Assembly: GCF_016907695.1 (NCBI RefSeq)
Contig: NZ_JAFBCK010000001.1
Coordinates: 1,240,001 to 1,304,000, forward strand
Length of the DNA: 64,000 nucleotides
Reading direction: 5' to 3'
DNA from: Actinokineospora baliensis
Lineage (GTDB): Bacteria; Actinomycetota; Actinomycetes; Mycobacteriales; Pseudonocardiaceae
Below are positions 1 through 64,000 of this stretch, piece after piece (position 1 is the first letter of the stretch; the number at the start of each line of letters is the position of its first letter). The notes below the pieces were generated by a model that searched no databases, was not told where the DNA came from, and worked only from the letters and a program-made list of their open reading frames with translations. A program made the translations under genes and the position numbers.

Positions 1-2134
1 CGCCTACCGCTACCGCCGCCGTCCGCTCGATACCGACCGCGAGTCCCGGCGGGATCCAGCGGCCGATGGAGGCCATCACGCGCGACGGCGAGTGGATCCC
101 TAACGCGTCCTTGATCCAGTCCGGGATCAGCGACTTGAAGAACGCGATGATCTTGTCCTTCAGCCAGCCTGCGGCGTTCTGGATGCCGCGCCACAAGCCC
201 GACAGCAGGTCACCGCCCGCTCTGAGCAGCATGGATCCGAAATCGCCCAGCGCTCCGAGCAGGTCGCCCGGTACGCCGCGCGCCCACGCCACGAGCTGGC
301 CCAGCTTGGCCTGGGCGCCTTCCTTTGCACGCCCGAACCAGGCGCTGACCTTGTCCGGGATATCGGCGATCCAGCCGATGACGTTCAGTACGCCCTGTAC
401 CGCTGATCGCACGGCTCCCGTGATCGCGGACCAGACCTCAGCCGTCCGCGCCTTCACCCAGTCCCAGTTCGCGATGATCAACGCCACCAGGGCGATCACG
501 GCCGCGATGACCCATGCGACGGGTCCCATCGCCATGACCCAGGCCGCGGCCATCTGACCAGCTCTGATCAGGGCTTGGGTGCCCATCAGCACCCATCCGG
601 CCGCGACTGATGCCGCAGTGGTGGCCATGCTGGCGACCATCACCGCCGCTGACGCCAGCGAGCCCGCGCGGGCGAGCGTCCACGCGCCGACGACCCGTGC
701 GGCTTGCACCGTGGAGGTGGTACCGAGTAGCACCCACCGCCCGGCAGTCGTCAGCGCGGCGGCCGACTGTGCCAGTGCTGACTGGACAGCCGCGATCTTG
801 CTCAGCCCCCACGCGGCGGCGCTCTTCGCGCCGGACACCGTGGAGGTGACGCCCCACGCCACAAGGGCGGGCAGAAACACCGCGGTGATCACACCGGCGA
901 TCACCATCACGAGTGTCTGGTTCTGCCCGATCCAACCCGCTAAACCCGACAGGACCGGAATCAGTCCCTGGCCGATCACCACGTCCACGAGCGCGACAGC
1001 GGGCGCCAGGTGGTCGGACAGCCAAGTCGCAGCGCGCTCGACAAGGGGGAGAACTCGCCCGCCCACAATGTCCACGAACGCCGTCGACACCGACCGTTGA
1101 AAGGACTCCAGCTTCGCGGCAGCGTTGTCGTGAAGCGACCTGCCTAAGTCTTCTGCCGCGCCCGCCACGTCCTTGAGGGCATTGGACGCTGGCGACAACG
1201 CGCGTAGGGCATCCAGGTTGGCAAGATCCTCGAACTGTGTACCGAACAAGGCCACGGCAGTATTGCTTTGCGCGATCGGGTCCTTCATCGCGCCGATCCC
1301 GTCCACGATTTGCTGGAACGCGATCTTCGCGCCTTCGCCGCCGCCGTGGATCTTGCGCGCCATATCCTCTGCGTTGAATCCCAGCGCCTTGTACGCGGCG
1401 ATGGAACTCGCGGACATGTCGGTAGAGCGGATGTGGAACTCCTTGATCGCGTCCCCGCTCTTGTCTAGCGCGATCTTGCCGCCCTTCGCGGCATTGCTGA
1501 GCACTCCGAACGCCTCTTCCCCGGAGAATCCCAGTTCGGAGAAAAAGACGCTGTATTCGTCGCTGGCGTCCAACAGGTCTTCCCGCACTGCGGCGGGAAC
1601 ACCCTGAAGCCCCTTGGTGATGAGGTCGAACGCCTGGTTGGCGTCAGCGGCCAAACCGGTCTTGAGTAGCACACCGGACGACGCGACGGCGCGCGAGACC
1701 TCCAGGTCGAAAGCGGTCGCGAGATCCACAGCCTTCGCGGTGACAGCCTCCAGGTCCTTCTGGCTGCCGAAACGCCCGAGGGTCGACACCACCGCGCCGA
1801 TGGCGTCGTTGACCTGTGCGAAGGACTCCCCGTAGCCGCGAGAGAACAAGGCACCGGCGGCGGCTCCGTAGCGCTGGGACTCCTCCGCGGTCGCACCGAG
1901 CTGGGCCGCGAGCTTCGACCCCAGTTCGGCGCGCTCAAGTGAGTCCCCGATTACGGCGCCGATGCCACCTGCGGCGAGCCCTGCGGCGGCGAACTTGGTC
2001 GCCGTTTTCGCGACGTCACCGGCGGCTGCTCCGAGCTTCTGGGCGAATCCGGCGATTCCGGCTTCGCCTTCCTTGACGTTCTGCAGGAGGTCTTGGACGT
2101 CACCGAGAATCGTGACCTTGATCGGCTTCGCCAT
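1..2134 (-). CDS. Phage tail tape measure protein (C-terminus outside window)
   Basis: This is the length-determining scaffold of a long-tailed phage, around which the tail tube polymerises. Reading the minus strand from ATG 2134 (AGGGGGTG just upstream) gives an uninterrupted frame of about 711 codons that is still open at the left edge. The N-terminus starts MAKPIKVTILGD. The first 350 residues are soluble and helical. Later come several Ala/Val/Ile-rich hydrophobic stretches with repeated Trp (AAWVMAMGPVAWVIAAVIALV), then a KDKIIAFFKSLIPDWIK segment and GIHSPSRV, a motif typical of tape measure C-terminal regions. It lies directly after the tail assembly chaperone, the standard siphovirus order. 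The true C-terminus is not visible. Confidence 0.94.
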   Translation of the reverse strand, partial: MAKPIKVTILGDVQDLLQNVKEGEAGIAGFAQKLGAAAGDVAKTATKFAAAGLAAGGIGAVIGDSLERAELGSKLAAQLGATAEESQRYGAAAGALFSRGYGESFAQVNDAIGAVVSTLGRFGSQKDLEAVTAKAVDLATAFDLEVSRAVASSGVLLKTGLAADANQAFDLITKGLQGVPAAVREDLLDASDEYSVFFSELGFSGEEAFGVLSNAAKGGKIALDKSGDAIKEFHIRSTDMSASSIAAYKALGFNAEDMARKIHGGGEGAKIAFQQIVDGIGAMKDPIAQSNTAVALFGTQFEDLANLDALRALSPASNALKDVAGAAEDLGRSLHDNAAAKLESFQRSVSTAFVDIVGGRVLPLVERAATWLSDHLAPAVALVDVVIGQGLIPVLSGLAGWIGQNQTLVMVIAGVITAVFLPALVAWGVTSTVSGAKSAAAWGLSKIAAVQSALAQSAAALTTAGRWVLLGTTSTVQAARVVGAWTLARAGSLASAAVMVASMATTAASVAAGWVLMGTQALIRAGQMAAAWVMAMGPVAWVIAAVIALVALIIANWDWVKARTAEVWSAITGAVRSAVQGVLNVIGWIADIPDKVSAWFGRAKEGAQAKLGQLVAWARGVPGDLLGALGDFGSMLLRAGGDLLSGLWRGIQNAAGWLKDKIIAFFKSLIPDWIKDALGIHSPSRVMASIGRWIPPGLAVGIERTAAVAVG

Positions 2135-2142
2135 CGCACCCC

Positions 2143-2312
2143 CTAACGCATCACTGGTGTCCTGGACTGAGTGGCGATAGGGCGCCTATCCCGGCGGGAA
2201 TGCGCTTTAAGGTCGGCGTTCATCGCGTCGATGAGCGCGCGAAACTCGAAGACCTTCAACGCGGTGACGTCGCGCCAAGACAAACCCTGAAAGTGATCTA
2301 TTAGGCGCGCTT
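2143..2312 (-). CDS. Tail assembly chaperone, -1 frameshift extension (gpT-like)
   Basis: In the -1 frame relative to the chaperone ORF ending at 2301, the sequence stays open across that stop and continues as ARLIDHFQGLSWRDVTAL through to a TAG at 2143-2145, 9 bp before the tape measure ATG. It has no plausible start or ribosome binding site of its own. Siphoviruses commonly make such an extension by ribosomal slippage, producing a G-GT fusion. A possible slip site is G CCA AAG at 2310-2316, where AAG can re-pair as AAA. It is not a canonical slippery heptamer, so the exact site is uncertain. Confidence 0.68.
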
Positions 2313-2609
2313 TGGCGACGGTGCGCGCCGCGCGGCTCGATTCCCGGCGACGGGTACCGCGCCGCCGATCCGGGTAGGGTTTGCCGCATCCGCCGAATCG
2401 TCCAGGGTGATGCGAAGCCCGCGCGCTTGCTCGATCGTGTAGGTCGGGTCGTCGCGCCGCTTCATCACCAAGGCCAATGCCAGGAGGAACTTCCCCTTGC
2501 GGGCGCCCGGTGCGCCGATGGAGTCGATGGACGCTCCGATGACCTCTTCGATATCGTCGATCTCGCCCACGGTCAGGTCGTCGACCCGAACGCGCAAATG
2601 CTCAGTCAT
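2301..2609 (-). CDS. Phage tail assembly chaperone (gpG-like)
   Basis: This 102-residue protein lies between the HK97-gp10-like gene and the tape measure gene, the usual place for the tail assembly chaperone. It begins MTEHLRVRVDDLTVGEIDDIEEV, an acidic helical N-terminus resembling actinophage chaperones. The C-terminus is Arg/Ala-rich (NRAARRAPSPKRA), as is common just before a programmed frameshift. The chaperone is thought to coat the tape measure until tube polymerisation. Identification rests on position, size and the frameshift extension rather than on a catalytic motif. Confidence 0.8.
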   Translation of the reverse strand: MTEHLRVRVDDLTVGEIDDIEEVIGASIDSIGAPGARKGKFLLALALVMKRRDDPTYTIEQARGLRITLDDSADAANPTRIGGAVPVAGNRAARRAPSPKRA

Positions 2610-2618
2610 GGATTTCTC

Positions 2619-3023
2619 CTACTTGTCTGATCCGATCGCGCGATCAATGAGCGCAGTCATTCGCGCGCGGAAGAGATCTCGGTACTCGGTGGACTTCTCG
2701 GCGGCGGCGGTGAACAGGAAGCGCCGGGGCCGGATACCGCGCTTGGGCCAACCAAAATGGATGACAGCGGCGTACAGCGCCGAACGGCCGCGCCCGGCCC
2801 GGACGATCGCGGCCTTCTGGTTGGTACTGGGGGCGACGCTGGCGGACAGCGCTCCAGAGCGGCGGGGGGCGTCGGAGCGCGCCGCCGGGACGACCACCGC
2901 GGCGGTGTCCTTGTGGACTGCCTTCAGTTCCTTGGTGATCGTGCTGTCCCGCAGGCGCCGGAACGCGGCGATCAACTGCTTGTGGCCCTGTACCCCGACC
3001 TGGAACCTCAGCGGCGGCGGCAT
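2619..3023 (-). CDS. HK97-gp10-like head-tail/minor tail protein
   Basis: The protein is about 134 residues from ATG 3023, giving MPPPLRFQVGVQGHKQLI. An upstream GTG in frame would overlap the tail tube gene by 35 bp, so the ATG placed 7 bp after that stop is preferred. The segment HFGWPKRGIRPRRFLFTAA is typical of the HK97 gp10 family, which acts at the head-tail joint or in tail completion. It sits between the major tail protein and the chaperone, as expected for this family. Confidence 0.78.
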   Translation of the reverse strand: MPPPLRFQVGVQGHKQLIAAFRRLRDSTITKELKAVHKDTAAVVVPAARSDAPRRSGALSASVAPSTNQKAAIVRAGRGRSALYAAVIHFGWPKRGIRPRRFLFTAAAEKSTEYRDLFRARMTALIDRAIGSDK

Positions 3024-3030
3024 GGGTCGC

Positions 3031-4065
3031 TCAGTCCAGGTCGAGACCCGGTGTCGTGGGGTCATCCCCGGATGGCTCGACGTAGGTCATCGTGAGCGCG
3101 TCGGTCCCGGCGGTGAGCGGGTGCAGCACCACGAAGGGCAAGGACATGGTCGTCAGTTCGTCCAGGCTGGCTTCCGGGCTCTCGCCGCTGAACTGGATCG
3201 CGTTAGCACGCAACTCCAAGCGGGAGACGGTGCCGTCAGCCGCCTGGGTCACACCGGAGTAGGCGATGCGCAGTCCGAGCGTGCTCCCCGCGATGAACGC
3301 TTCGTAGAGCGCGAGCGTGTTGCTGTCGAACTCGACTTCCAGTTCGCCTTCGTACTCCGGGAACTCCGACCGCTTTGGCTCGCGTTTGAGCGCGGAAGCC
3401 CGGACGGCTCGCCGGTCGGTCTTCAGGCCGCGGCTGGCCTTCACCGACCACTTGGACACAGCCACTGGTGCCTCCGGGCTGCCCGGGAGGGTCAGGTACA
3501 CCGCTCCGCGGGTCCAGTCGTAGGGCACGGACGCCGCCGGATACCGGACGGGCAGCGCCGCCGCCGGATCGCTGGAGTGGGTCACGGTCTGGAAGTCGAA
3601 CGACGCGTTCAGCGTCAGCGGCGCTTCGAGTTCCTGGGTCAGCTCCCACTCGGTGACGACCGCGCCCAGGTGCCGGTAGGCGACGCTTCCGCCGTCGACC
3701 TTGGGGCGGATCATCTGCGCCGTCACCGACGGACTGGCGGGTGTGGTCGCCGTCCGGAATGTCAGTGTGGTTGGTGCGTCTCCGGCGCCGCCGGACACGG
3801 TCATCGCGTCCCAGCACGCCCGGAGTAGAGGTCCCGCACCGGAGTCGAGCATGTCCACTTCAAGTTCGCCTTCGCCGCCCATATCGACCACGCGGCGGCG
3901 GTCGGCGGCGAGCGTCTGGCGGCCCGCGCGGAATCCTTGAGACTCGATAGGTTCGCGGCTGGCCTTCCAGGAATCGGCCTTGCCTTCGTAACCATCAGTG
4001 GTTCCGGCCGCGGATACACCATATGCAGACTCCGCGCCGATCGAGATTGCGGCATCGAGTGCCAC
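3031..4065 (-). CDS. Phage major tail (tube) protein
   Basis: This 344-residue protein should polymerise into the hexameric rings of the tail tube. It opens MALDAAISIGAESAYG and contains GFRAGRQTLAADRRRV and ELEVDML, features of actinophage tail tube proteins. The middle and C-terminal parts are beta-rich with few cysteines. Its place between the tail terminator gene and the gp10-like/chaperone genes fits. Some N-terminal arms of this family vary, so homology rather than domain detail would settle the exact subfamily. Confidence 0.85.
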   Translation of the reverse strand: MALDAAISIGAESAYGVSAAGTTDGYEGKADSWKASREPIESQGFRAGRQTLAADRRRVVDMGGEGELEVDMLDSGAGPLLRACWDAMTVSGGAGDAPTTLTFRTATTPASPSVTAQMIRPKVDGGSVAYRHLGAVVTEWELTQELEAPLTLNASFDFQTVTHSSDPAAALPVRYPAASVPYDWTRGAVYLTLPGSPEAPVAVSKWSVKASRGLKTDRRAVRASALKREPKRSEFPEYEGELEVEFDSNTLALYEAFIAGSTLGLRIAYSGVTQAADGTVSRLELRANAIQFSGESPEASLDELTTMSLPFVVLHPLTAGTDALTMTYVEPSGDDPTTPGLDLD

Positions 4066-4104
4066 GAATTGTCCTCCAACGCCATTCGGCTTTGATGCGA
4101 TTAA

Positions 4105-4548
4105 TCAGGATCGGCTGGTCGCGCGGATCTTCAGCACGACGTCGCACTGTGCGGCCGGGCGGCCGTCGCCGGTCTCGCCGCTTGCGACCGTCGATCGAAT
4201 CGGCCGGAGGTCGATCAGACCTGGTATGGACGCGGGGTCTAGGTCGTCGAGCGCTGCGGCTTCCACGAGTGCACGGAGGGCGTACACCACGTGTTCTGCG
4301 GCAACCGGGTCGCCGGGAGCTACTGCCACGACGCGCACGTTCAGCTCAGCTTCCACCGACGTCGGCTTGCGACGCCCCGGGACCATGCCAGTGGAGGTCA
4401 TCTCCGACTCGATGGTGTCGACGAACCAGATTCCGGTGCTGCGTGCGAGCTTGCCCGGGTCGGCCCAGGTCACGTGTGTCTGCGTGCCGCTCGCGCGGGC
4501 GGTGAGAGCAGCGAAGAGGGCTTCCTTCGTGGCGAGCACCACCGACAC
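4105..4548 (-). CDS. Tail terminator / neck protein
   Basis: The protein has 147 residues starting MSVVLATKEALFAAL. The alpha/beta composition, the length and the segment ELNVRVVAVAPGDPVAAEHVVYALRAL resemble the tail-completion proteins that cap the tube and join it to the head. It lies between the connector gene (14 bp upstream) and the tail tube gene. The function is inferred mainly from this fixed gene order. Confidence 0.68.
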   Translation of the reverse strand: MSVVLATKEALFAALTARASGTQTHVTWADPGKLARSTGIWFVDTIESEMTSTGMVPGRRKPTSVEAELNVRVVAVAPGDPVAAEHVVYALRALVEAAALDDLDPASIPGLIDLRPIRSTVASGETGDGRPAAQCDVVLKIRATSRS

Positions 4549-4561
4549 GTCGCACCTCCGG

Positions 4562-4921
4562 TCAGAATGGGGGACGGGCGCGGTAGCTGTTGAGCACCAC
4601 GTTCACTTCCGGTAGCGACGTCGGTCGCCACGCGCCCCCGGCCTGGGCCAGGTTTGTCTGGCCGTACTCGGTGGTCACGCTGGTGGCGCGGTCCGGGATC
4701 CGGGAGTGCAGGTCCACCAGCCATTGCCGGGCGATGGTGCGGACGGCCCACCGGATTGCGACCGGCGGTGGAGCCTGCGGTGTCCAGGACGTGCCGGTGT
4801 ACTCCTCGACCCGTTCGACCGCGAACGCCCGTGCGGTGGCAAGGTCGTCGTCCGGGAAGAGAGTCGAGTCCCCCAGGCCGTCCAAGCGCCGGAGTTCGGC
4901 AGTGGTGGCGTACAGGTCCAC
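4562..4921 (-). CDS. Head-tail connector (gp6-like)
   Basis: The start is GTG 4921, preceded by AGAAGAGGTG, giving VDLYATTAELRRLDGLGD. A longer reading from 4990 would run through a perfect hairpin and is rejected. The 119-residue product has a helical bundle pattern (ATARAFAVERVEEYTGTSW, then VRTIARQWLVDLHSR) as in HK97 gp6-type connectors, which form a ring under the portal. It is the first gene after the capsid gene, the normal place for a connector. Confidence 0.72.
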   Translation of the reverse strand: MDLYATTAELRRLDGLGDSTLFPDDDLATARAFAVERVEEYTGTSWTPQAPPPVAIRWAVRTIARQWLVDLHSRIPDRATSVTTEYGQTNLAQAGGAWRPTSLPEVNVVLNSYRARPPF

Positions 4922-4948
4922 GGAATCACCTCTTCTCGGTTGTGCGGG

Positions 4949-4982
4949 GCTCGACACCACCCGGCGATGGGTGGTGTCGAGC
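4949..4982 (-). terminator. Perfect 14-bp hairpin between capsid and connector genes
   Basis: Arms 4949-4962 (GCTCGACACCACCC) and 4969-4982 are perfect reverse complements around a 6-nt loop. There is no T-tract on the minus strand, so this is more likely a partial terminator, a processing site or an mRNA stabiliser that sets the high capsid to low connector expression ratio than a full intrinsic terminator. Confidence 0.7.
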
Positions 4983-4991
4983 AGGGGCACG

Positions 4992-6827
4992 TCAGGCAGC
5001 GGCGACGGCAGGGAGGGTCAGCAGCACCGAACCGGTGGTGTTCAGCAGGGCGCCACCGCCGCGGTGGATGAAGCGGAAGCCCACCTGGTCCTCCGAGAAC
5101 TTCGCGTCAACCGACCGTGCGACGCGAAGCGAACCGACGTAGCGGACGAGGAAGCCGCTCAGGTCGGACAGAACGATCTTGTTCTTGTTCGCGCCGGACA
5201 GCGCCGGATCGACCTCGACCGGGCGGGAGAACATCGTCAGGGCGCTTCCGTCCGAAATGGACTTCAGCATGTAGTTGCCGTCAGCGTCCTTGATCTTGCG
5301 CAGGCGCGAGACGGTCTCCCGGCCGGTGAGCCACGTCGCCCGGTTCGCCAGCGGAGTGGGGATCGCGTAGAAGGCGTCGGTCACGTGGTCCAGCGCGGCA
5401 GACTCGCTGCCCAGGGTGGTCGGCGCGAACCGCAGACTCGGGTGCACGCCCCGGTCGGTCGACAGCAGCGCGGCCATGAAGTCCCGGTTCATCTGGTCGG
5501 CGATGTTCGGCCCGGCATCCTCAGCCAGGAAGCCGATCAGGTCGACCGCGTCTTCCTCGATCAGCTCAGTGGGGACCCAGCTCAGGTGTCCGTACTTGGC
5601 CACCGCAACCGGTGCCTTGTCGGTCGTCGGGTAGTTCTCCGGGATCTGCGAACCCTCGGTGGGACGGCCGGTGGACGGCGTGGGGTAGACCCGGGGGAAC
5701 TCGATCGGCTCACCGCTGCGGGTGGTGATGGTGCGCGCCCCGTTGGTGATCACCGAGGAACGCTCCCCGATGACCTCCATGAGCTGGGTGAACAGCGTCT
5801 TCTCGGGAGTGGCCTTGCCGACCTGCTTGTTCGTCGCGTCGACTGTTACACCGAGCATCCCGCGGAACTCGGTCGCCTCGCCGGGCGCCAACGCGCGGAG
5901 CTGACGGGCTTCCTGCTCCGCCTTGGGCACGGTGGGCACGGTGGGCACGCCGTGTTCGGTGACCAGCTCGAGCACCCGCGCGCGGAACTCTGCGGTCGGG
6001 TCGGACTGCTGCGTCGGCCGGGCGGGGATCCCATGTTCGTCAAGCAGCGCGGAGACGCGGTCCCGGAACTCGTCCACCGCGCTGGTGGTGCGTTCCTCCG
6101 TGGTCAGCGCGGACAGCCGGGCGTCGAGACGGTCCAGGACGTCGAGTAGGCGTGCCTCTGCGTCAGGCCGGTTGTCGTCGGCGGCGCGCTGAAGAGCGTT
6201 CTCGACGTGGGCGCGCTCGTGACCGGTTGAAGTGGCGTCGGACGTCAAAGGGGTGTTCCCCTCCTTTACCTGAGCGGGAGACACCCGAGCGGGCTTCCCG
6301 GAGACGTGGTGCCGGAGCGCGGCAGGGATGGAGCGCCGGGCGGCCGTGGTGTCGGGGTAGGCGGGTGAGGTGACAGGGCCTAGTTCGGCGACGTGGAAGT
6401 CCCGGACAGTGCGGATCAGGAACCCGGTCGCGTCGTCGCGAGTCCACTCCTGGTCGGCTTCGTCGTCCTTCAGGCGGAAGGTGAACGAGGACCCCCGGAT
6501 GACGCGCCGCTTGACCAGCTCCGCGACGTCCCGGCCCGCAGTGGTGTCGGGAAGATCCACTTCGTACCAGCCGCCGACGTCGTCCACACCGGTCCGGAGC
6601 CCGTAGCCGGTGCGGCCCAGGGGAGCAGACGGGTCGTGGTTGAAGGTCGCGATCAGGTGCCCGGATTCCATGTCCGCGCGACCCGCGCCGCGTTCGATGC
6701 GCTCCCTGAACCCGCCCAGGTCATGGGAGAGCTTGTCGAACACGTAGGCGTAGCCCCTGAGCTTGAAGGTCTCACCGACCGCGCGGACCTCTACGTCGTG
6801 GGTGAGGTCGCGGCGCTCGACGGTCAT
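4992..6827 (-). CDS. Fused HK97-family prohead protease and major capsid protein
   Basis: One 611-residue frame from ATG 6827 (ATGA overlap with the portal stop) encodes two proteins that are usually separate. Residues about 10-170 match a U35 prohead protease (FKLRGYAYVFDKLS, FNHDP with His64, RGSSFTF with Ser113/114, VTSPAYPDTTA). After a linker, residues about 220-315 are helical with a repeated LDRLDARL/FRDRVSALLDEHG/FRARVLELVTEHG pattern, as in a scaffold (delta) region. The rest is an HK97-fold capsid (GEPIEFPRVYP, YPTTDKAPVAVAKYGHLSWV, FRFIHRGGGAL). The protease should cleave itself off during head maturation. The frame has no internal stop between the domains. Confidence 0.9.
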   Translation of the reverse strand: MTVERRDLTHDVEVRAVGETFKLRGYAYVFDKLSHDLGGFRERIERGAGRADMESGHLIATFNHDPSAPLGRTGYGLRTGVDDVGGWYEVDLPDTTAGRDVAELVKRRVIRGSSFTFRLKDDEADQEWTRDDATGFLIRTVRDFHVAELGPVTSPAYPDTTAARRSIPAALRHHVSGKPARVSPAQVKEGNTPLTSDATSTGHERAHVENALQRAADDNRPDAEARLLDVLDRLDARLSALTTEERTTSAVDEFRDRVSALLDEHGIPARPTQQSDPTAEFRARVLELVTEHGVPTVPTVPKAEQEARQLRALAPGEATEFRGMLGVTVDATNKQVGKATPEKTLFTQLMEVIGERSSVITNGARTITTRSGEPIEFPRVYPTPSTGRPTEGSQIPENYPTTDKAPVAVAKYGHLSWVPTELIEEDAVDLIGFLAEDAGPNIADQMNRDFMAALLSTDRGVHPSLRFAPTTLGSESAALDHVTDAFYAIPTPLANRATWLTGRETVSRLRKIKDADGNYMLKSISDGSALTMFSRPVEVDPALSGANKNKIVLSDLSGFLVRYVGSLRVARSVDAKFSEDQVGFRFIHRGGGALLNTTGSVLLTLPAVAAA

Positions 6828-8176
6828 GCAGCCCCCAGTTCCTCCCCCGTCGTCGCGGGGGGTGTGTCGTCGGTGACCGCGTCCGGCTCGCCGTCGTGTT
6901 CGGGTGCCGTGGCCGCGGTGCCGGACAGGACCAGAGGTCCGTCCGGAGTGAGAACCGCCAGGGAGGTCTGGGCACGGAGGAACCCGCCCAGGCCCGAGGG
7001 GTCCGGCGGCAGGTCTTCCCAGGCCCTGACCTCGTCGGGGGTGTAGATCGAGTTCGCGATACCGACGCGGTAGGACTCCAGGCGCTCCCGCAGGCTGCCG
7101 CGCATGAGCGCGTCGAGCTGGAACCGGATGAACGCCCCAGCTCGACGTTCGGCATCGGTGAACAGCGTGGTGAACGCCTCTTCGAGCCGTTCCGCCCAGG
7201 CACGCACCGCGAACTGGACAAAACCCGTGTTCTGTTCGGCCAAGCCGCTGCCCCACGACGTGGAGCCGGACGCGTCAGCCAACAGGTGGGGCGGAACCCC
7301 GAATATGCGCGCCACGTCGGCGATCTGGAACGCACGGGTCTGGAGGAACTGCGCTTCCTCCGGGCTGATCGTGACGCGCTGGAAGCGGGCATCCTCGGTG
7401 AGTACGGCCAACCCGAACCGGTTGCCGCGGCCACCGTGGATCGTGCGCCACGTCTCCCGTGCCGCTCGCAGACCGGCGGCCGTCATGGTCCCGGGAACCG
7501 AGATAACCGCCCCGGGGATCGCGCCGCGCTCGAAGAAGTCCGCGCCGAACGCCTGTGCAGCGAGCCCCAGGCGAAGCGTCTCCCGGGCCGCGCGCAACGG
7601 CGAGACCCCGGTGAGCTGACCGGCGAGGGTGATCCCCTGGATGTGCAGGACGTCCCGCTGCTCCAGGGCGCCGACCACCTGGAGTCGGCCGTCTTCGTCG
7701 AGCGCCGACAGTTCGTAGACCAGACGTCGTGTCCGCCCGCGACCGGTGTACCTCGGTGTGACGGCAGAGGTCGGGATGACGTCGAGCGCGACGACCCGCC
7801 CCATCGAGCGGGTGATGAGGATGTACGCGTTGCCTTGCAACAGAAGCGACGTCATCACCGACACCAGGAACGCGATCCATCGGGTGTCCGGGTTCGGAGC
7901 GTCGAGCCAGCCGGGTCGGGGCATCGGCAGTCGGCGGCCACCGTCGCGGCGGAAGGCGTCCACGGGGGTGGTGCCGAGTGTGTCCGACAGGATGCGCACC
8001 GACCCGTACACGGCCGACAGCGCGAGAGCGGCGTCCGGGGTCAGGTCGGCGGTGGCGTCGGTGTCGGTCGTCCACCCCATCAAGCCGGACGTGTCGGTGG
8101 CCTCTGCGGCGTCGACGTTGTCCGATCGGGATTCGGTGCGCGGCAGCGAGGGAGCGAGAAACGACAGGAAGCCCAA
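6824..8176 (-). CDS. Phage portal protein (HK97 family)
   Basis: This is a 450-residue dodecameric DNA gate of the capsid. The start is TTG 8176 with GGGAGG about 10 nt upstream. Portal features include AALALSAVYGSVRILSDTLG near residue 50, SLLLQGNAYILI, GVPPHLLAD and STSWGSGLAEQNTGFVQFAVRAWAERLEEA. It overlaps the downstream protease-capsid gene by 4 bp, indicating translational coupling. Length and neighbours are standard. Confidence 0.92.
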   Translation of the reverse strand: MGFLSFLAPSLPRTESRSDNVDAAEATDTSGLMGWTTDTDATADLTPDAALALSAVYGSVRILSDTLGTTPVDAFRRDGGRRLPMPRPGWLDAPNPDTRWIAFLVSVMTSLLLQGNAYILITRSMGRVVALDVIPTSAVTPRYTGRGRTRRLVYELSALDEDGRLQVVGALEQRDVLHIQGITLAGQLTGVSPLRAARETLRLGLAAQAFGADFFERGAIPGAVISVPGTMTAAGLRAARETWRTIHGGRGNRFGLAVLTEDARFQRVTISPEEAQFLQTRAFQIADVARIFGVPPHLLADASGSTSWGSGLAEQNTGFVQFAVRAWAERLEEAFTTLFTDAERRAGAFIRFQLDALMRGSLRERLESYRVGIANSIYTPDEVRAWEDLPPDPSGLGGFLRAQTSLAVLTPDGPLVLSGTAATAPEHDGEPDAVTDDTPPATTGEELGAA

Positions 8177-8404
8177 CTAGCGGCCTCCCATGCGGGTCTT
8201 GGCCGCGCACAGCGCGAGCACGATCAGCGCCAGCCCGGCGACGATCCGCCCGGCGGGCGAGTAGATCGCGCCGACGCCGTGGGCGACCAGCGCCGCACCG
8301 GCCAACGCGACCAGCTCCGGCGCGTTGCGCGCGACGAAGTCAGCCGTGGTCGCTCGTGCGATCGACAGCCAGTGGCGGGCGGTCGGCTTGTCGGTGTCAC
8401 TCAT
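8177..8404 (-). CDS. Small phage membrane protein
   Basis: From ATG 8404 the product is 75 residues, MSDTDKPTARHWLS, with one or two hydrophobic helices (ELVALAGAALVAHGVGAIY and VAGLALIVLALCA) and a short basic tail. It sits between terminase and portal and ends directly at the portal start. No known family is recognised. Small membrane proteins at this place are common in actinophages, but a role in lysis or superinfection control would be a guess. Confidence 0.6.
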   Translation of the reverse strand: MSDTDKPTARHWLSIARATTADFVARNAPELVALAGAALVAHGVGAIYSPAGRIVAGLALIVLALCAAKTRMGGR

Positions 8405-8420
8405 CGGCCGTGCCCTCCCT

Positions 8421-9947
8421 TCACCATGGGTCCTCCGGCTCCGTCCAGGGGTCGCCATCGACCAGGAAGCCATCCGACATTCGGGGGCGCGCATCGCGAT
8501 ACAGGCGCGCGCGGTGCAACGCGATGACGAATGCCACGGCCAGGTCGATATGGCGGCGCGATGTCGGGGACTCTTTTGTAATGCGCTCTCCGCGCGAATC
8601 CGTTTTCACCACACAGTTGTTCACGTGGCGGGTCAGCTCCGGCTGTCCGGCATGGGTAATCTCGCCGTCAACGATCGCGCTATAGGCGCCCTGGGTCGCT
8701 GGAACCATGCGAGCCACCGAGTTCGGGAACTCGACCATGGGCAAACCGTCATCCTCAAGCATCTGCGCCTGAACGGAGAACCACGCCGGATCGAACGCGA
8801 CTTCGCGAACCGCGTACGTGCGGCAGACCTCCCGAACGCGCTCCACGACGTCATGGATCGGGGTTCGCCAGTGCGGGTCGTCAGGCTTTGCTTCCCAGTG
8901 CCCCAAGGCTTGGACGTGGAGATCCGACAGTCTGACCCCGACCAACGCTGTGGAGTCGTTTCGCCACGCAGAGTCGACCGCGACCACCAACGCGTCGCCC
9001 GGAACGAAGGTGCTGTCCGCCCGGGACAGGCGCGACCAGGCTCCGTGAGGGAGCCAAACAGCGCCGCCGCGGACGAACTCGTTCAAGCGGTACATTCGGA
9101 AGTTGGATTCCGGAGTTCGCTTGACGCTCGACACAAAGTCGGCCTGGTTCATAATCGACCACGACGGGTTGCAACGCTCCCATACCGCCGGGTCCGTGTG
9201 GTCGACCGTCTCTCCAGGCTGAACCCCGAACCATGCCGACCAGAACGTAGGGTCCTCTTCCTCGCCGGAGGCCACACGGAAGCCGTAGTCCACCAGCGAA
9301 GCGAAAGGGCCATCCGGATATGGACCTGCGGTCGAGATCACAAGCACAAGGGGCTGTCGCCGCTGTGCGGACCCGAGAGTCAGCGCGTCAAAGAGATCGC
9401 TGTTCTTCGCCTGTGCGTACTCGTCCATCACGACAAAGGAGGGGTTTAGTCCCTGCTGTAGACCCGCGTCGGCGGACACCGCGAAGAAGCTCCCGCCGGT
9501 GGCATGGCACACGATCCGATCCCGGAGAACCGTGCACATCTCGGACAGGATCGGCGACATGCGAACCATCCGCGCCGCCTCCCTGAAAAGAAGCCTCGCC
9601 TGTTCGCGCGTATTCGCTGCGCACACCACTTCAGGTGCTTTATCGCGCGTGTCCGCGCAAAGATGATAAAGAGCGAGTGCAGCCGCAAGAGCTGTCTTGC
9701 CATTTTTTCGCGCCACACCGAGAACGGCGGTCCGATGCTTTCGCGACCCGTCCGCGTCGAGCCGGTAGATCGCGTCGATGACGATCTTCTGCCACGCTAG
9801 TAGTCGGAATCGACTCCCCAGATACGAGCCCCCCAGCGTGAGGTGTTGAACGAACCGGCGAACCCGCTTCCCTTCAGTGGTGAACCCCAGGAAGAGAACC
9901 ACCCCCGCCCGGTCACTCGTCCTCGAAATCCCCCAGAAGGTCGGCAA
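8421..9947 (-). CDS. terL: Terminase large subunit
   Basis: This is the ATP-driven DNA packaging motor and genome-cutting nuclease. Numbered from TTG 9947, a Walker A-like GVARKNGKT lies at residues 77-85, Walker B VVMDE at 173-177, and the nuclease acidic cluster begins with VVAVDSAW (Asp326). The C-terminus ends in a Trp/Pro/Glu-rich tail. TTG 9947 overlaps the small subunit by 35 bp. A GTG at 9902, just after the small-subunit stop, is an alternative start and would remove 15 residues that are not part of the ATPase core. Confidence 0.93.
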   Translation of the reverse strand: MPTFWGISRTSDRAGVVLFLGFTTEGKRVRRFVQHLTLGGSYLGSRFRLLAWQKIVIDAIYRLDADGSRKHRTAVLGVARKNGKTALAAALALYHLCADTRDKAPEVVCAANTREQARLLFREAARMVRMSPILSEMCTVLRDRIVCHATGGSFFAVSADAGLQQGLNPSFVVMDEYAQAKNSDLFDALTLGSAQRRQPLVLVISTAGPYPDGPFASLVDYGFRVASGEEEDPTFWSAWFGVQPGETVDHTDPAVWERCNPSWSIMNQADFVSSVKRTPESNFRMYRLNEFVRGGAVWLPHGAWSRLSRADSTFVPGDALVVAVDSAWRNDSTALVGVRLSDLHVQALGHWEAKPDDPHWRTPIHDVVERVREVCRTYAVREVAFDPAWFSVQAQMLEDDGLPMVEFPNSVARMVPATQGAYSAIVDGEITHAGQPELTRHVNNCVVKTDSRGERITKESPTSRRHIDLAVAFVIALHRARLYRDARPRMSDGFLVDGDPWTEPEDPW

Positions 9948-10407
9948 GGGTCGCTTGCTTGATTGCGTTCGCCGCGAGGCCCAGACGAAGGCGCGATTCG
10001 AGATTTAGTCCCAGAACCGTTTCAATCGCGCGCATCTCGCGCTCCGTGCTTTCCACGAACCGCAACAGTGGATGCGCGACCGGCTGTCCCGTACTGCCCT
10101 CGGTGACCACGCCGTCAGCCGCGATCCGGCGAAGGAAGGCGTCCCGCCGGTCATGCAACTCGCAGTACCGCGCCACCACGTATCGGTCCGTGACCGGGTG
10201 GTACGCCCCACTAGCCGCCGACCACACAGCCCGCCACACCTCACGCCCCACCACGCCCAGCGATGTCGGTACCCGTGGCGACCGGCCGCTGTGCACGGTC
10301 GGTGCCGCTCGCGCATCGGTGGGACCGCGGGCGTTTCCGCTCGGTTGTGCATTGGCGCGCGACACCCCGCCCCCTTTCGACGATCTCCCATGTCGACCGG
10401 AAGACAC
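9913..10407 (-). CDS. terS: Terminase small subunit (P27 family)
   Basis: This is the DNA-recognition subunit of the packaging machine. Features are PRVPTSLGVVGREVWRAVWSAASGAYHPVTD, then YCELHDRRDAFLRRI and HPLLRFVESTEREMRAIETVLGLN, a pattern of the P27-type small terminases. GTG 10407 gives 164 residues. GTG 10365, preceded by AAAGGGGGCGGG, would give 150 and may be the real start. It directly precedes the large subunit. Confidence 0.84.
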   Translation of the reverse strand: MSSGRHGRSSKGGGVSRANAQPSGNARGPTDARAAPTVHSGRSPRVPTSLGVVGREVWRAVWSAASGAYHPVTDRYVVARYCELHDRRDAFLRRIAADGVVTEGSTGQPVAHPLLRFVESTEREMRAIETVLGLNLESRLRLGLAANAIKQATLADLLGDFEDE

Positions 10408-10463
10408 CCTTCAAGGAGTGGTGGGCTTGTTACACGCTGCGACGCTATTCACTCGAAAGTGTG

Positions 10464-10495
10464 AAAGATCGCGAGAATGAGACTCTTCGATCTTT
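10464..10495. promoter_or_regulatory. Inverted repeat in the divergent intergenic region
   Basis: AAAGATCG at 10464-10471 and CGATCTTT at 10488-10495 are perfect reverse complements 16 nt apart. They lie in a visibly AT-richer gap between the leftward terminase operon and a rightward small gene. This could be an operator or the late-gene control region. No clear promoter hexamers were assigned. Confidence 0.35.
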
Positions 10496-10595
10496 AAACC
10501 CGCGCCCCCGGTCTGACAATTTTTGCAGGCGCCTGGGGAATAGCCACCCCCCAGGTCGGCCAACTCGACAGCCCCACTGAGGAAGGATCTAAGGT

Positions 10596-10856
10596 ATGCC
10601 CATGTCTGCGCTCACCAGCTTGGCACCATGGAGCGTCGTGCTCGTGCTGGCACTCATTTGCGGGGCTGTCGTGACATTGGTCGTGGTCGCGCTTGGACGG
10701 AGGCAACCGGGTGACGAAATCGAAATTAGGTTGTTCCTGGCAAAGATCAAGATCACCTCCGCCGAACGTCAGAAGCTTGGCCCCGGTGCCACTGCTGACG
10801 TCGCGGAGATCGCTACGGAGGCGGTCACTAGCTCCGGGCAACCACCGGGGGGCTGA
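10596..10856 (+). CDS. Small single-pass membrane protein
   Basis: This is the only rightward gene seen inside the prophage. GGAAGGATCTAAGGT precedes ATG 10596. The 86-residue product has one transmembrane helix (WSVVLVLALICGAVVTLVVVAL, residues about 12-33) followed by a soluble tail containing EIEIRLFLAKIKITS and GATADVAEIATEAV. The family is not recognised. Expression opposite to the structural operon could mean that it acts in the lysogen, but this is not shown. Confidence 0.6.
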   Translation: MPMSALTSLAPWSVVLVLALICGAVVTLVVVALGRRQPGDEIEIRLFLAKIKITSAERQKLGPGATADVAEIATEAVTSSGQPPGG

Positions 10857-10931
10857 CACGCCGGACCGATCAACCACCGGTTGCGGGAAGGGTGAGGCGC
10901 TACGCGGACCGGCTTGGCGTCCGTCCCGGGC

Positions 10932-11528
10932 TCACCCATGATCATGTCGCTCCCACCTGCGAAGCCGTTCCAGGTTGGCGTCCGGCGCGAAGGCCAGGAA
11001 GGTCCCGTCGGCGGAGTCGCAGTCGAGTTCTTTTGCGTAGCGCCAACGTTTTCCGGAGTTGACGCGTCCCATGTGGAGCCAGAGGCCCCGCCTCTTCGCG
11101 TGCTGAGCGAGCTGTGCGGCGTCTGGCGACAGCTTCCAGTCGGTGGTACCGCCGATGAACAGAACGTCGATCGACGCCCACGGGATCGCGCGCTCCACCA
11201 GGCCGTCCTGGGCAACCAGGGCGGCGCGATAGCCGCGGGCGCGGATCGCGTCGAACCACGGCGCCGACCGGGCCAGCGTGGCGCGGGCGTCGCCGACGAC
11301 GTCCGGGGCGGTGGCGAACAGACAGCGGTAGTGCCCGTGGAGGCGGTCGAGCCAACGTAACCACGCTTCATCACCTGGGTAGCCGCTGCCAAAGCATCCC
11401 GTGTCCGCTGCCCAACGTGTCCCGGGGGTCGGCACACGGCCTTCCGCTGGAGTGCACATCTGTCCCAGCTCCCCGGTGGTCATCGCCGCCCGGATGGCGG
11501 CGGAACTCGCGTTGGCCAGGTAGAGCAC
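10932..11528 (-). CDS. dpdA: DpdA-like DNA-guanine transglycosylase (small phage type)
   Basis: The probable role is base exchange of guanine in DNA for a 7-deazaguanine such as preQ0, protecting phage DNA from restriction. The 198-residue protein keeps the spaced motifs of the tRNA-guanine transglycosylase fold: ADTGCF (Asp42, like DSGGFQ), APDVVGD (75-80), FIGGTTDWK (like the IGG loop), WLHMGRVNSG (151-159) and CDSADGT (170-176). It begins MLYLANASSAAIRAAM. It is much shorter than tRNA enzymes and lacks their zinc-binding region. Downstream of a queuosine-precursor transporter and a PP-loop enzyme, it completes a modification cassette. Its start lies 158 bp inside the transporter frame. The family call is by motif reading only. 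Confidence 0.76.
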   Translation of the reverse strand: MLYLANASSAAIRAAMTTGELGQMCTPAEGRVPTPGTRWAADTGCFGSGYPGDEAWLRWLDRLHGHYRCLFATAPDVVGDARATLARSAPWFDAIRARGYRAALVAQDGLVERAIPWASIDVLFIGGTTDWKLSPDAAQLAQHAKRRGLWLHMGRVNSGKRWRYAKELDCDSADGTFLAFAPDANLERLRRWERHDHG

Positions 11529-12021
11529 GCCGCACCCCCTTCGCAGCGAGCACGAGCGCGGCGCTACACCACACGCTCTTGACCAGGAGGAAGCCGCATA
11601 CCGTCGCGGCGGTGATGGGGAGTCCGGCCAGGGGCAGGAACACGAAGGTGTCCACCACGGCGCCGACGACGTTGGAGATCACGGCGGCGACAACCCAGCC
11701 GTGGCGGCGGAGTCGGGTGAACACCGTGTAGTCCGCCAACTCCGACAGCGCGAACGCCGCGCCGCTGGCGATGGCGACCGCAGGTGCGATAGCCGCGGAG
11801 ATGACGGTGCCGACGGCGATCACGAAGAGCACTGGCCGTCGGCCGCCGACGTGGTGGAGCGCGTCGCGAAGGGTGAGAACGGCTCCGGCGGCGTAGGTCC
11901 CCGCTGTGACGGTCAGGCCGAAACCTGCGGGAACGAGTCCGAGAGTGGTCGTCAGCATGTTCGCGCCGACGACCGCAGCGAGAAAGGCCAGCGCGAGCGC
12001 GCACGTGAACAGCCGTGGCAC
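11371..12021 (-). CDS. yhhQ: YhhQ/VUT-family queuosine precursor (preQ0/preQ1) transporter
   Basis: The start is GTG 12021 with GGAGG five bases upstream. Residues 1-160 form about six membrane helices with YhhQ landmarks: GANMLTTTLG, AGTYAAGAVLTLRD, SGAAFALSELADYTVFTRLRR, and SNVVGAVVDTFVFLPLAG. E. coli YhhQ imports 7-deazaguanine precursors. Here it would supply preQ0 to the adjacent DpdA-like enzyme, as the visible part of the prophage has no preQ0 biosynthesis genes. The last about 53 residues are hydrophilic, overlap dpdA, and may be unselected read-through to the first stop. Confidence 0.83.
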   Translation of the reverse strand: MPRLFTCALALAFLAAVVGANMLTTTLGLVPAGFGLTVTAGTYAAGAVLTLRDALHHVGGRRPVLFVIAVGTVISAAIAPAVAIASGAAFALSELADYTVFTRLRRHGWVVAAVISNVVGAVVDTFVFLPLAGLPITAATVCGFLLVKSVWCSAALVLAAKGVRRALPGQREFRRHPGGDDHRGAGTDVHSSGRPCADPRDTLGSGHGMLWQRLPR

Positions 12022-12034
12022 GAAGCCTCCAGGG

Positions 12035-13096
12035 CTAGGACGGGGAGCGGGTCGAACACGACTGGCACAGCGGCCCGGACCGCGGAGCACCACGGGAACC
12101 GCGACTGCGGTAGGCACCCCAGCCCCATTCGCAGCGTTCGGGCGTGATGCCGCGCGCAAGCGCTTCTGCGGAGAGGCGGTCGAGCCATCGGACGACGTCC
12201 GGGTACCACTGGCGGATCTCGTCCAGCTCTCCCGACGCGGCGAAGGCGCCGCACAGGCACTCGCCGCTCATGTGTAGGTGATCGGCGACCGGATTGCGGG
12301 GTACGGCGAAGCGAGCGCGGTAGGTGTTCAGGTCGAGCTTGGTCCACAGCGCGAGCGGACTCACCCAGACCACCGAGCCTTCGCGCTCGTGCAGCGGCAC
12401 CTGGATCCGGCGGGCGGATTCCTCGCGACGGCGACCGGCAATGAAGATCACCCGTTCGCGGCGCGGGTGCGTCACCAGCTCGCGCCGCGCTTGCCGCAAG
12501 CCTCGTTCCTTCAGGCGTTGGTACATCTTGAAGTGGTGTGCGGGGCCGGGGAAGCCTTGGGCAAGCACCAGGTCCCGATAGGTCGAGCCTTCCGGGGGGA
12601 AGCGCTCGAGCAGCGGCAGGCCCCACGCCCGGCAGGTCTCCCGGACGAAGACGCGGGTCGCCTCGATGCCGATGGTGGTGTTCGCGTGGATCGCGTGGGT
12701 GGCACGTTCACGCATCAAGTGCGTGAGCGCGGTTGAGTCGTTCCCGCCGCTGAACAACACGCACGTCGCGACCACCGACTTGCCTGCGGCGTGTTCGGCG
12801 ATCGCCTCATCCACGATGCGGTGCGCCTGGTCGATCAACGTCGACAGTCGCTCTTCACGCTGGGTGGCACTCAGCGCCGCGACGTCGGCCGACGTCCAAA
12901 CATGGTCCTTCAGGTCTAGCTGCCTCTCGATGCCAGCGCGGCCCGGCCGGAGAGCACACCGCGGTCTCGCGCGGGGCTCGATCCAGCCGGACCGGGCTTC
13001 CGGGTCGCCAACCAGCGGGTTGACCGACGTTCGGAAGGGCGCCAAGCGGGACAACCGGGGCTTATCGCGCCCGATAGGCACTGCCCAGAACAGCAT
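12035..13096 (-). CDS. PP-loop ATPase, PAPS-reductase-like (phage type)
   Basis: This is an adenine-nucleotide alpha-hydrolase fold enzyme with a PP-loop FSGGNDSTAL near residues 116-125 and IAGRRREESARR in the second half. A C-terminal cysteine set (GECLCGAF, CEWGWG, LCQSC) could bind a metal or FeS cluster, as in DndC- or TtcA-like sulfur-transfer proteins. GTG 13099 and ATG 13096 are adjacent possible starts. The first 60 residues look poorly conserved, and the real start may be further in. It ends 14 bp before the transporter start, so the three genes are one transcription unit. The reaction is unknown. Activation or sulfur transfer on the modified base is one possibility. Confidence 0.8.
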   Translation of the reverse strand: MLFWAVPIGRDKPRLSRLAPFRTSVNPLVGDPEARSGWIEPRARPRCALRPGRAGIERQLDLKDHVWTSADVAALSATQREERLSTLIDQAHRIVDEAIAEHAAGKSVVATCVLFSGGNDSTALTHLMRERATHAIHANTTIGIEATRVFVRETCRAWGLPLLERFPPEGSTYRDLVLAQGFPGPAHHFKMYQRLKERGLRQARRELVTHPRRERVIFIAGRRREESARRIQVPLHEREGSVVWVSPLALWTKLDLNTYRARFAVPRNPVADHLHMSGECLCGAFAASGELDEIRQWYPDVVRWLDRLSAEALARGITPERCEWGWGAYRSRGSRGAPRSGPLCQSCSTRSPS

Positions 13097-13198
13097 CACC
13101 GCAGGTCATAAGGCTGCGCGGCCGAAAAATCGGGCACGCACTCAGGCGGTGTCCAGAAAGGGGCCGGGGTGTCCTTGAGCCCCCGCGCCGGTGAACTT

Positions 13199-13510
13199 TC
13201 AGCCCACCCCGCCCACCGCGTCGGTGGTTGTCTTGTCCTGGTGACACCGCACGCACAGCGCTTGCAGGTTCCCGGGCTCATCACGCCCGCCGCGGAACAG
13301 CGGTCGCACATGGTCGACCCTGATGAGCGCGGCGGGGAACACCACACCGCAGCTCGCGCACAACGCTGAACCCGTCTGGTTGATCGCGCGCCGTAGAGCG
13401 CGGCGAGCGCGTTCGGTCCCCGGCCGCCGGGTGGCACCGCCACAGCGAGCGCACAGCGACGATCCGGCTACCGCGCGACCCGGGCACAGACGACACGCCT
13501 TCGCGACCAT
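13199..13510 (-). CDS. HNH endonuclease
   Basis: The 103-residue protein starts at ATG 13510 (GGGGGTG upstream), with a TTG four codons earlier as an alternative. Two CxxC pairs frame the nuclease: CRLC and CARC at the N-terminus, then CASC, VDHVRPLFRGGRDEPGNLQALCVRCHQDKT, the classic His-Asn-His/zinc knuckle. Phage HNH proteins often assist terminase in genome cutting. This one is separated from the terminases by the modification cassette, so a packaging role is plausible but not certain. Confidence 0.86.
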   Translation of the reverse strand: MVAKACRLCPGRAVAGSSLCARCGGATRRPGTERARRALRRAINQTGSALCASCGVVFPAALIRVDHVRPLFRGGRDEPGNLQALCVRCHQDKTTTDAVGGVG

Positions 13511-13752
13511 CCGCACCCCCAAGCAGCAGCGCCCTTCATCCCTCTCTCCCCCCGCGCTATTCCCGCTGACCTGGGGTTTTGCTAGCAGCGCTGGTGGCGT
13601 TACGCATCTGTAACCGACCAGGTGTCAGGGTTTGGGTGTCAAGGTGACGTGTTGGCGATCCGTCTGGGAACTCTTGTGCAAGGAAGGAAGCCACTAGCGA
13701 AGGGCAGTGTCGAAGGAGGCATCGAGATGACACGTCGGCACCCCTTGGGGGC

Positions 13753-14007
13753 TCACGCCCCATCCCCCGAGACCGACCCGTGCCCGGTGCCGGGGTCGCT
13801 TGCGGGCGTCGCCCTGACGATGACCTCCACCCGCGGCCACGGGAGCATCCTCGCTCGCACCGTGACGTCGGTGCCGCCGCTCCCGTTGACGGCTCTGCGC
13901 AGGATCAGGCCGACCAACCACCGTGACCAGATACCGGCCGTCGCCAACGCGGCCACCAGCACCCACGGACCCGTTCCGGTCACCAGTCCGTAGATCTGCG
14001 TCCACAC
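13753..14007 (-). CDS. Small phage membrane protein
   Basis: GTG 14007 is preceded by GGAGGTG. The 84-residue product begins VWTQIYGLVTGTGPWVLVAALATAGIW with a hydrophobic helix at about residues 8-35, then a basic stretch (LILRR) and a soluble tail (TDVTVRARMLPWPRVEVIVRATP). The family is not recognised. An overlapping rightward frame from 13727 also has a ribosome binding site but gives an uncharacteristic sequence. The membrane-protein reading is preferred. Confidence 0.55.
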   Translation of the reverse strand: MWTQIYGLVTGTGPWVLVAALATAGIWSRWLVGLILRRAVNGSGGTDVTVRARMLPWPRVEVIVRATPASDPGTGHGSVSGDGA

Positions 14008-14058
14008 GGTGCACCTCCGTCCAGCGCACCCCGGTGAGGTGCCTCTAGAACGGGAAAC

Positions 14059-14093
14059 GCCCCCCACAGTCCGCGCGGGCGGCCGTGGGGGGC
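14059..14093 (-). terminator. Rho-independent terminator
   Basis: GCCCCCCAC at 14059-14067 pairs perfectly with GTGGGGGGC at 14085-14093. On the minus strand the stem is followed by GTTT. It lies about 50 bp after the gene ending at 14140 and separates the integrase transcript from the rest of the prophage. Confidence 0.75.
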
Positions 14094-14139
14094 TTCGTCT
14101 CGTACAACGACCGGGGGCGGTCGCGGGTTCCCGGGGGCT

Positions 14140-14490
14140 CTACACGTCGTCTTCGTCGAGAGTGAGCAGGGCGGCGGCACGGTCGTGGTTCTGGGCCAGC
14201 ATGTGGGCGCAGAACTCCGCGAGATCAGCCCGCTGAAGCTCGCCACAGCACGTGCCGGTGGCAGCGACCACCACCGGGTCGTCCCACCGCCCGACACCGT
14301 GGATCGACGACGTGCCCCGAGCATCGGCAGCGGCGAAGGCGGCATCGAGCCGATCGGACGGTCCGTAGAGTTCGATGCGGTCGCGGGTCACCTCCGCGCG
14401 GCTGCCCACGGCAACGGGGCCATCGACGACCAGCGACCACAGGGCGTAGGCATCGGTTTCAGGGGCGAACTTGACGATGAAGCGGCTCAC
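14140..14490 (-). CDS. Hypothetical phage protein after the integrase
   Basis: GTG 14490, with GAAGGACTGATC upstream, gives a 116-residue protein starting VSRFIVKFAPETDAYALWSLVVDGPVAVGSR. It has a beta-alpha pattern, a GTCCGELQ segment and an acidic C-terminus (TLDEDDV). It follows the integrase by about 70 bp on the same strand and ends before a terminator, so it is probably co-transcribed with it. A role as a directionality factor is conceivable from position only. No DNA-binding motif is obvious. Confidence 0.6.
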   Translation of the reverse strand: MSRFIVKFAPETDAYALWSLVVDGPVAVGSRAEVTRDRIELYGPSDRLDAAFAAADARGTSSIHGVGRWDDPVVVAATGTCCGELQRADLAEFCAHMLAQNHDRAAALLTLDEDDV

Positions 14491-14558
14491 GATCAGTCCT
14501 TCAGCGGTGGCAAGCGGGTGCGGTTGGGGGATCAGGGTCGTGCGGCGGGACGGGCTCA

Positions 14559-16127
14559 TCAGGCCCAGTGCTCCAGTGCCATCGGTTCGTCTGAGCCGGT
14601 CGCGGCCGGTTTGCGGTGGTCGAAGCGGATGCGGTCGAGCATGGGAACGCCGTCGGAGATCTTGCCGGAGATCTCGATGCGGACGCCGTTCTCCCGTAGC
14701 CGCTCCCGGCGGGTCGTCCAGCTTGTTGACTGCCATTCCTGTCGATAGGTGACGCCGGTCGACACCCACTTGACCCCCGCTGGGCGGCGCGGCGCGGCGT
14801 GTAGCGACGTCAAGCGCGTCTCAAGGTTGGTCATCATCGTGCGGTAGCGCGTCTCGCCCTTCTCACCCTTGAATAGACCTCCTTCGTACCGGTCGCGGGT
14901 CAGGTCGTCGATCGCGGCTTCTACTTCCACGATCTCGCCGGAGTGGTCCTCACCCGGGTCCACCGTGCGCAGCAACAACGGAAGGTCTCCCGTCAGCGCC
15001 AGGAACTCCCTTTCCACGTACTCTTCAACTTCCGCCGCGTGCACCGACGCCCCGGGACAGACGCCCCGACCTTCGTATCCGGCCTTGCAACGGTAGGCAA
15101 CGTGATCCTTGCTTGGCGTGCGGTACATCCGATCGCCGCAAACGCACCAAAGGATGCCCAGCAAGGCAGCCTGCGGCGGACGCCCGGCACGGTCAGGGTC
15201 TGCCCGCTTCGCGATCGCGGCCTGGAGGTCTCGAAACTCCTGGTCCGTGACGATCGACTCCCCGTACCGCAAGGGCATGCCGTCTTCGTCGCGTTCAATA
15301 ACCTCCCCGGAGTGCACCACGTTGCGGAGCGATTCGGACCGGAGTATCCGACGCAGCGCCGGGACGGCCCATCCCGCGCGCCGCCGGTCGTCGTCGCTCC
15401 GCAGTTCTTCTGCGCTCTTCTTCTTCCCACCCCGCTTCTTGTTAGCCTTCTCCGCCCTCCGGTTGCGTGCCACTTCCTGGCCGGTGGGGATGCAACGATC
15501 ATTGAAAAGGCGCACAACCGACAGCATCGGTTCCCCGGCGATCACGCGTAACACGGCTTCCCTGATGATCGGGGCGGTCTCCGGATCGGGCTCCAGTGCA
15601 TACCCAACACCGTCCGGGTGCGGGCAAGTCCGGTACCCGTAGGAAACGCGCCCGGCACCCCATCGCGCCACCTTCCGCATATGCGTTCGGGCGCCCCGAA
15701 CCCGATCACCGATCGCCTTGCCCTCCATCTCCGCGAACGCCGCCAGGATGAAGGCGATGACCTTGCCGATCATGGAAGAGAAGTCAATGTCGGGATTCAA
15801 GCAGATGAGCTGCTTGCCGTTCTCCTCTGCCCATTCGAGCAGGGTTACGAAGTCTTTTAGGTTCCGGCAAAGCCGGTCGATCGATCGGAACACCAGCGCG
15901 TCGAACAGGTGCGGGTTCCGGAGCCATGCGCCCAACTGGGGCCGGTCGAAGGGGGACACCTTCGAGCCGGACACGTCCAGGTCCATCGCCTCGCCGACCT
16001 GGATCATCCCGCGACGGGTGATCTCCGCTTCGTTGTTGCCGCTCTGGGTGGTCGGCGACGTCGTCACATCCGTGTAGGAGGACAGCCGAACCACGCTCAC
16101 CGCTCGCTTGACCTGCGCATCTGCCAC
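14559..16127 (-). CDS. int: Large serine recombinase (phage integrase)
   Basis: This 522-residue enzyme inserts and removes the prophage by a Ser-DNA intermediate. Catalytic Ser16 lies in SVVRLSSYTD. The resolvase domain continues with VFRSIDRLCRNLKDFVTLLEWAEENGK and FAEMEGKAIGDRVRGAR. The recombinase domain follows with WGAGRVSYGYR. A zinc ribbon (CVCGDRMYRTPSKDHVAYRC, then GVCPG) and a C-terminal coiled-coil-like region complete the large-serine-integrase layout. The start is GTG 16127, abutting one of two 14-bp palindromes. The adjacent broken host gene at 16193 marks the attachment site it used. Confidence 0.95.
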   Translation of the reverse strand: MADAQVKRAVSVVRLSSYTDVTTSPTTQSGNNEAEITRRGMIQVGEAMDLDVSGSKVSPFDRPQLGAWLRNPHLFDALVFRSIDRLCRNLKDFVTLLEWAEENGKQLICLNPDIDFSSMIGKVIAFILAAFAEMEGKAIGDRVRGARTHMRKVARWGAGRVSYGYRTCPHPDGVGYALEPDPETAPIIREAVLRVIAGEPMLSVVRLFNDRCIPTGQEVARNRRAEKANKKRGGKKKSAEELRSDDDRRRAGWAVPALRRILRSESLRNVVHSGEVIERDEDGMPLRYGESIVTDQEFRDLQAAIAKRADPDRAGRPPQAALLGILWCVCGDRMYRTPSKDHVAYRCKAGYEGRGVCPGASVHAAEVEEYVEREFLALTGDLPLLLRTVDPGEDHSGEIVEVEAAIDDLTRDRYEGGLFKGEKGETRYRTMMTNLETRLTSLHAAPRRPAGVKWVSTGVTYRQEWQSTSWTTRRERLRENGVRIEISGKISDGVPMLDRIRFDHRKPAATGSDEPMALEHWA

Positions 16128-16173
16128 GCAAGGATCCTTGCATGGCCTCTAGTTTCCGCGCAAGGATCCTTGC
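16128..16173. repeat. Twin 14-bp palindromes at the integrase start
   Basis: GCAAGGATCCTTGC occurs twice, at 16128-16141 and 16160-16173, and each copy is perfectly self-complementary. Their centres are 32 bp apart, about three helical turns. The first copy covers the likely ribosome binding site of the integrase, so protein binding here could control integrase production or form part of the recombination complex. Confidence 0.8.
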
Positions 16174-16174
16174 G

Positions 16175-16225
16175 CGACTGCCTGTAGAAGCTTCACTTCT
16201 GGCAGCAGAAGGTCCAGAAGTCCAG
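16175..16225. other. Probable prophage attachment site (right junction)
   Basis: Host coding sequence on the minus strand reads normally through DFWTFCC and then changes to phage-like sequence with a stop four codons later. The integrase gene starts about 50 bp away. The junction therefore lies near 16195-16215. A short dyad CTTCTG/CAGAAG is present there, as expected for a serine-integrase site. The other prophage end is outside the window, so the exact core cannot be fixed. Confidence 0.7.
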
Positions 16226-16342
16226 GAGGAGGACCTTGCCGCGGAAGTCACCGAGGTGCAGGTCCTTGCCACCGGTGTTGAGCCAACCGCGACCGATCAA
16301 CTCGGGAGCACGCGACAGGCGACGGGGTTGTGCTGTGGTCAC
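16193..16342 (-). pseudogene. 5' fragment of a thioredoxin/NHL-repeat protein split by the prophage
   Basis: From GTG 16342 the frame reads VTTAQPRRLSRAPELIGRG, then WLNTGGKDLHLGDFRGKVL and LLDFWTFCCQK, followed by a stop. Actinobacterial thioredoxin-like NHL-domain proteins of about 600 residues start this way and continue WTFCCINCLHVLDEL. The fragment breaks immediately after the first two cysteines of that redox motif. The remaining gene should lie beyond the other prophage end, outside the window. Excision would restore it. While the phage is resident the host probably lacks this protein. Confidence 0.82.
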
Positions 16343-16440
16343 GTGAGAAGTGAACAGCGTCCCGGGTGCGGCCTGTTCCCGGGCCCACCATGTGAGCGAA
16401 CCACCCTTTCGTTTTGTTCGTTTCCCGCTAGAATGGGGCA

Positions 16441-16935
16441 ATGACAGCGATCGCGGGAGAGCGGACCGTGCTACCACCGGACAGCCCGGAGGTCCTGTCG
16501 CCGTGGGTCCGTGCGCTGACGCAGGCCGCCGGGGGTCGTGCGACCCTCGTCGCGCCCGATGGATCAGCGCTGGAACTGCCCGCCGAGGTGTTCGAAGTCC
16601 TGCGCGATGTGGTCATGGCCATGTCGCAGGGGCTGGCGATCACCGTCGCGCCACAGCACACCGTGCTGACCACGAGCGAGGCCGCGCACCTGCTGGGGAT
16701 CTCGCGGCCTACCCTCGTTCGGCTGTTGGAAGCGGGCGAGATCCCCTACGAGCAGCCGAACCGGCATCGCAGATTGCGCTTGGCGGATGTGCTCGCCTAC
16801 CAAGACCGCGCACGGCGAGCACGGGCATCCGGCCTGGACGAGATGGTCCGCAGCGGCGAGGACAGCGGGATCTACGACCTGCCGTTAGACACCCCGTTCG
16901 AACGGACCCCACCGGACGACGACACCCAAGAGTGA
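16441..16935 (+). CDS. HTH (excisionase-type) protein, probable antitoxin of a PIN toxin
   Basis: This 164-residue protein has a MerR/excisionase-like helix-turn-helix at about residues 79-123 (LTTSEAAHLLGISRPTLVRLLEAGEIPYEQPNRHRRLRLADVLAY). Its acidic C-terminus (EDSGIYDLPLDTPFERTPPDDD) is suited to masking a nuclease partner. A TAGAAT -10-like box ends 6 bp before ATG 16441, suggesting a leaderless mRNA. The stop lies 3 bp before the PIN gene. It is therefore read as antitoxin and autorepressor of the pair. This assignment follows family knowledge, not direct proof. Confidence 0.8.
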   Translation: MTAIAGERTVLPPDSPEVLSPWVRALTQAAGGRATLVAPDGSALELPAEVFEVLRDVVMAMSQGLAITVAPQHTVLTTSEAAHLLGISRPTLVRLLEAGEIPYEQPNRHRRLRLADVLAYQDRARRARASGLDEMVRSGEDSGIYDLPLDTPFERTPPDDDTQE

Positions 16936-16938
16936 GCT

Positions 16939-17502
16939 TTGTACCCCGCGTTCATCGACACCTGCGTGCTGCTGAAGCCCTACCTCTGTGACACGTTGCT
17001 GAGCATCGCCGAAGCTGGGCTCTACCGTCCACTGTGGTCTGCGGGCGTCCTGGAAGAACTAGCGAGGAACCTCAGCAGACGGGGGCTGTCGGACGTCCAG
17101 GTCGCGCACCGGCTCGACCAGATGAACCGGCACTTCCCGGACGCCGAGGTATCCGGCTACGCGGATCTCATCCCCGCGATGACGAACCACCCGAAGGACA
17201 GACACGTCCTCGCGGCGGCCGTCCGGGGTGGCGCCGCCTCGCTCGTGACCGAGAACCTGAAGGACTTCCCCCGTGGTGCGCTGACCCCGTACGGCGTCGC
17301 GGCTCTCCACCAGGACGAGTTCCTCCAAGATCAGCTGGACCTGGCCCCGTGGCGGGTTGTCGAGGCTCTCCGGCGGCAGGCATCCCGGTACCGCAGGGAT
17401 CCGCGGTCGGTCGAGGACCTCCTCGGCATTCTGGGCGATGACAACCACAGGTGCACCGGCTTCACAGAGGAGGTCCGGCGCCTGATGGGCGTCGGCTCGT
17501 GA
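16939..17502 (+). CDS. PIN-domain ribonuclease, probable toxin
   Basis: The 187-residue PIN protein (VapC-like superfamily) starts at TTG 16939, giving YPAFIDTCVLLKPYLCD, with the first catalytic Asp in FIDTCVL. Conserved acidic positions follow in VLEELARNL, HPKDRHVLAAAV and LVTENLKDFP, where the DRH and TENLKDFP segments are typical. PIN toxins cleave RNA. It is coupled to the upstream HTH gene with only 3 bp between them. It lies just outside the prophage end on the host side. Confidence 0.84.
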   Translation: MYPAFIDTCVLLKPYLCDTLLSIAEAGLYRPLWSAGVLEELARNLSRRGLSDVQVAHRLDQMNRHFPDAEVSGYADLIPAMTNHPKDRHVLAAAVRGGAASLVTENLKDFPRGALTPYGVAALHQDEFLQDQLDLAPWRVVEALRRQASRYRRDPRSVEDLLGILGDDNHRCTGFTEEVRRLMGVGS

Positions 17503-17560
17503 TGCCGGCTCCGCGCTAAATCAGCTGAAGGCACGGCGGTGTCGGGGCTAGGTTCCGAGC

Positions 17561-18325
17561 GTGATCGACCACGGCATCAAGTACCACACGTTTCGGGTGA
17601 ACCTCGTTCCTTCCGTGATCTCGCTGGCCAACCCGCCGTGGCAGCGGGAGGTGTGGGGGCGGCCGAGTGAGTTCGAGACCCTCGATGAAGTGGTGCACGT
17701 GTTGTTCGACGACTTCTGTGATGCGTGTGCGCCGGAGAAGTACCTGGGCGTGAGTCTGCGGACGGAGCGGGAAGTCGAGTTGATGCGGCAGGTCGGCGTC
17801 ACCTACACGGCCGTTCAGGATGAGGTTGGTGGGTTGGCGCCGGATGAGGATTTCCTCGCGGATCCGGGGTGGCCGGAGGTGGTGGCCGCGGCGGGGAGGC
17901 TTGCGCCGGAGTTGGTCAAGAACGACATGCACGCGTTGATGTCGCTGCGCGAGGCGGGGCACCAGTGGCCGCCGGAGGTTGGGGCTGGTCGCGCACGCGT
18001 TGTGCCTGCTGTGGTCTTGTTGGCTTGCCCGACGTGGCAGCGGGAGGTGTGGGGTGCGTCCGCGAACCTCGATGAGCTGTTCGACTCGCCTGAGCGGTTT
18101 CTGGGCGACAGCCTGCGCACCGGGGAAGAGGTCGAGCTGACGAGGCAGTTGGGGGTGGCGTACTCGGCGGTGCGGGACGCGGCGTACCTCGACTCCGACG
18201 GGTGGACGGAGGTCGTGGCCGCGGCGGGGCGGTTGGCGCAGGTGATGGTGACCAGTGACCTGCAGGCGTTGGCGATGCTCGACGACTCGGGCCACCCGTG
18301 GCCGCCGGAGGTCAGCGGCGGGTGA
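17561..18325 (+). CDS. Tandem-duplicated two-domain protein of unknown function
   Basis: The 254-residue protein consists of two copies of one unit, at about residues 12-141 and 147-253. Shared landmarks are PPWQREVWG/PTWQREVWG, SLRTEREVELMRQVGV/SLRTGEEVELTRQLGV, VVAAAGRLA in both, and HQWPPEV/HPWPPEV. Single-unit proteins of this kind are common and uncharacterised in streptomycetes (SCO4402-like). The fusion suggests that the unit normally dimerises. The 3' end overlaps the convergent methyltransferase by 14 bp. No catalytic motif is recognised. Confidence 0.78.
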   Translation: MIDHGIKYHTFRVNLVPSVISLANPPWQREVWGRPSEFETLDEVVHVLFDDFCDACAPEKYLGVSLRTEREVELMRQVGVTYTAVQDEVGGLAPDEDFLADPGWPEVVAAAGRLAPELVKNDMHALMSLREAGHQWPPEVGAGRARVVPAVVLLACPTWQREVWGASANLDELFDSPERFLGDSLRTGEEVELTRQLGVAYSAVRDAAYLDSDGWTEVVAAAGRLAQVMVTSDLQALAMLDDSGHPWPPEVSGG

Positions 18326-19019
18326 GGTAGAGGTGATAGGTGCTGCCGTCGAGGCGGGAGCGGGTGGCGGACTCTTCGAGGAGGTCGTTGGTGGCTTCGT
18401 CGCCGATTTCGCCTCGTAGGGCCTGTTCGTTGGCGTCCCAGAGGTCGAACAGGCGGAGCCAGCGGTCGCCGGTGCCGGGATGTGGGGTGGCTGATTCGAG
18501 GGTCAGCCCCGCCTCCGCCAGAACGGCGGGCCAGTCGGCGGTGGTGTCCCGGGCGGTGAAGGCGAAGGGGGCTCCCGGGCGCAGGACGCGGTGGACTTCG
18601 GCGAAGGCGGCCGCGTGGTCGGGGGCGAAGTAGATCGCGTCGACGCTGAAGGCGGCGTCGGCTGATCCCGTTGGTAGGCCGAGGTTGTCGAATGCGACCT
18701 GGTGGAAGGACGCGGGAACGCCGAACGACGGGGCGCGGTCGGTGGCGTCGGCGACCGCGACGGCGCTGAAGTCGACGCCGACGAGGCGGCAGGAGAAGGC
18801 GCGGGCCAGCCACAGGCCGGGGCCGCCGCGGCCGCAGCCGAGGTCGACCAGGGTGCCCTCCGGTGGCAGGCGCAGCGAGCCGACCAGGTTGCCCGCCAGC
18901 CACCAGCCGAACGAGCTGGTGGCCTCCACCCCGGGCACCCACTCGGACCCGAACGCTTCCGCGAACAACCGTTGCGGCAGCGGGGAACGCGCCGCGGTGT
19001 GGAACCTGTCGTAGGTCAT
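18312..19019 (-). CDS. Class I SAM-dependent methyltransferase
   Basis: The 235-residue enzyme starts at ATG 19019, overlapping the stop of the upstream beta-helix gene (ATGA). The SAM site is GTLVDLGCGRGGPGLWLARAF, followed by LVGVDFS (acidic ribose contact), FDNLGLPTGSADAAFSVDAIYF and an HRVLRPGAPFAF strand, the standard Methyltransf_11/25 order. The substrate is unknown; a small molecule is the usual target of this group. Coupling to a membrane protein gene hints at related use but proves nothing. Confidence 0.88.
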   Translation of the reverse strand: MTYDRFHTAARSPLPQRLFAEAFGSEWVPGVEATSSFGWWLAGNLVGSLRLPPEGTLVDLGCGRGGPGLWLARAFSCRLVGVDFSAVAVADATDRAPSFGVPASFHQVAFDNLGLPTGSADAAFSVDAIYFAPDHAAAFAEVHRVLRPGAPFAFTARDTTADWPAVLAEAGLTLESATPHPGTGDRWLRLFDLWDANEQALRGEIGDEATNDLLEESATRSRLDGSTYHLYLTRR

Positions 19020-21226
19020 GACGATCTCCGCAACATCCGGGTGATGCCCGCGGCGACGGTGGTGGCGAGAATCCAGCCGAGGGCGATGAACACAGCCGAT
19101 ATCCACTGCGACGGCCCGTCGACCGTCCACTTGTTCTTGTGGCCGAAGTCGACGATCGGCACCAGCAGGTCCAGTGTGTACAGAACCGGGTTCCACACCA
19201 GGTGGTCGTCGGCGTTGGCCTCGTGCGGCACCGGGATCACCGAGAACCACAGCGTCCCGGCGATCAGGAACCCGAACAGCCACGCCAGCGCCCGCGTCGG
19301 CCGGTAGCCGTACCCGACCATCCAGCGCTGCAGCCAGCTCCACACCCGGATCCCCGGCGCGGCAAGCCTTGCGCCGTCGGCGAGGGCGCCGTAGCGGCGG
19401 CGTTGCTTCTCCACCAGGGCGGTCGCCGCGTGTTCCTCGTTGCCCGCCGCGCGCAGCATGTGCGCGAACTGCTCGTACGGGCCGGGCCGGTACACCTCGC
19501 GCATGCCGTGGCGCAGCCAGCGGAGCCTGCGTTCGACTTCGGCGTCGTCGTCGAGTTCGACCGGTGTCGCCAGGGCGTCGTAGCGGAAGTCCTCGAGCTC
19601 GATGCGGCCGCGCGCCTGCCAGAACACCTCGTTGTCGGCGAGGAAGGCGCAGCGGGCGTGCCGCAGGTCGACCTGGCCGTCGGGAGGACCGGCGACGTCG
19701 AGCCGCAGTTCCTGGGTCTGGATGCCGAAGGCGTTGAGCGCCACCGGGTTGCGGCCGTCACCCAGGTGCGAGCCGTGGAAGTTGGTCTCCCGCAGGATCT
19801 CCGCGCGCCGCATCCGGATCTCGCCGTGCGCCGCGAACGGCACGTCCCCGTCGGCGCAGATCAGGTCGCGGCCGATGTGCGACACGCGCAGGTCCAGCGA
19901 GGGCTTCGGCGACGAGTCGCGCGCGTAGCTGCCCGGCGCGAGCAGCCTGCTGCCGCGCAGGTCCAGGTTCGCCCCGACCTTCGCCCCCGGCAGCAGCACC
20001 GACCCGAACACCAGCAGCGACCGCCCGTCGAGGTTGCCGCCGACGGAGAACCGGCGGCCCTCCACGGCGTCGCCGTCGCGGTTGCTCAGCACGGCCCTGT
20101 CGAACAGCACACTGCCCTGCACCTGCACGTCCACCAGCCGGATCTGACCGGCGACCCGCGCGTCCCGCGCGTCGATCCCGCCGCGGACCTCGGTGCCGTC
20201 CAGGTGCAGCGCCCGGTCCGGGTACGGCCCCGGCGCCGGTCCCGGCCGCTCGGCGAACGGCTCGCGCCCGCCGGAGAGGTCGACCCTGGCGTGCGACAAC
20301 CGCAGCGACCCGCCGATGTGCGCGTTGACGATGCGCACGGTCCCGGTGCTGGTGAAGTCCCGGTCCAGGTTCACGTTGCCGTCCACCCGGGACCGGTCGG
20401 CGACCAGGGTGGCGTTGGGGTCGAAGAACGGGTCGTCCGGCGGGACCGGGCGGGAGTGCTCGGTGCGCGGGGTGAGCCGGGCGCCGCGCAGGGAGAAGTC
20501 GCTGTCGACGCGGGCGCTGGGCAGGAACAGCTGGCCGTCGCAGCGGAACGGGGTGCCGGTGCGCGGGTCGGGTGTCAGGTGCAGGTTGCCGCCGACCTGC
20601 AGGCCGTTGCCGTTCATCGCGATGCCGCGCGGGTTGTCCAGGTGGGCGCCCGCGAAGTTGAGGTTGCCGCCGCTGCGCAGGCCGGGGATGCGGACCTCGC
20701 CGCGCGCGACCAGGTTCGGCGCCAGCAGCGCGCCCGCCAGGTGCAGCCGGTCGCCGTGCAGGGCGGGCCCGGTGCGCGGGGCGAGGGTGGTGCCGGACAG
20801 GACGAGGGTTCCGTGGATCTCGCCGTCGGTCAGGTCGAGGGTGCCCGCGATGACGGTGCCGCCGATGAACTGCAGGTCGTTGTCGCTGCGCAGGTTGCGG
20901 CCCTGCAGGCCGGGTAACCAGCAGTCGCGGAACTCGACGCCCGCGAGCCGGGCCTGGCGCATGTCCGGCGGTTGTTCGAACCGGCAGCGGACGAACTCCA
21001 GCAGGTACGGGAACTCCACCGCGCGCAGGTCGAGCGGTCCGACCAGGTACCGGTCGCTGACGCTGACCACCGGGACCGTCGTCGGCCGACGCCGCCGCAG
21101 GACCCCGCCGTTCTCCGGGTCGACCCGGCGCACGACCTCGGCGGCCTGCATGAGCGCCCACGCCGGGGGGTCGGGGGAGTGCGGGTCCAGCACACCCCCG
21201 ACCTCGTCGGTCTCGCGTCCGGCCAC
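19016..21226 (-). CDS. Beta-helix-like membrane-anchored protein
   Basis: The 736-residue protein has a long N-terminal region with many short beta repeats (LDLTDGEIHGTLVLSGT, GNLNFAGAHL, GGSLRLSHARVDL, GSVLFDRAVLSNR). They look like a pentapeptide/bactofilin-type solenoid. The C-terminus has two membrane helices, ALAWLFGFLIAGTLWFSVI and WISAVFIALGWILATTVAAGI, around a short loop with VWNPVLYTLDLLVPIVDFGHKNKW. Similar proteins are often labelled membrane-associated oxidoreductase, but no redox motif is visible. It heads a two-gene unit with the methyltransferase. A scaffold or envelope role is only a guess. Confidence 0.72.
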   Translation of the reverse strand: MAGRETDEVGGVLDPHSPDPPAWALMQAAEVVRRVDPENGGVLRRRRPTTVPVVSVSDRYLVGPLDLRAVEFPYLLEFVRCRFEQPPDMRQARLAGVEFRDCWLPGLQGRNLRSDNDLQFIGGTVIAGTLDLTDGEIHGTLVLSGTTLAPRTGPALHGDRLHLAGALLAPNLVARGEVRIPGLRSGGNLNFAGAHLDNPRGIAMNGNGLQVGGNLHLTPDPRTGTPFRCDGQLFLPSARVDSDFSLRGARLTPRTEHSRPVPPDDPFFDPNATLVADRSRVDGNVNLDRDFTSTGTVRIVNAHIGGSLRLSHARVDLSGGREPFAERPGPAPGPYPDRALHLDGTEVRGGIDARDARVAGQIRLVDVQVQGSVLFDRAVLSNRDGDAVEGRRFSVGGNLDGRSLLVFGSVLLPGAKVGANLDLRGSRLLAPGSYARDSSPKPSLDLRVSHIGRDLICADGDVPFAAHGEIRMRRAEILRETNFHGSHLGDGRNPVALNAFGIQTQELRLDVAGPPDGQVDLRHARCAFLADNEVFWQARGRIELEDFRYDALATPVELDDDAEVERRLRWLRHGMREVYRPGPYEQFAHMLRAAGNEEHAATALVEKQRRRYGALADGARLAAPGIRVWSWLQRWMVGYGYRPTRALAWLFGFLIAGTLWFSVIPVPHEANADDHLVWNPVLYTLDLLVPIVDFGHKNKWTVDGPSQWISAVFIALGWILATTVAAGITRMLRRSS

Positions 21227-21283
21227 GGCGCCCCCTTACCCCAGGGGGTCAACGAGCACCGGTGACGCTTGGTTCCCGCCGGA

Positions 21284-22033
21284 TTACTCCGAGCGGTTGA
21301 TCGGGTCCAACACCCGGGCGAGGAACGTCTTCGTCCGCTCCTGCGTCGGCGCCGCGATGACCTGCGACGGCGGGCCCTGCTCGACCACGACGCCGCCGTC
21401 CATGAACAGGACCTTGTCGGCGACCTCGCGGGCGAACTGCATCTCGTGCGTGACCACCAGCATCGTCATGCCCTCGTCGGCGAGCGTGCGCATCACCCCG
21501 AGCACCTCCCCGACCAGTTCGGGGTCCAGCGCGGAGGTGGGCTCGTCGAACAGCATCACCTCGGGGCCCATGGACAGCGCGCGGGCGATGGCCACCCGCT
21601 GCTGCTGGCCGCCGGAGAGCTGCGCGGGGTACGACCGGGCCTTGTCGGCCACGCCCACCTTCCGCAGGTTCTCCAGCGCCACCCGCTCGGCCTCGGCCTT
21701 GTCGCGCTTGAGCACCTTGCGCTGGGCGATGGTGAGGTTGTCGAGCACGCTCAGGTGCTGGAACAGGTTGAACTGCTGGAACACCATGCCGACCCGGCGG
21801 CGGGCGGCGTCGATGTCGCAGTCGGGGTCGGTGATCTCCACCCCGTTGACCACGATCGTGCCGCTGTTGGGCTGCTCGAGCAGGTTGACGCAGCGCAGCA
21901 GGGTGGACTTGCCCGAGCCGGAGGGCCCGATCACGCAGACGACCTCGCCCGGTTCGACCACCGCGTCGATGCCCTTGAGCACCTCGAGGTCGCCGAACGA
22001 CTTGTGCAGGTCGCTGATCTGGACGGCGCTCAC
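21284..22033 (-). CDS. Polar amino acid ABC transporter, ATP-binding subunit
   Basis: The 249-residue ATPase drives uptake of a polar amino acid. Walker [10 protein letters not shown] is at about residues 37-45, the Q-loop is VFQQFNLF, the signature is LSGGQQQR, Walker B is [13 protein letters not shown] and the switch His is in VVTHEM. The sequence is typical of the GlnQ/GluA group. It is the third gene of a binding protein-permease-ATPase operon, with 4 bp between it and the permease. Confidence 0.95.
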
Positions 22034-22037
22034 CTGG

Positions 22038-22868
22038 TCACCTGGCCTTCTGTTGCTTGGCTTCCAGCCGCCGCACCACGTACCCGAGCGGCAGGGTGAT
22101 CACCAGGTAGGCGGCACCGGCCAGGACCAGCGGGGTGGAGTCGGCGTACTCGGTGGCCAGGTCGCCGCCGAACTTCGACAGCTCGGTGGTCAGCGAGGTC
22201 ACGCCGAGCACGAACACCAGCGAGGAGTCCTTGAACAGCAGGATCAGCTCGTTGGTCAGCGGCGGGATCACGATCCGCAGCGCCTGCGGGATGATGATCG
22301 ACACCATCGCCCTGGTGTGCGACATGCCCAGCGAGCGGGCCGCTTCCATCTGCCCGCGCGGGACGGCCTGGATGCCCGCGCGGAAGGTCTCGGCCATGTA
22401 GGCCGAGGCGACCAGCCCGAGCGCGACGGCGACCGTGCCGTACTGGTCGAACGGGAACTTCATGCCGGGGAAGGCGACCGGCAGGCCGAAGCCGAAGATG
22501 AGGAAGACGACCAGGGCGGGCAGGCCGCGGAAGACCTCGATGTAGGCCAGCGCCACGCCGCGGTACACCGCGATCGACGACAACCGCATCAGCGCCACGA
22601 CCAGGCCGAGCACGAAGCCGACCACGTAGGCCGACAGCGTGTAGATGACCGTGTTCTTGAGCGCGATGGTGATCAGCTCGGGGAAGGCTTCCTTCGCCAC
22701 GTCCAGGTCGGCGAAGTTCTCGGCCACCGCCTTCCAGTCGGCGGCGAAGACGACCAGGAGCACCAGGACGGCGAAGACGGCGTACTGCACGCCCCGGCTG
22801 ATCCGCTGCCGCTTGCGCGGGCTGAGGCGGGCCCGGGTGACCGGGCCCACCTCCTGGCCGTGGCTCAC
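22038..22868 (-). CDS. Polar amino acid ABC transporter, permease
   Basis: The start is GTG 22868, overlapping the binding-protein stop (GTGA). The longer reading frame upstream is antisense-like and rejected. The 276-residue product has five or six membrane helices and the HisM/GlnP loop motif ([36 protein letters not shown]) that docks the ATPase. Only one permease gene is present, so the pore is probably a homodimer. Confidence 0.93.
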
Positions 22869-23719
22869 TTGCCCGACGGGGTCGACTTGGGCTTGGAGCC
22901 CATCCACTGCTCGTACGACTTGGCCCAGGTGCCGTCCTTGATGGCGGCGTCGAGCGCCTCGTTGAGGGTCTTGAGCAGCTCGGGGTTGCCGCCCTTCTTC
23001 ACCGCGATGCCGTACTGCGCGCCGGTCTCGATCTCGGCGCCGACCTCGTACTTGTCGCCGAGGCCCTGCTTCTTGAGCCACTCGTTGACCACGGGCAGGT
23101 CCTGCAGCACCGCGTCGACCTGACCGGCCTGGTAGGCCTGCAGCTGCTTGCCGGAGTCCTCGAACTCGACCGGGGTGAAGCCCTTCTCGGTGGCGTAGTC
23201 GAGGCTGGTGGTGCCGCGCTGCACGCCGAGCTTCTTGTCCTTGAGCTGGTCGAGGCTGGTGATGCCGGAGCCCTTGGGCACCATCAGCGCGATGACCTCG
23301 TCGAAGTACGGGTTGGTGAAGTCGAGGTTCTGCTTGCGCTCGTCGGTGATGGTCATACCGGCGGCGGCGACGTCGCACTTGCCCGAGTTCAGCGCGGCAC
23401 CGCTCTTGATGACGTCGAACTGGATGTCGACGATCTCCTGGGTGACGCCGAGCTTCTTGGCGGCGAGGTCGACCATGTCGACGTCGAATCCGACCGTCTT
23501 GTCGCCCTGCTTGAACTGGAACGGCGGGTACGGCAGGTTCGTGCAGGTCTTGATCTTGCCTGCCTCGACGAGCTTGACCCCGTTGGCCGCGGTGTTGCCG
23601 CCGCTGGAACCGGTGGAGCCGCCGTCGGAGCTGCCGCAGGCCACGACCGCGAGTGCGAACGCGGGCAGCAGGGCGAGCACCTTCAGCTTGGATCGACGCG
23701 CCACGGTGTCACTCCTCAT
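22865..23719 (-). CDS. Polar amino acid ABC transporter, substrate-binding lipoprotein
   Basis: The 284-residue lipoprotein has the signal LKVLALLPAFALAVVAC with lipid-modified Cys28, then a Ser/Gly linker. The SBP_bac_3 core follows with YPPFQFKQGDKTVGFDVDMVDLAAKKLG, DVAAAGMTITDERKQNLDFTNPYF, LGVQRGTTSLDYA and DAVLQDLPVVNEWL. The ligand is likely glutamine, glutamate, arginine or cystine and cannot be told from sequence. It leads the three-gene importer operon. Confidence 0.94.
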   Translation of the reverse strand: MRSDTVARRSKLKVLALLPAFALAVVACGSSDGGSTGSSGGNTAANGVKLVEAGKIKTCTNLPYPPFQFKQGDKTVGFDVDMVDLAAKKLGVTQEIVDIQFDVIKSGAALNSGKCDVAAAGMTITDERKQNLDFTNPYFDEVIALMVPKGSGITSLDQLKDKKLGVQRGTTSLDYATEKGFTPVEFEDSGKQLQAYQAGQVDAVLQDLPVVNEWLKKQGLGDKYEVGAEIETGAQYGIAVKKGGNPELLKTLNEALDAAIKDGTWAKSYEQWMGSKPKSTPSGK

Positions 23720-24002
23720 TCATCTCAGGTGCGAGGTGGGACGCATACTGCCATCCAGTGTCGGAACTGTGCACTACTCGTCGGTTTGTCACATGTACGC
23801 ATCCTATTTGTTGCGTAGACGAGACACCGGACGCAATTCTTCCCGCTTCCACTGTTCCGAACCGCAAGATGCACGCCGATCACGCTGTCGAACCCCGGCC
23901 GGGGCGGCAGTGTGAGATCACCGGTTGAGTCCTCATCGCAACAGATCGCGAACAGTGGGCGCCAGGGGTGTTCGTCACCGGTTGCCACTACTCTTCCCGT
24001 AC

Positions 24003-25118
24003 GTGGACGGTGATCTGCCCTACGAGCGCGTGGTTCCCGCCGACCGGTGGCTCGGCTCCCTCCTGGCTGGCGCGGTCGGCGACGCGTTAGGAGCGCCCGT
24101 CGAGTTCCTCTCCATAGACGAGATCCGCGCCCGCTTCGGCGAGGCGGGGGCGACCGGCTACGAAGAGGCCTACGGCGGCCGCGGCCGGATCACCGACGAC
24201 ACGCAGATGACGCTGTTCACGCTCGAGGCGATGATCCGCGGTCACCTCGGTCGACGCCTCATGTTCTTCGAGCAGCAGCCCGCGTCCGTCATCCAGCACG
24301 CCTACCAGCGCTGGTACCACACGCAGGGCACCCCCTGGCACCAAGCGGGCGGCTCTTACGCGATGGAGGCCGAGCCCGACGGGTGGCTCATCCGCGAGCG
24401 CGGGCTCTACCACCGCCGGGCTCCTGGGGCGACGGTTCTTACCGCCCTCAAGGGCTTCGCGGCAGGGGCTGACCGGGGCACGCTGTCGCACCGCATCAAC
24501 GACTCGAAGGGCTGTGGCGCGGTCATGCGTGCGGCCCCGTGCGCGCTGTGGTCCGAAGACCCTCTAGACGCGTTCGTCGTCGCGGCCCAGTCCGGGGCTC
24601 TTACTCACGGACACCCCAGCGGCTACCTCACCGCAGGTGCGCTCGCCTTCATGGTGCACCGGCTGCTCGACGGCACCGACCTGCCGACCGCGATCGCCGA
24701 GGTCCGCGCCGAGCTGGTCACGTGGGAGGAGTCTGCGGAGACCGTGGCCGCCCTCGACGACGCGGTCGACATGGCCGGGCGGGGGCGCCCGAGCCCGGAG
24801 ACGCTGGCCAAGCTCGGCGGCGGTTGGGTCGGCGAGGAGGCACTGGCCATCGGGGTGTGCGCCGCGCTGGTGTCCGACACGCTCCCCGAGGGGCTGCTGC
24901 TGGCGGTCAACCACTCCGGCGACAGCGACTCGACCGGCGCGATCTGCGGCAACCTGCTGGGCGCCGTGCACGGCGTCGACCAACTGCCCGACCAGTGGCT
25001 GGCCGGGCTGGAGCTGCGCGACGTGATCGAGGAACTCGGCCGCGACGCGCTGATCGAGTTCAGCCCGACCAACTCGCTGGCGGAGCCCGGCTGGCGGGAG
25101 CGCTACCCGGCCTGGTGA
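24003..25118 (+). CDS. ADP-ribosylglycohydrolase (DraG/ARH family)
   Basis: The enzyme removes ADP-ribose from modified proteins or nucleic acids using two Mg ions. GTG 24003 gives 371 residues. The metal motifs are GRITDDTQMTLFT near residue 60 and NHSGDSDSTGAICGNLLGA near residue 303. The N-terminal GSLLAGAVGDALGAPVEF is the family signature. It lies 79 bp upstream of a YbaB-like gene that starts a secreted-toxin operon, raising the possibility that it reverses damage by that toxin. This is inference. Stand-alone housekeeping use is also common in actinobacteria. Confidence 0.9.
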   Translation: MDGDLPYERVVPADRWLGSLLAGAVGDALGAPVEFLSIDEIRARFGEAGATGYEEAYGGRGRITDDTQMTLFTLEAMIRGHLGRRLMFFEQQPASVIQHAYQRWYHTQGTPWHQAGGSYAMEAEPDGWLIRERGLYHRRAPGATVLTALKGFAAGADRGTLSHRINDSKGCGAVMRAAPCALWSEDPLDAFVVAAQSGALTHGHPSGYLTAGALAFMVHRLLDGTDLPTAIAEVRAELVTWEESAETVAALDDAVDMAGRGRPSPETLAKLGGGWVGEEALAIGVCAALVSDTLPEGLLLAVNHSGDSDSTGAICGNLLGAVHGVDQLPDQWLAGLELRDVIEELGRDALIEFSPTNSLAEPGWRERYPAW

Positions 25119-25197
25119 GTGGCGGCAATGGACTGACAAGCGGGGCTCCTTCGTGGACACTGGCCGCGCACCAGGACCGAGTGAGCGGGGAGCACGC

Positions 25198-25746
25198 GTG
25201 AGCCAGCCGGCGTTCGGCGGGGACGGATTCCAGACCGAGCAGGAGCTGCGCCGCTGGTCGGCCGATGTCGCGGCCAGAGCGGAGCGCTACCAGGTGATGC
25301 AGGCGGAGGTGGCCAGGGTTTCGGTCACCGAGACCTCGCGCGAGGACCTGGTGTCGGTGACCGTCGACGCCACCGGCGCGGTCACCGACCTGGTGATCAA
25401 CGACCGGGCCGGTGAGCTGCCCGGCGCCGAGCTCTCGGCGTTGGTGCTCACCACCATGCGCACCGCCCAGTCCCGGATCACCGAGCGGGTCGCCGAGGTC
25501 ATGGAGCGCACCGTCGGGGACGACCCGCAGACGGTCGCGGCGGTGGTCGGGTCCTACCGCGAGAGGTTCCCGGAACCGGAGCCGGACCCGGGGCGTCCAA
25601 CCGCGAGCACCGTCGACGAGATGCGCCTGGGGCGGGTCGACGACGGTGAGGAGGCCCTCCGACCACCACCGACCCGCACGAACCGCCCAAGCCGTCCTGA
25701 CGACGACCCGGATGACGACTGGGGCGGGTCCTCCATCCTGCGCTGA
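25198..25746 (+). CDS. YbaB/EbfC-like protein of a secretion-associated operon
   Basis: GTG 25198 with GCGGGGAG upstream gives 182 residues. The YbaB-like fold spans residues about 12-110 (ELRRWSADVAARAERYQVMQAEVARVSVTETS, then VSVTVDATGAVTDLVINDRAGELPGAELSALVL). The C-terminus is Pro/Arg/Asp-rich and disordered. In actinobacteria such genes regularly precede EspC/WXG100-type genes and large secreted toxins, where they may act as chaperones. The next gene starts 14 bp downstream. Confidence 0.82.
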   Translation: MSQPAFGGDGFQTEQELRRWSADVAARAERYQVMQAEVARVSVTETSREDLVSVTVDATGAVTDLVINDRAGELPGAELSALVLTTMRTAQSRITERVAEVMERTVGDDPQTVAAVVGSYRERFPEPEPDPGRPTASTVDEMRLGRVDDGEEALRPPPTRTNRPSRPDDDPDDDWGGSSILR

Positions 25747-25760
25747 GAAGGAGTCCCACG

Positions 25761-26069
25761 GTGCCCGACGGATACGGCGTACTCATCGATGAACTCGGCG
25801 CGCACGCCGGTCGCCTCGACGCCCTCAACGACCGGTTGGACCAGGCGCTCGACGCCGCCAACCAGGTGCACCTCGGCAGCGACGCGTACGGGGTGATCTG
25901 CCAGTTCTTCGTGCCGATCGTGCAGGCGGTCAGCCAGCCTGCCGTCGACTCGGTCCGAGAGGCCGCCACCACCATGGACGCCACCGCGAGCGGCGTGCGC
26001 GAGACCGCCGGGTCCTACGGCAACACCGAGCGCGCCAACACCCAGCCCTTCTCTGGCGGTGCCCGGTGA
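25761..26069 (+). CDS. EspC/WXG100-like type VII secretion protein
   Basis: The 102-residue all-helical protein starts at GTG 25761 (AGAAGGAG upstream): VPDGYGVLIDELGAHAGRLDALNDRLDQALDAA. It has the length and helix-turn-helix pattern of the DUF2580/EspC family and a disordered tail. Such proteins pair with the N-terminal helical domain of a toxin for ESX/type VII export. Its stop overlaps the toxin start by 4 bp, supporting partner status. Confidence 0.82.
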   Translation: MPDGYGVLIDELGAHAGRLDALNDRLDQALDAANQVHLGSDAYGVICQFFVPIVQAVSQPAVDSVREAATTMDATASGVRETAGSYGNTERANTQPFSGGAR

Positions 26070-27931
26070 CCAACCCCTTAGTCGCCGCGCGCGAGGACTC
26101 CACCAAGAGCTACACCGGCATCGGGCTCGTCGAGTCCGCCGCCGACATCTACAACGGCGTGCAGAACGGGTCGTGGGTCGAGGGCGGTCTCGGCGCGCTC
26201 GGCGGCGGCCTGGAGGTGCTCTCGCTCGCGCTCGACCCGATCGGCACCCTCGGCCAGTACGCGATCTCCTGGGTCATCGAGCACGTCAAGCCCTTGCGCG
26301 ACGCGCTGAACTGGCTCGCCGGTGACGCCGACCAGATCGCCGCGTACGCCCAGACCTGGAAGAATGTGTCCCAGGCGGTCGGCGCGGTGGCGACGGACTT
26401 CGGTACTGAGGTCAAGAACGGCACTTCAGCGTGGACGGGTCCGGCTGCGGACACCTATAGGTCGAACACCGCCGCCCAAGGCGAGCACATCACCGCTGCG
26501 GCGAGTGGCGCCGGGACGATCGGCACGGTCGTCGAGGTTGTTGGCGCGCTGGTCGGCGTAGTGCGCGGGATCGTGCGTGACCTGGTCGCCGAGTGCATCT
26601 CCACGCTGCTGATCCGCCTGCCGCAGTGGCTGGCGGAGGCCGGTCTGACGCTGGGCCTGGCGACCCCGCACATCGTGGCCTCGGTCGGGGCGCTGATCGC
26701 GAAGTGGGTCGGGCGGATCACCGACGTGATCACCAAGCTGGTCCGGTCGGTGGAGAAGCTGCGGCCGATCCTGGCGAAGCTGGGCGAGATCTGGGAGGCG
26801 ATCAAGTCCGGGCTGCGCGGTCTGCGCACCACCCCGCGCGGTGCCGACACGCCTAACGCGCCCGACATGGTCCGCAACACCCCTGCGCCAGTAGACCCGC
26901 CGTCGACCACTGGGCAACCGGACCTGCCTACGCAGGCGACGCCCGACGCGCCGTCGACCTCAACTGCTCCGAGTGGATCGTCCACTCCGACCACCAGCAC
27001 CAGCAGCGCGCCTCCCACGCCTTCCACTACTACGGCGCCCAGCGGCTCCACGGTCCCCAGCGGCTCCACCGTGCCTAGCGGTTCGACCGTGCCTAGCGGC
27101 TCCACGGTGCCCAGCGGTTCTTCGGCCACGCCGACCACCGGTGGTGGCGGGGGCGGCACGCCGCCGGTCAAGCCGACGACGCCGGGATCGTCCGGCCCGC
27201 ACTGGACCGACACCGTGCGCGGCAAGTTCACCGACGCCGAGTGGGCCGACTTCAAGAAGGCGATGGACAAGCTCGGCGCCGACCCGAAGGCGGGCGACGT
27301 GCCCGGGTCGGGACAGCTGACACCGCACGAGCGGGACCTGATGGCGCGCGCGATGAAGGAGGTCGAGGTCACCAACGGCACGCTGATGCAGAAGGTGATC
27401 CCGGACGCCGACGTCGCCAACTACCTCAGCGGCAAGTACACCGAGGTGGGCGGCTTCGTCGCCCGCAACCAGGACGCCGGTGTGCTCAACACGCCAGCCG
27501 ACCTGATCAACGGCAACCGGCTCGACTACGCGGGCACGCCCTACGACGTCTCGCAGCCCACCATCCACACCATCGAGTTCCCCGCGTCGGACGCCTCGCT
27601 CTACCGGACGCCGATCGGCGCGCCGTCGATGGACCCGTCGGTGCCCGGCGGTCTCGGCGCCACCGACCCGAGGGTGCTCGCCGCGCGCGACGACATGGTC
27701 AACGCGGTGGAGAACGCGGGCGTGAACCCCGACCGGTACAGCCCGTCGATCAACCAGTGGCCCTACACCGGCGCTGGCGTCACCGCGCACCCGACGATGG
27801 GGGTGCCGGAGTTCCAGATGAGCAGCCGGATGCCGATCCCCGACGGGGCGACCATCAACCAGTTCGACGCGGCGGGCAACAAGACGGTCGTGGCCGTGTA
27901 TGACAGTGTGCTCGGGTGGGTGAAGCCCTGA
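26066..27931 (+). CDS. Type VII-secreted polymorphic toxin with uncharacterised C-terminal domain
   Basis: The 621-residue protein has three parts. Residues 1-250 are helical with a WXG100-like WTG at 123-125 and hydrophobic helices around 150-215 (a possible membrane-passage region). Residues 260-380 are a Pro/Ser/Thr/Gly-rich linker with four exact-length GSTVPS repeats. Residues about 418-621 form a compact domain with VGGFVARNQD (461-470), RLDYAGTP (485-492), HTIEF (501-505), IGAP (517-520) and WPYTGAGVT (565-573). The same domain recurs alone two genes downstream, and each copy is followed by an immunity-like gene, the arrangement of polymorphic toxins. The activity is not recognised; the domain lacks cysteines. 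Confidence 0.8.
   Translation: MTNPLVAAREDSTKSYTGIGLVESAADIYNGVQNGSWVEGGLGALGGGLEVLSLALDPIGTLGQYAISWVIEHVKPLRDALNWLAGDADQIAAYAQTWKNVSQAVGAVATDFGTEVKNGTSAWTGPAADTYRSNTAAQGEHITAAASGAGTIGTVVEVVGALVGVVRGIVRDLVAECISTLLIRLPQWLAEAGLTLGLATPHIVASVGALIAKWVGRITDVITKLVRSVEKLRPILAKLGEIWEAIKSGLRGLRTTPRGADTPNAPDMVRNTPAPVDPPSTTGQPDLPTQATPDAPSTSTAPSGSSTPTTSTSSAPPTPSTTTAPSGSTVPSGSTVPSGSTVPSGSTVPSGSSATPTTGGGGGGTPPVKPTTPGSSGPHWTDTVRGKFTDAEWADFKKAMDKLGADPKAGDVPGSGQLTPHERDLMARAMKEVEVTNGTLMQKVIPDADVANYLSGKYTEVGGFVARNQDAGVLNTPADLINGNRLDYAGTPYDVSQPTIHTIEFPASDASLYRTPIGAPSMDPSVPGGLGATDPRVLAARDDMVNAVENAGVNPDRYSPSINQWPYTGAGVTAHPTMGVPEFQMSSRMPIPDGATINQFDAAGNKTVVAVYDSVLGWVKP
27044..27115 (+). repeat. Four 18-bp tandem repeats in the toxin linker
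   Basis: Four in-frame 18-bp units each encode GSTVPS in the linker before the toxin domain. Units differ only at a few silent positions. Such repeats can change copy number by slippage and adjust linker length. Confidence 0.85.
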
Positions 27932-28368
27932 TGAGGTACACCGGACCGCGCTCCGGGGAGTTCGCGGTGGTGCGCGGCGTGACGCACCCGTGCACGTTCT
28001 CGCCGAACAACGACCGGGTCGTGCTCAAGACCAAGCAGGCGGACAACCCGGACGCGACGCTGTTCTCCTGGCACGACCGCTACGGCGGCTGGGTCGCCGA
28101 CCTGACCGCCGCCGACTGCGACCGGGTGTACTCGGCCAGGTCCTACGGGAAGTGGCAGGGCCACCGGGTCGCCATCGAGTCCGTTGTGGACGGTGTGGCG
28201 GCGGTGACCTACGCCGACTCCAACGGCGGCTGGGCGGTCGAGCACGGCTTCACCGAGGTCGACCGGTACGAGTACCGCAGGGACGTGCCCGCCGCCGAAC
28301 TCGGTGACGTGCACGAGGAGCAGCGGGACCTCGGGTTCGCCGGGTGGCGGGAGCGGACGTTCGGGTGA
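27931..28368 (+). CDS. Probable immunity protein 1
   Basis: ATG 27931 overlaps the toxin stop (TGATG). The 145-residue soluble, acidic protein begins MRYTGPRSGEFAVVRG and contains a VVLKTKQADNPDATLF strand, GGWVADLTAADCDRVYSARSYG, and a C-terminal PAAELGDVHEEQRDLGF. Its layout weakly matches the protein at 28991, for example GPRSG/RPRTG, GW-V-DL/GW-V-ADTLD, and AEL with a following acidic helix. Immediate coupling behind a toxin gene is the main evidence for an immunity role. Confidence 0.66.
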   Translation: MRYTGPRSGEFAVVRGVTHPCTFSPNNDRVVLKTKQADNPDATLFSWHDRYGGWVADLTAADCDRVYSARSYGKWQGHRVAIESVVDGVAAVTYADSNGGWAVEHGFTEVDRYEYRRDVPAAELGDVHEEQRDLGFAGWRERTFG

Positions 28369-28994
28369 CCGGGAGCTTGAGCGACCACGAGCGGGCCTTG
28401 ACCGCGCGGGTCCACGCCGTCATCGCGCTGGCGCCGGACACCCCGCTGGTCAAGGTCCTGCCCCCGTGGGCCGTCGACCGCTACCTGCGCCACGAGGTGT
28501 CGGCAGGTGCGGTCGGTTCGCAGCCGCCCTTCGACTACCGCATCGTCGGCGGCACGGTCGGCAGGCTGCAGGACTGCGCGAACCTGCGGACCCCGCGCGA
28601 CTTCCACCAGGCGTTCCGGCTGGACTACGCGGGCAGCCCGTTCCACCCGGACATGCCGGTGCTGCACACCATGGAGTTCATCGCCGAGCACCCGGACCGC
28701 TACGTCGTGCCGTTCGGCGCGCCCACCGGCACCCGCGAGCCCGGCTACGCGATGACCGAGGCTGCCCTGGCCGCGGGCGTCGACCCCAACACCGTCCGCA
28801 CCGAGTTCGCCCCCTGGCCCTTCACCGGAACCGGCATCACCGGCGGCGGCCCGCTGGCCCTGCCCGAGTGGTGGCGGCAGCCCGGCCTCATCCCCGCAGG
28901 CAGCCGCATCACGGCCCACACCGCGAACGGCCCGCACCCCGTCGCCGTCTGGACCGCGTCGACCTGGACCCCCTTCCGCAAGGACTCGCGATGA
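28365..28994 (+). CDS. Stand-alone copy of the toxin C-terminal domain
   Basis: GTG 28365 (GTGA overlap with the upstream stop) gives 209 residues homologous to residues about 418-621 of the large toxin and nothing else. Shared landmarks are LSDHERALTARV/LTPHERDLMARA, VGGTVGRLQD, RLDYAGSP, HTMEF, FGAP and WPFTGTGIT. There is no signal peptide, WXG domain or linker. It may be an orphan cassette that can recombine onto the secreted gene, a silent store, or an intracellular enzyme. The divergence between copies suggests different specificity. Confidence 0.74.
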   Translation: MTGSLSDHERALTARVHAVIALAPDTPLVKVLPPWAVDRYLRHEVSAGAVGSQPPFDYRIVGGTVGRLQDCANLRTPRDFHQAFRLDYAGSPFHPDMPVLHTMEFIAEHPDRYVVPFGAPTGTREPGYAMTEAALAAGVDPNTVRTEFAPWPFTGTGITGGGPLALPEWWRQPGLIPAGSRITAHTANGPHPVAVWTASTWTPFRKDSR

Positions 28995-29410
28995 CCTACC
29001 AACGCCCCCGCACCGGAATCATCGCCACCCTCGACGGCCGCGAATACCCCGCCACCCTGGCCGAACAGGGCCAGGTCACGCTGCTGTCGACCGCGGACCC
29101 GGCCGACCCCCGCTTCACCCACACCCCCTCGGGCTGGCACAGCACGGTCCCCGCGGACACCCTGGACCGCCTGGACGAGGTCTCCACCCGAGCCGATCAC
29201 CTGGGCCACCCGTGCCTGGTGGTCGGCATCTCCGCCCAGGGCTCCGCCGGCCTCTACTACCTGGGCCCCGACAAGTCCAAGGCCTCCGCCGACGGTTTCG
29301 TCCAGATCGACCCGGGCACGTGGGCCAAGAACGCCCCCGTCGCCGAGCTCACCAACTTCCGCGAACACCACGCCGACCTGCTCTTCACCACCTGGCTGAC
29401 CCACCCTTGA
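28991..29410 (+). CDS. Probable immunity protein 2
   Basis: ATG 28991 overlaps the stop of the orphan toxin domain (ATGA). The 139-residue protein reads MTYQRPRTGIIATLDGREYPATLAEQG and later YYLGPDKSKASADGFVQIDPGTWAKNAPVAELTNFREHHADLLFTTWL. It appears distantly related to the immunity-like protein at 27931 in length and strand order. It is assigned as immunity by position and that weak similarity. No enzyme motif is seen. Confidence 0.62.
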   Translation: MTYQRPRTGIIATLDGREYPATLAEQGQVTLLSTADPADPRFTHTPSGWHSTVPADTLDRLDEVSTRADHLGHPCLVVGISAQGSAGLYYLGPDKSKASADGFVQIDPGTWAKNAPVAELTNFREHHADLLFTTWLTHP

Positions 29411-30045
29411 TGCGGGAGCGGTGGACGGAGGCCGAGGCGGTCGAGGAGCAGGAGCGGCTGCGGCACCAGGTCGTGGCCGTCGGCCCGACGGGGTTCGAGC
29501 CTGCGACAGCGACCGGGCTCGATGTGCACTACACCGAGAAAGCCCTGGTCGCGGCAGTCTGCACGATCGATCTCAAGACCGGTGAGCTCACCGAGTCGGC
29601 CACCTGCACCGGACCGGAGACCTTCCCCTACATCCCCGGCCTCTTCGCCTTCCGAGAGCTGCCTCTTCTCCTAAGAGCCCTCGACAAACTGACCACGGCC
29701 CCAGAGGTACTCGTCTGCGACGGGCAAGGCCTCGCCCACCCGCGCCGCTTCGGGTTGGCCTGCCACGCGGGGGTTCTTACCGGCATCCCGTCTCTAGGCG
29801 TCGGCAAGAACGCTCTAGGCGAGTTCAGCGCGCCTGGGCCGCTTAGAGGCGACTGGTCACCGCTGATCGACGCTGAAGAAACCGTGGGGCGCGCCTTGCG
29901 CACGCAGCCCAACGTCAAGCCGGTGTTCGTGTCCATTGGCCATCTGATGGACCTCGACACCGCCACCGACCTCGTGCTCACGCTGACGCCGAGGTACCGC
30001 CTGCCGGAGACGACCCGGCAGGCGGACCAACTGTCGCGGCGCTAG
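29410..30045 (+). CDS. nfi: Endonuclease V
   Basis: The enzyme nicks DNA (or RNA) one nucleotide past deaminated adenine (inosine). The 211-residue protein has the family motifs in order: GLDVHYT (catalytic Asp), FPYIPGLFAFRELPLLLRAL (catalytic Glu in FRE), VCDGQGLAHPRRFGLACHAGVLTGIPSLGVGKN (second Asp, with Gln where His is more common). ATG 29410 shares a base with the preceding stop (TGATG), so it is translationally coupled to the toxin/immunity block. That is an unusual place for a repair gene. Confidence 0.88.
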   Translation: MRERWTEAEAVEEQERLRHQVVAVGPTGFEPATATGLDVHYTEKALVAAVCTIDLKTGELTESATCTGPETFPYIPGLFAFRELPLLLRALDKLTTAPEVLVCDGQGLAHPRRFGLACHAGVLTGIPSLGVGKNALGEFSAPGPLRGDWSPLIDAEETVGRALRTQPNVKPVFVSIGHLMDLDTATDLVLTLTPRYRLPETTRQADQLSRR

Positions 30046-31457
30046 GCCTTCGCGTGCGCGTCGAGGATGTGCGCGACGGCCTCGGTGACCCGCTCGGCTT
30101 GTTTCACGTGAAGCCATTCGTCCGGGACGTGGGCGTTGCTGTCCGCGCCCAGGGCACCGGTGATCACGAACTGGGCCTCCGGGTACAGGTGCGCGAGCAG
30201 GCCCATGAACGGGATCGAGCCGCCCAGGCCCACCGTGCCCCAGGGGTTGCCGAAGATCTCGCCGGACAGGGCGTCGAGGGCGGACCGCAGCCAGGGCGCC
30301 AGCGGCGGGGCGTTCCAGCCGTTCGCGGCCTCGGTCCTGGTCAGCTCCACCGTGGCGCCGTAGGGCACGTCCGAGGTCAGCGCGTCGCGCACGGCCTCGA
30401 GGGCGGCCAGGGAGTCCGCGGTCGGCGGCAGCCGGAAGCTCAGCGTCAGCGTCGTGAACGGCCGCAGCACGTTGCCCGCGTCGACCGGCTCGGGGAAGCC
30501 GCTGGCGCCGATGACCGACAGGGTCGGCCGCCAGCCGTTGTTCAGGACCAGCTCGACCTCGTCGTCGTCCACCGGCCGGGTGTCACCGTGCAGGGGGAAC
30601 AGGGTGCGGATCGTGCCGGGCGCGGCGGCCACCGAGCGCTGCGCCTCGGCCGCCCGGTCGTCCGGGATGTCGACGTGCATCTCCTTGAGCAGGACCTCGC
30701 CGGACTCGGCGTCCTCGATCCGGTCGAGCAGCCTGCGGATCACCCGGAACGAGCTCGGCACGACACCGCTGGCCAGACCGGAGTGCTGACCGGCGTCCAG
30801 CACGCGCACGGTCAGGTCCACCGACGCGAGGCCGCGCAGCGAGGTTGTCAGCCACAGACGCTCGTAGTCGTTGCCACCGGAGTCCAGGCACACGACCAGC
30901 GACACCCGGCCGAGCTGGTCCGCGAGGTGCTCGAGGTAGGCGGGCAGGTCGGGGCTGCCCGACTCCTCACCGGTCTCCAGCAGCACGACGCACCGGGCGT
31001 GGGAGCCACCGGCGGCGCGGACGGCCTCGATCGCCGCCGTGGCCGCGTAACCCGCGTAGCCGTCGTCCGCGGCACCGCGCCCGAAGAGCTTGCCGTCCCG
31101 CAGGACCGGCTTCCACGGGCCGAGGCCCTCGCCCCAACCACCCACGGGCGGCTGCTTGTCGAGGTGGCCGTAGAGCAGCACGGTGCCCTTGTCATCGCTG
31201 CTGGTGGCGGGCACGTCGAGCAGCAACACAGGGGTGCGGTCCGGCAGTTTCACCACATCGACTCGCGCGCCCTGGATGTCGCGCGCGGTGATCCACGCGC
31301 GCAGGTGCTCGATGGCACCGTCGAGGTGCCCGTTGGCGGCCCAGTTCTCGTCGAAGTTCGGGGAGAGGGCGGGTATGGCGACGAAGTCCGACAGGCTGGG
31401 CAGGATCTCTGCCTCCCACAACTCCCGGACGGTCTGCTGAGCTGCTGTCTTGTCCAC
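30042..31457 (-). CDS. M20-family metallopeptidase/dipeptidase
   Basis: This 471-residue zinc hydrolase is probably a dipeptidase. Metal ligands are in LLYGHLDKQPP (first His-Asp), GRGAADDGYAG (bridging Asp), LLETGEESGSPDL (Glu-Glu), LVVCLDSGGND and the C-terminal GADSNAHVPDEWL (last His). A dimerisation domain with AGQHSGLASGVVPSSFRVI lies in the middle, as in the family. It is convergent with endonuclease V, overlapping it by 4 bp. It is monocistronic in the window. Confidence 0.93.
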   Translation of the reverse strand: MDKTAAQQTVRELWEAEILPSLSDFVAIPALSPNFDENWAANGHLDGAIEHLRAWITARDIQGARVDVVKLPDRTPVLLLDVPATSSDDKGTVLLYGHLDKQPPVGGWGEGLGPWKPVLRDGKLFGRGAADDGYAGYAATAAIEAVRAAGGSHARCVVLLETGEESGSPDLPAYLEHLADQLGRVSLVVCLDSGGNDYERLWLTTSLRGLASVDLTVRVLDAGQHSGLASGVVPSSFRVIRRLLDRIEDAESGEVLLKEMHVDIPDDRAAEAQRSVAAAPGTIRTLFPLHGDTRPVDDDEVELVLNNGWRPTLSVIGASGFPEPVDAGNVLRPFTTLTLSFRLPPTADSLAALEAVRDALTSDVPYGATVELTRTEAANGWNAPPLAPWLRSALDALSGEIFGNPWGTVGLGGSIPFMGLLAHLYPEAQFVITGALGADSNAHVPDEWLHVKQAERVTEAVAHILDAHAKA

Positions 31458-31915
31458 GACCCGATACTGCCACCCATGGGCACCGGCGACCCCACCCGCT
31501 CGTCCCTCCTTAGGGGTTCATCAGGCGGGGGAGGGCAGGGTCGGAGTCGGCGCGCGGCCGGCCACAGTTCCCGCACCGCGCCGCGCGCCGCCCCTCGAAT
31601 GTGACGCAGCTCACCGGCAGGTGGAGCAGTGGCCGCACCCGCGTTCGCCCGGTCCACTTGAGCTGCTCCGAACCCCGGCCACTGGGACCCCCTACCGTCG
31701 GTTGTCCGAGCGTTTTCGCAGCTCAACCCCACCCTGTGGACAAGTCGAGGCGCCGCGGGGCTCACTGCTGCACACTCTCCCGTGTCAGGATGTGAGAGCA
31801 ACGCCGTCAGCGCCGACGGTGGCCAACGCCCCAACCCCATGGCGGTGGAATCGGCGGCGCGCCCGCATGCCGTCGCCACAAGCGACTGCGCGGCACAGAC
31901 ACGAGGAGAACGCGC
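31458..31915. other. Intergenic region upstream of the 2-oxoacid dehydrogenase operon
   Basis: This 458-bp stretch between divergent genes holds no convincing coding frame. It should contain the promoters of the peptidase (leftwards) and the dehydrogenase operon (rightwards). One exact DnaA-box match on the minus strand lies at 31735-31743 (TGTGGACAA). No riboswitch or hairpin was recognised. Confidence 0.5.
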
Positions 31916-33121
31916 ATGTCGTCCCCAGAACAGTGGACGCACCCGGAACCCCGGGAGGGGCCCGCGGCCACGGCCGCCGCCCCCACAGCAGAGCAGGTGA
32001 TCGCGGGTTTGCGTGCGACCAGTGAGGGTGGGCCAGAGTTGGTCCAACTGCTGACGCCAGAGGGCGAGCGGATCGAGAACCCCGAGTTCGACCGGTACGT
32101 CGCCGACGTCACCGCCGAGGACCTGCGCGCGCTCTACCGCGACATGGTCTTGGTGCGCCGGGCCGACCGCGAGGCCAACGCGCTGCAGCGGCAGGGCCAG
32201 CTCGGCATCTGGGTGCCGCTGCTGGGCCAGGAAGCCGCGCAGATCGGCGCGGGCCGCGCGCTGCGCGACACCGACATGGTGTTCCCGAGCTACCGCGAGC
32301 ACGGCGTCGCCTGGTGCCGGGGCATCAGCCCCAAGGAGATCCTGGGGATCTTCCGCGGCACCGACCACGGCAGCTGGGACTCCAACGCCAAGCGCTTCCA
32401 CCCCTACACCATCGTGATCGGCAACCAGGTGCTCAACGCCGCCGGTTACGCCATGGGGCAGCGGTTCGAGGGCAAGGTCGGCGACGGCGACAGCGAAGCG
32501 ACCATGTGTTTCTTCGGCGACGGTGCCACCAGCCAGGGCGACGTGCACGAGGGCTTCGTGTGGGCGGCGGTGTACGACGCACCGCTGGTGTTCTTCTGCC
32601 AGAACAACCAGTGGGCGATCTCGGAGCCGACCGAGCGCCAGTCGCGGTTGCCGCTCTACCACCGCGCGCGCGGCTACGGCTTCCCCGGCATCCGGGTCGA
32701 CGGCAACGACGTGCTCGCCACCCTCGCGGTGTCGCGGTGGGCGCTCGACGAGTGCAGGCACGGCAACGGCCCGGTGCTCATCGAGGCGTTCACCTACCGG
32801 ATGGACGCGCACACCACGACCGACGACCCCACCCGCTACCGGCACTCCGACGAGTTGGAGGCCTGGAAGCTCAAGGACCCGATCGAGCGGGTCCGGGTGC
32901 ACCTGGTCCGGCACGAGCACGCCGACCAGGACTTCTTCGACTCGGTCCAGGCCGACGCCGACGAACTGGCCGCCGACCTGCGCGAGTTCTGCTTCAGCAT
33001 GCCGCACCCGCCGGTGAACCAGATGTTCGACCACGTCTACGCCGAGGCCAGCCCGTTCGTCGACGCCCAGCGCGACGAGTTCCTGGCCTACCAGGCCAAC
33101 TTCGCCGGAGGTGAGCACTGA
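31916..33121 (+). CDS. 2-oxoacid dehydrogenase E1 component, alpha subunit (Pdh/Bkd type)
   Basis: The 401-residue thiamine-diphosphate enzyme subunit decarboxylates pyruvate or a branched-chain 2-oxoacid. The TPP/Mg motif runs from GDGATSQGD (201-209) to NNQWAIS (230-236). VFPSYREHG and the phospholoop-like YRMDAHTTTDDPTRYR are typical of bacterial alpha2beta2 E1 proteins. ATG 31916 follows GAGGAG. The stop overlaps the beta start. Most actinobacteria use AceE for pyruvate, so a branched-chain role is as likely as pyruvate. Confidence 0.93.
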   Translation: MSSPEQWTHPEPREGPAATAAAPTAEQVIAGLRATSEGGPELVQLLTPEGERIENPEFDRYVADVTAEDLRALYRDMVLVRRADREANALQRQGQLGIWVPLLGQEAAQIGAGRALRDTDMVFPSYREHGVAWCRGISPKEILGIFRGTDHGSWDSNAKRFHPYTIVIGNQVLNAAGYAMGQRFEGKVGDGDSEATMCFFGDGATSQGDVHEGFVWAAVYDAPLVFFCQNNQWAISEPTERQSRLPLYHRARGYGFPGIRVDGNDVLATLAVSRWALDECRHGNGPVLIEAFTYRMDAHTTTDDPTRYRHSDELEAWKLKDPIERVRVHLVRHEHADQDFFDSVQADADELAADLREFCFSMPHPPVNQMFDHVYAEASPFVDAQRDEFLAYQANFAGGEH

Positions 33122-34149
33122 TGGCCGCGCCCGTGTTGAACAAGAAGCCGGGGGCCGCCACGGCCACCCAGTCGCTGACCCTGGGCAAGGCGCTCAACCA
33201 GGGCCTGCGGGCGGCGATGGAGGCCGACCCCAAGGTGATCGTGATGGGTGAGGACGTCGGCAAGCTCGGCGGCGTCTTCCGCATCACCGACGGCCTGCAG
33301 AAGGACTTCGGCGAGCACCGCGTGCTGGACACGCCGCTGTCGGAGTCGGGCATCATCGGCGCCGCGGTGGGTCTGGCCGTGCGCGGGTTCCGCCCGGTCT
33401 GCGAGATCCAGTTCGACGGGTTCATCTTCCCGGGCTTCGACCAGATCGTGTCCCAGGTGGCGAAGCTGCACGCGCGCACCCTGGGCCGGGTGAAGGTGCC
33501 GCTGGTGATCCGGGTGCCCTTCGGCGGTGGCATCGGCGCGGTCGAGCACCACTCCGAGTCCCCCGAGTCGTACTTCGCGCACACCGCGGGTCTCAAGGTC
33601 GTGTCCTGCTCCAACGCCGTCGACGCCTACTGGATGATCCAGCAGGCCATCCAGTGCGACGACCCGGTGCTGTTCTTCGAGCCCAAGCGGTACTACCACT
33701 CCGGGTTCATGAAGGCCGAGGTCGACACCACCGTCGCGCCCGACCCCCTGTTCGCCTCCCGCGTGGTGCGCGCGGGCAGCACGGCCACCGTGGTCGCCTA
33801 CGGCCCGTCGGTGAAGGTCGCGCTGGACGCGGCGACCGCGGCCGAGGAGGAGGGCCGCTCGCTGGAGGTCATCGACCTGCGCTCGCTGTCCCCGCTCGAC
33901 CTGGGGCCGGTGTTCGAGTCCGTCCGCCGCACCGGTCGGCTCGTCGTGGTCAGCGAGGCGCCCTCGGAGGCGTCGCTGACCTCGGAGATCGCCGCGCGGG
34001 TGCAGCAGGAGTGCTTCTACTCGCTGGAGGCGCCGGTGCTGCGGGTGACCGGGTTCGACACCCCGTACCCCCCGGCCAAGCTCGAGGAGGAGTTCCTGCC
34101 GGACCTCGACCGGGTGCTCGACGCCGTCGACCGATCGCTGGCGTGGTGA
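33121..34149 (+). CDS. 2-oxoacid dehydrogenase E1 component, beta subunit
   Basis: The 342-residue partner of the alpha subunit is coupled by a TGATG overlap at 33119-33123. Family landmarks are VIVMGEDVGKLGGVFRITDGL, RVLDTPLSESGIIGAAVGLAVRGFRPVCEIQF and VPFGGGIGAVEHHSESPESYFAHTAGLKVV, with the C-terminal transketolase domain (SLEVIDLRSLSPLDLGPVFESVRRTGRLVVVSEAP). It completes the E1 active site. The E2 gene starts 3 bp after its stop. Confidence 0.94.
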   Translation: MAAPVLNKKPGAATATQSLTLGKALNQGLRAAMEADPKVIVMGEDVGKLGGVFRITDGLQKDFGEHRVLDTPLSESGIIGAAVGLAVRGFRPVCEIQFDGFIFPGFDQIVSQVAKLHARTLGRVKVPLVIRVPFGGGIGAVEHHSESPESYFAHTAGLKVVSCSNAVDAYWMIQQAIQCDDPVLFFEPKRYYHSGFMKAEVDTTVAPDPLFASRVVRAGSTATVVAYGPSVKVALDAATAAEEEGRSLEVIDLRSLSPLDLGPVFESVRRTGRLVVVSEAPSEASLTSEIAARVQQECFYSLEAPVLRVTGFDTPYPPAKLEEEFLPDLDRVLDAVDRSLAW

Positions 34150-34152
34150 CCG

Positions 34153-35571
34153 ATGCCTGAGTACAAGAGCTTCCCGCTGCCCGACACCGCCGAGGGCCTC
34201 ACCGAGGCCGAGATCCTGAGCTGGCACGTGCAGCCGGGGGACACGGTGACGGTCAACCAGATCATCGTCGAGATCGAGACCGCGAAGGCCGCCGTCGAGC
34301 TGCCCTGCCCGTGGGCGGGGGTGGTCACCGAGCTGCACGTCCAGCCCGGCCAGACCGTCGAGGTGGGCACGCCGATCCTCACCGTCGACGTCGACCCGGG
34401 TGGCGCCGCGGCACCCACGCCCGCTCCGGCCGTCGCGGCGCCTGCCGCCGCCGACGGCGAGGAGGAGATGAAGCCGCTGGTCGGCTACGGCGCGAAGACG
34501 GTCACCGCCAAGCGGCGGGCCCGCAAGGGTCCGGCCGTCCCGGCGGAGCCCGCGGCCGCCGCGGCGCAGAGCACGGTCGCCGCCGCCTTCGAGCACCACC
34601 AGGGTCCGCTGCCGGACAGCCCCCCGCCCGCACTGCCGACGTTGCCGAAGGTGCCCGACACCCCGGCCGCGCTGGTGGACCTGCCGGGTGGATACGTGCC
34701 GCTGGCCAAGCCGCCGGTGCGCAAGCTGGCCAAGGACCTCGGCATCGACCTTCGGTCCCTCGCCGGTTCCGGCGACAGCGGCGTGATCACCCGCGCCGAC
34801 GTCGAGCGGGCGGCGCAGGCCGCGGTGGCACCGGAGCCCACGCCCTCGACCAACGGGGTCGCGGTCCCGGCGCGCGGTGAGCGGCGGGTGCCGATCAAGG
34901 GCGTCCGCAAGGTCACCGCGCAGGCCATGGTCAGCAGCGCCTTCACCGCGCCGCACGTCACGGAGTTCCTGACCGTGGACGTCACGCCGATGATGGAGCT
35001 GCGGGCCAGGCTCAAGGACCACCCGGAGTTCCGCGGCGTCAAGGTCACCCCGCTGGTGTTCTGCGCCAAGGCCCTGGTGACCGCGATCAAGCGGACCCCG
35101 GAGGTCAACAGCGCCTGGGACGAGGCGGCGCAGGAGATCGTCTTCAAGGACTACGTGCACCTGGGCATCGCGGCAGCGACACCGCGCGGCCTGATCGTGC
35201 CCAAGATCCGCGACGCGGACACCCTGTCGCTGCGCGAGCTCGCGGTGGCCCTGGAGGCGCTGACCAGCACCGCCCGCGAGGGCAAGACCGCACCGGCGGA
35301 CATGGTCAACGGCACCATCACGATCACCAACGTCGGCGTCTTCGGCGTCGACACCGGCACCCCGATCATCAACCCCGGCGAGTCGGCGATCCTGGCCTTC
35401 GGCGCCATCCGGGACACGCCGTGGGTGGTCGACGGGGAGATCAAGATCCGCAAGGTGTGCCAGCTGGCGTTGAGCTTCGACCACCGGTTGATCGACGGTC
35501 AGCAGGGTTCGGAGTTCCTGGCGGCGATCGGTGCACTGCTGGCCGACCCGGCGCTGGCGATCACGTACTGA
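34153..35571 (+). CDS. 2-oxoacid dehydrogenase E2 component (lipoyl acyltransferase)
   Basis: The 472-residue core of the complex takes the acyl group from E1 on a swinging lipoyl arm and passes it to CoA. One lipoyl domain is N-terminal, with lipoylated Lys45 in IETAKAAVEL. A Pro/Ala linker follows, then the peripheral-subunit-binding domain (PVRKLAKDLGIDLRSLAGSGDSG, about 190-212). The catalytic domain ends FDHRLIDGQQGSEFL with His444 and Asp448. No E3 (lipoamide dehydrogenase) gene is present here, so E3 must be shared from elsewhere. A perfect terminator hairpin follows. Confidence 0.94.
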   Translation: MPEYKSFPLPDTAEGLTEAEILSWHVQPGDTVTVNQIIVEIETAKAAVELPCPWAGVVTELHVQPGQTVEVGTPILTVDVDPGGAAAPTPAPAVAAPAAADGEEEMKPLVGYGAKTVTAKRRARKGPAVPAEPAAAAAQSTVAAAFEHHQGPLPDSPPPALPTLPKVPDTPAALVDLPGGYVPLAKPPVRKLAKDLGIDLRSLAGSGDSGVITRADVERAAQAAVAPEPTPSTNGVAVPARGERRVPIKGVRKVTAQAMVSSAFTAPHVTEFLTVDVTPMMELRARLKDHPEFRGVKVTPLVFCAKALVTAIKRTPEVNSAWDEAAQEIVFKDYVHLGIAAATPRGLIVPKIRDADTLSLRELAVALEALTSTAREGKTAPADMVNGTITITNVGVFGVDTGTPIINPGESAILAFGAIRDTPWVVDGEIKIRKVCQLALSFDHRLIDGQQGSEFLAAIGALLADPALAITY

Positions 35572-35582
35572 ACGAGGTCGTG

Positions 35583-35614
35583 ACGGCCGTGGGGAGCTGG
35601 CTCCCCACGGCCGT
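35583..35614 (+). terminator. Terminator of the E1-E2 operon
   Basis: Arms 35583-35597 (ACGGCCGTGGGGAGC) and 35600-35614 are perfect complements with a 2-nt gap, followed by TTCGCGTCTT. It starts 12 bp after the E2 stop. Confidence 0.8.
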
Positions 35615-35725
35615 TTCGCGTCTTCGGGAAGTTTCTCCTGCCGCGATGTCGAGAACCCGTGGCCCGCTCCGTCCCCGCGGTGACTGTGACCAGAATGGGT
35701 CGCACCAGCGTCGAGGAGAACCACG

Positions 35726-36133
35726 ATGGCCAAGTACCTACTGCTCAAGCACTACCGCGGCGCACCGGCTCCGGCCAACGACGTGCCCATGGACCAGTGG
35801 ACGCAGGAGGAGATCACCGCGCACGTGCAGTACATGCGCGATTTCGCCGAGCGCCTCGAGGCGACCGGTGAGTACGTCGACGGGCAGGCGCTGGCCCCCG
35901 AGGGCACGTTCGTCCGCTACGACGGCGAGGGCCGCCCTCCGGTCACCGACGGTCCGTTCGCCGAGACCAAGGACCTCATCGCGGGCTGGATGGTGATCGA
36001 CGTCGACAGCTACGAGCGGGCCGTCGAGCTGGCGGGCGAGCTGTCGGCCGCGCCGGGTGCCGGTGGCAGGCCGATCCACGAGTGGCTTGAGCTGCGCCCG
36101 TTCCTGGCCGAGCCGCCCACCGTCACGGAATGA
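35726..36133 (+). CDS. DGPF/YCII-domain protein (ECF42 partner)
   Basis: The 135-residue YCII-like protein carries the signature VTDGPFAETKDLIAGWMVIDV at about residues 72-92. ATG 35726 follows AGGAGAACC. Its stop overlaps the start of the ECF42-type sigma factor gene, the conserved arrangement of that sigma group, in which the DGPF protein is thought to be a regulator or target. A catalytic role for the YCII fold is possible but unproven. Confidence 0.9.
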   Translation: MAKYLLLKHYRGAPAPANDVPMDQWTQEEITAHVQYMRDFAERLEATGEYVDGQALAPEGTFVRYDGEGRPPVTDGPFAETKDLIAGWMVIDVDSYERAVELAGELSAAPGAGGRPIHEWLELRPFLAEPPTVTE

Positions 36134-37257
36134 ACGAGGCGCTGCTGCGCAGCCTGACGCCGAGCGTCATCGGGGTCCTCGTCCGCCGCGGAGCTGACTT
36201 CGCGGCGGCCGAGGACGCCGTGCAAGACGCCTTGGTGCAGGCTGTCCGCCTCTGGCCGAGCGACCCACCCCGCGACGCCAAGGGCTGGCTCATCACGGTC
36301 GCCTGGAACCGGTTCCTCGACGCCACCCGCGCCGACAACGCCCGACGTCGACGCGAGGACCAGGTCGAGCCCGCTCCCGAACCCGCCCCGGCGGTGGACG
36401 ACACCCTGCAGCTCTACTTCCTCTGCGCCCATCCGTCCCTGACCCCGTCCTCCGCGGTGGCCCTCACGCTGCGCGCGGTCGGCGGCCTGACCACGCGGCA
36501 GATCGCCCAGGCCTACCTGGTCCCCGAAGCGACCATGGCCCAACGCATCAGCCGCGCCAAGCGCACGGTCTCCGCCGTCCGCTTGGACCAGCCCGGTGAC
36601 GTGGCCACGGTTCTGCGCGTGCTCTACCTGGTCTTCAACGAGGGCTACTCCGGTGACGTCGACCTCGCGGCCGAGGCCATCCGCCTGGTCCGGCAACTGG
36701 CGGACGCGATCGACCACCCCGAGGTGGCCGGGCTGCTTGCGCTGATGCTGCTGCACCACGCCCGCCGCGCGGGCCGGACCGCCGCGGACGGGAGCCTGGT
36801 GCCGCTGGCCGCACAAGATCGCGGTCGGTGGGACACGGGCTTGATCGCCGAGGGCGTCGAGGTCCTGCAGGCGGCCCTGGCCAGGGACCGGCTGGGCGAG
36901 TTCCAGGCACAGGCGGCCATCGCGGCCCTGCACGCGGACGCGCTCACCGCCGACGAGACGGACTGGGTGCAGATCGTCGAGTGGTACGACGAGCTGCTGC
37001 GGTTGACCGACAGCCCGGTGGTGCGGCTCAACCGCGCGGTCGCGGTGGGTGAGGCCGACGGGGCACGCGCGGGACTCGCCGCGGTGGCCGGGCTGGAGTC
37101 GGTCCCGAGGTATGAGGCGGTGGCGGCCTACTTGCACGAGCGGGACGGGGACGCAGCCTTGGCGGCGCGGTTGTACGCGGAGGCCGCGCGGAATGCGTCG
37201 AGCTTGGCCGAACGGGAGTACCTGGTGCGGCAGGCAGCGCGGCTCAACGCAGGCTGA
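36130..37257 (+). CDS. ECF42-type RNA polymerase sigma factor with C-terminal TPR-like extension
   Basis: The 375-residue protein has sigma region 2 (FAAAEDAVQDALVQAVRLWPSDPPRDAKGWLITVAWNRFLDATRADNARRRRED) and region 4 (LRAVGGLTTRQIAQAYLVPEATMAQRISRAKRTV). They are followed by a helical extension of about 190 residues with FNEGYSGD and later helical repeats, absent from ordinary ECF factors. This layout and the coupled DGPF gene define the ECF42 group. No anti-sigma factor is adjacent; the extension is believed to control activity. Confidence 0.93.
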   Translation: MNEALLRSLTPSVIGVLVRRGADFAAAEDAVQDALVQAVRLWPSDPPRDAKGWLITVAWNRFLDATRADNARRRREDQVEPAPEPAPAVDDTLQLYFLCAHPSLTPSSAVALTLRAVGGLTTRQIAQAYLVPEATMAQRISRAKRTVSAVRLDQPGDVATVLRVLYLVFNEGYSGDVDLAAEAIRLVRQLADAIDHPEVAGLLALMLLHHARRAGRTAADGSLVPLAAQDRGRWDTGLIAEGVEVLQAALARDRLGEFQAQAAIAALHADALTADETDWVQIVEWYDELLRLTDSPVVRLNRAVAVGEADGARAGLAAVAGLESVPRYEAVAAYLHERDGDAALAARLYAEAARNASSLAEREYLVRQAARLNAG

Positions 37258-37258
37258 G

Positions 37259-37918
37259 TTATTCCTCGGTCGGGGTCCAGACGGCGCCGTCGACGAGGTT
37301 GCCCAGTCCCATCCAGACCAGGTTCATCAGCCAGGAGGCGACGACCTTCTCGGGGACGCCCGGGTGGTCGAGCCACCAGTCGGCCAGGGATTCGCCCGCG
37401 CCGACGAGGGCCGCGGCCAGTGCCTCGGTCGACTTGGTCGCGGACTCGTCGAGGCCGCGGCTGGTGGCCGAGCGCACGAGCAGGGCGTCGACCAGGGTGA
37501 TCGCCCTGGACCGCATGGCCAGCAGCTCCTCGCTGAACGGCCCGCCCTGCGAGGTGGCCTGCCGGTGCAGCACCCGCCAGCTCTCGCGCTGGTCGCCGAC
37601 GAAGCGGAAGAAGGCGCGCAGGCCGTGCCAGAGCTGCATGTCCGGGGGGAGCTCGGCGCGGACGCCGCCCGCGATGGCCTCCATCAGCAGCGAGGCCTCG
37701 CGCCGGATGCAGGCGGCGAACAGGTCTTCCTTGTGCCCGAGGTAGGCGTAGATCATCGGCTTGGAGACCCCGGCGACGTCGGAGATCTCGTCCATCGACG
37801 CGTTGTGGTAGCCGTGCTGGGAGAACACCCGGACGGCGGCGTCGAGGATCTGCCGCTCCCGGACCTCCCTGGGCAGCCGCTTCACGCGCGCCGGTCGACG
37901 CTGCTCGTCGACGCTCAC
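37259..37918 (-). CDS. TetR-family transcriptional regulator
   Basis: GTG 37918 gives 219 residues. The N-terminal HTH is RQILDAAVRVFSQHGYHNASMDEISDVAGVSKPMIYAYLGHKEDLFAACI. The C-terminal ligand domain is helical. It is divergent from the SCP2-type genes. A 16-bp palindrome in that gap is repeated in front of fabG4/fadA2 and of a distant membrane-protein gene, which suggests that this protein controls them with a lipid-derived (acyl-CoA-like) ligand. The regulon is inferred. Confidence 0.9.
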   Translation of the reverse strand: MSVDEQRRPARVKRLPREVRERQILDAAVRVFSQHGYHNASMDEISDVAGVSKPMIYAYLGHKEDLFAACIRREASLLMEAIAGGVRAELPPDMQLWHGLRAFFRFVGDQRESWRVLHRQATSQGGPFSEELLAMRSRAITLVDALLVRSATSRGLDESATKSTEALAAALVGAGESLADWWLDHPGVPEKVVASWLMNLVWMGLGNLVDGAVWTPTEE

Positions 37919-37964
37919 GCCGTACCTCCCGCTCCGTCTTGCCCGGCAACCTACCCACCCGTAG

Positions 37965-37980
37965 CCTACCGTCCAGTAGG
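37965..37980. promoter_or_regulatory. Putative TetR operator, copy 1
   Basis: CCTACCGTCCAGTAGG is a near-perfect palindrome between the TetR gene and the divergent small gene at 37995. It shares CTAC, a central C and AGTAG at identical spacing with sites at 40951 and 44621 (consensus YCTACYNYCSAGTAGK). Confidence 0.6.
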
Positions 37981-37994
37981 TACAGGAGGTGCCC

Positions 37995-38195
37995 ATGCCC
38001 GACCTCGGTGCGCTCACGCCGACCGCACTCGTCGAACTCCTCGAACGGCTGACCCCCGAGGACGTCGCCGCGCTGGACATCGACGTCGATGCTATCGGTC
38101 GAGCGGTCGACCCGCGCCGACTTGGCCGCGACGACCTCACCGCCCTGCTGCGCACCCTCGGCCGGTTCCCCGAGTTCGCCCTGCCCCGGCCGTGA
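37995..38195 (+). CDS. Small protein preceding the SCP2-like gene
   Basis: ATG 37995, six bases after AGGAGG, gives 66 residues: MPDLGALTPTALVELLERLTPEDVAALDIDVDAIGRAVDPRRLGRDDL. The repeated helical leucine-rich pattern resembles the helical start of the following protein (VDLDGLADAVDPGKLTAGQF). It may therefore be a duplicated or split N-terminal segment acting with it. GTG 37989 overlaps the ribosome binding site and is unlikely. The function is unknown. Confidence 0.66.
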   Translation: MPDLGALTPTALVELLERLTPEDVAALDIDVDAIGRAVDPRRLGRDDLTALLRTLGRFPEFALPRP

Positions 38196-38776
38196 GCAAG
38201 CGACGGCGGTGGCACCGTCTGCCGCCCGCGACCGTGGTCGACCTCGACGGCCTCGCCGATGCCGTCGATCCCGGCAAGCTCACCGCCGGGCAGTTCGTGC
38301 AGCTCATGGAGGTCCTGCACATGCTGGGCGATGCCGGGACGGGCGTGGAGCTGTCGGGGATGCGCACCGAGACGTTCCTGCGCTTCCTAGGCCGGGCTTC
38401 TCGGGACCAGCTAGATGAGCTGACCGCGCATCTTGAGCTAAGACCCGTCGTGTTCGACGAGCTGTTTCGCCGGATGGCCGACCACCTGTCGTTGGAACGG
38501 GCAGGCGGGATCCGCGCTGTCATCCACTGGCGCTTCACCGGCCGCGACGGCGAAGACCGGTTCGAAACGGTGATCTCTGGCGGCCGCTGCACCACCGGGC
38601 CCGAACCGACCGCTGACCCCCGCGTCACCATCACCATCGACCCGGTCGACTTCCTCCGCGCCCTCACCGGCGCGGCCACCCTCCCGATGCTGTTCCTCTC
38701 CGGCCGGGTCAAGGTCAAAGGCGACATCGCCTTCGCTTCCGGTCTGATCAGCTACTTCGACTTACCTGACCTATAG
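38192..38776 (+). CDS. SCP2-like sterol/lipid-carrier domain protein
   Basis: GTG 38192 overlaps the previous stop (GTGA). The 194-residue protein has a helical N-terminus and a C-terminal SCP2-type fold (IRAVIHWRFTG, RFETVISGGRCTTGPEPTADPRVTITIDPVDFLRALTGAATLPMLFLSGRVKVKGDIAFASGLISYF). SCP2 domains bind fatty acyl or sterol lipids. Its place beside a fatty-acid cluster and under the same putative operator fits. The 3' end overlaps the convergent MaoC gene by 6 bp. Confidence 0.82.
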   Translation: MSKRRRWHRLPPATVVDLDGLADAVDPGKLTAGQFVQLMEVLHMLGDAGTGVELSGMRTETFLRFLGRASRDQLDELTAHLELRPVVFDELFRRMADHLSLERAGGIRAVIHWRFTGRDGEDRFETVISGGRCTTGPEPTADPRVTITIDPVDFLRALTGAATLPMLFLSGRVKVKGDIAFASGLISYFDLPDL

Positions 38777-39592
38777 GAGCGCCGTGATGGTTCCGGTGAG
38801 GTGGGGTTTGTCGTTGCGGGGGTTTCGTAGTTGGAAGTGGGTGCCATCGGTGTGGAGGGTGGGGGTGGCGGGGAGGAGTAGGGGGAGTTGGAAGCGGACG
38901 TCCACTTCGTAGGTTGGGGGGAGTTTGCCTTCGAGGGCGGCCAAACAGCGCGCTTTGGTCCACATGCCGTGGGCGATGGCTCGGGGGAAGCCGAAGGGGC
39001 GGGCGGTGAGCGGGTGTAGGTGGATGGGGTTCCGGTCGCCGGAGACTTGGGCGTAGCGGCGGCCGGTGTCGGCGGGGACCTGCCAGTGGGCAGTGGGGGG
39101 CAGGGGAGTGTCGTCGCGGGGGTGGGGGGTGCCGGAGCCTGGGCCGCGGCGGAGGTAGGTGCTGGTGGAGTTCCAGACCAGGGTGCCGCCGGTGTGGGCT
39201 TGGGCGATCATGTCGAACTGCGTGCCCTTGGGGTGTGGGCGGCGGTTCTCGACGTGCACGCTCAGGTCCAGGGTGTCCGTGACGAGCAACGGGCGGTGCT
39301 GGGTGATCCGGTTGGCGACGTGGACCGTGCCGATAAGCGGGTACGGGAAGTCGGCGTCGGTCATCAGCTTCACCTGCAGTGGGAACGCCAGCACGTGCGG
39401 GTAGGTCACGGGCAGCTCATCGGCTAACCGGAAACCGCATACCCGATTGTACTCAGCCAAGTGCTGCGCATCGACGCCTACGCGCAAACGTTCGTAAGAG
39501 CGGGTAGGAAGCTCGCCGCCCTTCTTAGTGAGCCCTGCCAACGCCTTCAAGTACAGCGAAGCCAACCGTGGCTCTTCCGCTAAGACCGGCAT
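38771..39592 (-). CDS. htdX: MaoC-like 3-hydroxyacyl dehydratase (HtdX-type)
   Basis: This 273-residue double-hotdog hydratase acts on 3-hydroxyacyl-thioesters. The MaoC catalytic segment is YAQVSGDRNPIHLHPLTARPFGFPRAIAHGMW in the second half (Asp and His active-site residues). The N-terminal half is the degenerate hotdog. It starts 1 bp from the fabG4 stop. The order MaoC-FabG-thiolase matches the mycobacterial htdX-fabG4-fadA2 region, supporting a role in a type II fatty-acid or beta-oxidation-like cycle. Confidence 0.88.
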   Translation of the reverse strand: MPVLAEEPRLASLYLKALAGLTKKGGELPTRSYERLRVGVDAQHLAEYNRVCGFRLADELPVTYPHVLAFPLQVKLMTDADFPYPLIGTVHVANRITQHRPLLVTDTLDLSVHVENRRPHPKGTQFDMIAQAHTGGTLVWNSTSTYLRRGPGSGTPHPRDDTPLPPTAHWQVPADTGRRYAQVSGDRNPIHLHPLTARPFGFPRAIAHGMWTKARCLAALEGKLPPTYEVDVRFQLPLLLPATPTLHTDGTHFQLRNPRNDKPHLTGTITALL

Positions 39593-40933
39593 TCACGCCC
39601 CCAGGAGGCTCTGGCCGCACACCCGGACCACGTTGCCGTTGACCGCGCCCGACGCCGGGTTGGCATACCAGGCAATGGTTTCCGCGACGTCCACCGGCAG
39701 CCCTCCCTGCGACAGGCTGTTCATCCGCCTGCCCGCCTCGCGGATGAACAACGGCACGGCGGCGGTCATCTTCGTTTCGATGAAGCCGGGCGCGACGGCG
39801 TTGATGGTGATCCCACGAGAAGCCAGCACGGGCGCGTAGGCGTTCACCATCCCGATCACGCCTGCCTTGCTGGTGGCGTAGTTCGTCTGCCCGGTGTTAC
39901 CCGCGATACCGGCGATAGAAGACACCCCGATGATTCGCCCGCCTTCACGCAAGACCCCGTCCGCGAGCAAGGCGTCGTTCACGCGCAACTGGCTGGACAA
40001 GTTCACTGCGAGCACGGCATCCCACGCGCCGTCCTTCATGTTGGCCAGCTTCTTGTCGCGGGTGATGCCAGCGTTGTGCACAACAATGTCGACACCACCG
40101 TGTCGGTTGCGTAGGTGGTCGACCAGCCGGGCCGGGGCATCCGCTGCCGTTATGTCGAGTTGCAACGTCGAGCCGCCAACGCGGTTCGCGACCGCGGCGA
40201 GTTCGTCCCCCTGGGCGGGGATGTCGAGGGCGACCACGTGCGCACCATCGCGACCCAGCACCTCGGCAATGGCAGCGCCGATGCCGCGGGACGCCCCAGT
40301 CACCAGGGCGACCTTGCCCGCCAATGGCGCCGCCCAGTCCTCTGGTTCAACCGCGTTTCCGCCGTGGGCACCAACCCGGATCACCTGCGCGTCAACGTAA
40401 GCGGACTTGCCAGACAGCAGGAAGCGCAAGGTAGACGCGATGTGCTCCTCAGCACCTGGCTCTACATAGACGAGCTGAGCCGTTGCCCCCCGCACGAGCT
40501 CTTTGCCCACCGACCGCACAAACCCCTCTAGAGCGCGCTGGGCGATGAGCTCGTCGGCACTGGCGGTCCGCTCCGGAGGCGTGCCCAGGACGACCACCCG
40601 CCCGCAGGTGCCTACCGCGCGCAGCACCGGGTGGAAGAAGTCGTACAGCTCGCGTAGTTGCGAGACGGAGTCGATACCCGTCGCGTCGAACACCAGCGCG
40701 CTATAGGTCTTGGGGCCAGCGGTTGTCAGCACCTCGATCCCGGCGGCCTTGCACACCGCACCGATCGGCTCGACCAGCCGCCCACCGGGCGCGGACCCGA
40801 GCAGCACCGGGCCGTCGAGCGCCGGGTCGCCCGCCCGGTGGCGGCGCAGCGGCGTCGGGTTCGGCAGGCCGAGCCGCTTGACCAGCACCCGACCGGGGCC
40901 GGAGTTGCTGAAGCGCTGGTAGCGGTCGGTCAT
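39593..40933 (-). CDS. fabG4: Long-form 3-oxoacyl reductase (FabG4-type)
   Basis: ATG 40933 with GGAGGTG upstream gives 446 residues. This is longer than ordinary FabG because an N-terminal flavodoxin-like domain (residues about 1-200) precedes the SDR domain. The SDR part has [57 protein letters not shown] (Ser-Tyr-Lys) and [12 protein letters not shown]. FabG4-type enzymes use NADH to reduce 3-oxoacyl-CoA. It is divergent from the thiolase gene with a shared operator between them. Confidence 0.92.
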
Positions 40934-40950
40934 CTGGCGCACCTCCACAA

Positions 40951-40966
40951 TCTACTCCCGAGTAGG
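40951..40966. promoter_or_regulatory. Putative TetR operator, copy 2
   Basis: TCTACTCCCGAGTAGG lies in the 72-bp gap between divergent fabG4 and the thiolase gene, where one bound repressor could control both. Its CTACT/AGTAG core is perfectly palindromic with the spacing of the sites at 37965 and 44621. Confidence 0.65.
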
Positions 40967-41005
40967 TTACGATGGTAGCGCAGCTGAGACCCCGCGTTCA
41001 GGAGG

Positions 41006-42292
41006 ATGCGAATGGCCCCGAGTCGCGTGCGCCCAGTGGCGGTCCTTGGCGGGAACCGCATCCCCTTCGCCCGGTCGAACGGTCCTTACGCGCAGGCGTC
41101 CAACCAGGACATGTTCACCGCGGCGCTCGACGGGCTGGTCGCCAGGTTCGGGCTGCGCGGCCAGCGGCTCGGCGAAGTCGCGGCGGGCGCGGTCCTCAAG
41201 CACAGCCGCGATTTCAACCTCACCCGCGAGTGCGTGCTCGGCAGCAGCCTGTCCGCCGACACCCCGGCCTACGACGTCCAGCAGGCCTGCGGCACCGGCC
41301 TGCAGGCGATCATCCAGGTGGCGAACAAGATCGCGCTCGGGCAGATCGACTCGGCCGTCGCAGGCGGCGTCGACACCACCAGCGACGCGCCGTTGCAGGT
41401 CAACGAGGACCTCCGGCGGATCCTGATCTCGCTCAACAACGCCAAGACCGTCGGCCAGCGGCTGCGGCTGATCGCCAAGATCCGACCGGGCCACATCGTG
41501 CCGGACATCCCGCGCAACGCCGAGCCGCGCACCGGGTTGTCGATGGGCGAGCACGCCGCGCTGACCGCCAAGCGGTGGGGGATCAGCCGGGAGGCGCAGG
41601 ACGAACTCGCCGCGGCCAGCCACCAGAAGTTGGCCGCCGCCTACGACCGCGGCTTCTTCGACGACCTGCTCACCCCGTTCCAGCGCCTGAACCGCGACCA
41701 GAACCTGCGCCCCGACTCGACGGCCGACAAGCTCGCCAAGCTGAAGCCCGTCTTCGGCGGCGAGGGTGCCACGATGACCGCGGGCAACTCCACCCCGCTC
41801 TCCGACGGCGCCTCGGCGGTGCTGCTGGCCAGCGAGCAGTGGGCCAAGGAGCACCGCATCCCGGTGCTGGCCCACCTGACCTTCACCGAGACCGCCGCCG
41901 TCGACTACGTCCACGGAGACGAGGGCCTGCTCATGGCCCCCGCCTACGCCGTGCCGCGGCTGCTGGCCCGCGCCGGGCTCGCCCTGGGAGACTTCGACTT
42001 CTACGAGATCCACGAGGCCTTCGCGTCCCAGGTCCTGGCGACGCTGGCCGCGTGGGAGGACGTCGAGTTCGCCAAGGACCGCCTCGGTCTGGCCGAACCG
42101 CTCGGCTCGATCGACCGGTCGAAGCTCAACGTCAACGGCTCCTCCCTGGCGGCAGGGCACCCCTTCGCCGCGACCGGCGGCCGGATCGTGGCGACCCTGG
42201 CCAAGCTGCTCGACGAGCGGGGGTCCGGCCGCGGCCTGATCTCGATCTGCGCGGCGGGCGGCCAGGGCGTCACCGCGATCCTGGAGAAGTAG
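41006..42292 (+). CDS. fadI: Acetyl-CoA C-acetyltransferase / 3-ketoacyl-CoA thiolase (FadA2/FadI-type)
   Basis: The 428-residue thiolase cleaves or condenses 3-ketoacyl-CoA. The nucleophilic Cys95 is in VQQACGTGLQA. The catalytic His is in FYEIHEAFA, the GHP motif is in NGSSLAAGHPFAATGGR, and the second Cys is in SICAAGGQG. ATG 41006 follows AGGAGGATGCGA. With the divergent dehydratase and reductase it forms a cyclic acyl-CoA pathway module. An acyl-CoA dehydrogenase, next in mycobacteria, is not seen here. Confidence 0.94.
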   Translation: MRMAPSRVRPVAVLGGNRIPFARSNGPYAQASNQDMFTAALDGLVARFGLRGQRLGEVAAGAVLKHSRDFNLTRECVLGSSLSADTPAYDVQQACGTGLQAIIQVANKIALGQIDSAVAGGVDTTSDAPLQVNEDLRRILISLNNAKTVGQRLRLIAKIRPGHIVPDIPRNAEPRTGLSMGEHAALTAKRWGISREAQDELAAASHQKLAAAYDRGFFDDLLTPFQRLNRDQNLRPDSTADKLAKLKPVFGGEGATMTAGNSTPLSDGASAVLLASEQWAKEHRIPVLAHLTFTETAAVDYVHGDEGLLMAPAYAVPRLLARAGLALGDFDFYEIHEAFASQVLATLAAWEDVEFAKDRLGLAEPLGSIDRSKLNVNGSSLAAGHPFAATGGRIVATLAKLLDERGSGRGLISICAAGGQGVTAILEK

Positions 42293-42394
42293 CCTCCTCT
42301 ACGCCTTTCTACTTCCAGCTCTAGAGAGACGTAGACCGACGAATCGCCGGGGCAAATATCGGGCTGGCCCTAGACGCGCCGATACGGTCGCGGG

Positions 42395-43588
42395 ATGGAC
42401 CCGGTGCGCAACCCCTTCGCCCCCGGCGCCGGGCAGCGCCCCCCGGAGTTGGCGGGCCGGGAGCGGGAGCTGCAGGCGTTCGAGGTCGTGCTCGAACGGG
42501 TCGCCAGGGGCAGGCCGGAGCGCAGTCTCGTGCTCACCGGGCTGCGCGGTGTCGGCAAGACGGTCCTGCTCGGCGAGCTGCGCTCGATGGCGGTCCGCCG
42601 GGGCTGGGGCGCGGGCAAGATCGAAGCCCGGCCGGACGCCGACCTGCGGCGCCCGCTCTCGGCCGCGCTGCACCGGGCGATCCGCGACCTGGCCGTGCGG
42701 CACCGGGCGCCGGAGCGGGTCGAGCAGGTGCTCGGCGTGCTCAAGGCGTTCGCGCTGAAGGCGAGCCCGGACGGCGCCAAGCTGCGCGAGCGCTGGCAGC
42801 CGGGCATCGATGTGCCCGCCGCCCAGGGCAGGGCTGACTCCGGCGACATCGAGATCGACCTGGTCGAGCTGTTCACCGAGGTCGCGGAGCTGGCCCAGGA
42901 CGTCGGCACCGGTGTCGCGGTGCTGATCGACGAGATGCAGGACATCGGCGCCGACGACATCTCCGCCCTGTGCGCCGCCTGCCACGAGCTGTCCCAGTCC
43001 GGCGCGCCGCTGGTCGTGGTCGGCGCCGGGCTGCCGCACCTGCCCGCGGTGCTCTCGGCGAGCAAGTCCTATTCCGAGCGGCTGTTCCGCTACGTGCGCA
43101 TCGACCGGCTCGACCGCGAGGACGCCGACCAGGCCGTGCTGGTGCCGGTCGACCGGGAGCGGGCCGAGATCACCCCGGACGCCCTGGCCGCGCTGTTCGA
43201 GCGCTCCGGCGGGTACCCGTACTTCATCCAGGCCTTCGGCAAGGCCGCGTGGGACGCAGCGCCAGCCGACCCGATCACCGCCGAGGACGTGCTGGTCGCC
43301 GCGCCGGAGGCCGAGGCGGAGTTGGCGGTGGGGTTCTTCGGCTCCCGCTACGAGCGCGCGACGCCCGCCGAGCGGGAGTACCTGCGGGCGATGGCCGAGC
43401 TGACCGACGGCAAGGACGAGAGCTCCGGGACCTCCGACATCGCGGTGTTCCTCGGCCGCAAGCCCTCGTCCCTCTCGCCCGCGCGCGACAGCCTGATCAA
43501 GAAGGGCCTGGTCTACTCCGCCGAGCGCGGCCGGATCGCCTTCACCGTGCCGCACTTCGGCCGCTACCTGCTGGGGATGGAGGAGTGA
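42395..43588 (+). CDS. AAA-family ATP-binding protein
   Basis: The 397-residue protein has Walker A TGLRGVGKTVLL (about residues 48-59), an extended N-terminal LAGRERELQAFEVVLERV box, Walker B VAVLIDEMQD, a sensor-like VVVGAGLPHLP, and a C-terminal winged-helix-like segment (IAVFLGRKPSSLSPARDSLIKKGLVYSAERGRIAFTVPHFGRYLL). This Orc1/Cdc6-like AAA layout is common in stand-alone actinobacterial ATPases of unknown role. No adjacent effector gene was recognised. Confidence 0.85.
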   Translation: MDPVRNPFAPGAGQRPPELAGRERELQAFEVVLERVARGRPERSLVLTGLRGVGKTVLLGELRSMAVRRGWGAGKIEARPDADLRRPLSAALHRAIRDLAVRHRAPERVEQVLGVLKAFALKASPDGAKLRERWQPGIDVPAAQGRADSGDIEIDLVELFTEVAELAQDVGTGVAVLIDEMQDIGADDISALCAACHELSQSGAPLVVVGAGLPHLPAVLSASKSYSERLFRYVRIDRLDREDADQAVLVPVDRERAEITPDALAALFERSGGYPYFIQAFGKAAWDAAPADPITAEDVLVAAPEAEAELAVGFFGSRYERATPAEREYLRAMAELTDGKDESSGTSDIAVFLGRKPSSLSPARDSLIKKGLVYSAERGRIAFTVPHFGRYLLGMEE

Positions 43589-43870
43589 CGCCGGTTCTGG
43601 CGCACTCTTCTCCTATCTAGCCGATTCCCTAGAAAGACCACTACACCGCGATCGGTGATCGCGGTGCGCCCGCGCGCGTTAGCACAGTGTTCGCCAGGTC
43701 ACAAGAAACCGGACACTATCCGGTGAGCTTCAGGTCACCGCCGATGATTCGTCGGTGTGTGCCCCAGTTCACCGGACAGACGCGTGCAATCTCGGCCCCT
43801 AGCGTGCATACTTAGGTCATGCCACTCAGCCAGAGCGGCTACCGAGGTCCTTAGAGGGGATGCAAGAGCA

Positions 43871-44014
43871 ATGAACGTGACCGCGAAGATCCGTGCCCGC
43901 CGCGCCGAGGCCCGGACGCGCAAGGCCGTGAACCGCGCGATCGACCAGGCCGCCACGCCGGCGATGCGCCACGAGCTGATCGCCCTGGCGCAGACCCAGA
44001 ACGTCTGGCGCTGA
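43871..44014 (+). CDS. Small basic conserved protein
   Basis: The 47-residue product MNVTAKIRARRAEARTRKAVNRAIDQAATPAMRHELIALAQTQNVWR is given here in outline: a highly basic helical N-terminus, then a short neutral helix. GAGGGG lies about 12 nt upstream. Similar tiny proteins occur widely in this actinobacterial family. The product could bind nucleic acid or the ribosome. A strong terminator follows within 12 bp, supporting a real short gene. Confidence 0.72.
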   Translation: MNVTAKIRARRAEARTRKAVNRAIDQAATPAMRHELIALAQTQNVWR

Positions 44015-44025
44015 CCCACGAGCTG

Positions 44026-44066
44026 GGGCTGGAGATGTGATGCAGGGCACATCTCCAGCCCGTTGT
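44026..44066 (+). terminator. Terminator of the small basic protein gene
   Basis: GGGCTGGAGATGTG at 44026-44039 pairs perfectly with 44048-44061 around an 8-nt loop, followed by GTTGT. It begins 11 bp after the stop at 44014. Confidence 0.82.
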
Positions 44067-44101
44067 AACACCACCGGGGCTCTTCACGATGTTCCGGTTG
44101 A

Positions 44102-44156
44102 CCCCGTAGCGCTGGCGGACCCCCGACCTGGCAGCGCTACGGGGTTTCCTTATTTC
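44102..44156. terminator. Second hairpin with T-rich tail
   Basis: CCCCGTAGCGCT at 44102-44113 pairs perfectly with 44133-44144, followed by TTTCCTTATTT. Forty bp after the previous terminator, it could be a tandem terminator, the end of a short untranslated RNA, or the terminator of something read from the right. Confidence 0.7.
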
Positions 44157-44620
44157 CCAGGGCTTTCGCCCATTCCCGCCAGGCGGACCCCACCGCCGCC
44201 GCCACCGGTCCACCCCGCGCTCGGCCGCCGGGTGAAGTGGCCCGGTTCGACGGGCAGCGAACGGCACCCGATCCGCGCCAGGGCATCGCCCGCGCCGCCG
44301 AGCGCACCGGCCCGCGGTCGATCATTGGTCGCCCTAGAGCGACCAACGGAGAGTGACCGTATTTCGCCAATCACCATGGGATTGCTCTGTGCGGATGAAC
44401 CGGACACCGGCACCGAGCGTCGTCGCACTGCTCCGCCTGGATTGCCTGGTCCGTGCCGGATTGGGCCAAGTGCGCCACCACTACTCCACCCGTTCAGTTC
44501 TACAGCCGACGGATGGCGGTTGTCGTAGGCCATCCGCAGTAGCAGTGGGTCATGACATCACCCGATAGGTGAGGCGGATCACAAGGATGCCGCTCACCGA
44601 CGAACACGCTCCGCTTACCG
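44157..44620. other. Non-coding region
   Basis: No frame in this 464-bp stretch has a convincing start, ribosome binding site and protein-like composition. Leftward frames are Gly/Arg/Ser-rich and judged spurious. The right end leads into a putative operator. No RNA gene was recognised. Confidence 0.5.
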
Positions 44621-44636
44621 TCTACTACCCAGTAGT
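44621..44636. promoter_or_regulatory. Putative TetR operator, copy 3
   Basis: TCTACTACCCAGTAGT lies 69 bp before the membrane-protein gene at 44705. It shares the CTAC/AGTAG half sites and spacing of the sites at 37965 and 40951, so that gene may belong to the same regulon. Confidence 0.55.
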
Positions 44637-44704
44637 TACCTGCCCGGCACCGTTCGACCGGGAAACTGATCGGTAATCGCAGTACCACGAAGGAGCCTGA
44701 CACC

Positions 44705-45052
44705 TTGGCCGTGACAGGAACGGAGTCCGTGGGCACGGACGTCCGCCGCACCCTGCACCTCACCTTCGAAGACCCGGCACTGCAGGTGCCGCCCATGCCA
44801 CACCACTACGTGGACCGGGCCACCAGTGCCGACGCCGCCGAACCGCACGCGCGCCGCACCCGCCTGCACGACAGAGCGCTGGTGCTCGCCGAACGGTTGC
44901 TCGGCGGCTGGGCGCCGACGCTGCACCGGGCGATGTTGCTGGTCGCCTGCGTCGTCGTGGCGCTCGGCGTGCTCGCCGTCGTCGCCGGGGTCGTGCCAGC
45001 ACTGCTGAGCGCGGCGCTGCTGGTGCTGATGACCGTCCTGCGCCAGCGCTGA
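44705..45052 (+). CDS. Small membrane protein, possibly lipid-regulon member
   Basis: TTG 44705 (AAGGAG 9 nt upstream) or GTG 44711 gives about 115 residues. The N-terminal 70 residues are soluble and polar with ALVLAERLLGGWAPTLHR. A hydrophobic C-terminus follows (AMLLVACVVVALGVLAVVAGVVPALLSAALLVLMTVL), forming one or two membrane helices, then RQR. The family is not recognised. A palindrome matching the TetR sites lies in its upstream region. Confidence 0.66.
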   Translation: MAVTGTESVGTDVRRTLHLTFEDPALQVPPMPHHYVDRATSADAAEPHARRTRLHDRALVLAERLLGGWAPTLHRAMLLVACVVVALGVLAVVAGVVPALLSAALLVLMTVLRQR

Positions 45053-45060
45053 TCGATGCC

Positions 45061-45096
45061 GGAAGGGGCGGGTCCGCGCCGGGACCCGCCCCTTCC
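45061..45096. terminator. Bidirectional terminator between convergent genes
   Basis: GGAAGGGGCGGGTCC at 45061-45075 pairs perfectly with 45082-45096. It sits between the stops of the rightward gene (45052) and the leftward symporter (45120) and could end both transcripts. Confidence 0.78.
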
Positions 45097-45119
45097 CCAC
45101 CTCAGGGCAGCCGCTCGGG

Positions 45120-46754
45120 TCAGTGCGCGCCGACCGGCCGCAGCTTCGCCGAGTCCTCGTCGACGTGGTAGTCGGCGGGCTCGGTCTGGTCGATGCCGTT
45201 GAACACCTTGAGCTTGCGGGCCAGCAGGGTGATCAGCACCGCCACCACCAGGTTTGCCACCAGCGCAACGAACCCGACGTAGATCTGCACCGTCGTGCCA
45301 CCGAACGGGTGCCAGCCGAACAGGTTCAGCTCACCGAGCTTGAGCGCGGACGCGCCGAAGTGCTTTCGCTTGCCGTCGGCGCTGGGGATGGTGAAGAGCA
45401 TGATCATTCCCCAGCCCATCCCGGCGATCCACCCGCCGACCAGGCCCCAGATGTGGAACCAGCGGGTGTAGAGCGCGATCGCCACCGCTGGCAGCGTCTG
45501 CAGGATCATCACGCCGCCGATGAGCTGCAGGTCGATGGAGAACTGCGGATCGATGAACAGCACGAAGGCCACCGCGCCGAACTTGACCACCAGCGAGGCG
45601 AACTTGGCCTGCTTGGCCTCGTCCTTCGGGGTGGCGTCGCGGCGGATGTACTCCTTGTAGATGTTGCGGGTCCACAGGTTCGCCGCCGCGATGGACATGA
45701 TCGCCGCGGGCACCAGGGCGCCGATGCCGATCGCGGCGAAGGCGACGCCCGCGAACCAGGACGGGAACTGCCCGGCGAACAGGTTCGGGATGATCGTGTT
45801 CGTGTCCGGGTTGCCGGTCGCCTGGTTCACCAGCGGCTTGGTCCCCGCGGCGATGGCCACGAAACCCAGCAGTGCCAACAGGCCCAGCAGCAACGAGTAC
45901 GCGGGCAGCGCGGACATGTTGCGCTTGATCACGTTGCGGCCGCGCGAGGCGAGCACGCCGGTGAGCGAGTGCGGGTAGAGGAACAGCGCCAGCGCCGAAC
46001 CGAGGGCCAGCGTCGCGTACTGCAACTGGTTGTTGGCGTTGAGCAGCAGCCCGTCGCCTGGGGCAGGCGTCGCCTTGAACTTCTCGTCGGCCGCCTGGAA
46101 GATCTCGCCCCACCCGCCGAGCTTGATCGGCAGGTACACCACGGCGACGACGATCACGACGTAGACCAGGATGTCCTTGACGAAGGCGATCAGCGCGGGC
46201 GCCCGCAGGCCGGACTGGTAGGTGTAGACCGCCAGGATGACGAACGCGATCAGCAGCGGCAGGTGCCCGACGATGCCGGACCCGTTGAGCCCCAACGTGC
46301 GCAGCACCGCCTCCAGCCCGACCAGCTGCAGCGCGATGTAGGGCATGGTCGCCACGATGCCGGTGATCGCCACCAGCAGCGCGAGCACCGAGGAGCCGTA
46401 GCGGCCGCGGACGAAGTCGGCGGGTGTCACGTACCCGCGGGCGCGCGACACCGACCAGATCCGCAGCAACGGCATGAACGCCAGCGGGTAGAGGATCACG
46501 GTGTAGGGCAGGGCGAAGAAGCCTGCCGCCCCGGCGCTGAACATCAGCGCCGGCACCGCGACGAAGGTGTAGGCCGTGTAGACGTCACCGCCGATGAGGA
46601 ACCAGGTGATCCACGACCCGAACTTGCGCCCGCCGAGGCCCCACTCGTCGAGGTGGTCGAGGGTGGTGCCCGCCTTCCACTTGGCCGCGACGAAGCCGAG
46701 CACGGTCACCAGGCCGAACAGGACGACGAAGACGATCAGCTCGGTCCACTTCAT
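45120..46754 (-). CDS. mctP: Monocarboxylate sodium:solute symporter (MctP-type)
   Basis: This 544-residue SSS-family carrier has about 13 membrane helices and imports short monocarboxylates such as acetate, pyruvate or lactate with a cation. Landmarks are WGLGGRKFGSWITWFLIGGDVYTAYTFVAVPALMF, RARGYVTPADFVRGRYGS, FLYPHSLTGVLASRGRNVIKRNMSALPAYSL and IGALVPAAIMSIAAANLWTRNIY. The start overlaps the stop of the DUF3311 gene by 4 bp, a pairing typical of this subfamily. It lies near PEPCK, consistent with growth on C2/C3 acids. Confidence 0.93.
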   Translation of the reverse strand: MKWTELIVFVVLFGLVTVLGFVAAKWKAGTTLDHLDEWGLGGRKFGSWITWFLIGGDVYTAYTFVAVPALMFSAGAAGFFALPYTVILYPLAFMPLLRIWSVSRARGYVTPADFVRGRYGSSVLALLVAITGIVATMPYIALQLVGLEAVLRTLGLNGSGIVGHLPLLIAFVILAVYTYQSGLRAPALIAFVKDILVYVVIVVAVVYLPIKLGGWGEIFQAADEKFKATPAPGDGLLLNANNQLQYATLALGSALALFLYPHSLTGVLASRGRNVIKRNMSALPAYSLLLGLLALLGFVAIAAGTKPLVNQATGNPDTNTIIPNLFAGQFPSWFAGVAFAAIGIGALVPAAIMSIAAANLWTRNIYKEYIRRDATPKDEAKQAKFASLVVKFGAVAFVLFIDPQFSIDLQLIGGVMILQTLPAVAIALYTRWFHIWGLVGGWIAGMGWGMIMLFTIPSADGKRKHFGASALKLGELNLFGWHPFGGTTVQIYVGFVALVANLVVAVLITLLARKLKVFNGIDQTEPADYHVDEDSAKLRPVGAH

Positions 46755-47020
46755 CGGCCCGCTCCCTCGTCCAGGGTGTCCACGTCGCGGTCGGTGCCGC
46801 GCGCCGGGACCGTCGGCTTGTCCTTGGTCTTGGCGAACACGATCGCGGTCGCCAGCACGCCGAGCGCGACGCCCGCGAGCTGGAACCAGTAGAAGAACGG
46901 CAGGCCCAGCAGCGCGGGCCCGGTCCGGTTGAAGATCGGGGTGATCAGCAGGGCGAGTGGGATCAGCAGCAGCAGGTTCCAGTTGCTCCAGCGGATGCCG
47001 GAGCGGCCGGGTTGTGTCAT
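46751..47020 (-). CDS. DUF3311 membrane partner of the symporter
   Basis: ATG 47020 gives 89 residues with two membrane helices (WNLLLLIPLALLITPIF, then FYWFQLAGVALGVLATAIVFAKTKD) and a charged tail. The GLPFFYWFQLA segment is typical of DUF3311. Such proteins are always found beside mctP-type symporters and are presumed to be accessory subunits. The gene is coupled to the symporter by ATGA. Confidence 0.9.
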   Translation of the reverse strand: MTQPGRSGIRWSNWNLLLLIPLALLITPIFNRTGPALLGLPFFYWFQLAGVALGVLATAIVFAKTKDKPTVPARGTDRDVDTLDEGAGR

Positions 47021-47138
47021 CGGGGCCTCGCTCTCCGTGACGGGGTGATGCCGCGACACCCTATGGCCAGACACCGGGTCCCGTCACCAGGTAACTCGGT
47101 GTGGGTCCATTTGGCCCTTTGTTGGCGACCGATCGCCG

Positions 47139-47195
47139 TTGTCCACCGCCGCTCTCCACAGGCTGTGCACAACCCTGTCCACAGCTTGTGGACAA
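47139..47195. other. Dense cluster of DnaA-box-like sequences
   Basis: Within 57 bp lie TTGTCCACC (47139), CTCTCCACA (47152), TGTGCACAA (47164, minus strand), CTGTCCACA (47175) and TTGTGGACAA (47186, an exact box on the minus strand). Two more degenerate boxes follow at 47251 and 47276. Actinobacterial DnaA prefers TTGTCCACA. No dnaA or dnaN is nearby, so this is not the usual oriC context. It could be a DnaA-titration or regulatory site. Confidence 0.6.
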
Positions 47196-47272
47196 CTCTG
47201 CGGCGGCTGTGACATGTGGGACTGGTGGGTAGGACCAGGGGATGGCTCAGTTGTCCCCAGGGTGTTCCCAGG

Positions 47273-47503
47273 TCAGTCCACAGCCGAGGCGACCCGGGCG
47301 GCGAGCTCGTCGCCGACGATCAGCAGGCACGGCAGGCACCGGGTGCCTTCATGCGAGCGGGTGACCCTGGCGTAGGGGACGGTGTGCTGGCAGGCCGCCT
47401 CGATGAAGCTCGCGGGCCGCTCACCAGCGGGGAAGGCGTGCACGCGGTCGTCGTACCCGGAGCGCTGCCAGCGCCACCCGCGCACGGCGTGCTGTTCGAC
47501 CAC
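47273..47503 (-). CDS. Small zinc-finger-like protein
   Basis: GTG 47503 is preceded by GGAGGGGAGG, giving 76 residues that start VVEQHAVRGWRWQRSGYDDRVHAFPAGERPASFIEAACQHTVP. Possible metal ligands are Cys and His in AACQHTVP and the pair in TRCLPCL. Proteins of this shape (WRW and AACxHxVP, then CLPC) are common and unstudied in Pseudonocardiaceae. Degenerate DnaA boxes lie near its 3' end. Confidence 0.72.
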   Translation of the reverse strand: MVEQHAVRGWRWQRSGYDDRVHAFPAGERPASFIEAACQHTVPYARVTRSHEGTRCLPCLLIVGDELAARVASAVD

Positions 47504-47581
47504 TGGCCCTCCCCTCCTCGGTGTGCGCACACCATCCCAGAACGGACACCGGCGTGCTGTGACCCACCGAACACGCACACG

Positions 47582-47622
47582 AAAAATCGGCCCCCACCAC
47601 GCACGTGGTGAGGGCCGATTTC
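47582..47622 (-). terminator. Terminator of pckG
   Basis: AAATCGGCCC at 47584-47593 pairs with GGGCCGATTT at 47612-47621, with an inner CACCAC/GTGGTG stem. On the minus strand it ends in TTTTT, a complete intrinsic terminator 14 bp after the pckG stop. Confidence 0.88.
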
Positions 47623-47635
47623 TGTGTATTGAGGA

Positions 47636-49459
47636 CTAGCCCAAGCGCTGCTTGAGGGACTCGAGCTCGTCCCGAAGCGGGGTGGGCAGCTTGTCGCCGA
47701 TCTTGTCGAACCACTCCTCGATCAGCGGCAGCTCCGCGCGCCACTCCTCGGCCGAGACCTCGAGCGCGGCCTCGATGTCGGCGCGGTCGCCGTCGACACC
47801 GTCCAGGTCGAGCTCGTCGGCGGTGGGCACCCAGCCGATCGGGGTCTCCCGCGCGGCGGCCTTGCCCTCGATCCGCTCGATGGCCCACTTCAGGATCCGG
47901 CTGTTCTCGCCGAACCCGGGCCACAGGAAGCGCTTGTCGTCGCCGCGGCGGAACCAGTTGACGTAGAAGATCTTCGGCAGCTTGGTCGCGTCGGCGCGCT
48001 TGCCGGTCTCGATCCAGTGGTTGAAGTAGTCACCGGCGTTGTAGCCGATGAACGGCAGCATCGCCATCGGGTCGCGGCGCACGACGCCGACCGCGCCGAC
48101 CGCGGCGGCGGTGGTCTCGCTGGAGAGCGTGGCGCCCATGAAGGTGCCGTGCTGCCAGTCGCGGGACTCGGTCACCAGCGGGATGGTCGTGGCCCGGCGG
48201 CCGCCGAAGAAGATCGCCGAGATCGGCACGCCCTGCGGGTCGTCCCACTCGGCGGCCTTGGTGTCGCACTGGTCGATCGGGGTGCAGTAGCGCGAGTTCG
48301 GGTGCGCCGCCTTCTCCTCCGACCCCGGGGTCCAGTCGGCCTTCTTCCACGACGTGAGGTGCTCCGGCGCCTCGCCGATGCCCTCCCACCAGATGTCACC
48401 GTCGTCGGTCAGGGCGACGTTGGTGAACAGGGAGTTGCCCTTGGCGATGGTGCGCATCGCGTTCGGGTTGGTGTGGTAGTCGGTACCCGGTGCCACGCCG
48501 AAGAAACCGTTCTCCGGGTTGACCGCGTAGAGGCGGCCGTCGGCGCCGAAGCGCATCCAGGCGATGTCGTCGCCGATGGTCTCGACCTTCCACCCCGGGA
48601 TGGTCGGCTCCAGCATGGCGAGGTTGGTCTTGCCGCAGGCGCTGGGGAAGGCCGCGGCGACGAAGTAGACCTTGTCCTCCGGCGAGGTCAGCTTCAGGAT
48701 CAGCATGTGCTCGGCGAGCCAGCCCTCGTCGCGGCCGATGACCGAGGCGATGCGCAGCGAGTAGCACTTCTTGCCCAGCAGCGCGTTGCCGCCGTACCCG
48801 GAGCCGTAGCTCCAGATCAGCCGCTCCTCCGGGAAGTGCACGATGTACTTGGTGTCGTTGCACGGCCACGCGACGTCGGCCTGGCCCGGCTCGAGCGGGG
48901 CGCCGATGGAGTGCAGCGCGGGCACGAAGTCGCGCTCGGTGCCGTCGGCGTCGATGAAGCGGTCGAGCGCCTTGGTGCCCATCCGGGTCATGATCTTCAT
49001 CGAGACCACGACGTACTCGGAATCGGTGATCTCCACGCCCAGCATCGGGTTCTCCGCGTTGAGCGGTCCCATGCAGAACGGGATCACGTACATGGTGCGA
49101 CCGCGCATCGACCCGCGGTAGAGCTCGGTCATGACCGACTTCATCTCGGCCGGGTCCATCCAGTTGTTGGTGGGACCGGCGTCGGCTTCGTCGACCGAGC
49201 AGATGTAGGTGCGCTCCTCGACCCGAGCGACGTCGTTGGGGTCGGAGGCCGCGTAGAACGAGTTCGGCTTCTTGTCCAGGCGGGTGAACGTGCCCGCGTC
49301 GACCAGCTTGTCGGTGAGCCGGGTCCACTCGTCCTCGGACCCGTCGACCCACACCACCTGCTCGGGGGCGGTCAGCTCGGCGACCTCGCGCACCCACGCC
49401 AGGAGTCGTTTGTGCGTCGTCGGTGCCTGGTCAACGCCAGGGATTGTCACTGCCGTCAT
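47636..49459 (-). CDS. pckG: Phosphoenolpyruvate carboxykinase (GTP)
   Basis: The 607-residue enzyme converts oxaloacetate and GTP to phosphoenolpyruvate, opening gluconeogenesis. The P-loop with the hyper-reactive Cys275 is FPSACGKTN (271-279). The substrate and metal regions are [26 protein letters not shown] and [15 protein letters not shown], and the guanine-binding Phe region is [15 protein letters not shown]. The length is normal for actinobacterial enzymes. It is monocistronic with its own terminator. Together with the nearby monocarboxylate carrier it suits growth on acids. Confidence 0.97.
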
Positions 49460-49784
49460 CTCGCCTCGTCTCCTGACTGAACGCCGAAATGCCGATCAGG
49501 ACACCACCGACCTGACCGGGGACGGCGGCGTCCTAACCGAATGGCTGAGCCCCCGCCCATGTCGAGCGGGTGCGTGCCGTGAAGGAATGCATATGAGGCT
49601 AGCGGGGTGACGGCGAGGTAACCGATACCTTGCCTGTCGGTTCTCTCACAAGAACGATAAGGGAATCGATTCAGTACCCACTTGCGAGGCCGCAAATCGA
49701 CCAATCGGACGTTCGGATACCGGACAGTCGTGACTCACAGTGAGATCACCCCCGACTGACCTGGGCAAACGGGGCTGAACAAGC
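49460..49784. other. Intergenic region upstream of pckG
   Basis: No coding frame was accepted in this 325-bp stretch. It should hold the pckG promoter. A small dyad AGGTA-ACCGA-TACCT at 49616-49630 could be a regulator site. The sequence around 49640-49690 is AT-richer than its surroundings. Confidence 0.45.
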
Positions 49785-49818
49785 GAGATCCCGGCACGGA
49801 GAGCCGTGCCGGGATCTC
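49785..49818 (-). terminator. Terminator after the acidic repeat gene
   Basis: GAGATCCCGGCACGG at 49785-49799 pairs perfectly with 49804-49818 around a 4-nt loop. On the minus strand it is followed by GCTTGTT. It ends the leftward transcript of the gene finishing at 49881. Confidence 0.82.
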
Positions 49819-49880
49819 ACTGAGCGTGGTTCAGATTACAGGGTGGGCAGCGTCTCGCCGCACCCCGGTAACGCGCGGGC

Positions 49881-50615
49881 TCAGCCCTGCCAGGCGGCGT
49901 CCGAGCCGGAGGCGGTGGGCGCGGCACCGGCCGAGTCGGACTCGTAGGAACCGTCGGCGTTGATGTGCCCGGTCTCCACGGTGGTCCACTCCTCGTCACC
50001 GGTGTGCTGCGCGACGGTCACGTCACCGTCGGCCTCGATGACGACGGCCTCGTCGGCCGAGCCGTCACCGTCGTTGTCGGTGAACGCGTAGGTGTTGCCC
50101 TGCTCGTCGGTGACCACGGCGGTGTCGTTGGTGCCGTCGCCGTCCGCGTCGTACTGGGCCGCGCCCGCGGTCACCTCGCCGGACTGGGTGTCGACGGTGA
50201 TCTCGCCGCCGGAGCCGGAGTTGACCGGGGTGGCGGCGTCGTCGCCGGAGTCGTGCGAGGGGGACTTCGAGCCGTGGTCGTCGGCGCCGTCGCCGCCGGG
50301 GGCGTTGACCGAGTCGGCGTCGGACTCGGTCCACTCGCCGGAGGTCTCGTTGTACTCGGCCGCGGCGAGCACGTTGCCCTGCTCGTCGAGCTGCACCGCG
50401 GTGTCGGCGGTGCCGTCGCCGTCGGTGTCGGCGAAGGCGATGTAGCCGTCTTCGGTCTGGACCACGGCGGTGTCGTTGTCGCCGTCCTGGTCGTAGTCGA
50501 AGTTCTCCTGGACCTCGTACTCCTCGCCACCGACCTCGACGGTCAACTCGTCGTGGCCCGCGTCTGCGGCGGTGTCGGTCGCGGTGTCATCGGCGCCGGT
50601 CTCGTCAACGTACAC
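49881..50615 (-). CDS. Acidic DxDxDG-repeat (calcium-binding-like) protein
   Basis: The 244-residue, extremely acidic protein has no signal peptide or membrane segment. Four calcium-loop-like motifs appear in two pairs: DYDQDGDNDTA and DTDGDGTADTA, then DADGDGTNDTA and DNDGDGSADEA. Each pair is followed by a strand-rich module ending in EW (GEWTESDAD, EEWTTVETG). The two halves are therefore an internal duplication joined by a Ser/Asp/Gly linker. Similar proteins lie next to dynamin-like genes in actinobacteria (compare IniB beside IniA/IniC). The role is unknown. Confidence 0.76.
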   Translation of the reverse strand: MYVDETGADDTATDTAADAGHDELTVEVGGEEYEVQENFDYDQDGDNDTAVVQTEDGYIAFADTDGDGTADTAVQLDEQGNVLAAAEYNETSGEWTESDADSVNAPGGDGADDHGSKSPSHDSGDDAATPVNSGSGGEITVDTQSGEVTAGAAQYDADGDGTNDTAVVTDEQGNTYAFTDNDGDGSADEAVVIEADGDVTVAQHTGDEEWTTVETGHINADGSYESDSAGAAPTASGSDAAWQG

Positions 50616-50714
50616 GGGTAGCCCCCTCTGGCTGATCCCTTGGCGGGATGGTCAATGGCTTGTTGTTGGCGGTATGACTGACGCTTCGCCCCGCTGGTTC
50701 CCGGCGTTACGACG

Positions 50715-52544
50715 TTAGTTCTTGTCGCGAACGGACCGGATACCGGCAAGGAGCCTCTCCGCCCGTTCCTGCCCGGCGACCACGTCTGTCAGGCGCTTGT
50801 TTACCACGGTGACGCGCTTCTGCCGCTCGCTCACGTCAAGTCGTAATGCTTTGTCGACCTCGCGCAGCTGCTCCTCGATCCCGGTGATCCGCTTGCCGAG
50901 CGCCTCGTCGAGGGCAAGGGAGAGCTGGGATTCCGCGTCGATCAGCTGCTCGGACACCAACTGGTCCAATGTGGACCGGGCGTCGGCGATGGAATCGTTG
51001 AGCCACAGCTTCATGTGCTGCTTGTCCGCGGTGTGCTTGCGGGTGCGGGCGATCCACCAGCCCGCGCCGAGGCCGATGACGATGGTCGGCACCAGCAGGA
51101 TCGGCGCGGCGATCGCGCCAGCCAGCGGGATGACCGCCATCTTGCCCGCGCCGATGCCGCCGGAGACGCCCATGAACACCAGCAGCTTGTCCTCGGCGGT
51201 CGGCAACCGCTTCTCCGCGGCGCGCAGCACCACTTGCGACGTTCCGCTGCGGGCGAACTGGGCCCGGATGACGGCGAGCTCGTCCTCGCTGAACAGTTCA
51301 CTGAGGACGGAGTCGGCGACCTGGTTGAGCCGGGCGCTCACCGACTCGGAGACCTTGCCGCTGACCATCTGCATCGCGGCGTCGACCTGTCCCGGCAGCT
51401 CCTTGAGCCGGTCGCGGTCGGCCACATCGATCGCTTGGCGGAACCAGGCCTGCACGTCGCGCATCTGCCTGCTCACGTCGTGCGCGTTCTCCAGCCGGGC
51501 CCGCTGCACCTCACCGCGCAGCTTCACCTGCCAGCCGCGGGTGGAGGAGCGGCGTTCTGCGGTGAGCTCGTCCTTGCGCGCCCGCAACGCCTCCGCCTCG
51601 GCCTCCCCGGTGGTCAGCGCCCGGCGCTCGTTCTCCAGGTTGACCTTCAGCTCACCGAGCGCGGACGACAGGGCACGCAGGGTGTTCGCCTCGCCCAGCA
51701 TCGCCGAGCGGCCCACCAGCAGCGACTGCAACGACTCGACCAACTGCGGGATCCCGGAGCGCTCCTTGAGCATGTCGGCGGAATCCGGGTTGGGCGCTTT
51801 GGCCGCCATCTCGAACATGCGCGAGGACACCGGGTGGAAGGTGGCGTCCTTGAAGCGCGGAGCGTGTTCGGCCAGCAACGCCTGGTTGGCCTCGAGCACC
51901 TGCCGCCAGCCCCGGTATGCGTCCACTTTGGACAGGACGAAGACCACCGTCTCGACCCGGTCGCCGACCCCGGCCAGGAAGCTGAGCTCGCCGACGGTGA
52001 ACGGCGCGGAGGCGTCCACGACGAACAGCAGCGCGGTGGCCGACGCGGCCGCCTCGACGGCGAGCTCGCCGTGCACCGAGTCCAGCCCGCCGACCCCGGG
52101 GGTGTCGACCACGACCAGCTTCTCCAGCAGCGGCACCGGCCCGTCCACCTCGACGTAGCGCGGCGGCAGCTCCCCGTCCGGCAGCTCGTGCGCCGCCGAC
52201 ACCCAGTTGACCAGCTTGGCCAGGTCCACCGGCACCGGCGCCAGCTGACCGGGGTAGCAGGCCCGCGCCGACCACTCCTCGGCGTGGCCGAACACCAGGT
52301 AGGTCGCCGTCGCGACGTCCGCGTCGACCGGGGACAGCCCCGTCGTCTCGATCATGGCGTTGACCAGCGAGCTCTTGCCCCGGTTGGTCTCACCGACGAC
52401 CACAACCGACGGCTTCTTGCGGCGCCGGGCGCGGATCTGCTCGACCCACTGCGCCGACTCGGGCGCGACCTCGCGCAGCAGGGTGAGCAGCTGCTCCCTG
52501 GTCTGCGCGACCTGCTTGGGCAGCGACAGCTTCGGCTGGGTCAT
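50715..52544 (-). CDS. Dynamin-like GTPase 1 (IniA-like)
   Basis: This 609-residue membrane-remodelling GTPase has the P-loop GETNRGKSS (51-59), switch II DTPGVGG (147-153) and the guanine motif SKVD (205-208). A long helical stalk contains an NERRALTTGEAEAEALRARKDEL coiled coil. Near residues 470-500 lies a hydrophobic paddle (AVIPLAGAIAAPILLVPTIVIGLGAGWWIA) that could insert in membrane. The C-terminal helices are coiled coil. It overlaps the GrpE-like gene by 4 bp. Bacterial dynamins repair or reshape the cell membrane under stress. Confidence 0.9.
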   Translation of the reverse strand: MTQPKLSLPKQVAQTREQLLTLLREVAPESAQWVEQIRARRRKKPSVVVVGETNRGKSSLVNAMIETTGLSPVDADVATATYLVFGHAEEWSARACYPGQLAPVPVDLAKLVNWVSAAHELPDGELPPRYVEVDGPVPLLEKLVVVDTPGVGGLDSVHGELAVEAAASATALLFVVDASAPFTVGELSFLAGVGDRVETVVFVLSKVDAYRGWRQVLEANQALLAEHAPRFKDATFHPVSSRMFEMAAKAPNPDSADMLKERSGIPQLVESLQSLLVGRSAMLGEANTLRALSSALGELKVNLENERRALTTGEAEAEALRARKDELTAERRSSTRGWQVKLRGEVQRARLENAHDVSRQMRDVQAWFRQAIDVADRDRLKELPGQVDAAMQMVSGKVSESVSARLNQVADSVLSELFSEDELAVIRAQFARSGTSQVVLRAAEKRLPTAEDKLLVFMGVSGGIGAGKMAVIPLAGAIAAPILLVPTIVIGLGAGWWIARTRKHTADKQHMKLWLNDSIADARSTLDQLVSEQLIDAESQLSLALDEALGKRITGIEEQLREVDKALRLDVSERQKRVTVVNKRLTDVVAGQERAERLLAGIRSVRDKN

Positions 52545-53017
52545 GCGGTGGCGGCCTTGCCGGTGTAGACGGTCACGATCGGCGGCCGCAGCACCTGCCC
52601 GCGATCGCTGAACCCCACCACCTCGGTCTCCGCGACCGTCCCCTGCAGACCCTCGTCCTCGGTCACCAGCGTGCCCCCCGCCTCGTGGTGCGCCGGGTCG
52701 AACCGGTCCCCGTCCGGCCGCAACGCCACCACCCCGACGTCGGCCAGCCCCTCCTCGATCCGCTCGGCCACCCCGGAACTGCGGGCCCGGTCGTGGGCGT
52801 AGAGGGCCAGCGAGACCAGCGCCAGCCGCTCGGCGATCGCCTGGTCGTACACCTCCGGCGCGATGCTCACCAGCGCGGGCTCCACCCGGAAGTCGTCACT
52901 GAGCTCCTCCTGCGCCACCACGTCGACAACCTCCCGATCCACCTCGGCGATCACCGCGGCCCGCACCTCGATCGTCGAGTCCTCGTCTTTGCGCTTGCCC
53001 TTGAACCAGGACGCCAT
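52541..53017 (-). CDS. GrpE-like protein
   Basis: The 158-residue protein keeps the GrpE C-terminal pattern: GLADVGVVALRPDGDRFDPAHHEA, then LQGTVAETEVVGFSDRGQVLRPPIVTVY. The N-terminal coiled coil of true GrpE is short. True GrpE is the nucleotide exchanger of DnaK. No Hsp70 gene is adjacent here; instead it is coupled to a dynamin gene. It may therefore be a specialised exchange or adaptor protein of the dynamin system. That is inference from position. Confidence 0.84.
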   Translation of the reverse strand: MASWFKGKRKDEDSTIEVRAAVIAEVDREVVDVVAQEELSDDFRVEPALVSIAPEVYDQAIAERLALVSLALYAHDRARSSGVAERIEEGLADVGVVALRPDGDRFDPAHHEAGGTLVTEDEGLQGTVAETEVVGFSDRGQVLRPPIVTVYTGKAATA

Positions 53018-53253
53018 TCCGCCTCACCCAGCCTGTCCGCACCCGTGTAGCGCCGAATCGTATAGCCAGCCGACGCCCCGTCCCGGCTGTTCCGGACACC
53101 GGCCAGGAGCCGATCCGGGCCGTGACCTGGGTCACCAAGATCCAGATCGGCGGGCAGCCGGACGTTGAACGGGGTGGGGGGCGGAGGCGTCCGCTCCCCG
53201 TGCTCCACCAGCTCGCTCGAACACCGAATCGAGCCCGGAAGAACGGAGCCGGC

Positions 53254-53865
53254 ATGACCGGCAGCGTTTCACGCCGAGGCGCCTGGCCCGAGTCCCCACT
53301 CGGGCGGGCAGGCCGGGCAGTCCCAGCCGGGACCGTGCGCCCACCCGCACCCGAGCCCCACCCGCGACCGCTGGAGGAGGAGTTCGAGGGTTTCGTCGCG
53401 AGCACTTACGACACCGTCTTCCGAACGGCGTGGCGCAAGAGCGGAGATCGCGACCAGAGCCAGGACTTCACCCAAGAAGCGTTCCTGCGGCTGTGGAAGC
53501 ACCGGGTGGATACCGGTAACCACGTTTGGACCGCGCCCTACGCGATCCAGACCGTCAAGAACATCGTGCTCGACCACCATCGGCGACAGCGCGGCACTGT
53601 CGTCCCAATAGTGGCCGAGCACCTCAGCGACCACCCCAGCAACGAGGACACCTACGACTGGGAGTTGTCGCTGAGCAACGCGGTTCGCAACGCTTTCGAC
53701 CACTTGCCCGCCCGGCAAAGACAGGTCGTCGAATCGGTTGTCCTGCACGGGGTCACGCCCGGCGAACTGGCGCGGACGATGGGCCTGGACCGGCAGACCG
53801 TGTACGACTACAAGCGGATGGGCTTGCGGAAACTCGCGAGGTTGCTCTCCGGAAGAACAGAATAG
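53254..53865 (+). CDS. Small ECF-type RNA polymerase sigma factor
   Basis: ATG 53254 (CGGAG upstream) gives 203 residues. Region 2 is FEGFVASTYDTVFRTAWRKSGDRDQSQDFTQEAFLRLWKHR, followed by an ARRQ-like PYAIQTVKNIVLDHHRRQR. Region 4 is FDHLPARQRQVVESVVLHGVTPGELARTMGLDRQTVYDYKRMGLRKLARLL. No anti-sigma gene is seen; the next gene is a small TPR-like protein. It lies between the two dynamin genes on the opposite strand and may control them. Confidence 0.9.
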   Translation: MTGSVSRRGAWPESPLGRAGRAVPAGTVRPPAPEPHPRPLEEEFEGFVASTYDTVFRTAWRKSGDRDQSQDFTQEAFLRLWKHRVDTGNHVWTAPYAIQTVKNIVLDHHRRQRGTVVPIVAEHLSDHPSNEDTYDWELSLSNAVRNAFDHLPARQRQVVESVVLHGVTPGELARTMGLDRQTVYDYKRMGLRKLARLLSGRTE

Positions 53866-53884
53866 GCGAAAGAGAAGAGGAGCC

Positions 53885-54256
53885 ATGGGCGTTGACCAGC
53901 GGTCAGGCCGCCCGCCCCTCACCGAGCACGAGCGCGGGGACCAGGTGCGCGAAGTAGTCGCAGCGGTCCGGGCGCTCGCCGAACTCGGCCGCGTTGGGCA
54001 GGTCGGCAGCCGCGCCGACCTGCCCTGCGCAGGGGCTGCTCGCGGTGTCGAGCAGTGGGTGGACGAAGAACTCGTCCGCGCGGAACTCGCGGACGCCGAG
54101 CGCGCGGCGCTCGCGGGCGACGGTTGTAGCGCCCGCCGGGTCGCCGAGCTCTACCAAACACTCCACGAGTTCGACCGGTCGATCGCCTGGTGGCGAACGG
54201 CAGCCGAACTCGGCGACGAGGACGCCGCCGACTACGTGCGGTACACCCTCGACTGA
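53885..54256 (+). CDS. Small helical TPR/Sel1-like protein co-transcribed with the sigma factor
   Basis: ATG 53885 with AGAGGAG upstream gives 123 residues. The N-terminus is polar, a helical segment REVVAAVRALAELGRVGQ follows, and the C-terminal part has the helix pair RRVAELYQTLHEFDRSIAWWRTAAELGDEDAADYV typical of Sel1/TPR units. It is separated from the sigma gene by 19 bp and followed by a strong terminator. It may be an anti-sigma-like regulator or an output protein; this is not determined. Confidence 0.75.
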   Translation: MGVDQRSGRPPLTEHERGDQVREVVAAVRALAELGRVGQVGSRADLPCAGAARGVEQWVDEELVRAELADAERAALAGDGCSARRVAELYQTLHEFDRSIAWWRTAAELGDEDAADYVRYTLD

Positions 54257-54336
54257 CCCGAGCGACCGGAGCACAACGCACCGAATGCGGTTGTCGGGAC
54301 CGCAATCACCCCCCGAGATCACCGGGGCACCAGACC

Positions 54337-54382
54337 ATGGGTGGCTTTCGCTTTCTCCCGCGAAAGCCACCCATTTTGTTTC
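54337..54382 (+). terminator. Terminator of the sigma factor operon
   Basis: ATGGGTGGCTTTCG at 54337-54350 pairs perfectly with 54361-54374 and is followed by TTTTGTTT, a textbook intrinsic terminator 80 bp after the last stop. Confidence 0.92.
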
Positions 54383-54541
54383 CCCGAATCGTCCAGATCG
54401 CCGACCGGATTTCGTTGAGAGGAGTAGTTGCTCCCCCAGCGAGAGGACCAGGATGACCCGACCGGCACCCACCTCGACCATGTCGGACGATCGCGAGTGG
54501 ACGATGGTCGCCGAACGGTTCGTGGTCGTGTTGTGAACCGG

Positions 54542-56164
54542 TCAGCCCCCGGTTTGGGCCTTGAGTTGTTGCCAGATGAGGAAGTACGCGCGGTGCACGA
54601 CGTGGGCCACGCGGCTCTGGGCGGGGGTGGCGCCGAAGGAGGCGAAGGAGCGCCACCACCCCGCGCGCTCCAGGGCGTACGCGGAGTGCTCGTTGTGCGG
54701 GCGGCCTTTCATGCCCAGCTGCTCGCCGATGTCGGCGTTGCTGCCGACCCGCAGCACCTCCTCCGCCAGGTCCTCCGGCATGTTCACCGCGCCAGAGGTC
54801 ACCAGCGTCAGCGCCTCCAGCAGCCGCAGCTGGTGGGCCTCGGGCTTGGCCAGCAGGACCTCGATGGCGTCGTGCACGCGTTGGCGCTCGCCGGGGTCGC
54901 CTGAGGCGTGGGCGAGGGCGGTGACCGAGGCCAGGGCCGCGGCCGCCTTGATGCCGTCGGCGCGGGCGCGGAAGACGGCGTCGAGGCGGGAGCGGACGCC
55001 CGCTAGGCCGGAGGCGTCGAGGAGGGTGCGGCGCAGGGCTCCCGCGGTGAGGTCGGGGGCGGCGCGCAGGGCGTCGACGGCGCGGCGGATGCCGTAGAGG
55101 TCGAGGGTCTCCAGCAGCCGGACGCGGGTGCCGGTCGGGACGTCGCACTCCCAGGTGGTGAAGATGTCCGCCGAGATCAGCATGGTCTCCCAGGTCGCGT
55201 CGTCGAGCTGGGCGAGCTGGCGCAGGGCGTCGGCGTCGGCCGAGGTGAAGCCGCCGGATTCGGCGGACTCGGCGATCAGGCCGATGACCGGGATGACGTC
55301 GGCGACCCGGGGCTTGAGGGTGGCGGCCTGCTTCTCGGCGAGCAGGGTGGCCGCCTTCCACACGTCGCCGTCGCTGCCGGTGACCGACTCCGGGGTGATC
55401 GTGTCGGCCTTGTTCAGCACGGCGATCGCGTTGACCGGACCGGCCTCGCGGCTGGCGGTGGCGGCGGTGAACGCGGCGAGGGCCTGCTGGTCGTCGGCGC
55501 GCACGCCCTGGGTCACCACGTACAGCACCGCCTCGGCACCGGCGACGGCGTTGCGGGAGGTCTCGTCGAGGTCGTCGTCGGAGTCCTCATCGGAGTCCGC
55601 GCCGTCCTCGGCGTCCTTGCTGTGCTTGGCCGCGCCGAGCAGCTGCTCGGTGCGCTTGACCGAGGCCAGGTCGAGCGAGCCCAGCCCGGGGGTGTCGATC
55701 ACCGTGAGGTCGCGCAGCACGGCGTTGGTCAGGTAGGCCTCCAGGTGCGAGACCTTGTCGAAGTCGACCTCGAGGTCGTTGGGGATCATGCCGCCGATGT
55801 CGAAGGGCAGCACCTGCTTGGTGCCGTCGAAGAACACCAGCTCCACCCGGTCGACCGTGCCGTACTGGAACCGGGTGACCAACCGGGTGCACTCGCCGAC
55901 GTCGGTCGGCGCGACCCGGCGGCCGATCAGCGCGTTGACCAGCGTCGACTTGCCCGACTTGATCCGGCCCGCGACCGCGACCTGCAGCGGGGCGGAGAGC
56001 CTGCGCAGCACCTCCCGGAACCCGGCCGCGGTGCGCGCGGACACCTGCGGCTGCAGGCGCTGGCACAGGTTGGCCACCGCGGCCGACAGCGGCCCGGCGA
56101 GGTGCTGCTCGGTCGTGCTCGACAAATCCCCGTCCTCCCTCACTCGCCCGGGGAATCGTGCCAT
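54542..56164 (-). CDS. Dynamin-like GTPase 2 (IniC-like)
   Basis: The 540-residue GTPase has P-loop GRIKSGKST (66-74), switch II DTPGLGS (157-163) and NKAD near residue 257. A highly acidic insert (EDGADSDEDSDDDLDE) lies at about 186-201 within the GTPase domain. The C-terminal half is helical without a clear membrane paddle, as in the IniC-like partner of IniA. It probably works with the dynamin at 50715. It is divergent from the histidine kinase gene, with 107 bp between starts. Confidence 0.89.
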   Translation of the reverse strand: MARFPGRVREDGDLSSTTEQHLAGPLSAAVANLCQRLQPQVSARTAAGFREVLRRLSAPLQVAVAGRIKSGKSTLVNALIGRRVAPTDVGECTRLVTRFQYGTVDRVELVFFDGTKQVLPFDIGGMIPNDLEVDFDKVSHLEAYLTNAVLRDLTVIDTPGLGSLDLASVKRTEQLLGAAKHSKDAEDGADSDEDSDDDLDETSRNAVAGAEAVLYVVTQGVRADDQQALAAFTAATASREAGPVNAIAVLNKADTITPESVTGSDGDVWKAATLLAEKQAATLKPRVADVIPVIGLIAESAESGGFTSADADALRQLAQLDDATWETMLISADIFTTWECDVPTGTRVRLLETLDLYGIRRAVDALRAAPDLTAGALRRTLLDASGLAGVRSRLDAVFRARADGIKAAAALASVTALAHASGDPGERQRVHDAIEVLLAKPEAHQLRLLEALTLVTSGAVNMPEDLAEEVLRVGSNADIGEQLGMKGRPHNEHSAYALERAGWWRSFASFGATPAQSRVAHVVHRAYFLIWQQLKAQTGG

Positions 56165-56271
56165 GCGCGGCGGCCGGGCGTGGTCGAACGCCCCGCTCAG
56201 CCTGCGGGCGGACGCGCCAATGCGACGGCGGGCGGACGCGGCCCGGCACCGGGAGTGCTTACGCTCGCACC

Positions 56272-57453
56272 GTGCGGAGGCTCAGTCTGTGGATGAAGGC
56301 GCACCCCATCGCCGGGGACAGCGTCATCGCCGCGCTGCTCGCCGCCCTGGAGCTGGTCTCGCTGTTCGCCATGCCCGGCGGCGTGCACCCGGCGGTGTTC
56401 TGGCTGGTCGGGGCCGCCCTGCTGGGGCCGCTGGTGATCCGCAGGCGCGACCCGCTGCTGGCCGCGTACCTCATCCTGGCCGCCGGGTTCGCCCAGCTGG
56501 TGACCCACGGCCCCAACCCGCAGGGGTTCGACGCGCGGATCCGGGTGGCCGACATCGCCCTGGGCATCGCGCTGTACACGACCGTGGCCTACGTCGGGCG
56601 CAAGCAGGGCGCGCTGTACGTGCTGTGGCTGGCGATCGGCATCGCGGCCTGGGCGACGTGGCGGATGGACCTGCCGGAGTCGATCCTGCCGACCCTGGTC
56701 ATCGTGGTGATCTTCGCGTTCTGCTGGGTGCTCGGCGAGTTCTCCGGGGCGCGGCGGGCCTACCACCTGGAGGTCGAGCGGCGGCTGGCCCTGCTGGAGA
56801 CCGAACGCGACCAGCAGGCCAGGATCGCCGTCGGCCAGGAGCGGGCCCGCATCGCCCGCGAGCTGCACGACGTGGTGGCGCACGCGGTGAGTGTGATCGT
56901 GGTGCACGCCGACGGCGCCGCCTACGCGGTGCGCTCCCAACCGGAGGTGGCCGAGCGGGCCATCCGCACCATCTCCGCGACCGGCCGCGAGGCGCTCACC
57001 GAGCTGCGCCGCCTGCTCGGCGTCCTGCGCAGCGAGGACAGCGAGACCGACCGCACCCCGCAGCCGGGCACCCAGTCCATCTCGGACCTGGCCGAACGGG
57101 TCCGCACGATCGGCGTCCCCGTCCTGCTCGACCTCACCGGCGAGCTCGACGACCTGCCTGCCGGGGTCGGCCTCGGCATCTACCGGATCGTGCAGGAAGC
57201 GCTCACCAACACGATCAAGCACGCGGGCCCCGGCGCCACCGCCGCCGTCCACGTCCGCCGGGTGGGCGACCGGGTGGAACTCGACATCACCGACCGCGGC
57301 CCGGGCAGCCCCCGGCACGGGCTCACCCCGGGCGGCAACGGACTCATCGGCATGCGCGAACGCGCCAACGTCTTCGGCGGAACGCTCCAGGCGGGCCCGC
57401 ACACCGAGGGCGGTTGGCGGGTGCGCGCGGTGCTGCCGGTAACGACCGCGTGA
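56272..57453 (+). CDS. NarL-type sensor histidine kinase
   Basis: GTG 56272 gives 393 residues. The first 155 form about five membrane helices with short loops, so the signal is probably sensed in or at the membrane. The HisKA_3 phosphoacceptor is His199 in ARIARELHDVVAHAVS. The ATPase domain has the N-box IVQEALTNTIKHA (Asn313) and G-boxes DRGPGSPRHGLTPGGNGLIGMRERA. The response regulator gene follows within about 20 bp. The stimulus is unknown. Confidence 0.93.
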   Translation: MRRLSLWMKAHPIAGDSVIAALLAALELVSLFAMPGGVHPAVFWLVGAALLGPLVIRRRDPLLAAYLILAAGFAQLVTHGPNPQGFDARIRVADIALGIALYTTVAYVGRKQGALYVLWLAIGIAAWATWRMDLPESILPTLVIVVIFAFCWVLGEFSGARRAYHLEVERRLALLETERDQQARIAVGQERARIARELHDVVAHAVSVIVVHADGAAYAVRSQPEVAERAIRTISATGREALTELRRLLGVLRSEDSETDRTPQPGTQSISDLAERVRTIGVPVLLDLTGELDDLPAGVGLGIYRIVQEALTNTIKHAGPGATAAVHVRRVGDRVELDITDRGPGSPRHGLTPGGNGLIGMRERANVFGGTLQAGPHTEGGWRVRAVLPVTTA

Positions 57454-57465
57454 GGAAGGGCTACG

Positions 57466-58131
57466 TTGGGTCGCGTGATCAGGGTTGTGCTGGTGGACGA
57501 CCAGGAGCTGATGCGGGTCGGGTTCCGCATGGTGCTCGGCGCGCAGGAGGACATGGAGGTCGTCGGCGAGGCGGGTAACGGCCGAGTCGCGATCCAACTG
57601 GCCGAACAGCTGCGCCCCGACGTCGTCCTCATGGACGTCCGCATGCCCGTGCTCGACGGCGTCGAGGCGACCAAGGTCATCACCGAGGCGGGCACCTCGA
57701 AGGTGCTGGTCATGACCACCTTCGACCTCGACGAGTACGCGCTCTCCGCCCTGCGCAACGGCGCCAGCGGCTTCCTGCTCAAGGACACACCCCCCGACCA
57801 CCTGGTTTCGGCACTGCGATCAGTGGCCAGCGGCGACGCCGTCGTGTCGCCGAGCGTGACCCGCCGGTTGCTCGACCGGTTCCTGGGCCCCGGCGGCGGT
57901 GAACTGCGCGACGCCTCGGTGCTCGACGTGCTGACCGAGCGGGAACGGGAGGTGCTGGTGCTGATGGCCCAGGGCCTGTCGAACACCGAGATCGCCCGCA
58001 AGCTGTTCCTGTCCGAAGCAACGGTGAAGACCCACGTCGGCCGCGTACTGGCCAAACTAGAACTCCGCGACCGAGTACAGGCGGTGGTCCTGGCCTACGA
58101 AACCGGCCTAGTCCGCCCCGGCGACGTCTGA
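57466..58131 (+). CDS. NarL/LuxR-family response regulator
   Basis: TTG 57466 follows AGGAAGGG at good spacing. GTG 57475 is an alternative, giving VIRVVLVDDQELM. The receiver has acidic pocket DD (11-12), phosphoacceptor Asp57 in DVVLMDVRMPVLDG, and Lys in FLLKDTPPD. The C-terminal LuxR HTH is LTEREREVLVLMAQGLSNTEIARKLFLSEATVKTHVGRVLAKL. It is cognate to the kinase just upstream. Targets are unknown. Confidence 0.94.
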   Translation: MGRVIRVVLVDDQELMRVGFRMVLGAQEDMEVVGEAGNGRVAIQLAEQLRPDVVLMDVRMPVLDGVEATKVITEAGTSKVLVMTTFDLDEYALSALRNGASGFLLKDTPPDHLVSALRSVASGDAVVSPSVTRRLLDRFLGPGGGELRDASVLDVLTEREREVLVLMAQGLSNTEIARKLFLSEATVKTHVGRVLAKLELRDRVQAVVLAYETGLVRPGDV

Positions 58132-58168
58132 CCCGCTGCCCGATCGGCTGACCCCCAGCCACCCGCCT

Positions 58169-58320
58169 GCCCTCGACCTGGGCCTCCAGTTGTCCACAAC
58201 CCACCCCGCCATCCACAGCTTGTCGCCACCCCCTCCCGCGGCCCCGACCCCGGGTAGACTGGCACCGGGGACGCCCCCCAGAGGTGCGGTGGGGGATCGG
58301 ACTCGCGGGGAGGATCTCCG
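58169..58320. repeat. Direct repeat, copy A (with DnaA box)
   Basis: About 152 bp is repeated at 58516-58667 with only about five differences. It contains an exact TTGTCCACA box at 58190-58198, a second partial box (ATCCACAGC), the segment CCCGGGTAGACTGGCACCGGG and CGCCCCCCAGAGGTGCGGTGGGGG. It lies in the 665-bp non-coding stretch 58132-58796, in which no gene was accepted. Confidence 0.85.
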
Positions 58321-58515
58321 CTTGCGGGTGGGCGGTCAGGGGTCGGGTCCACTCCGGGCAGACCCGCCCACACTCGCGCCCCGCCTGACCCTGGCTGCAC
58401 TTCCATGGGACCACCGCCGGGCTGCCCACCCCAGCCGCACGTCTGCCGGGGCTCCCAACTACCGGCCCATCCGTCCCTGGCAGTCACCCGACCAGCTGAT
58501 CCTCGCCCGCCGATC

Positions 58516-58667
58516 GCCCTCGACCTGGGCGCCCAGTTGTCCACAACCCACCCCGCCATCCACAGCTTGTCGCCACCCCCCTCCGCGGCCCCGACCCCGG
58601 GTAGACTGGCACCGGGGACGCCCCCCAGAGGTGCGGTGGGGGACCGGACTCGCGGGGAGGATCCCCG
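58516..58667. repeat. Direct repeat, copy B (with DnaA box)
   Basis: This is the second copy, offset by 347 bp from copy A and in the same orientation, with its TTGTCCACA box at 58537-58545. The 195 bp between copies is unrelated. The short flank TTGCGGG just past each copy also matches. The end of the nearby SDR gene resembles sequence just right of copy A (GTGGGCGGTCAG), suggesting that the duplicated block once extended further. Confidence 0.85.
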
Positions 58668-58796
58668 ATTGCGGGGCGGAGGCGGCCGGGAGGGTGCGGG
58701 CTGCGGATGGGGGCCGGGGCCGCGAGGGTCTGTTTGTCCTGGGCGGTCGCGAAGGGGCTTGGTGGAGGTGCGAGGTCGACCGGCGCGGGTGGGCGG

Positions 58797-59708
58797 TCAG
58801 CGGTAGGGGGTTGGGTCCACTGTGGTCGGGTCGATGCCGGGTTTGACGACGGCGTCGAACCAGCGGCCCCAGTCGGGTTGGGTGCCGTCTAGGTCGGTGA
58901 AGCCGTATTCGCGCATGAGGGTCCAGCTGGCCATGGTGCGGCCGGCGAATCGGGACACGTCTGGGTCTGCGGCGAGGGCGGCGATGGCGCGGCCGATGTA
59001 GCGGGGGGATTCGGCGAGGATGTAGTTGGGGTCGACCTTGACGCCTTCGCGCCAGGTGGCTTCGGTGACGCCGAAGTGTTCGAGCATCATTTCGGAGCGG
59101 AGGAAGCCGGGGGTGACCGACAGGCCGGTCGCGCCGTGTGGGGCCAGTTCGGCGGCCAGCCAGCGGCCGATGGCGCGGACGCCGGATTTCACCAGGTAGT
59201 AGGGGATGCCGACCGGGCCGGGGTAGTCCTCGACGTCGCCGTCGGTGACCTCGACGACGAGGCCGCCGGGGCGGGAGACCACCAGGGGCAGCAGGCGGTG
59301 CAGGGTGATCAGGTGGGTGTCGAGGCCGTTGCGCACGACGCCGAGGCCCTTGTCCAGGTCGGACTCCCACCAGGGGGTGCCGAACTCGACGAACGGGTCG
59401 CCGCCCCAGACGTCGTCGACCAGGACGTCGAGGTGGCCGTGGTCGGCGGCGATCCGGTCCCGCAGCGCGTCCACATCGGACACCGAGGTGAAGTCGCAGC
59501 GGACCGGGATCCCCATCCCGCCCTCGGCGTCGACCAGTTCGGCGGTCTCCTCGATCGTCTCGGTGCGGCGCATCGGCGACGCCGATTCGCGGGTCGTGCG
59601 GCCGGTGACGTACACCGTCGCCCCCGCCGCGCCGAGTTCGACGGCGATACCGCGGCCGCAACCGCGGGTCGCGCCGGTGACCAGAGCGACCTTCCCCTGC
59701 AGCGTCAT
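58797..59708 (-). CDS. Short-chain dehydrogenase/reductase
   Basis: The 303-residue SDR has a Rossmann N-terminus ([21 protein letters not shown]), a DVLVDDVWGGDPF segment replacing the usual NNAG, and the active-site Tyr-Lys in IPYYLVKSGVRAIGRWLAAEL. The C-terminus has GRAIAALAADPDVSRFAGRTMASW. The substrate is unknown. It overlaps the upstream TetR gene by 4 bp, so the two form an operon and the enzyme may act on or near the inducer. Confidence 0.92.
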   Translation of the reverse strand: MTLQGKVALVTGATRGCGRGIAVELGAAGATVYVTGRTTRESASPMRRTETIEETAELVDAEGGMGIPVRCDFTSVSDVDALRDRIAADHGHLDVLVDDVWGGDPFVEFGTPWWESDLDKGLGVVRNGLDTHLITLHRLLPLVVSRPGGLVVEVTDGDVEDYPGPVGIPYYLVKSGVRAIGRWLAAELAPHGATGLSVTPGFLRSEMMLEHFGVTEATWREGVKVDPNYILAESPRYIGRAIAALAADPDVSRFAGRTMASWTLMREYGFTDLDGTQPDWGRWFDAVVKPGIDPTTVDPTPYR

Positions 59709-60301
59709 CCCTTACCTCCCTCGTCCCGCGCGGCCCAGGCCCCCAGAACCGCGTCCACGTCTTCACCGAGCCGGTCGGCCAACGTCCCGTGTGGCCGGAC
59801 CGACCAGTCGATCGATACCCCGTTGACCAGTGACAGCAGGACCCGCACGGCGACCTCGGCGCGGGGCGCGCCAGGCAACTGCCCGGCCGCGCGGTCGAAC
59901 GCGCGGGCCAGTTCGGCGCGGATCACCTCGAAGTGCGTGGCGAGTTTGCCGCGCAGCACCGGGTCGATCAGGTCGTGGCCGAGTTGACCGAGGTGGTTGG
60001 CCGCGGTGCTCGCGTCGCCGAGCGACAGGAACGTGCCGACGGCGGCTGCCCGCAGGGCGGCGACCGGGTCGGCGTGCGCCTCGGCCACCGTCCGCATGGT
60101 GACGGCCACCTCGGCGGTCGCGTTGTCGAAGACCGCCCGCACCAGCCGGTCCTTGGAGCCGAACCGGGTGGCCACCGTGCCCACTGAGACCTGGGCCTCC
60201 TCGGCCACCTGGGCCAGGGTGAACCCCGGCCCGACCCGGCCGATGACCCGGTGCGCGGCGTCGAGGACCCGCTGGTCGGAGATGGTCTTGGGCCGGGCCA
60301 C
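59705..60301 (-). CDS. TetR-family regulator of the SDR operon
   Basis: GTG 60301 gives VARPKTISDQRVLDAAHRVIGRVG, the usual start of this subgroup. An ATG at 60340 would place an obvious operator inside the coding region and is rejected. The HTH is FTLAQVAEEAQVSVGTVATRFGSKDRLVRAVF. The 198-residue protein ends GAWAARDEGGKG. A 26-bp palindrome abuts the start codon, so the protein very likely represses itself and the coupled SDR gene. Confidence 0.9.
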   Translation of the reverse strand: MARPKTISDQRVLDAAHRVIGRVGPGFTLAQVAEEAQVSVGTVATRFGSKDRLVRAVFDNATAEVAVTMRTVAEAHADPVAALRAAAVGTFLSLGDASTAANHLGQLGHDLIDPVLRGKLATHFEVIRAELARAFDRAAGQLPGAPRAEVAVRVLLSLVNGVSIDWSVRPHGTLADRLGEDVDAVLGAWAARDEGGKG

Positions 60302-60303
60302 CC

Positions 60304-60329
60304 GGTTATTGAACCACGGTTCATTAACC
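60304..60329. promoter_or_regulatory. Putative autoregulatory TetR operator
   Basis: GGTTATTGAACC (60304-60315) and GGTTCATTAACC (60318-60329) form an imperfect 26-bp palindrome directly in front of the preferred TetR start at 60301. The near absence of a ribosome binding site suggests a leaderless transcript starting in this element. Confidence 0.72.
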
Positions 60330-60550
60330 CTGTCACCCATCCGGACCGGGCAGGCGGATCAGGGTCCACTCAGGGTCGTCACCGATATCGGCGCTCTCAG
60401 GATCACGAGAGGCTACGCCTGTGAGTTGACCCGGTGGGGGGACCACAGGACGACGCGGGAACAGGGTCGCGACGGCCACTCTTAGGGCAAGACGCGGGGG
60501 ACGCGCTGCGGGGGCAGGGCGCACACAGCATTCGCTAGAAGGAGAACACC

Positions 60551-61495
60551 ATGATCGAGGCAGTCGGCCTCACCAAGAGTTACGGCAAGACGCTCGCCGT
60601 CGACAACCTGTCGTTCTCGGTCCCGACCGGGCGGGTCACCGGCTTCCTCGGTCCCAACGGCGCGGGCAAGTCGACCACGATGCGGATGATCCTCGGCCTG
60701 GACGCCCCGACCGGGGGTTCGGCGCTCATCGACGGCAAGCGCTACCGCGACCTGCACCAGCCGCTGCGCACCGTCGGCGCCCTGCTGGACGCGAAGTGGG
60801 TGCACCCCAACCGGTCCGCCCGCGCGCACCTGCAGTGGCTGGCCCGGTCGAACCAGTTGCCCGCCAAGCGGGTGGACGAGGTCCTGGAGCTCGTGGGCCT
60901 CACCGCCGTCGCGGGCAAGCGCGCTGGCGGGTTCTCCTTGGGCATGTCCCAGCGGCTCGGCATCGCCGCCGCGCTGCTGGGCGACCCGCAGGTGCTGCTG
61001 TTCGACGAACCGGTCAACGGCCTGGACCCCGAGGGCATCCTCTGGATCCGCAAGTTCATGCACCGGCTCGCCGAGGAGGGCCGCACGGTCTTCGTCTCCA
61101 GCCACCTGCTCTCGGAGATGGCGCTCACCGCGCAGGAACTGGTGGTGATCGGCCGCGGCAAGCTGATCTCGCAGAGCTCCACAGAGGACTTCGTCGCGCA
61201 GGCGACCGAGAACACCGTGCGGGTGCGCGGTCCGCAGCTCGGCGCGCTGCGCTCGGCGCTGGGCAAGGCGGGGGTGTCCATCCGGGACGAGGGCGAGAGC
61301 CTGGTCGTGTCCGGGATGGACTGCGCCGACATCGGTGAGCTGGCCGCGCGGACGCAGACCGTGCTGCACGAGCTCAGCCCGCAGCGCGGTTCGCTCGAAG
61401 AGGCGTTCATGCAGCTGACCGGCGATTCCGTCGAGTACCACACCGAGATCGCCGACGGTCCCACCCCGGCGACCCTCGTGCCCGCGGGGAAGTGA
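60551..61495 (+). CDS. ABC-2-type exporter ATPase, copy 1
   Basis: The 314-residue ATPase (DrrA/CcmA-like) has Walker A GPNGAGKST, signature FSLGMSQRLGIAAALL (a degenerate LSGGQ), Walker B VLLFDEPVNGLDPEG and switch SSHLL. A C-terminal extension of about 100 residues is typical of multidrug or peptide exporters. GAAGGAG precedes ATG 60551. Two permease genes follow directly, and a close copy of this gene lies at 63142. Confidence 0.94.
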   Translation: MIEAVGLTKSYGKTLAVDNLSFSVPTGRVTGFLGPNGAGKSTTMRMILGLDAPTGGSALIDGKRYRDLHQPLRTVGALLDAKWVHPNRSARAHLQWLARSNQLPAKRVDEVLELVGLTAVAGKRAGGFSLGMSQRLGIAAALLGDPQVLLFDEPVNGLDPEGILWIRKFMHRLAEEGRTVFVSSHLLSEMALTAQELVVIGRGKLISQSSTEDFVAQATENTVRVRGPQLGALRSALGKAGVSIRDEGESLVVSGMDCADIGELAARTQTVLHELSPQRGSLEEAFMQLTGDSVEYHTEIADGPTPATLVPAGK

Positions 61496-61499
61496 CGAC

Positions 61500-62267
61500 A
61501 TGACCCTGCTCGCTGTCGAACGGATCAAGCTGTTCACCACCCGCTCGCCGTGGTGGTGCACCCTCATCGCCCTGGTGCTGACCATCGGCTTCGGCGCGCT
61601 GATGGCGGGCACCTCCGAGGACAACATCGCGCCGCTGACCATCGCCGCCACCCAGTTCGGCTACACCTTCGGGCTGGTCGTGGTGATGGTGATGGCCGCG
61701 CTGGCGATCACCACCGAGTACCGCTTCTCCACCATCCGGGCCACCTTCCTCGCCGTGCCCAACCGGCCGTCCGCGCTGGTGGCCAAGGCGACCGTGGTCG
61801 CCGTGCTGGCCGTGGTCATCGGTGAGATCGCCGCGTTCGGCTCGTGGGGGATCGCGGGCCTGATCAAGCCGGACGTCGACCTGGCGATCAACACCGCTTA
61901 CGAGTGGCGCGCGGTCGCGGGCGTAGGCCTGGTCTACGGCATCTCCGCGGTCGTCGCGGTCGCCGTCGGCGTGCTGCTGCGGCACTCCGCGGGCGCCATC
62001 GCGGTGCTGCTGATCTGGAACCAGCTGGTCGAGCCGCTGGTGCAGCTCATCCCCAAGGTCGGCGACGACATCCACAAGTGGATGCCGTTCAACGTGGCCA
62101 ACAAGCTGATCACCGGCAACCCGGACCCGACCGCCCGCGACATCATGCAGGGCCCGCCGCCCTCGGACGCGGTGCTCGGCCCGTGGCCCGCGCTGGCCGC
62201 TTTCGCCGCCTTCGCCGTGGTGCTCTTCGGCATCGCGCTGGTGGTCGCCAACCGGAGGGACGCCTGA
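61500..62267 (+). CDS. ABC-2-type exporter permease, copy 1
   Basis: The 255-residue membrane protein has about six helices. It begins MTLLAVERIKLFTTRSPWWC, a cytoplasmic helix typical of the family, and contains AALAITTEYRFSTIRATFLAVPNRPSALVAKATVV, the conserved loop that contacts the ATPase. It starts 4 bp after the ATPase stop. The next permease is a clear duplicate and overlaps its stop. Confidence 0.92.
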   Translation: MTLLAVERIKLFTTRSPWWCTLIALVLTIGFGALMAGTSEDNIAPLTIAATQFGYTFGLVVVMVMAALAITTEYRFSTIRATFLAVPNRPSALVAKATVVAVLAVVIGEIAAFGSWGIAGLIKPDVDLAINTAYEWRAVAGVGLVYGISAVVAVAVGVLLRHSAGAIAVLLIWNQLVEPLVQLIPKVGDDIHKWMPFNVANKLITGNPDPTARDIMQGPPPSDAVLGPWPALAAFAAFAVVLFGIALVVANRRDA

Positions 62268-62995
62268 TGACCACCCTGCTCGCGACCGAGCGGATCAAGC
62301 TGTTCACCACCCGCTCCCCTTGGTGGTCCGCGGTGCTGGCGCTCGGCCTCACCATGGGCTTCGCCGGGCTGGTCGCGCTCAACCACAGCGGCGGGCCGCT
62401 GAGCGTGGAGCACAGCCAGTTCGGCATGCAGTTCGGCCTGATGGTCATCACCGTGATGGCGGCGCTGGCGATCACCACCGAGTACCGCTTCGCCACCATC
62501 CGGGCCACGTTCCAGGCGGTGCCCAACCGCACCGCCGCGCTGCTGGCCAAGACCACCGTCGTCGCCGCGCTGGCCGCGCTGCTCGGCGAGGTGGCCGCGT
62601 TCGGTTCCTGGGCCACCGTCAAGGTCATCGACGGCGGCGGGCCGGAGCTGTCGATCACGACCGGCGCCGACTGGCGGATGGTCGCCGGGGTCGGCCTGGT
62701 GTTCGCCATCACCGCGGTCATCGCGATCGCGGTCGGCACGCTGGTCCACCAGTCGGCTGGCGCGATCTCGATCCTGCTGATCTGGCCGCTGCTGGTGGAG
62801 AACCTGGTGCAGCTGATCCCGCGGGTCGGCGACGACATCCACGACTGGATGCCGTTCACCGTGGCGAACCGGTTCCTCAACGGCCCCGGTCCGGACGCGC
62901 CGCTGAGCGCGTGGGGCTCGCTGATCTACTTCGCGGCCGTTGGCGGCGTGCTGCTGCTGATCGCCATCGCCGCAGCGAACAAGCGCGACGCCTAA
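62267..62995 (+). CDS. ABC-2-type exporter permease, copy 2
   Basis: The 242-residue paralogue of the preceding permease starts MTTLLATERIKLFTTRSPWWSAVLALG. ITTEYRFATIRATFQAVPNRTAALLAKTTVV and VGDDIHDWMPFTVANRF match the first copy almost word for word. It overlaps that gene (TGATG). The two may form a heterodimeric pore, or each may pair with one of the two ATPases. Confidence 0.92.
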   Translation: MTTLLATERIKLFTTRSPWWSAVLALGLTMGFAGLVALNHSGGPLSVEHSQFGMQFGLMVITVMAALAITTEYRFATIRATFQAVPNRTAALLAKTTVVAALAALLGEVAAFGSWATVKVIDGGGPELSITTGADWRMVAGVGLVFAITAVIAIAVGTLVHQSAGAISILLIWPLLVENLVQLIPRVGDDIHDWMPFTVANRFLNGPGPDAPLSAWGSLIYFAAVGGVLLLIAIAAANKRDA

Positions 62996-63056
62996 CGCGA
63001 ACCGCTGACATAGAGGTCCGCCGGTCATTCGGGGAGCGGCGGACACATCGGGGAAC

Positions 63057-63096
63057 GGGAGCCCTGGTCACCTTGGGGAAGGTGGCCAGGGCTCCC
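63057..63096 (+). terminator. Hairpin between the permease and second ATPase
   Basis: GGGAGCCCTGGTCACCTT at 63057-63074 pairs with 63079-63096 (one mismatch) around GGGG. No T-tract follows. It probably ends or weakens the first exporter transcript 60 bp after the permease stop. Confidence 0.7.
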
Positions 63097-63141
63097 GCAC
63101 GTGGTCTGCGCGCGCGGGGGATTGGTGCCAAGATCGGCCCC

Positions 63142-64000
63142 ATGATCGAGGCGACCGGGCTGACGAAGCACTACGGCCGCACCGTCGCGGTCGACAACCT
63201 GTCCTTCACCGTCAGCGAGGGTCGGGTGGCCGGCTTCCTCGGCCCGAACGGCGCAGGCAAGTCGACGACGATGCGGATGATCCTCGGCTTGGACAAACCG
63301 ACCGCCGGTGACGTGCGCATCGACGGGCAGCACTACTACGACCTGCACCAGCCGCTGCGCACCGTCGGCGCCCTGCTGGACGCGAAGTGGGTGCACCCCA
63401 ACCGATCCGCGCGTGCGCACCTGCGGTGGATGGCCGCGGCGACGAAGCTGCCGCGCTCCCGCGTCGACCACGTGCTGGAGCTGGTCGGGCTCGGCGCGGT
63501 CGCCAACAAGAACGCGGGCGGCTTCTCCCTCGGCATGTCCCAGCGCCTGGGCATCGCCGCCGCGCTGCTCGGCGACCCGCGGGTGCTGCTGTTCGACGAA
63601 CCGGTCAACGGGCTCGACCCCGAGGGCATCCTCTGGATCCGCAAGTTCATGCACCAACTGGCCGACGAGGGCCGCACCGTCTTCGTCTCCAGCCACCTGC
63701 TCTCGGAGATGGCGCAGACCGCGCAGGACCTCGTGGTGATCGGCCGGGGCAAGCTGATCTACCAGGGCACCGTCGACGAGTTCATCGCCAACGCCACCGA
63801 GAGCACCGTGCTGGTGCGCAGCCCGACGCTGGAGAAGCTGGGTGAGCACCTGCTCGCCGCTGGCGCGGGGATCAGCGACGACGGTGACGCGCTGCGGGTG
63901 TCCGGGATGGACAGTGCGACGATCGGCGAACTGGCCGCGGCCCGCCAGATCACCCTGCACGAGCTGAGCCCGCAGGTCGGCTCGCTCGAGCAGGCGTTCA
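63142..64000 (+). CDS. ABC-2-type exporter ATPase, copy 2 (C-terminus outside window)
   Basis: ATG 63142 opens MIEATGLTKHYGRTVAVDNLSF. The first 286 residues visible are a close paralogue of the ATPase at 60551, with identical segments such as LHQPLRTVGALLDAKWVHPNRSARAHL and LLFDEPVNGLDPEGILWIRKFMH. The frame is open at the right edge and should end shortly after. It presumably heads a second exporter cassette continuing beyond the window. Confidence 0.92.
   Translation, partial: MIEATGLTKHYGRTVAVDNLSFTVSEGRVAGFLGPNGAGKSTTMRMILGLDKPTAGDVRIDGQHYYDLHQPLRTVGALLDAKWVHPNRSARAHLRWMAAATKLPRSRVDHVLELVGLGAVANKNAGGFSLGMSQRLGIAAALLGDPRVLLFDEPVNGLDPEGILWIRKFMHQLADEGRTVFVSSHLLSEMAQTAQDLVVIGRGKLIYQGTVDEFIANATESTVLVRSPTLEKLGEHLLAAGAGISDDGDALRVSGMDSATIGELAAARQITLHELSPQVGSLEQAF

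Follow-up and report, generated by a model that had tools for sequence, protein, structure and literature searches.

The DNA analysed here (the window) is a stretch of 64,000 nucleotides from Actinokineospora baliensis, the genome of which is a single contig of 7.68 Mb. Within a prophage, the window carries open reading frames for a PP-loop protein, a transporter and a small enzyme that we call mini-DpdA, all on the minus strand and flanked by an HNH endonuclease gene on one side and terminase genes on the other. These genes and those around them are:

8421..9947, minus strand: terminase large subunit (PF03354, E 1.2e-22)
9913..10407, minus strand: terminase small subunit (PF05119, E 1.7e-13)
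10932..11528, minus strand: mini-DpdA (phrog_15826), a predicted 198-residue, single-domain transglycosylase-type barrel (AlphaFold2, Foldseek/VIA, profile)
11371..12021, minus strand: Vut_1/YhhQ-type queuosine-precursor transporter, 216 residues from a GTG at 12021 (Pfam PF02592)
12035..13099, minus strand: PP-loop (PAPS-reductase-like) ATP-binding enzyme, 354 residues (PF01507, E 4.8e-12)
13199..13522, minus strand: HNH endonuclease of the prophage (PF01844, E 1e-10)
14559..16127, minus strand: serine integrase near the right end of the prophage (PF00239, E 6e-20; phrog_95 integrase, E 6.7e-85)

The PP-loop gene has two candidate starts, an ATG at 13096 and a GTG at 13099. The genes for the transporter and mini-DpdA share 158 bp, read in different frames, and, as judged by eye, Shine-Dalgarno-like runs lie 5' of the GTG starts of both. 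Pfam and PHROGs searches identified terminase, portal, protease/capsid and serine integrase genes of the prophage within the window, and to the left of it lie genes for a minor tail protein, an endolysin, an exonuclease, a DNA methyltransferase, a primase, a DNA polymerase and endonuclease VII. An IMG/VR virus record of 35,743 bases contains the cassette, and the 12,001 bases compared are identical to the window. Comparison of positions 16001-18000 of the window with the first 5,000 bases of record L054 revealed no direct repeat of at least 12 bases that would fix the ends of the prophage. The three genes are real and carried by a prophage, co-oriented and with phage genes around them, as an earlier note on this DNA had described.

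That note had read the small enzyme as a DpdA-like transglycosylase with TGT-type motifs. Its AlphaFold2 model is compact and confident (pLDDT 95.3, pTM 0.91), with an eight-stranded barrel, and the solved structure that it matches best in Foldseek and VIA is a TGT. Other barrels nearly tie, and the fold match alone was for that reason dropped as proof. Aligned with the profile of phrog_887, the family of the DpdA of Enterobacteria phage 9g, mini-DpdA reached an HHalign probability of 96.1, with E 3.1e-9 and a score of 67.1, while the highest score among 20 shuffled controls was 15.5. The 9g enzyme also resembles it in a DSGxF-like aspartate motif and in being the gene of a tailed phage; phrog_887 proteins differ in their length of ~300 residues (251-352 in 12 aligned sequences), as against ~200. 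The HMM check proposed in the earlier note came back empty for the small enzyme: with Pfam and NCBIfam, no match to the PF23859 or NF041059 DpdA models was obtained at E up to 1, nor to a TGT model. The nt-1 DpdA2 and Sonali gp87 proteins likewise match nothing in Pfam at E up to 0.01, and when the sequences of solved structures were searched, neither mini-DpdA nor 9g DpdA, the latter used as a single sequence, matched a TGT. Two further affiliations were dropped. Membership of the nt-1 DpdA2 family (464 residues) gave no signal with the single nt-1 sequence used (HHalign score 16.0), and in profile comparisons with bacterial TGT mini-DpdA scored 14.6, a known DpdA also scoring weakly (29.0).

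The motifs named in the earlier note are present and conserved in the family. In an alignment of 83 mini-DpdA sequences (78 distinct), D42, P75, D76, Q107, G127, H152, G154 and R155 are kept throughout and D174 in 82. D42 and H152 align with 9g DpdA, where the shared conserved histidine is H196, and D174 sits three residues off the column aligned with D215 of 9g. The predicted fold, the phrog_887 profile and the gene slot described below all back the assignment, and mini-DpdA appears, from its sequence, to form a subfamily of its own within the DpdA-like transglycosylases. Matches with E up to 0.001 were found in 5 of the 397 genomes of the order, that of the window included, most of them partial. 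Two frames of ~340 residues from bacterial genomes (L042 and L043) match mini-DpdA residues 66-186 and 66-176 at 42-44% identity.

The transporter, which the earlier note had assigned to the YhhQ/VUT family, exceeds the cut-off of PF02592 Vut_1 (39.5 bits versus 27.2, E 9.3e-10) and falls below the TIGR00697 equivalog cut-off (37.4 bits versus 50.95). Used as a single query it found only itself. Two profiles were used, one built on transporters linked to mini-DpdA and the other on transporters linked to PF23859 DpdA. The best 80 of 340 matches of the first and the best 80 of 91 of the second were taken as transporter loci, and 37 of 156 were dropped as repeats (identical 160 bases inside the transporter gene), leaving 119 distinct viral loci, in which genes were counted by profile searches of stop-to-stop frames. 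Among these best-scoring relatives, a transglycosylase-type gene lies within 3 kb of the transporter in 116 of 119: mini-DpdA in 78, PF23859 DpdA in 29 and phrog_887 DpdA in 9. The three loci with none are L129, where the sequence ends shortly past the transporter, L175 and L201. In 107 of the 119, the next gene downstream of the transporter, no more than 600 bases away and on its strand, is that of the enzyme, and all 80 loci of the second set contain such a gene. For the first set, the median distance from the transporter match to the mini-DpdA match is -17 bases; of the 61 loci behind this figure, L164 and L194 are weak mini-DpdA matches better scored as phrog_887 DpdA. Representative neighbours were identified by Pfam (PF23859, E 7.6e-91 and 3.2e-93) and PHROGs (phrog_1279, phrog_887), and the remaining neighbours of the PF23859 and phrog_887 classes were assigned by profiles built in this analysis. 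An early clustering had already placed the transporter in 20 of 30 loci, after removal of L007 (the same phage as L003) and six near-duplicate loci picked by eye. Mini-DpdA, PF23859 DpdA and phrog_887 DpdA alternate beside the same transporter, and mini-DpdA therefore takes the slot of recognised DpdAs. An importer with a DpdA-type transglycosylase is thus a recurrent phage module, present here with a minimal enzyme subfamily.

Parts of this arrangement have known counterparts. PF23859 DpdA (phrog_1279, ‘DeoxyPurine in DNA protein A’), which occupies the same place beside the same transporter, is longer, at ~250 residues, and its profile similarity to mini-DpdA is weak. Actinophage proteins annotated as ‘DpdA-like tRNA-guanine transglycosylase’ (Sonali 81, Aoka 40 and GreaseLightnin 55) belong to the mini-DpdA family, which annotators had thus already named; they share 51-63% identity with the enzyme of the window over 89-92% of the protein. 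In the literature searched, with incomplete coverage of 2023-2024, there was no test of this small actinophage family and no link to the transporter. Rhodococcus phage ReqiPine5 has the same three genes (gp02-gp04), with a small enzyme 57% identical, but in another order and annotated only as PAPS reductase, conserved protein and membrane protein. Phage preQ0 transporters and salvage by phages have both been proposed before. According to passages of PMC8310023, a transporter in Seuratvirus and Enterobacter phage EC151 is proposed to raise cellular preQ0, and it sits, unlike here, in a gene cluster that also encodes DpdA and the complete synthesis pathway. Passages of PMC6884629 suggest that phages with DpdA only may draw on host preQ0 or uptake, and sections of other papers record that MED16, which has DpdA only, contains dADG (PMC8306585), that YhhQ is another route to preQ0 (PMC11945000), that HCTV-1 and HCTV-16 have YhhQ and HRTV-29 has DpdA alone (PMC8651126), and that bacterial transporter-TGT fusions exist (PMC11130926). 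A figure legend in PMC7472734 lists preQ0/preQ1 transporters in phage clusters, and a passage in Hutinet et al. 2019 describes YhhQ as uncorrelated with any phage group. In bacterial dpd islands, DpdA puts 7-deazaguanines into DNA and YhhQ occurs in ~9% of the islands; these differ in being bacterial modification-restriction islands with dpdB-dpdK (both points from portions of PMC11888242).

Our preferred reading, which we consider probable, is that the transporter and mini-DpdA work as a two-gene salvage module by which phage DNA receives 7-deazaguanines, a third gene being optional. Through the transporter the cell would take up a 7-deazaguanine as the free base, in all likelihood preQ0 or preQ1, and the QueC-QueE-QueD genes of the host (see below) would be a possible second source here. 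Mini-DpdA would then swap selected guanines in DNA for the imported base, using the aspartate-dependent exchange chemistry of the TGT/DpdA superfamily, and the modified DNA would be cut less well by restriction enzymes. The PP-loop enzyme, at a guess, may alter the inserted base further. This reading builds on the gene identities, the predicted fold, the family relation, the conserved candidate active-site residues and the linkage of transporter and transglycosylase at the loci examined; from these we infer the substrate, the DNA target and the anti-restriction role. The interpretation in the earlier note is in this sense mostly right, and it can be generalised to a recurrent phage pair. A bolder version, which we put forward tentatively and would sooner expect to fail than to hold, is that the pair is minimal and self-sufficient, that it modifies the phage genome only if a 7-deazaguanine is available from the host or the environment, so that DNA chemistry and protection depend on nutrients, and that the PP-loop enzyme, where present, turns the imported base into a further DNA base. 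For GreaseLightnin, which infects M. smegmatis, modification would be expected only with added base, since mycobacteria reportedly have none of the Q genes; the same passages of PMC6884629 give the DNA of phage Orion as unmodified.

The PP-loop gene is an accessory at most. Its product has a PF01507 domain over the Pfam cut-off and is below the cysH cut-offs (PRK02090, 35.8 bits versus 154; TIGR00434, 20.2 versus 165.1). In its predicted model (pLDDT 71.9) residues 1-61 and 322-354 are below 50, and the SGGxDS loop together with C281, C283, C345 and C348 is present in all nine aligned sequences, one of them from the window. PP-loop genes of any subfamily, searched in flanks of up to 3 kb, were found at 8 of the 119 transporter loci, this prophage included, and on that count the gene was dropped as part of the core module. 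Of the three-gene cassette proposed in the earlier note, the unit of transporter and small enzyme stands and the PP-loop gene as a core part does not. The same low count, and the seven close PP-loop relatives (L072-L078), all seven of which have no match to mini-DpdA, the transporter, phrog_887 or PF23859 in the DNA examined, make it rather unlikely that the three genes form a single pathway, with the PP-loop enzyme activating the imported base, or thiolating or amidating it. Some observations do point that way: the same subfamily adjoins the pair both here and in ReqiPine5, a relative (45% identity over 291 columns) occurs at L215, and other PP-loop subfamilies lie near the pair at L022/L165, L172, L179, L209, L248, L274 and in Aoka. 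The fold is also compatible with such chemistry, the nearest folds being CysH/APS reductase (best Foldseek match CysH 6vpu, E 2.7e-9), with the TtuA/NcsA sulfurtransferases lower.

We return to the two-gene salvage module and to its supply. On the host chromosome (L057 6309-11527), QueC, QueE and QueD are consecutive genes, and a TgtA-like gene that scores 227.7 bits against TIGR00432 (cut-off 350) runs divergently from them. Beside these Que genes are a gene for a distant 16S rRNA methyltransferase (Rmt-like, far below cut-offs) and an ABC exporter gene. Of 16 genomes from the host genus, 12 contain a clear QueC (E 1e-35 or better) and the other four give only matches of ~1e-4 to 1e-5; with supply so uneven among relatives, it would make sense for a phage to bring an importer. 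The earlier note had seen no preQ0 synthesis genes and had the phage depend on host or uptake. QueC is indeed absent from the prophage record, and the point to correct concerns the host: since it carries QueC-QueE-QueD, host-made preQ0 is possible for this prophage. Mini-DpdA might alternatively act on tRNA or another RNA, salvaged queuosine precursors then modifying tRNA and tuning translation. We regard this as improbable, as the enzyme exchanges places with DpdA families near the same transporter, is just 198 residues long and has only three mostly-Cys columns in its alignment, a four-ligand zinc site not being evident. At L009 (6001-8586), moreover, the mini-DpdA frame continues into an 862-residue protein, the C-terminal part of which has a sub-threshold match to a PD-(D/E)XK nuclease (20.7 bits versus a cut-off of 22), a fusion that hints at a DNA-linked role. 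The case for RNA comes from the top solved fold matches, which are tRNA enzymes, from the wording ‘tRNA-guanine transglycosylase’ in actinophage annotations, and from the host genome, which has one QueA-type match but only the TgtA-like transglycosylase and no QueF match.

Synthesis genes were also sought over the whole length of 40 mini-DpdA records (8 from phages and 32 IMG/VR contigs, often fragmentary, near-duplicates included). Vut_1 matches occur in 24, in 22 of them over the cut-off; for the link between the two genes, the count at transporter loci given above is the stronger test. QueC is present in five, and mini-DpdA is thus mostly without it (35 of 40), unlike phrog_887 DpdA, which is often found with preQ0 synthesis genes. 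PAPS_reduct matches occur in seven records; three exceed the cut-off, and of the weaker matches two fall on QueC genes. The transporter and QueC gave a Fisher P of 0.14, on which their mutual exclusivity was dropped as a candidate. L028 shows a run of PTPS/QueD, QueE-like, QueC and mini-DpdA genes, with FolE 1.5 kb further (the QueE-like gene was recognised by eye, Pfam giving nothing for it at E up to 0.01), and in L023 QueC directly follows mini-DpdA. Mini-DpdA keeps the company of 7-deazaguanine genes even without the transporter. A full-size 9g-type DpdA accompanies it in four records (phiG7, R29Z, Sonali and G418), all of which have QueC (Fisher P 5.5e-5 over the 40 records); in Sonali, phiG7 and R29Z synthesis genes are present as well, the separate DpdA has ~300 residues, and the task of mini-DpdA may differ there. 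These four pairings, together with mini-DpdA matches split over two pieces or adjacent ORFs in phiG7 and SHIN8, as if the gene were dispensable there, would fit an enzyme that erases, or acts with a second specificity on, the 7-deazaguanines of another system, for example a dpd-type system of the host. That, too, we hold to have a small chance of being right: in 36 of the 40 records no 9g-type DpdA, the one type searched for, was detected, and an adjacent importer fits insertion better than removal. That the transporter carries an unrelated vitamin and is linked by accident, as the Pfam name ‘putative vitamin uptake transporter’ and the unmet TIGR00697 cut-off might suggest, is very improbable given transglycosylase-type genes of three families within 3 kb of 116 of 119 distinct relatives.

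Insertion of an imported base by mini-DpdA would give a function to a viral family, phrog_15826, that PHROGs lists as ‘unknown function’, with an enzyme about two thirds the size of that of 9g (198 versus 317 residues). The module also offers a reason for the presence of queuosine-precursor transporters in phages, and it suggests that a scavenged nutrient may serve many phages as a disguise for their DNA.

Other genes were seen near members of these families. At L016 (6633-7565), a C5-cytosine DNA methylase gene directly follows the transporter and mini-DpdA genes. Microbacterium phage Megan (L113) has two ‘queuine tRNA-ribosyltransferase’ genes side by side before QueC. In Erythrobacter phage ZS04 (L052; L117 1-939), the mini-DpdA homologue is annotated as a ‘DarB-like antirestriction protein’; the linear record has a PAPS-reductase-like gene at its opposite end.
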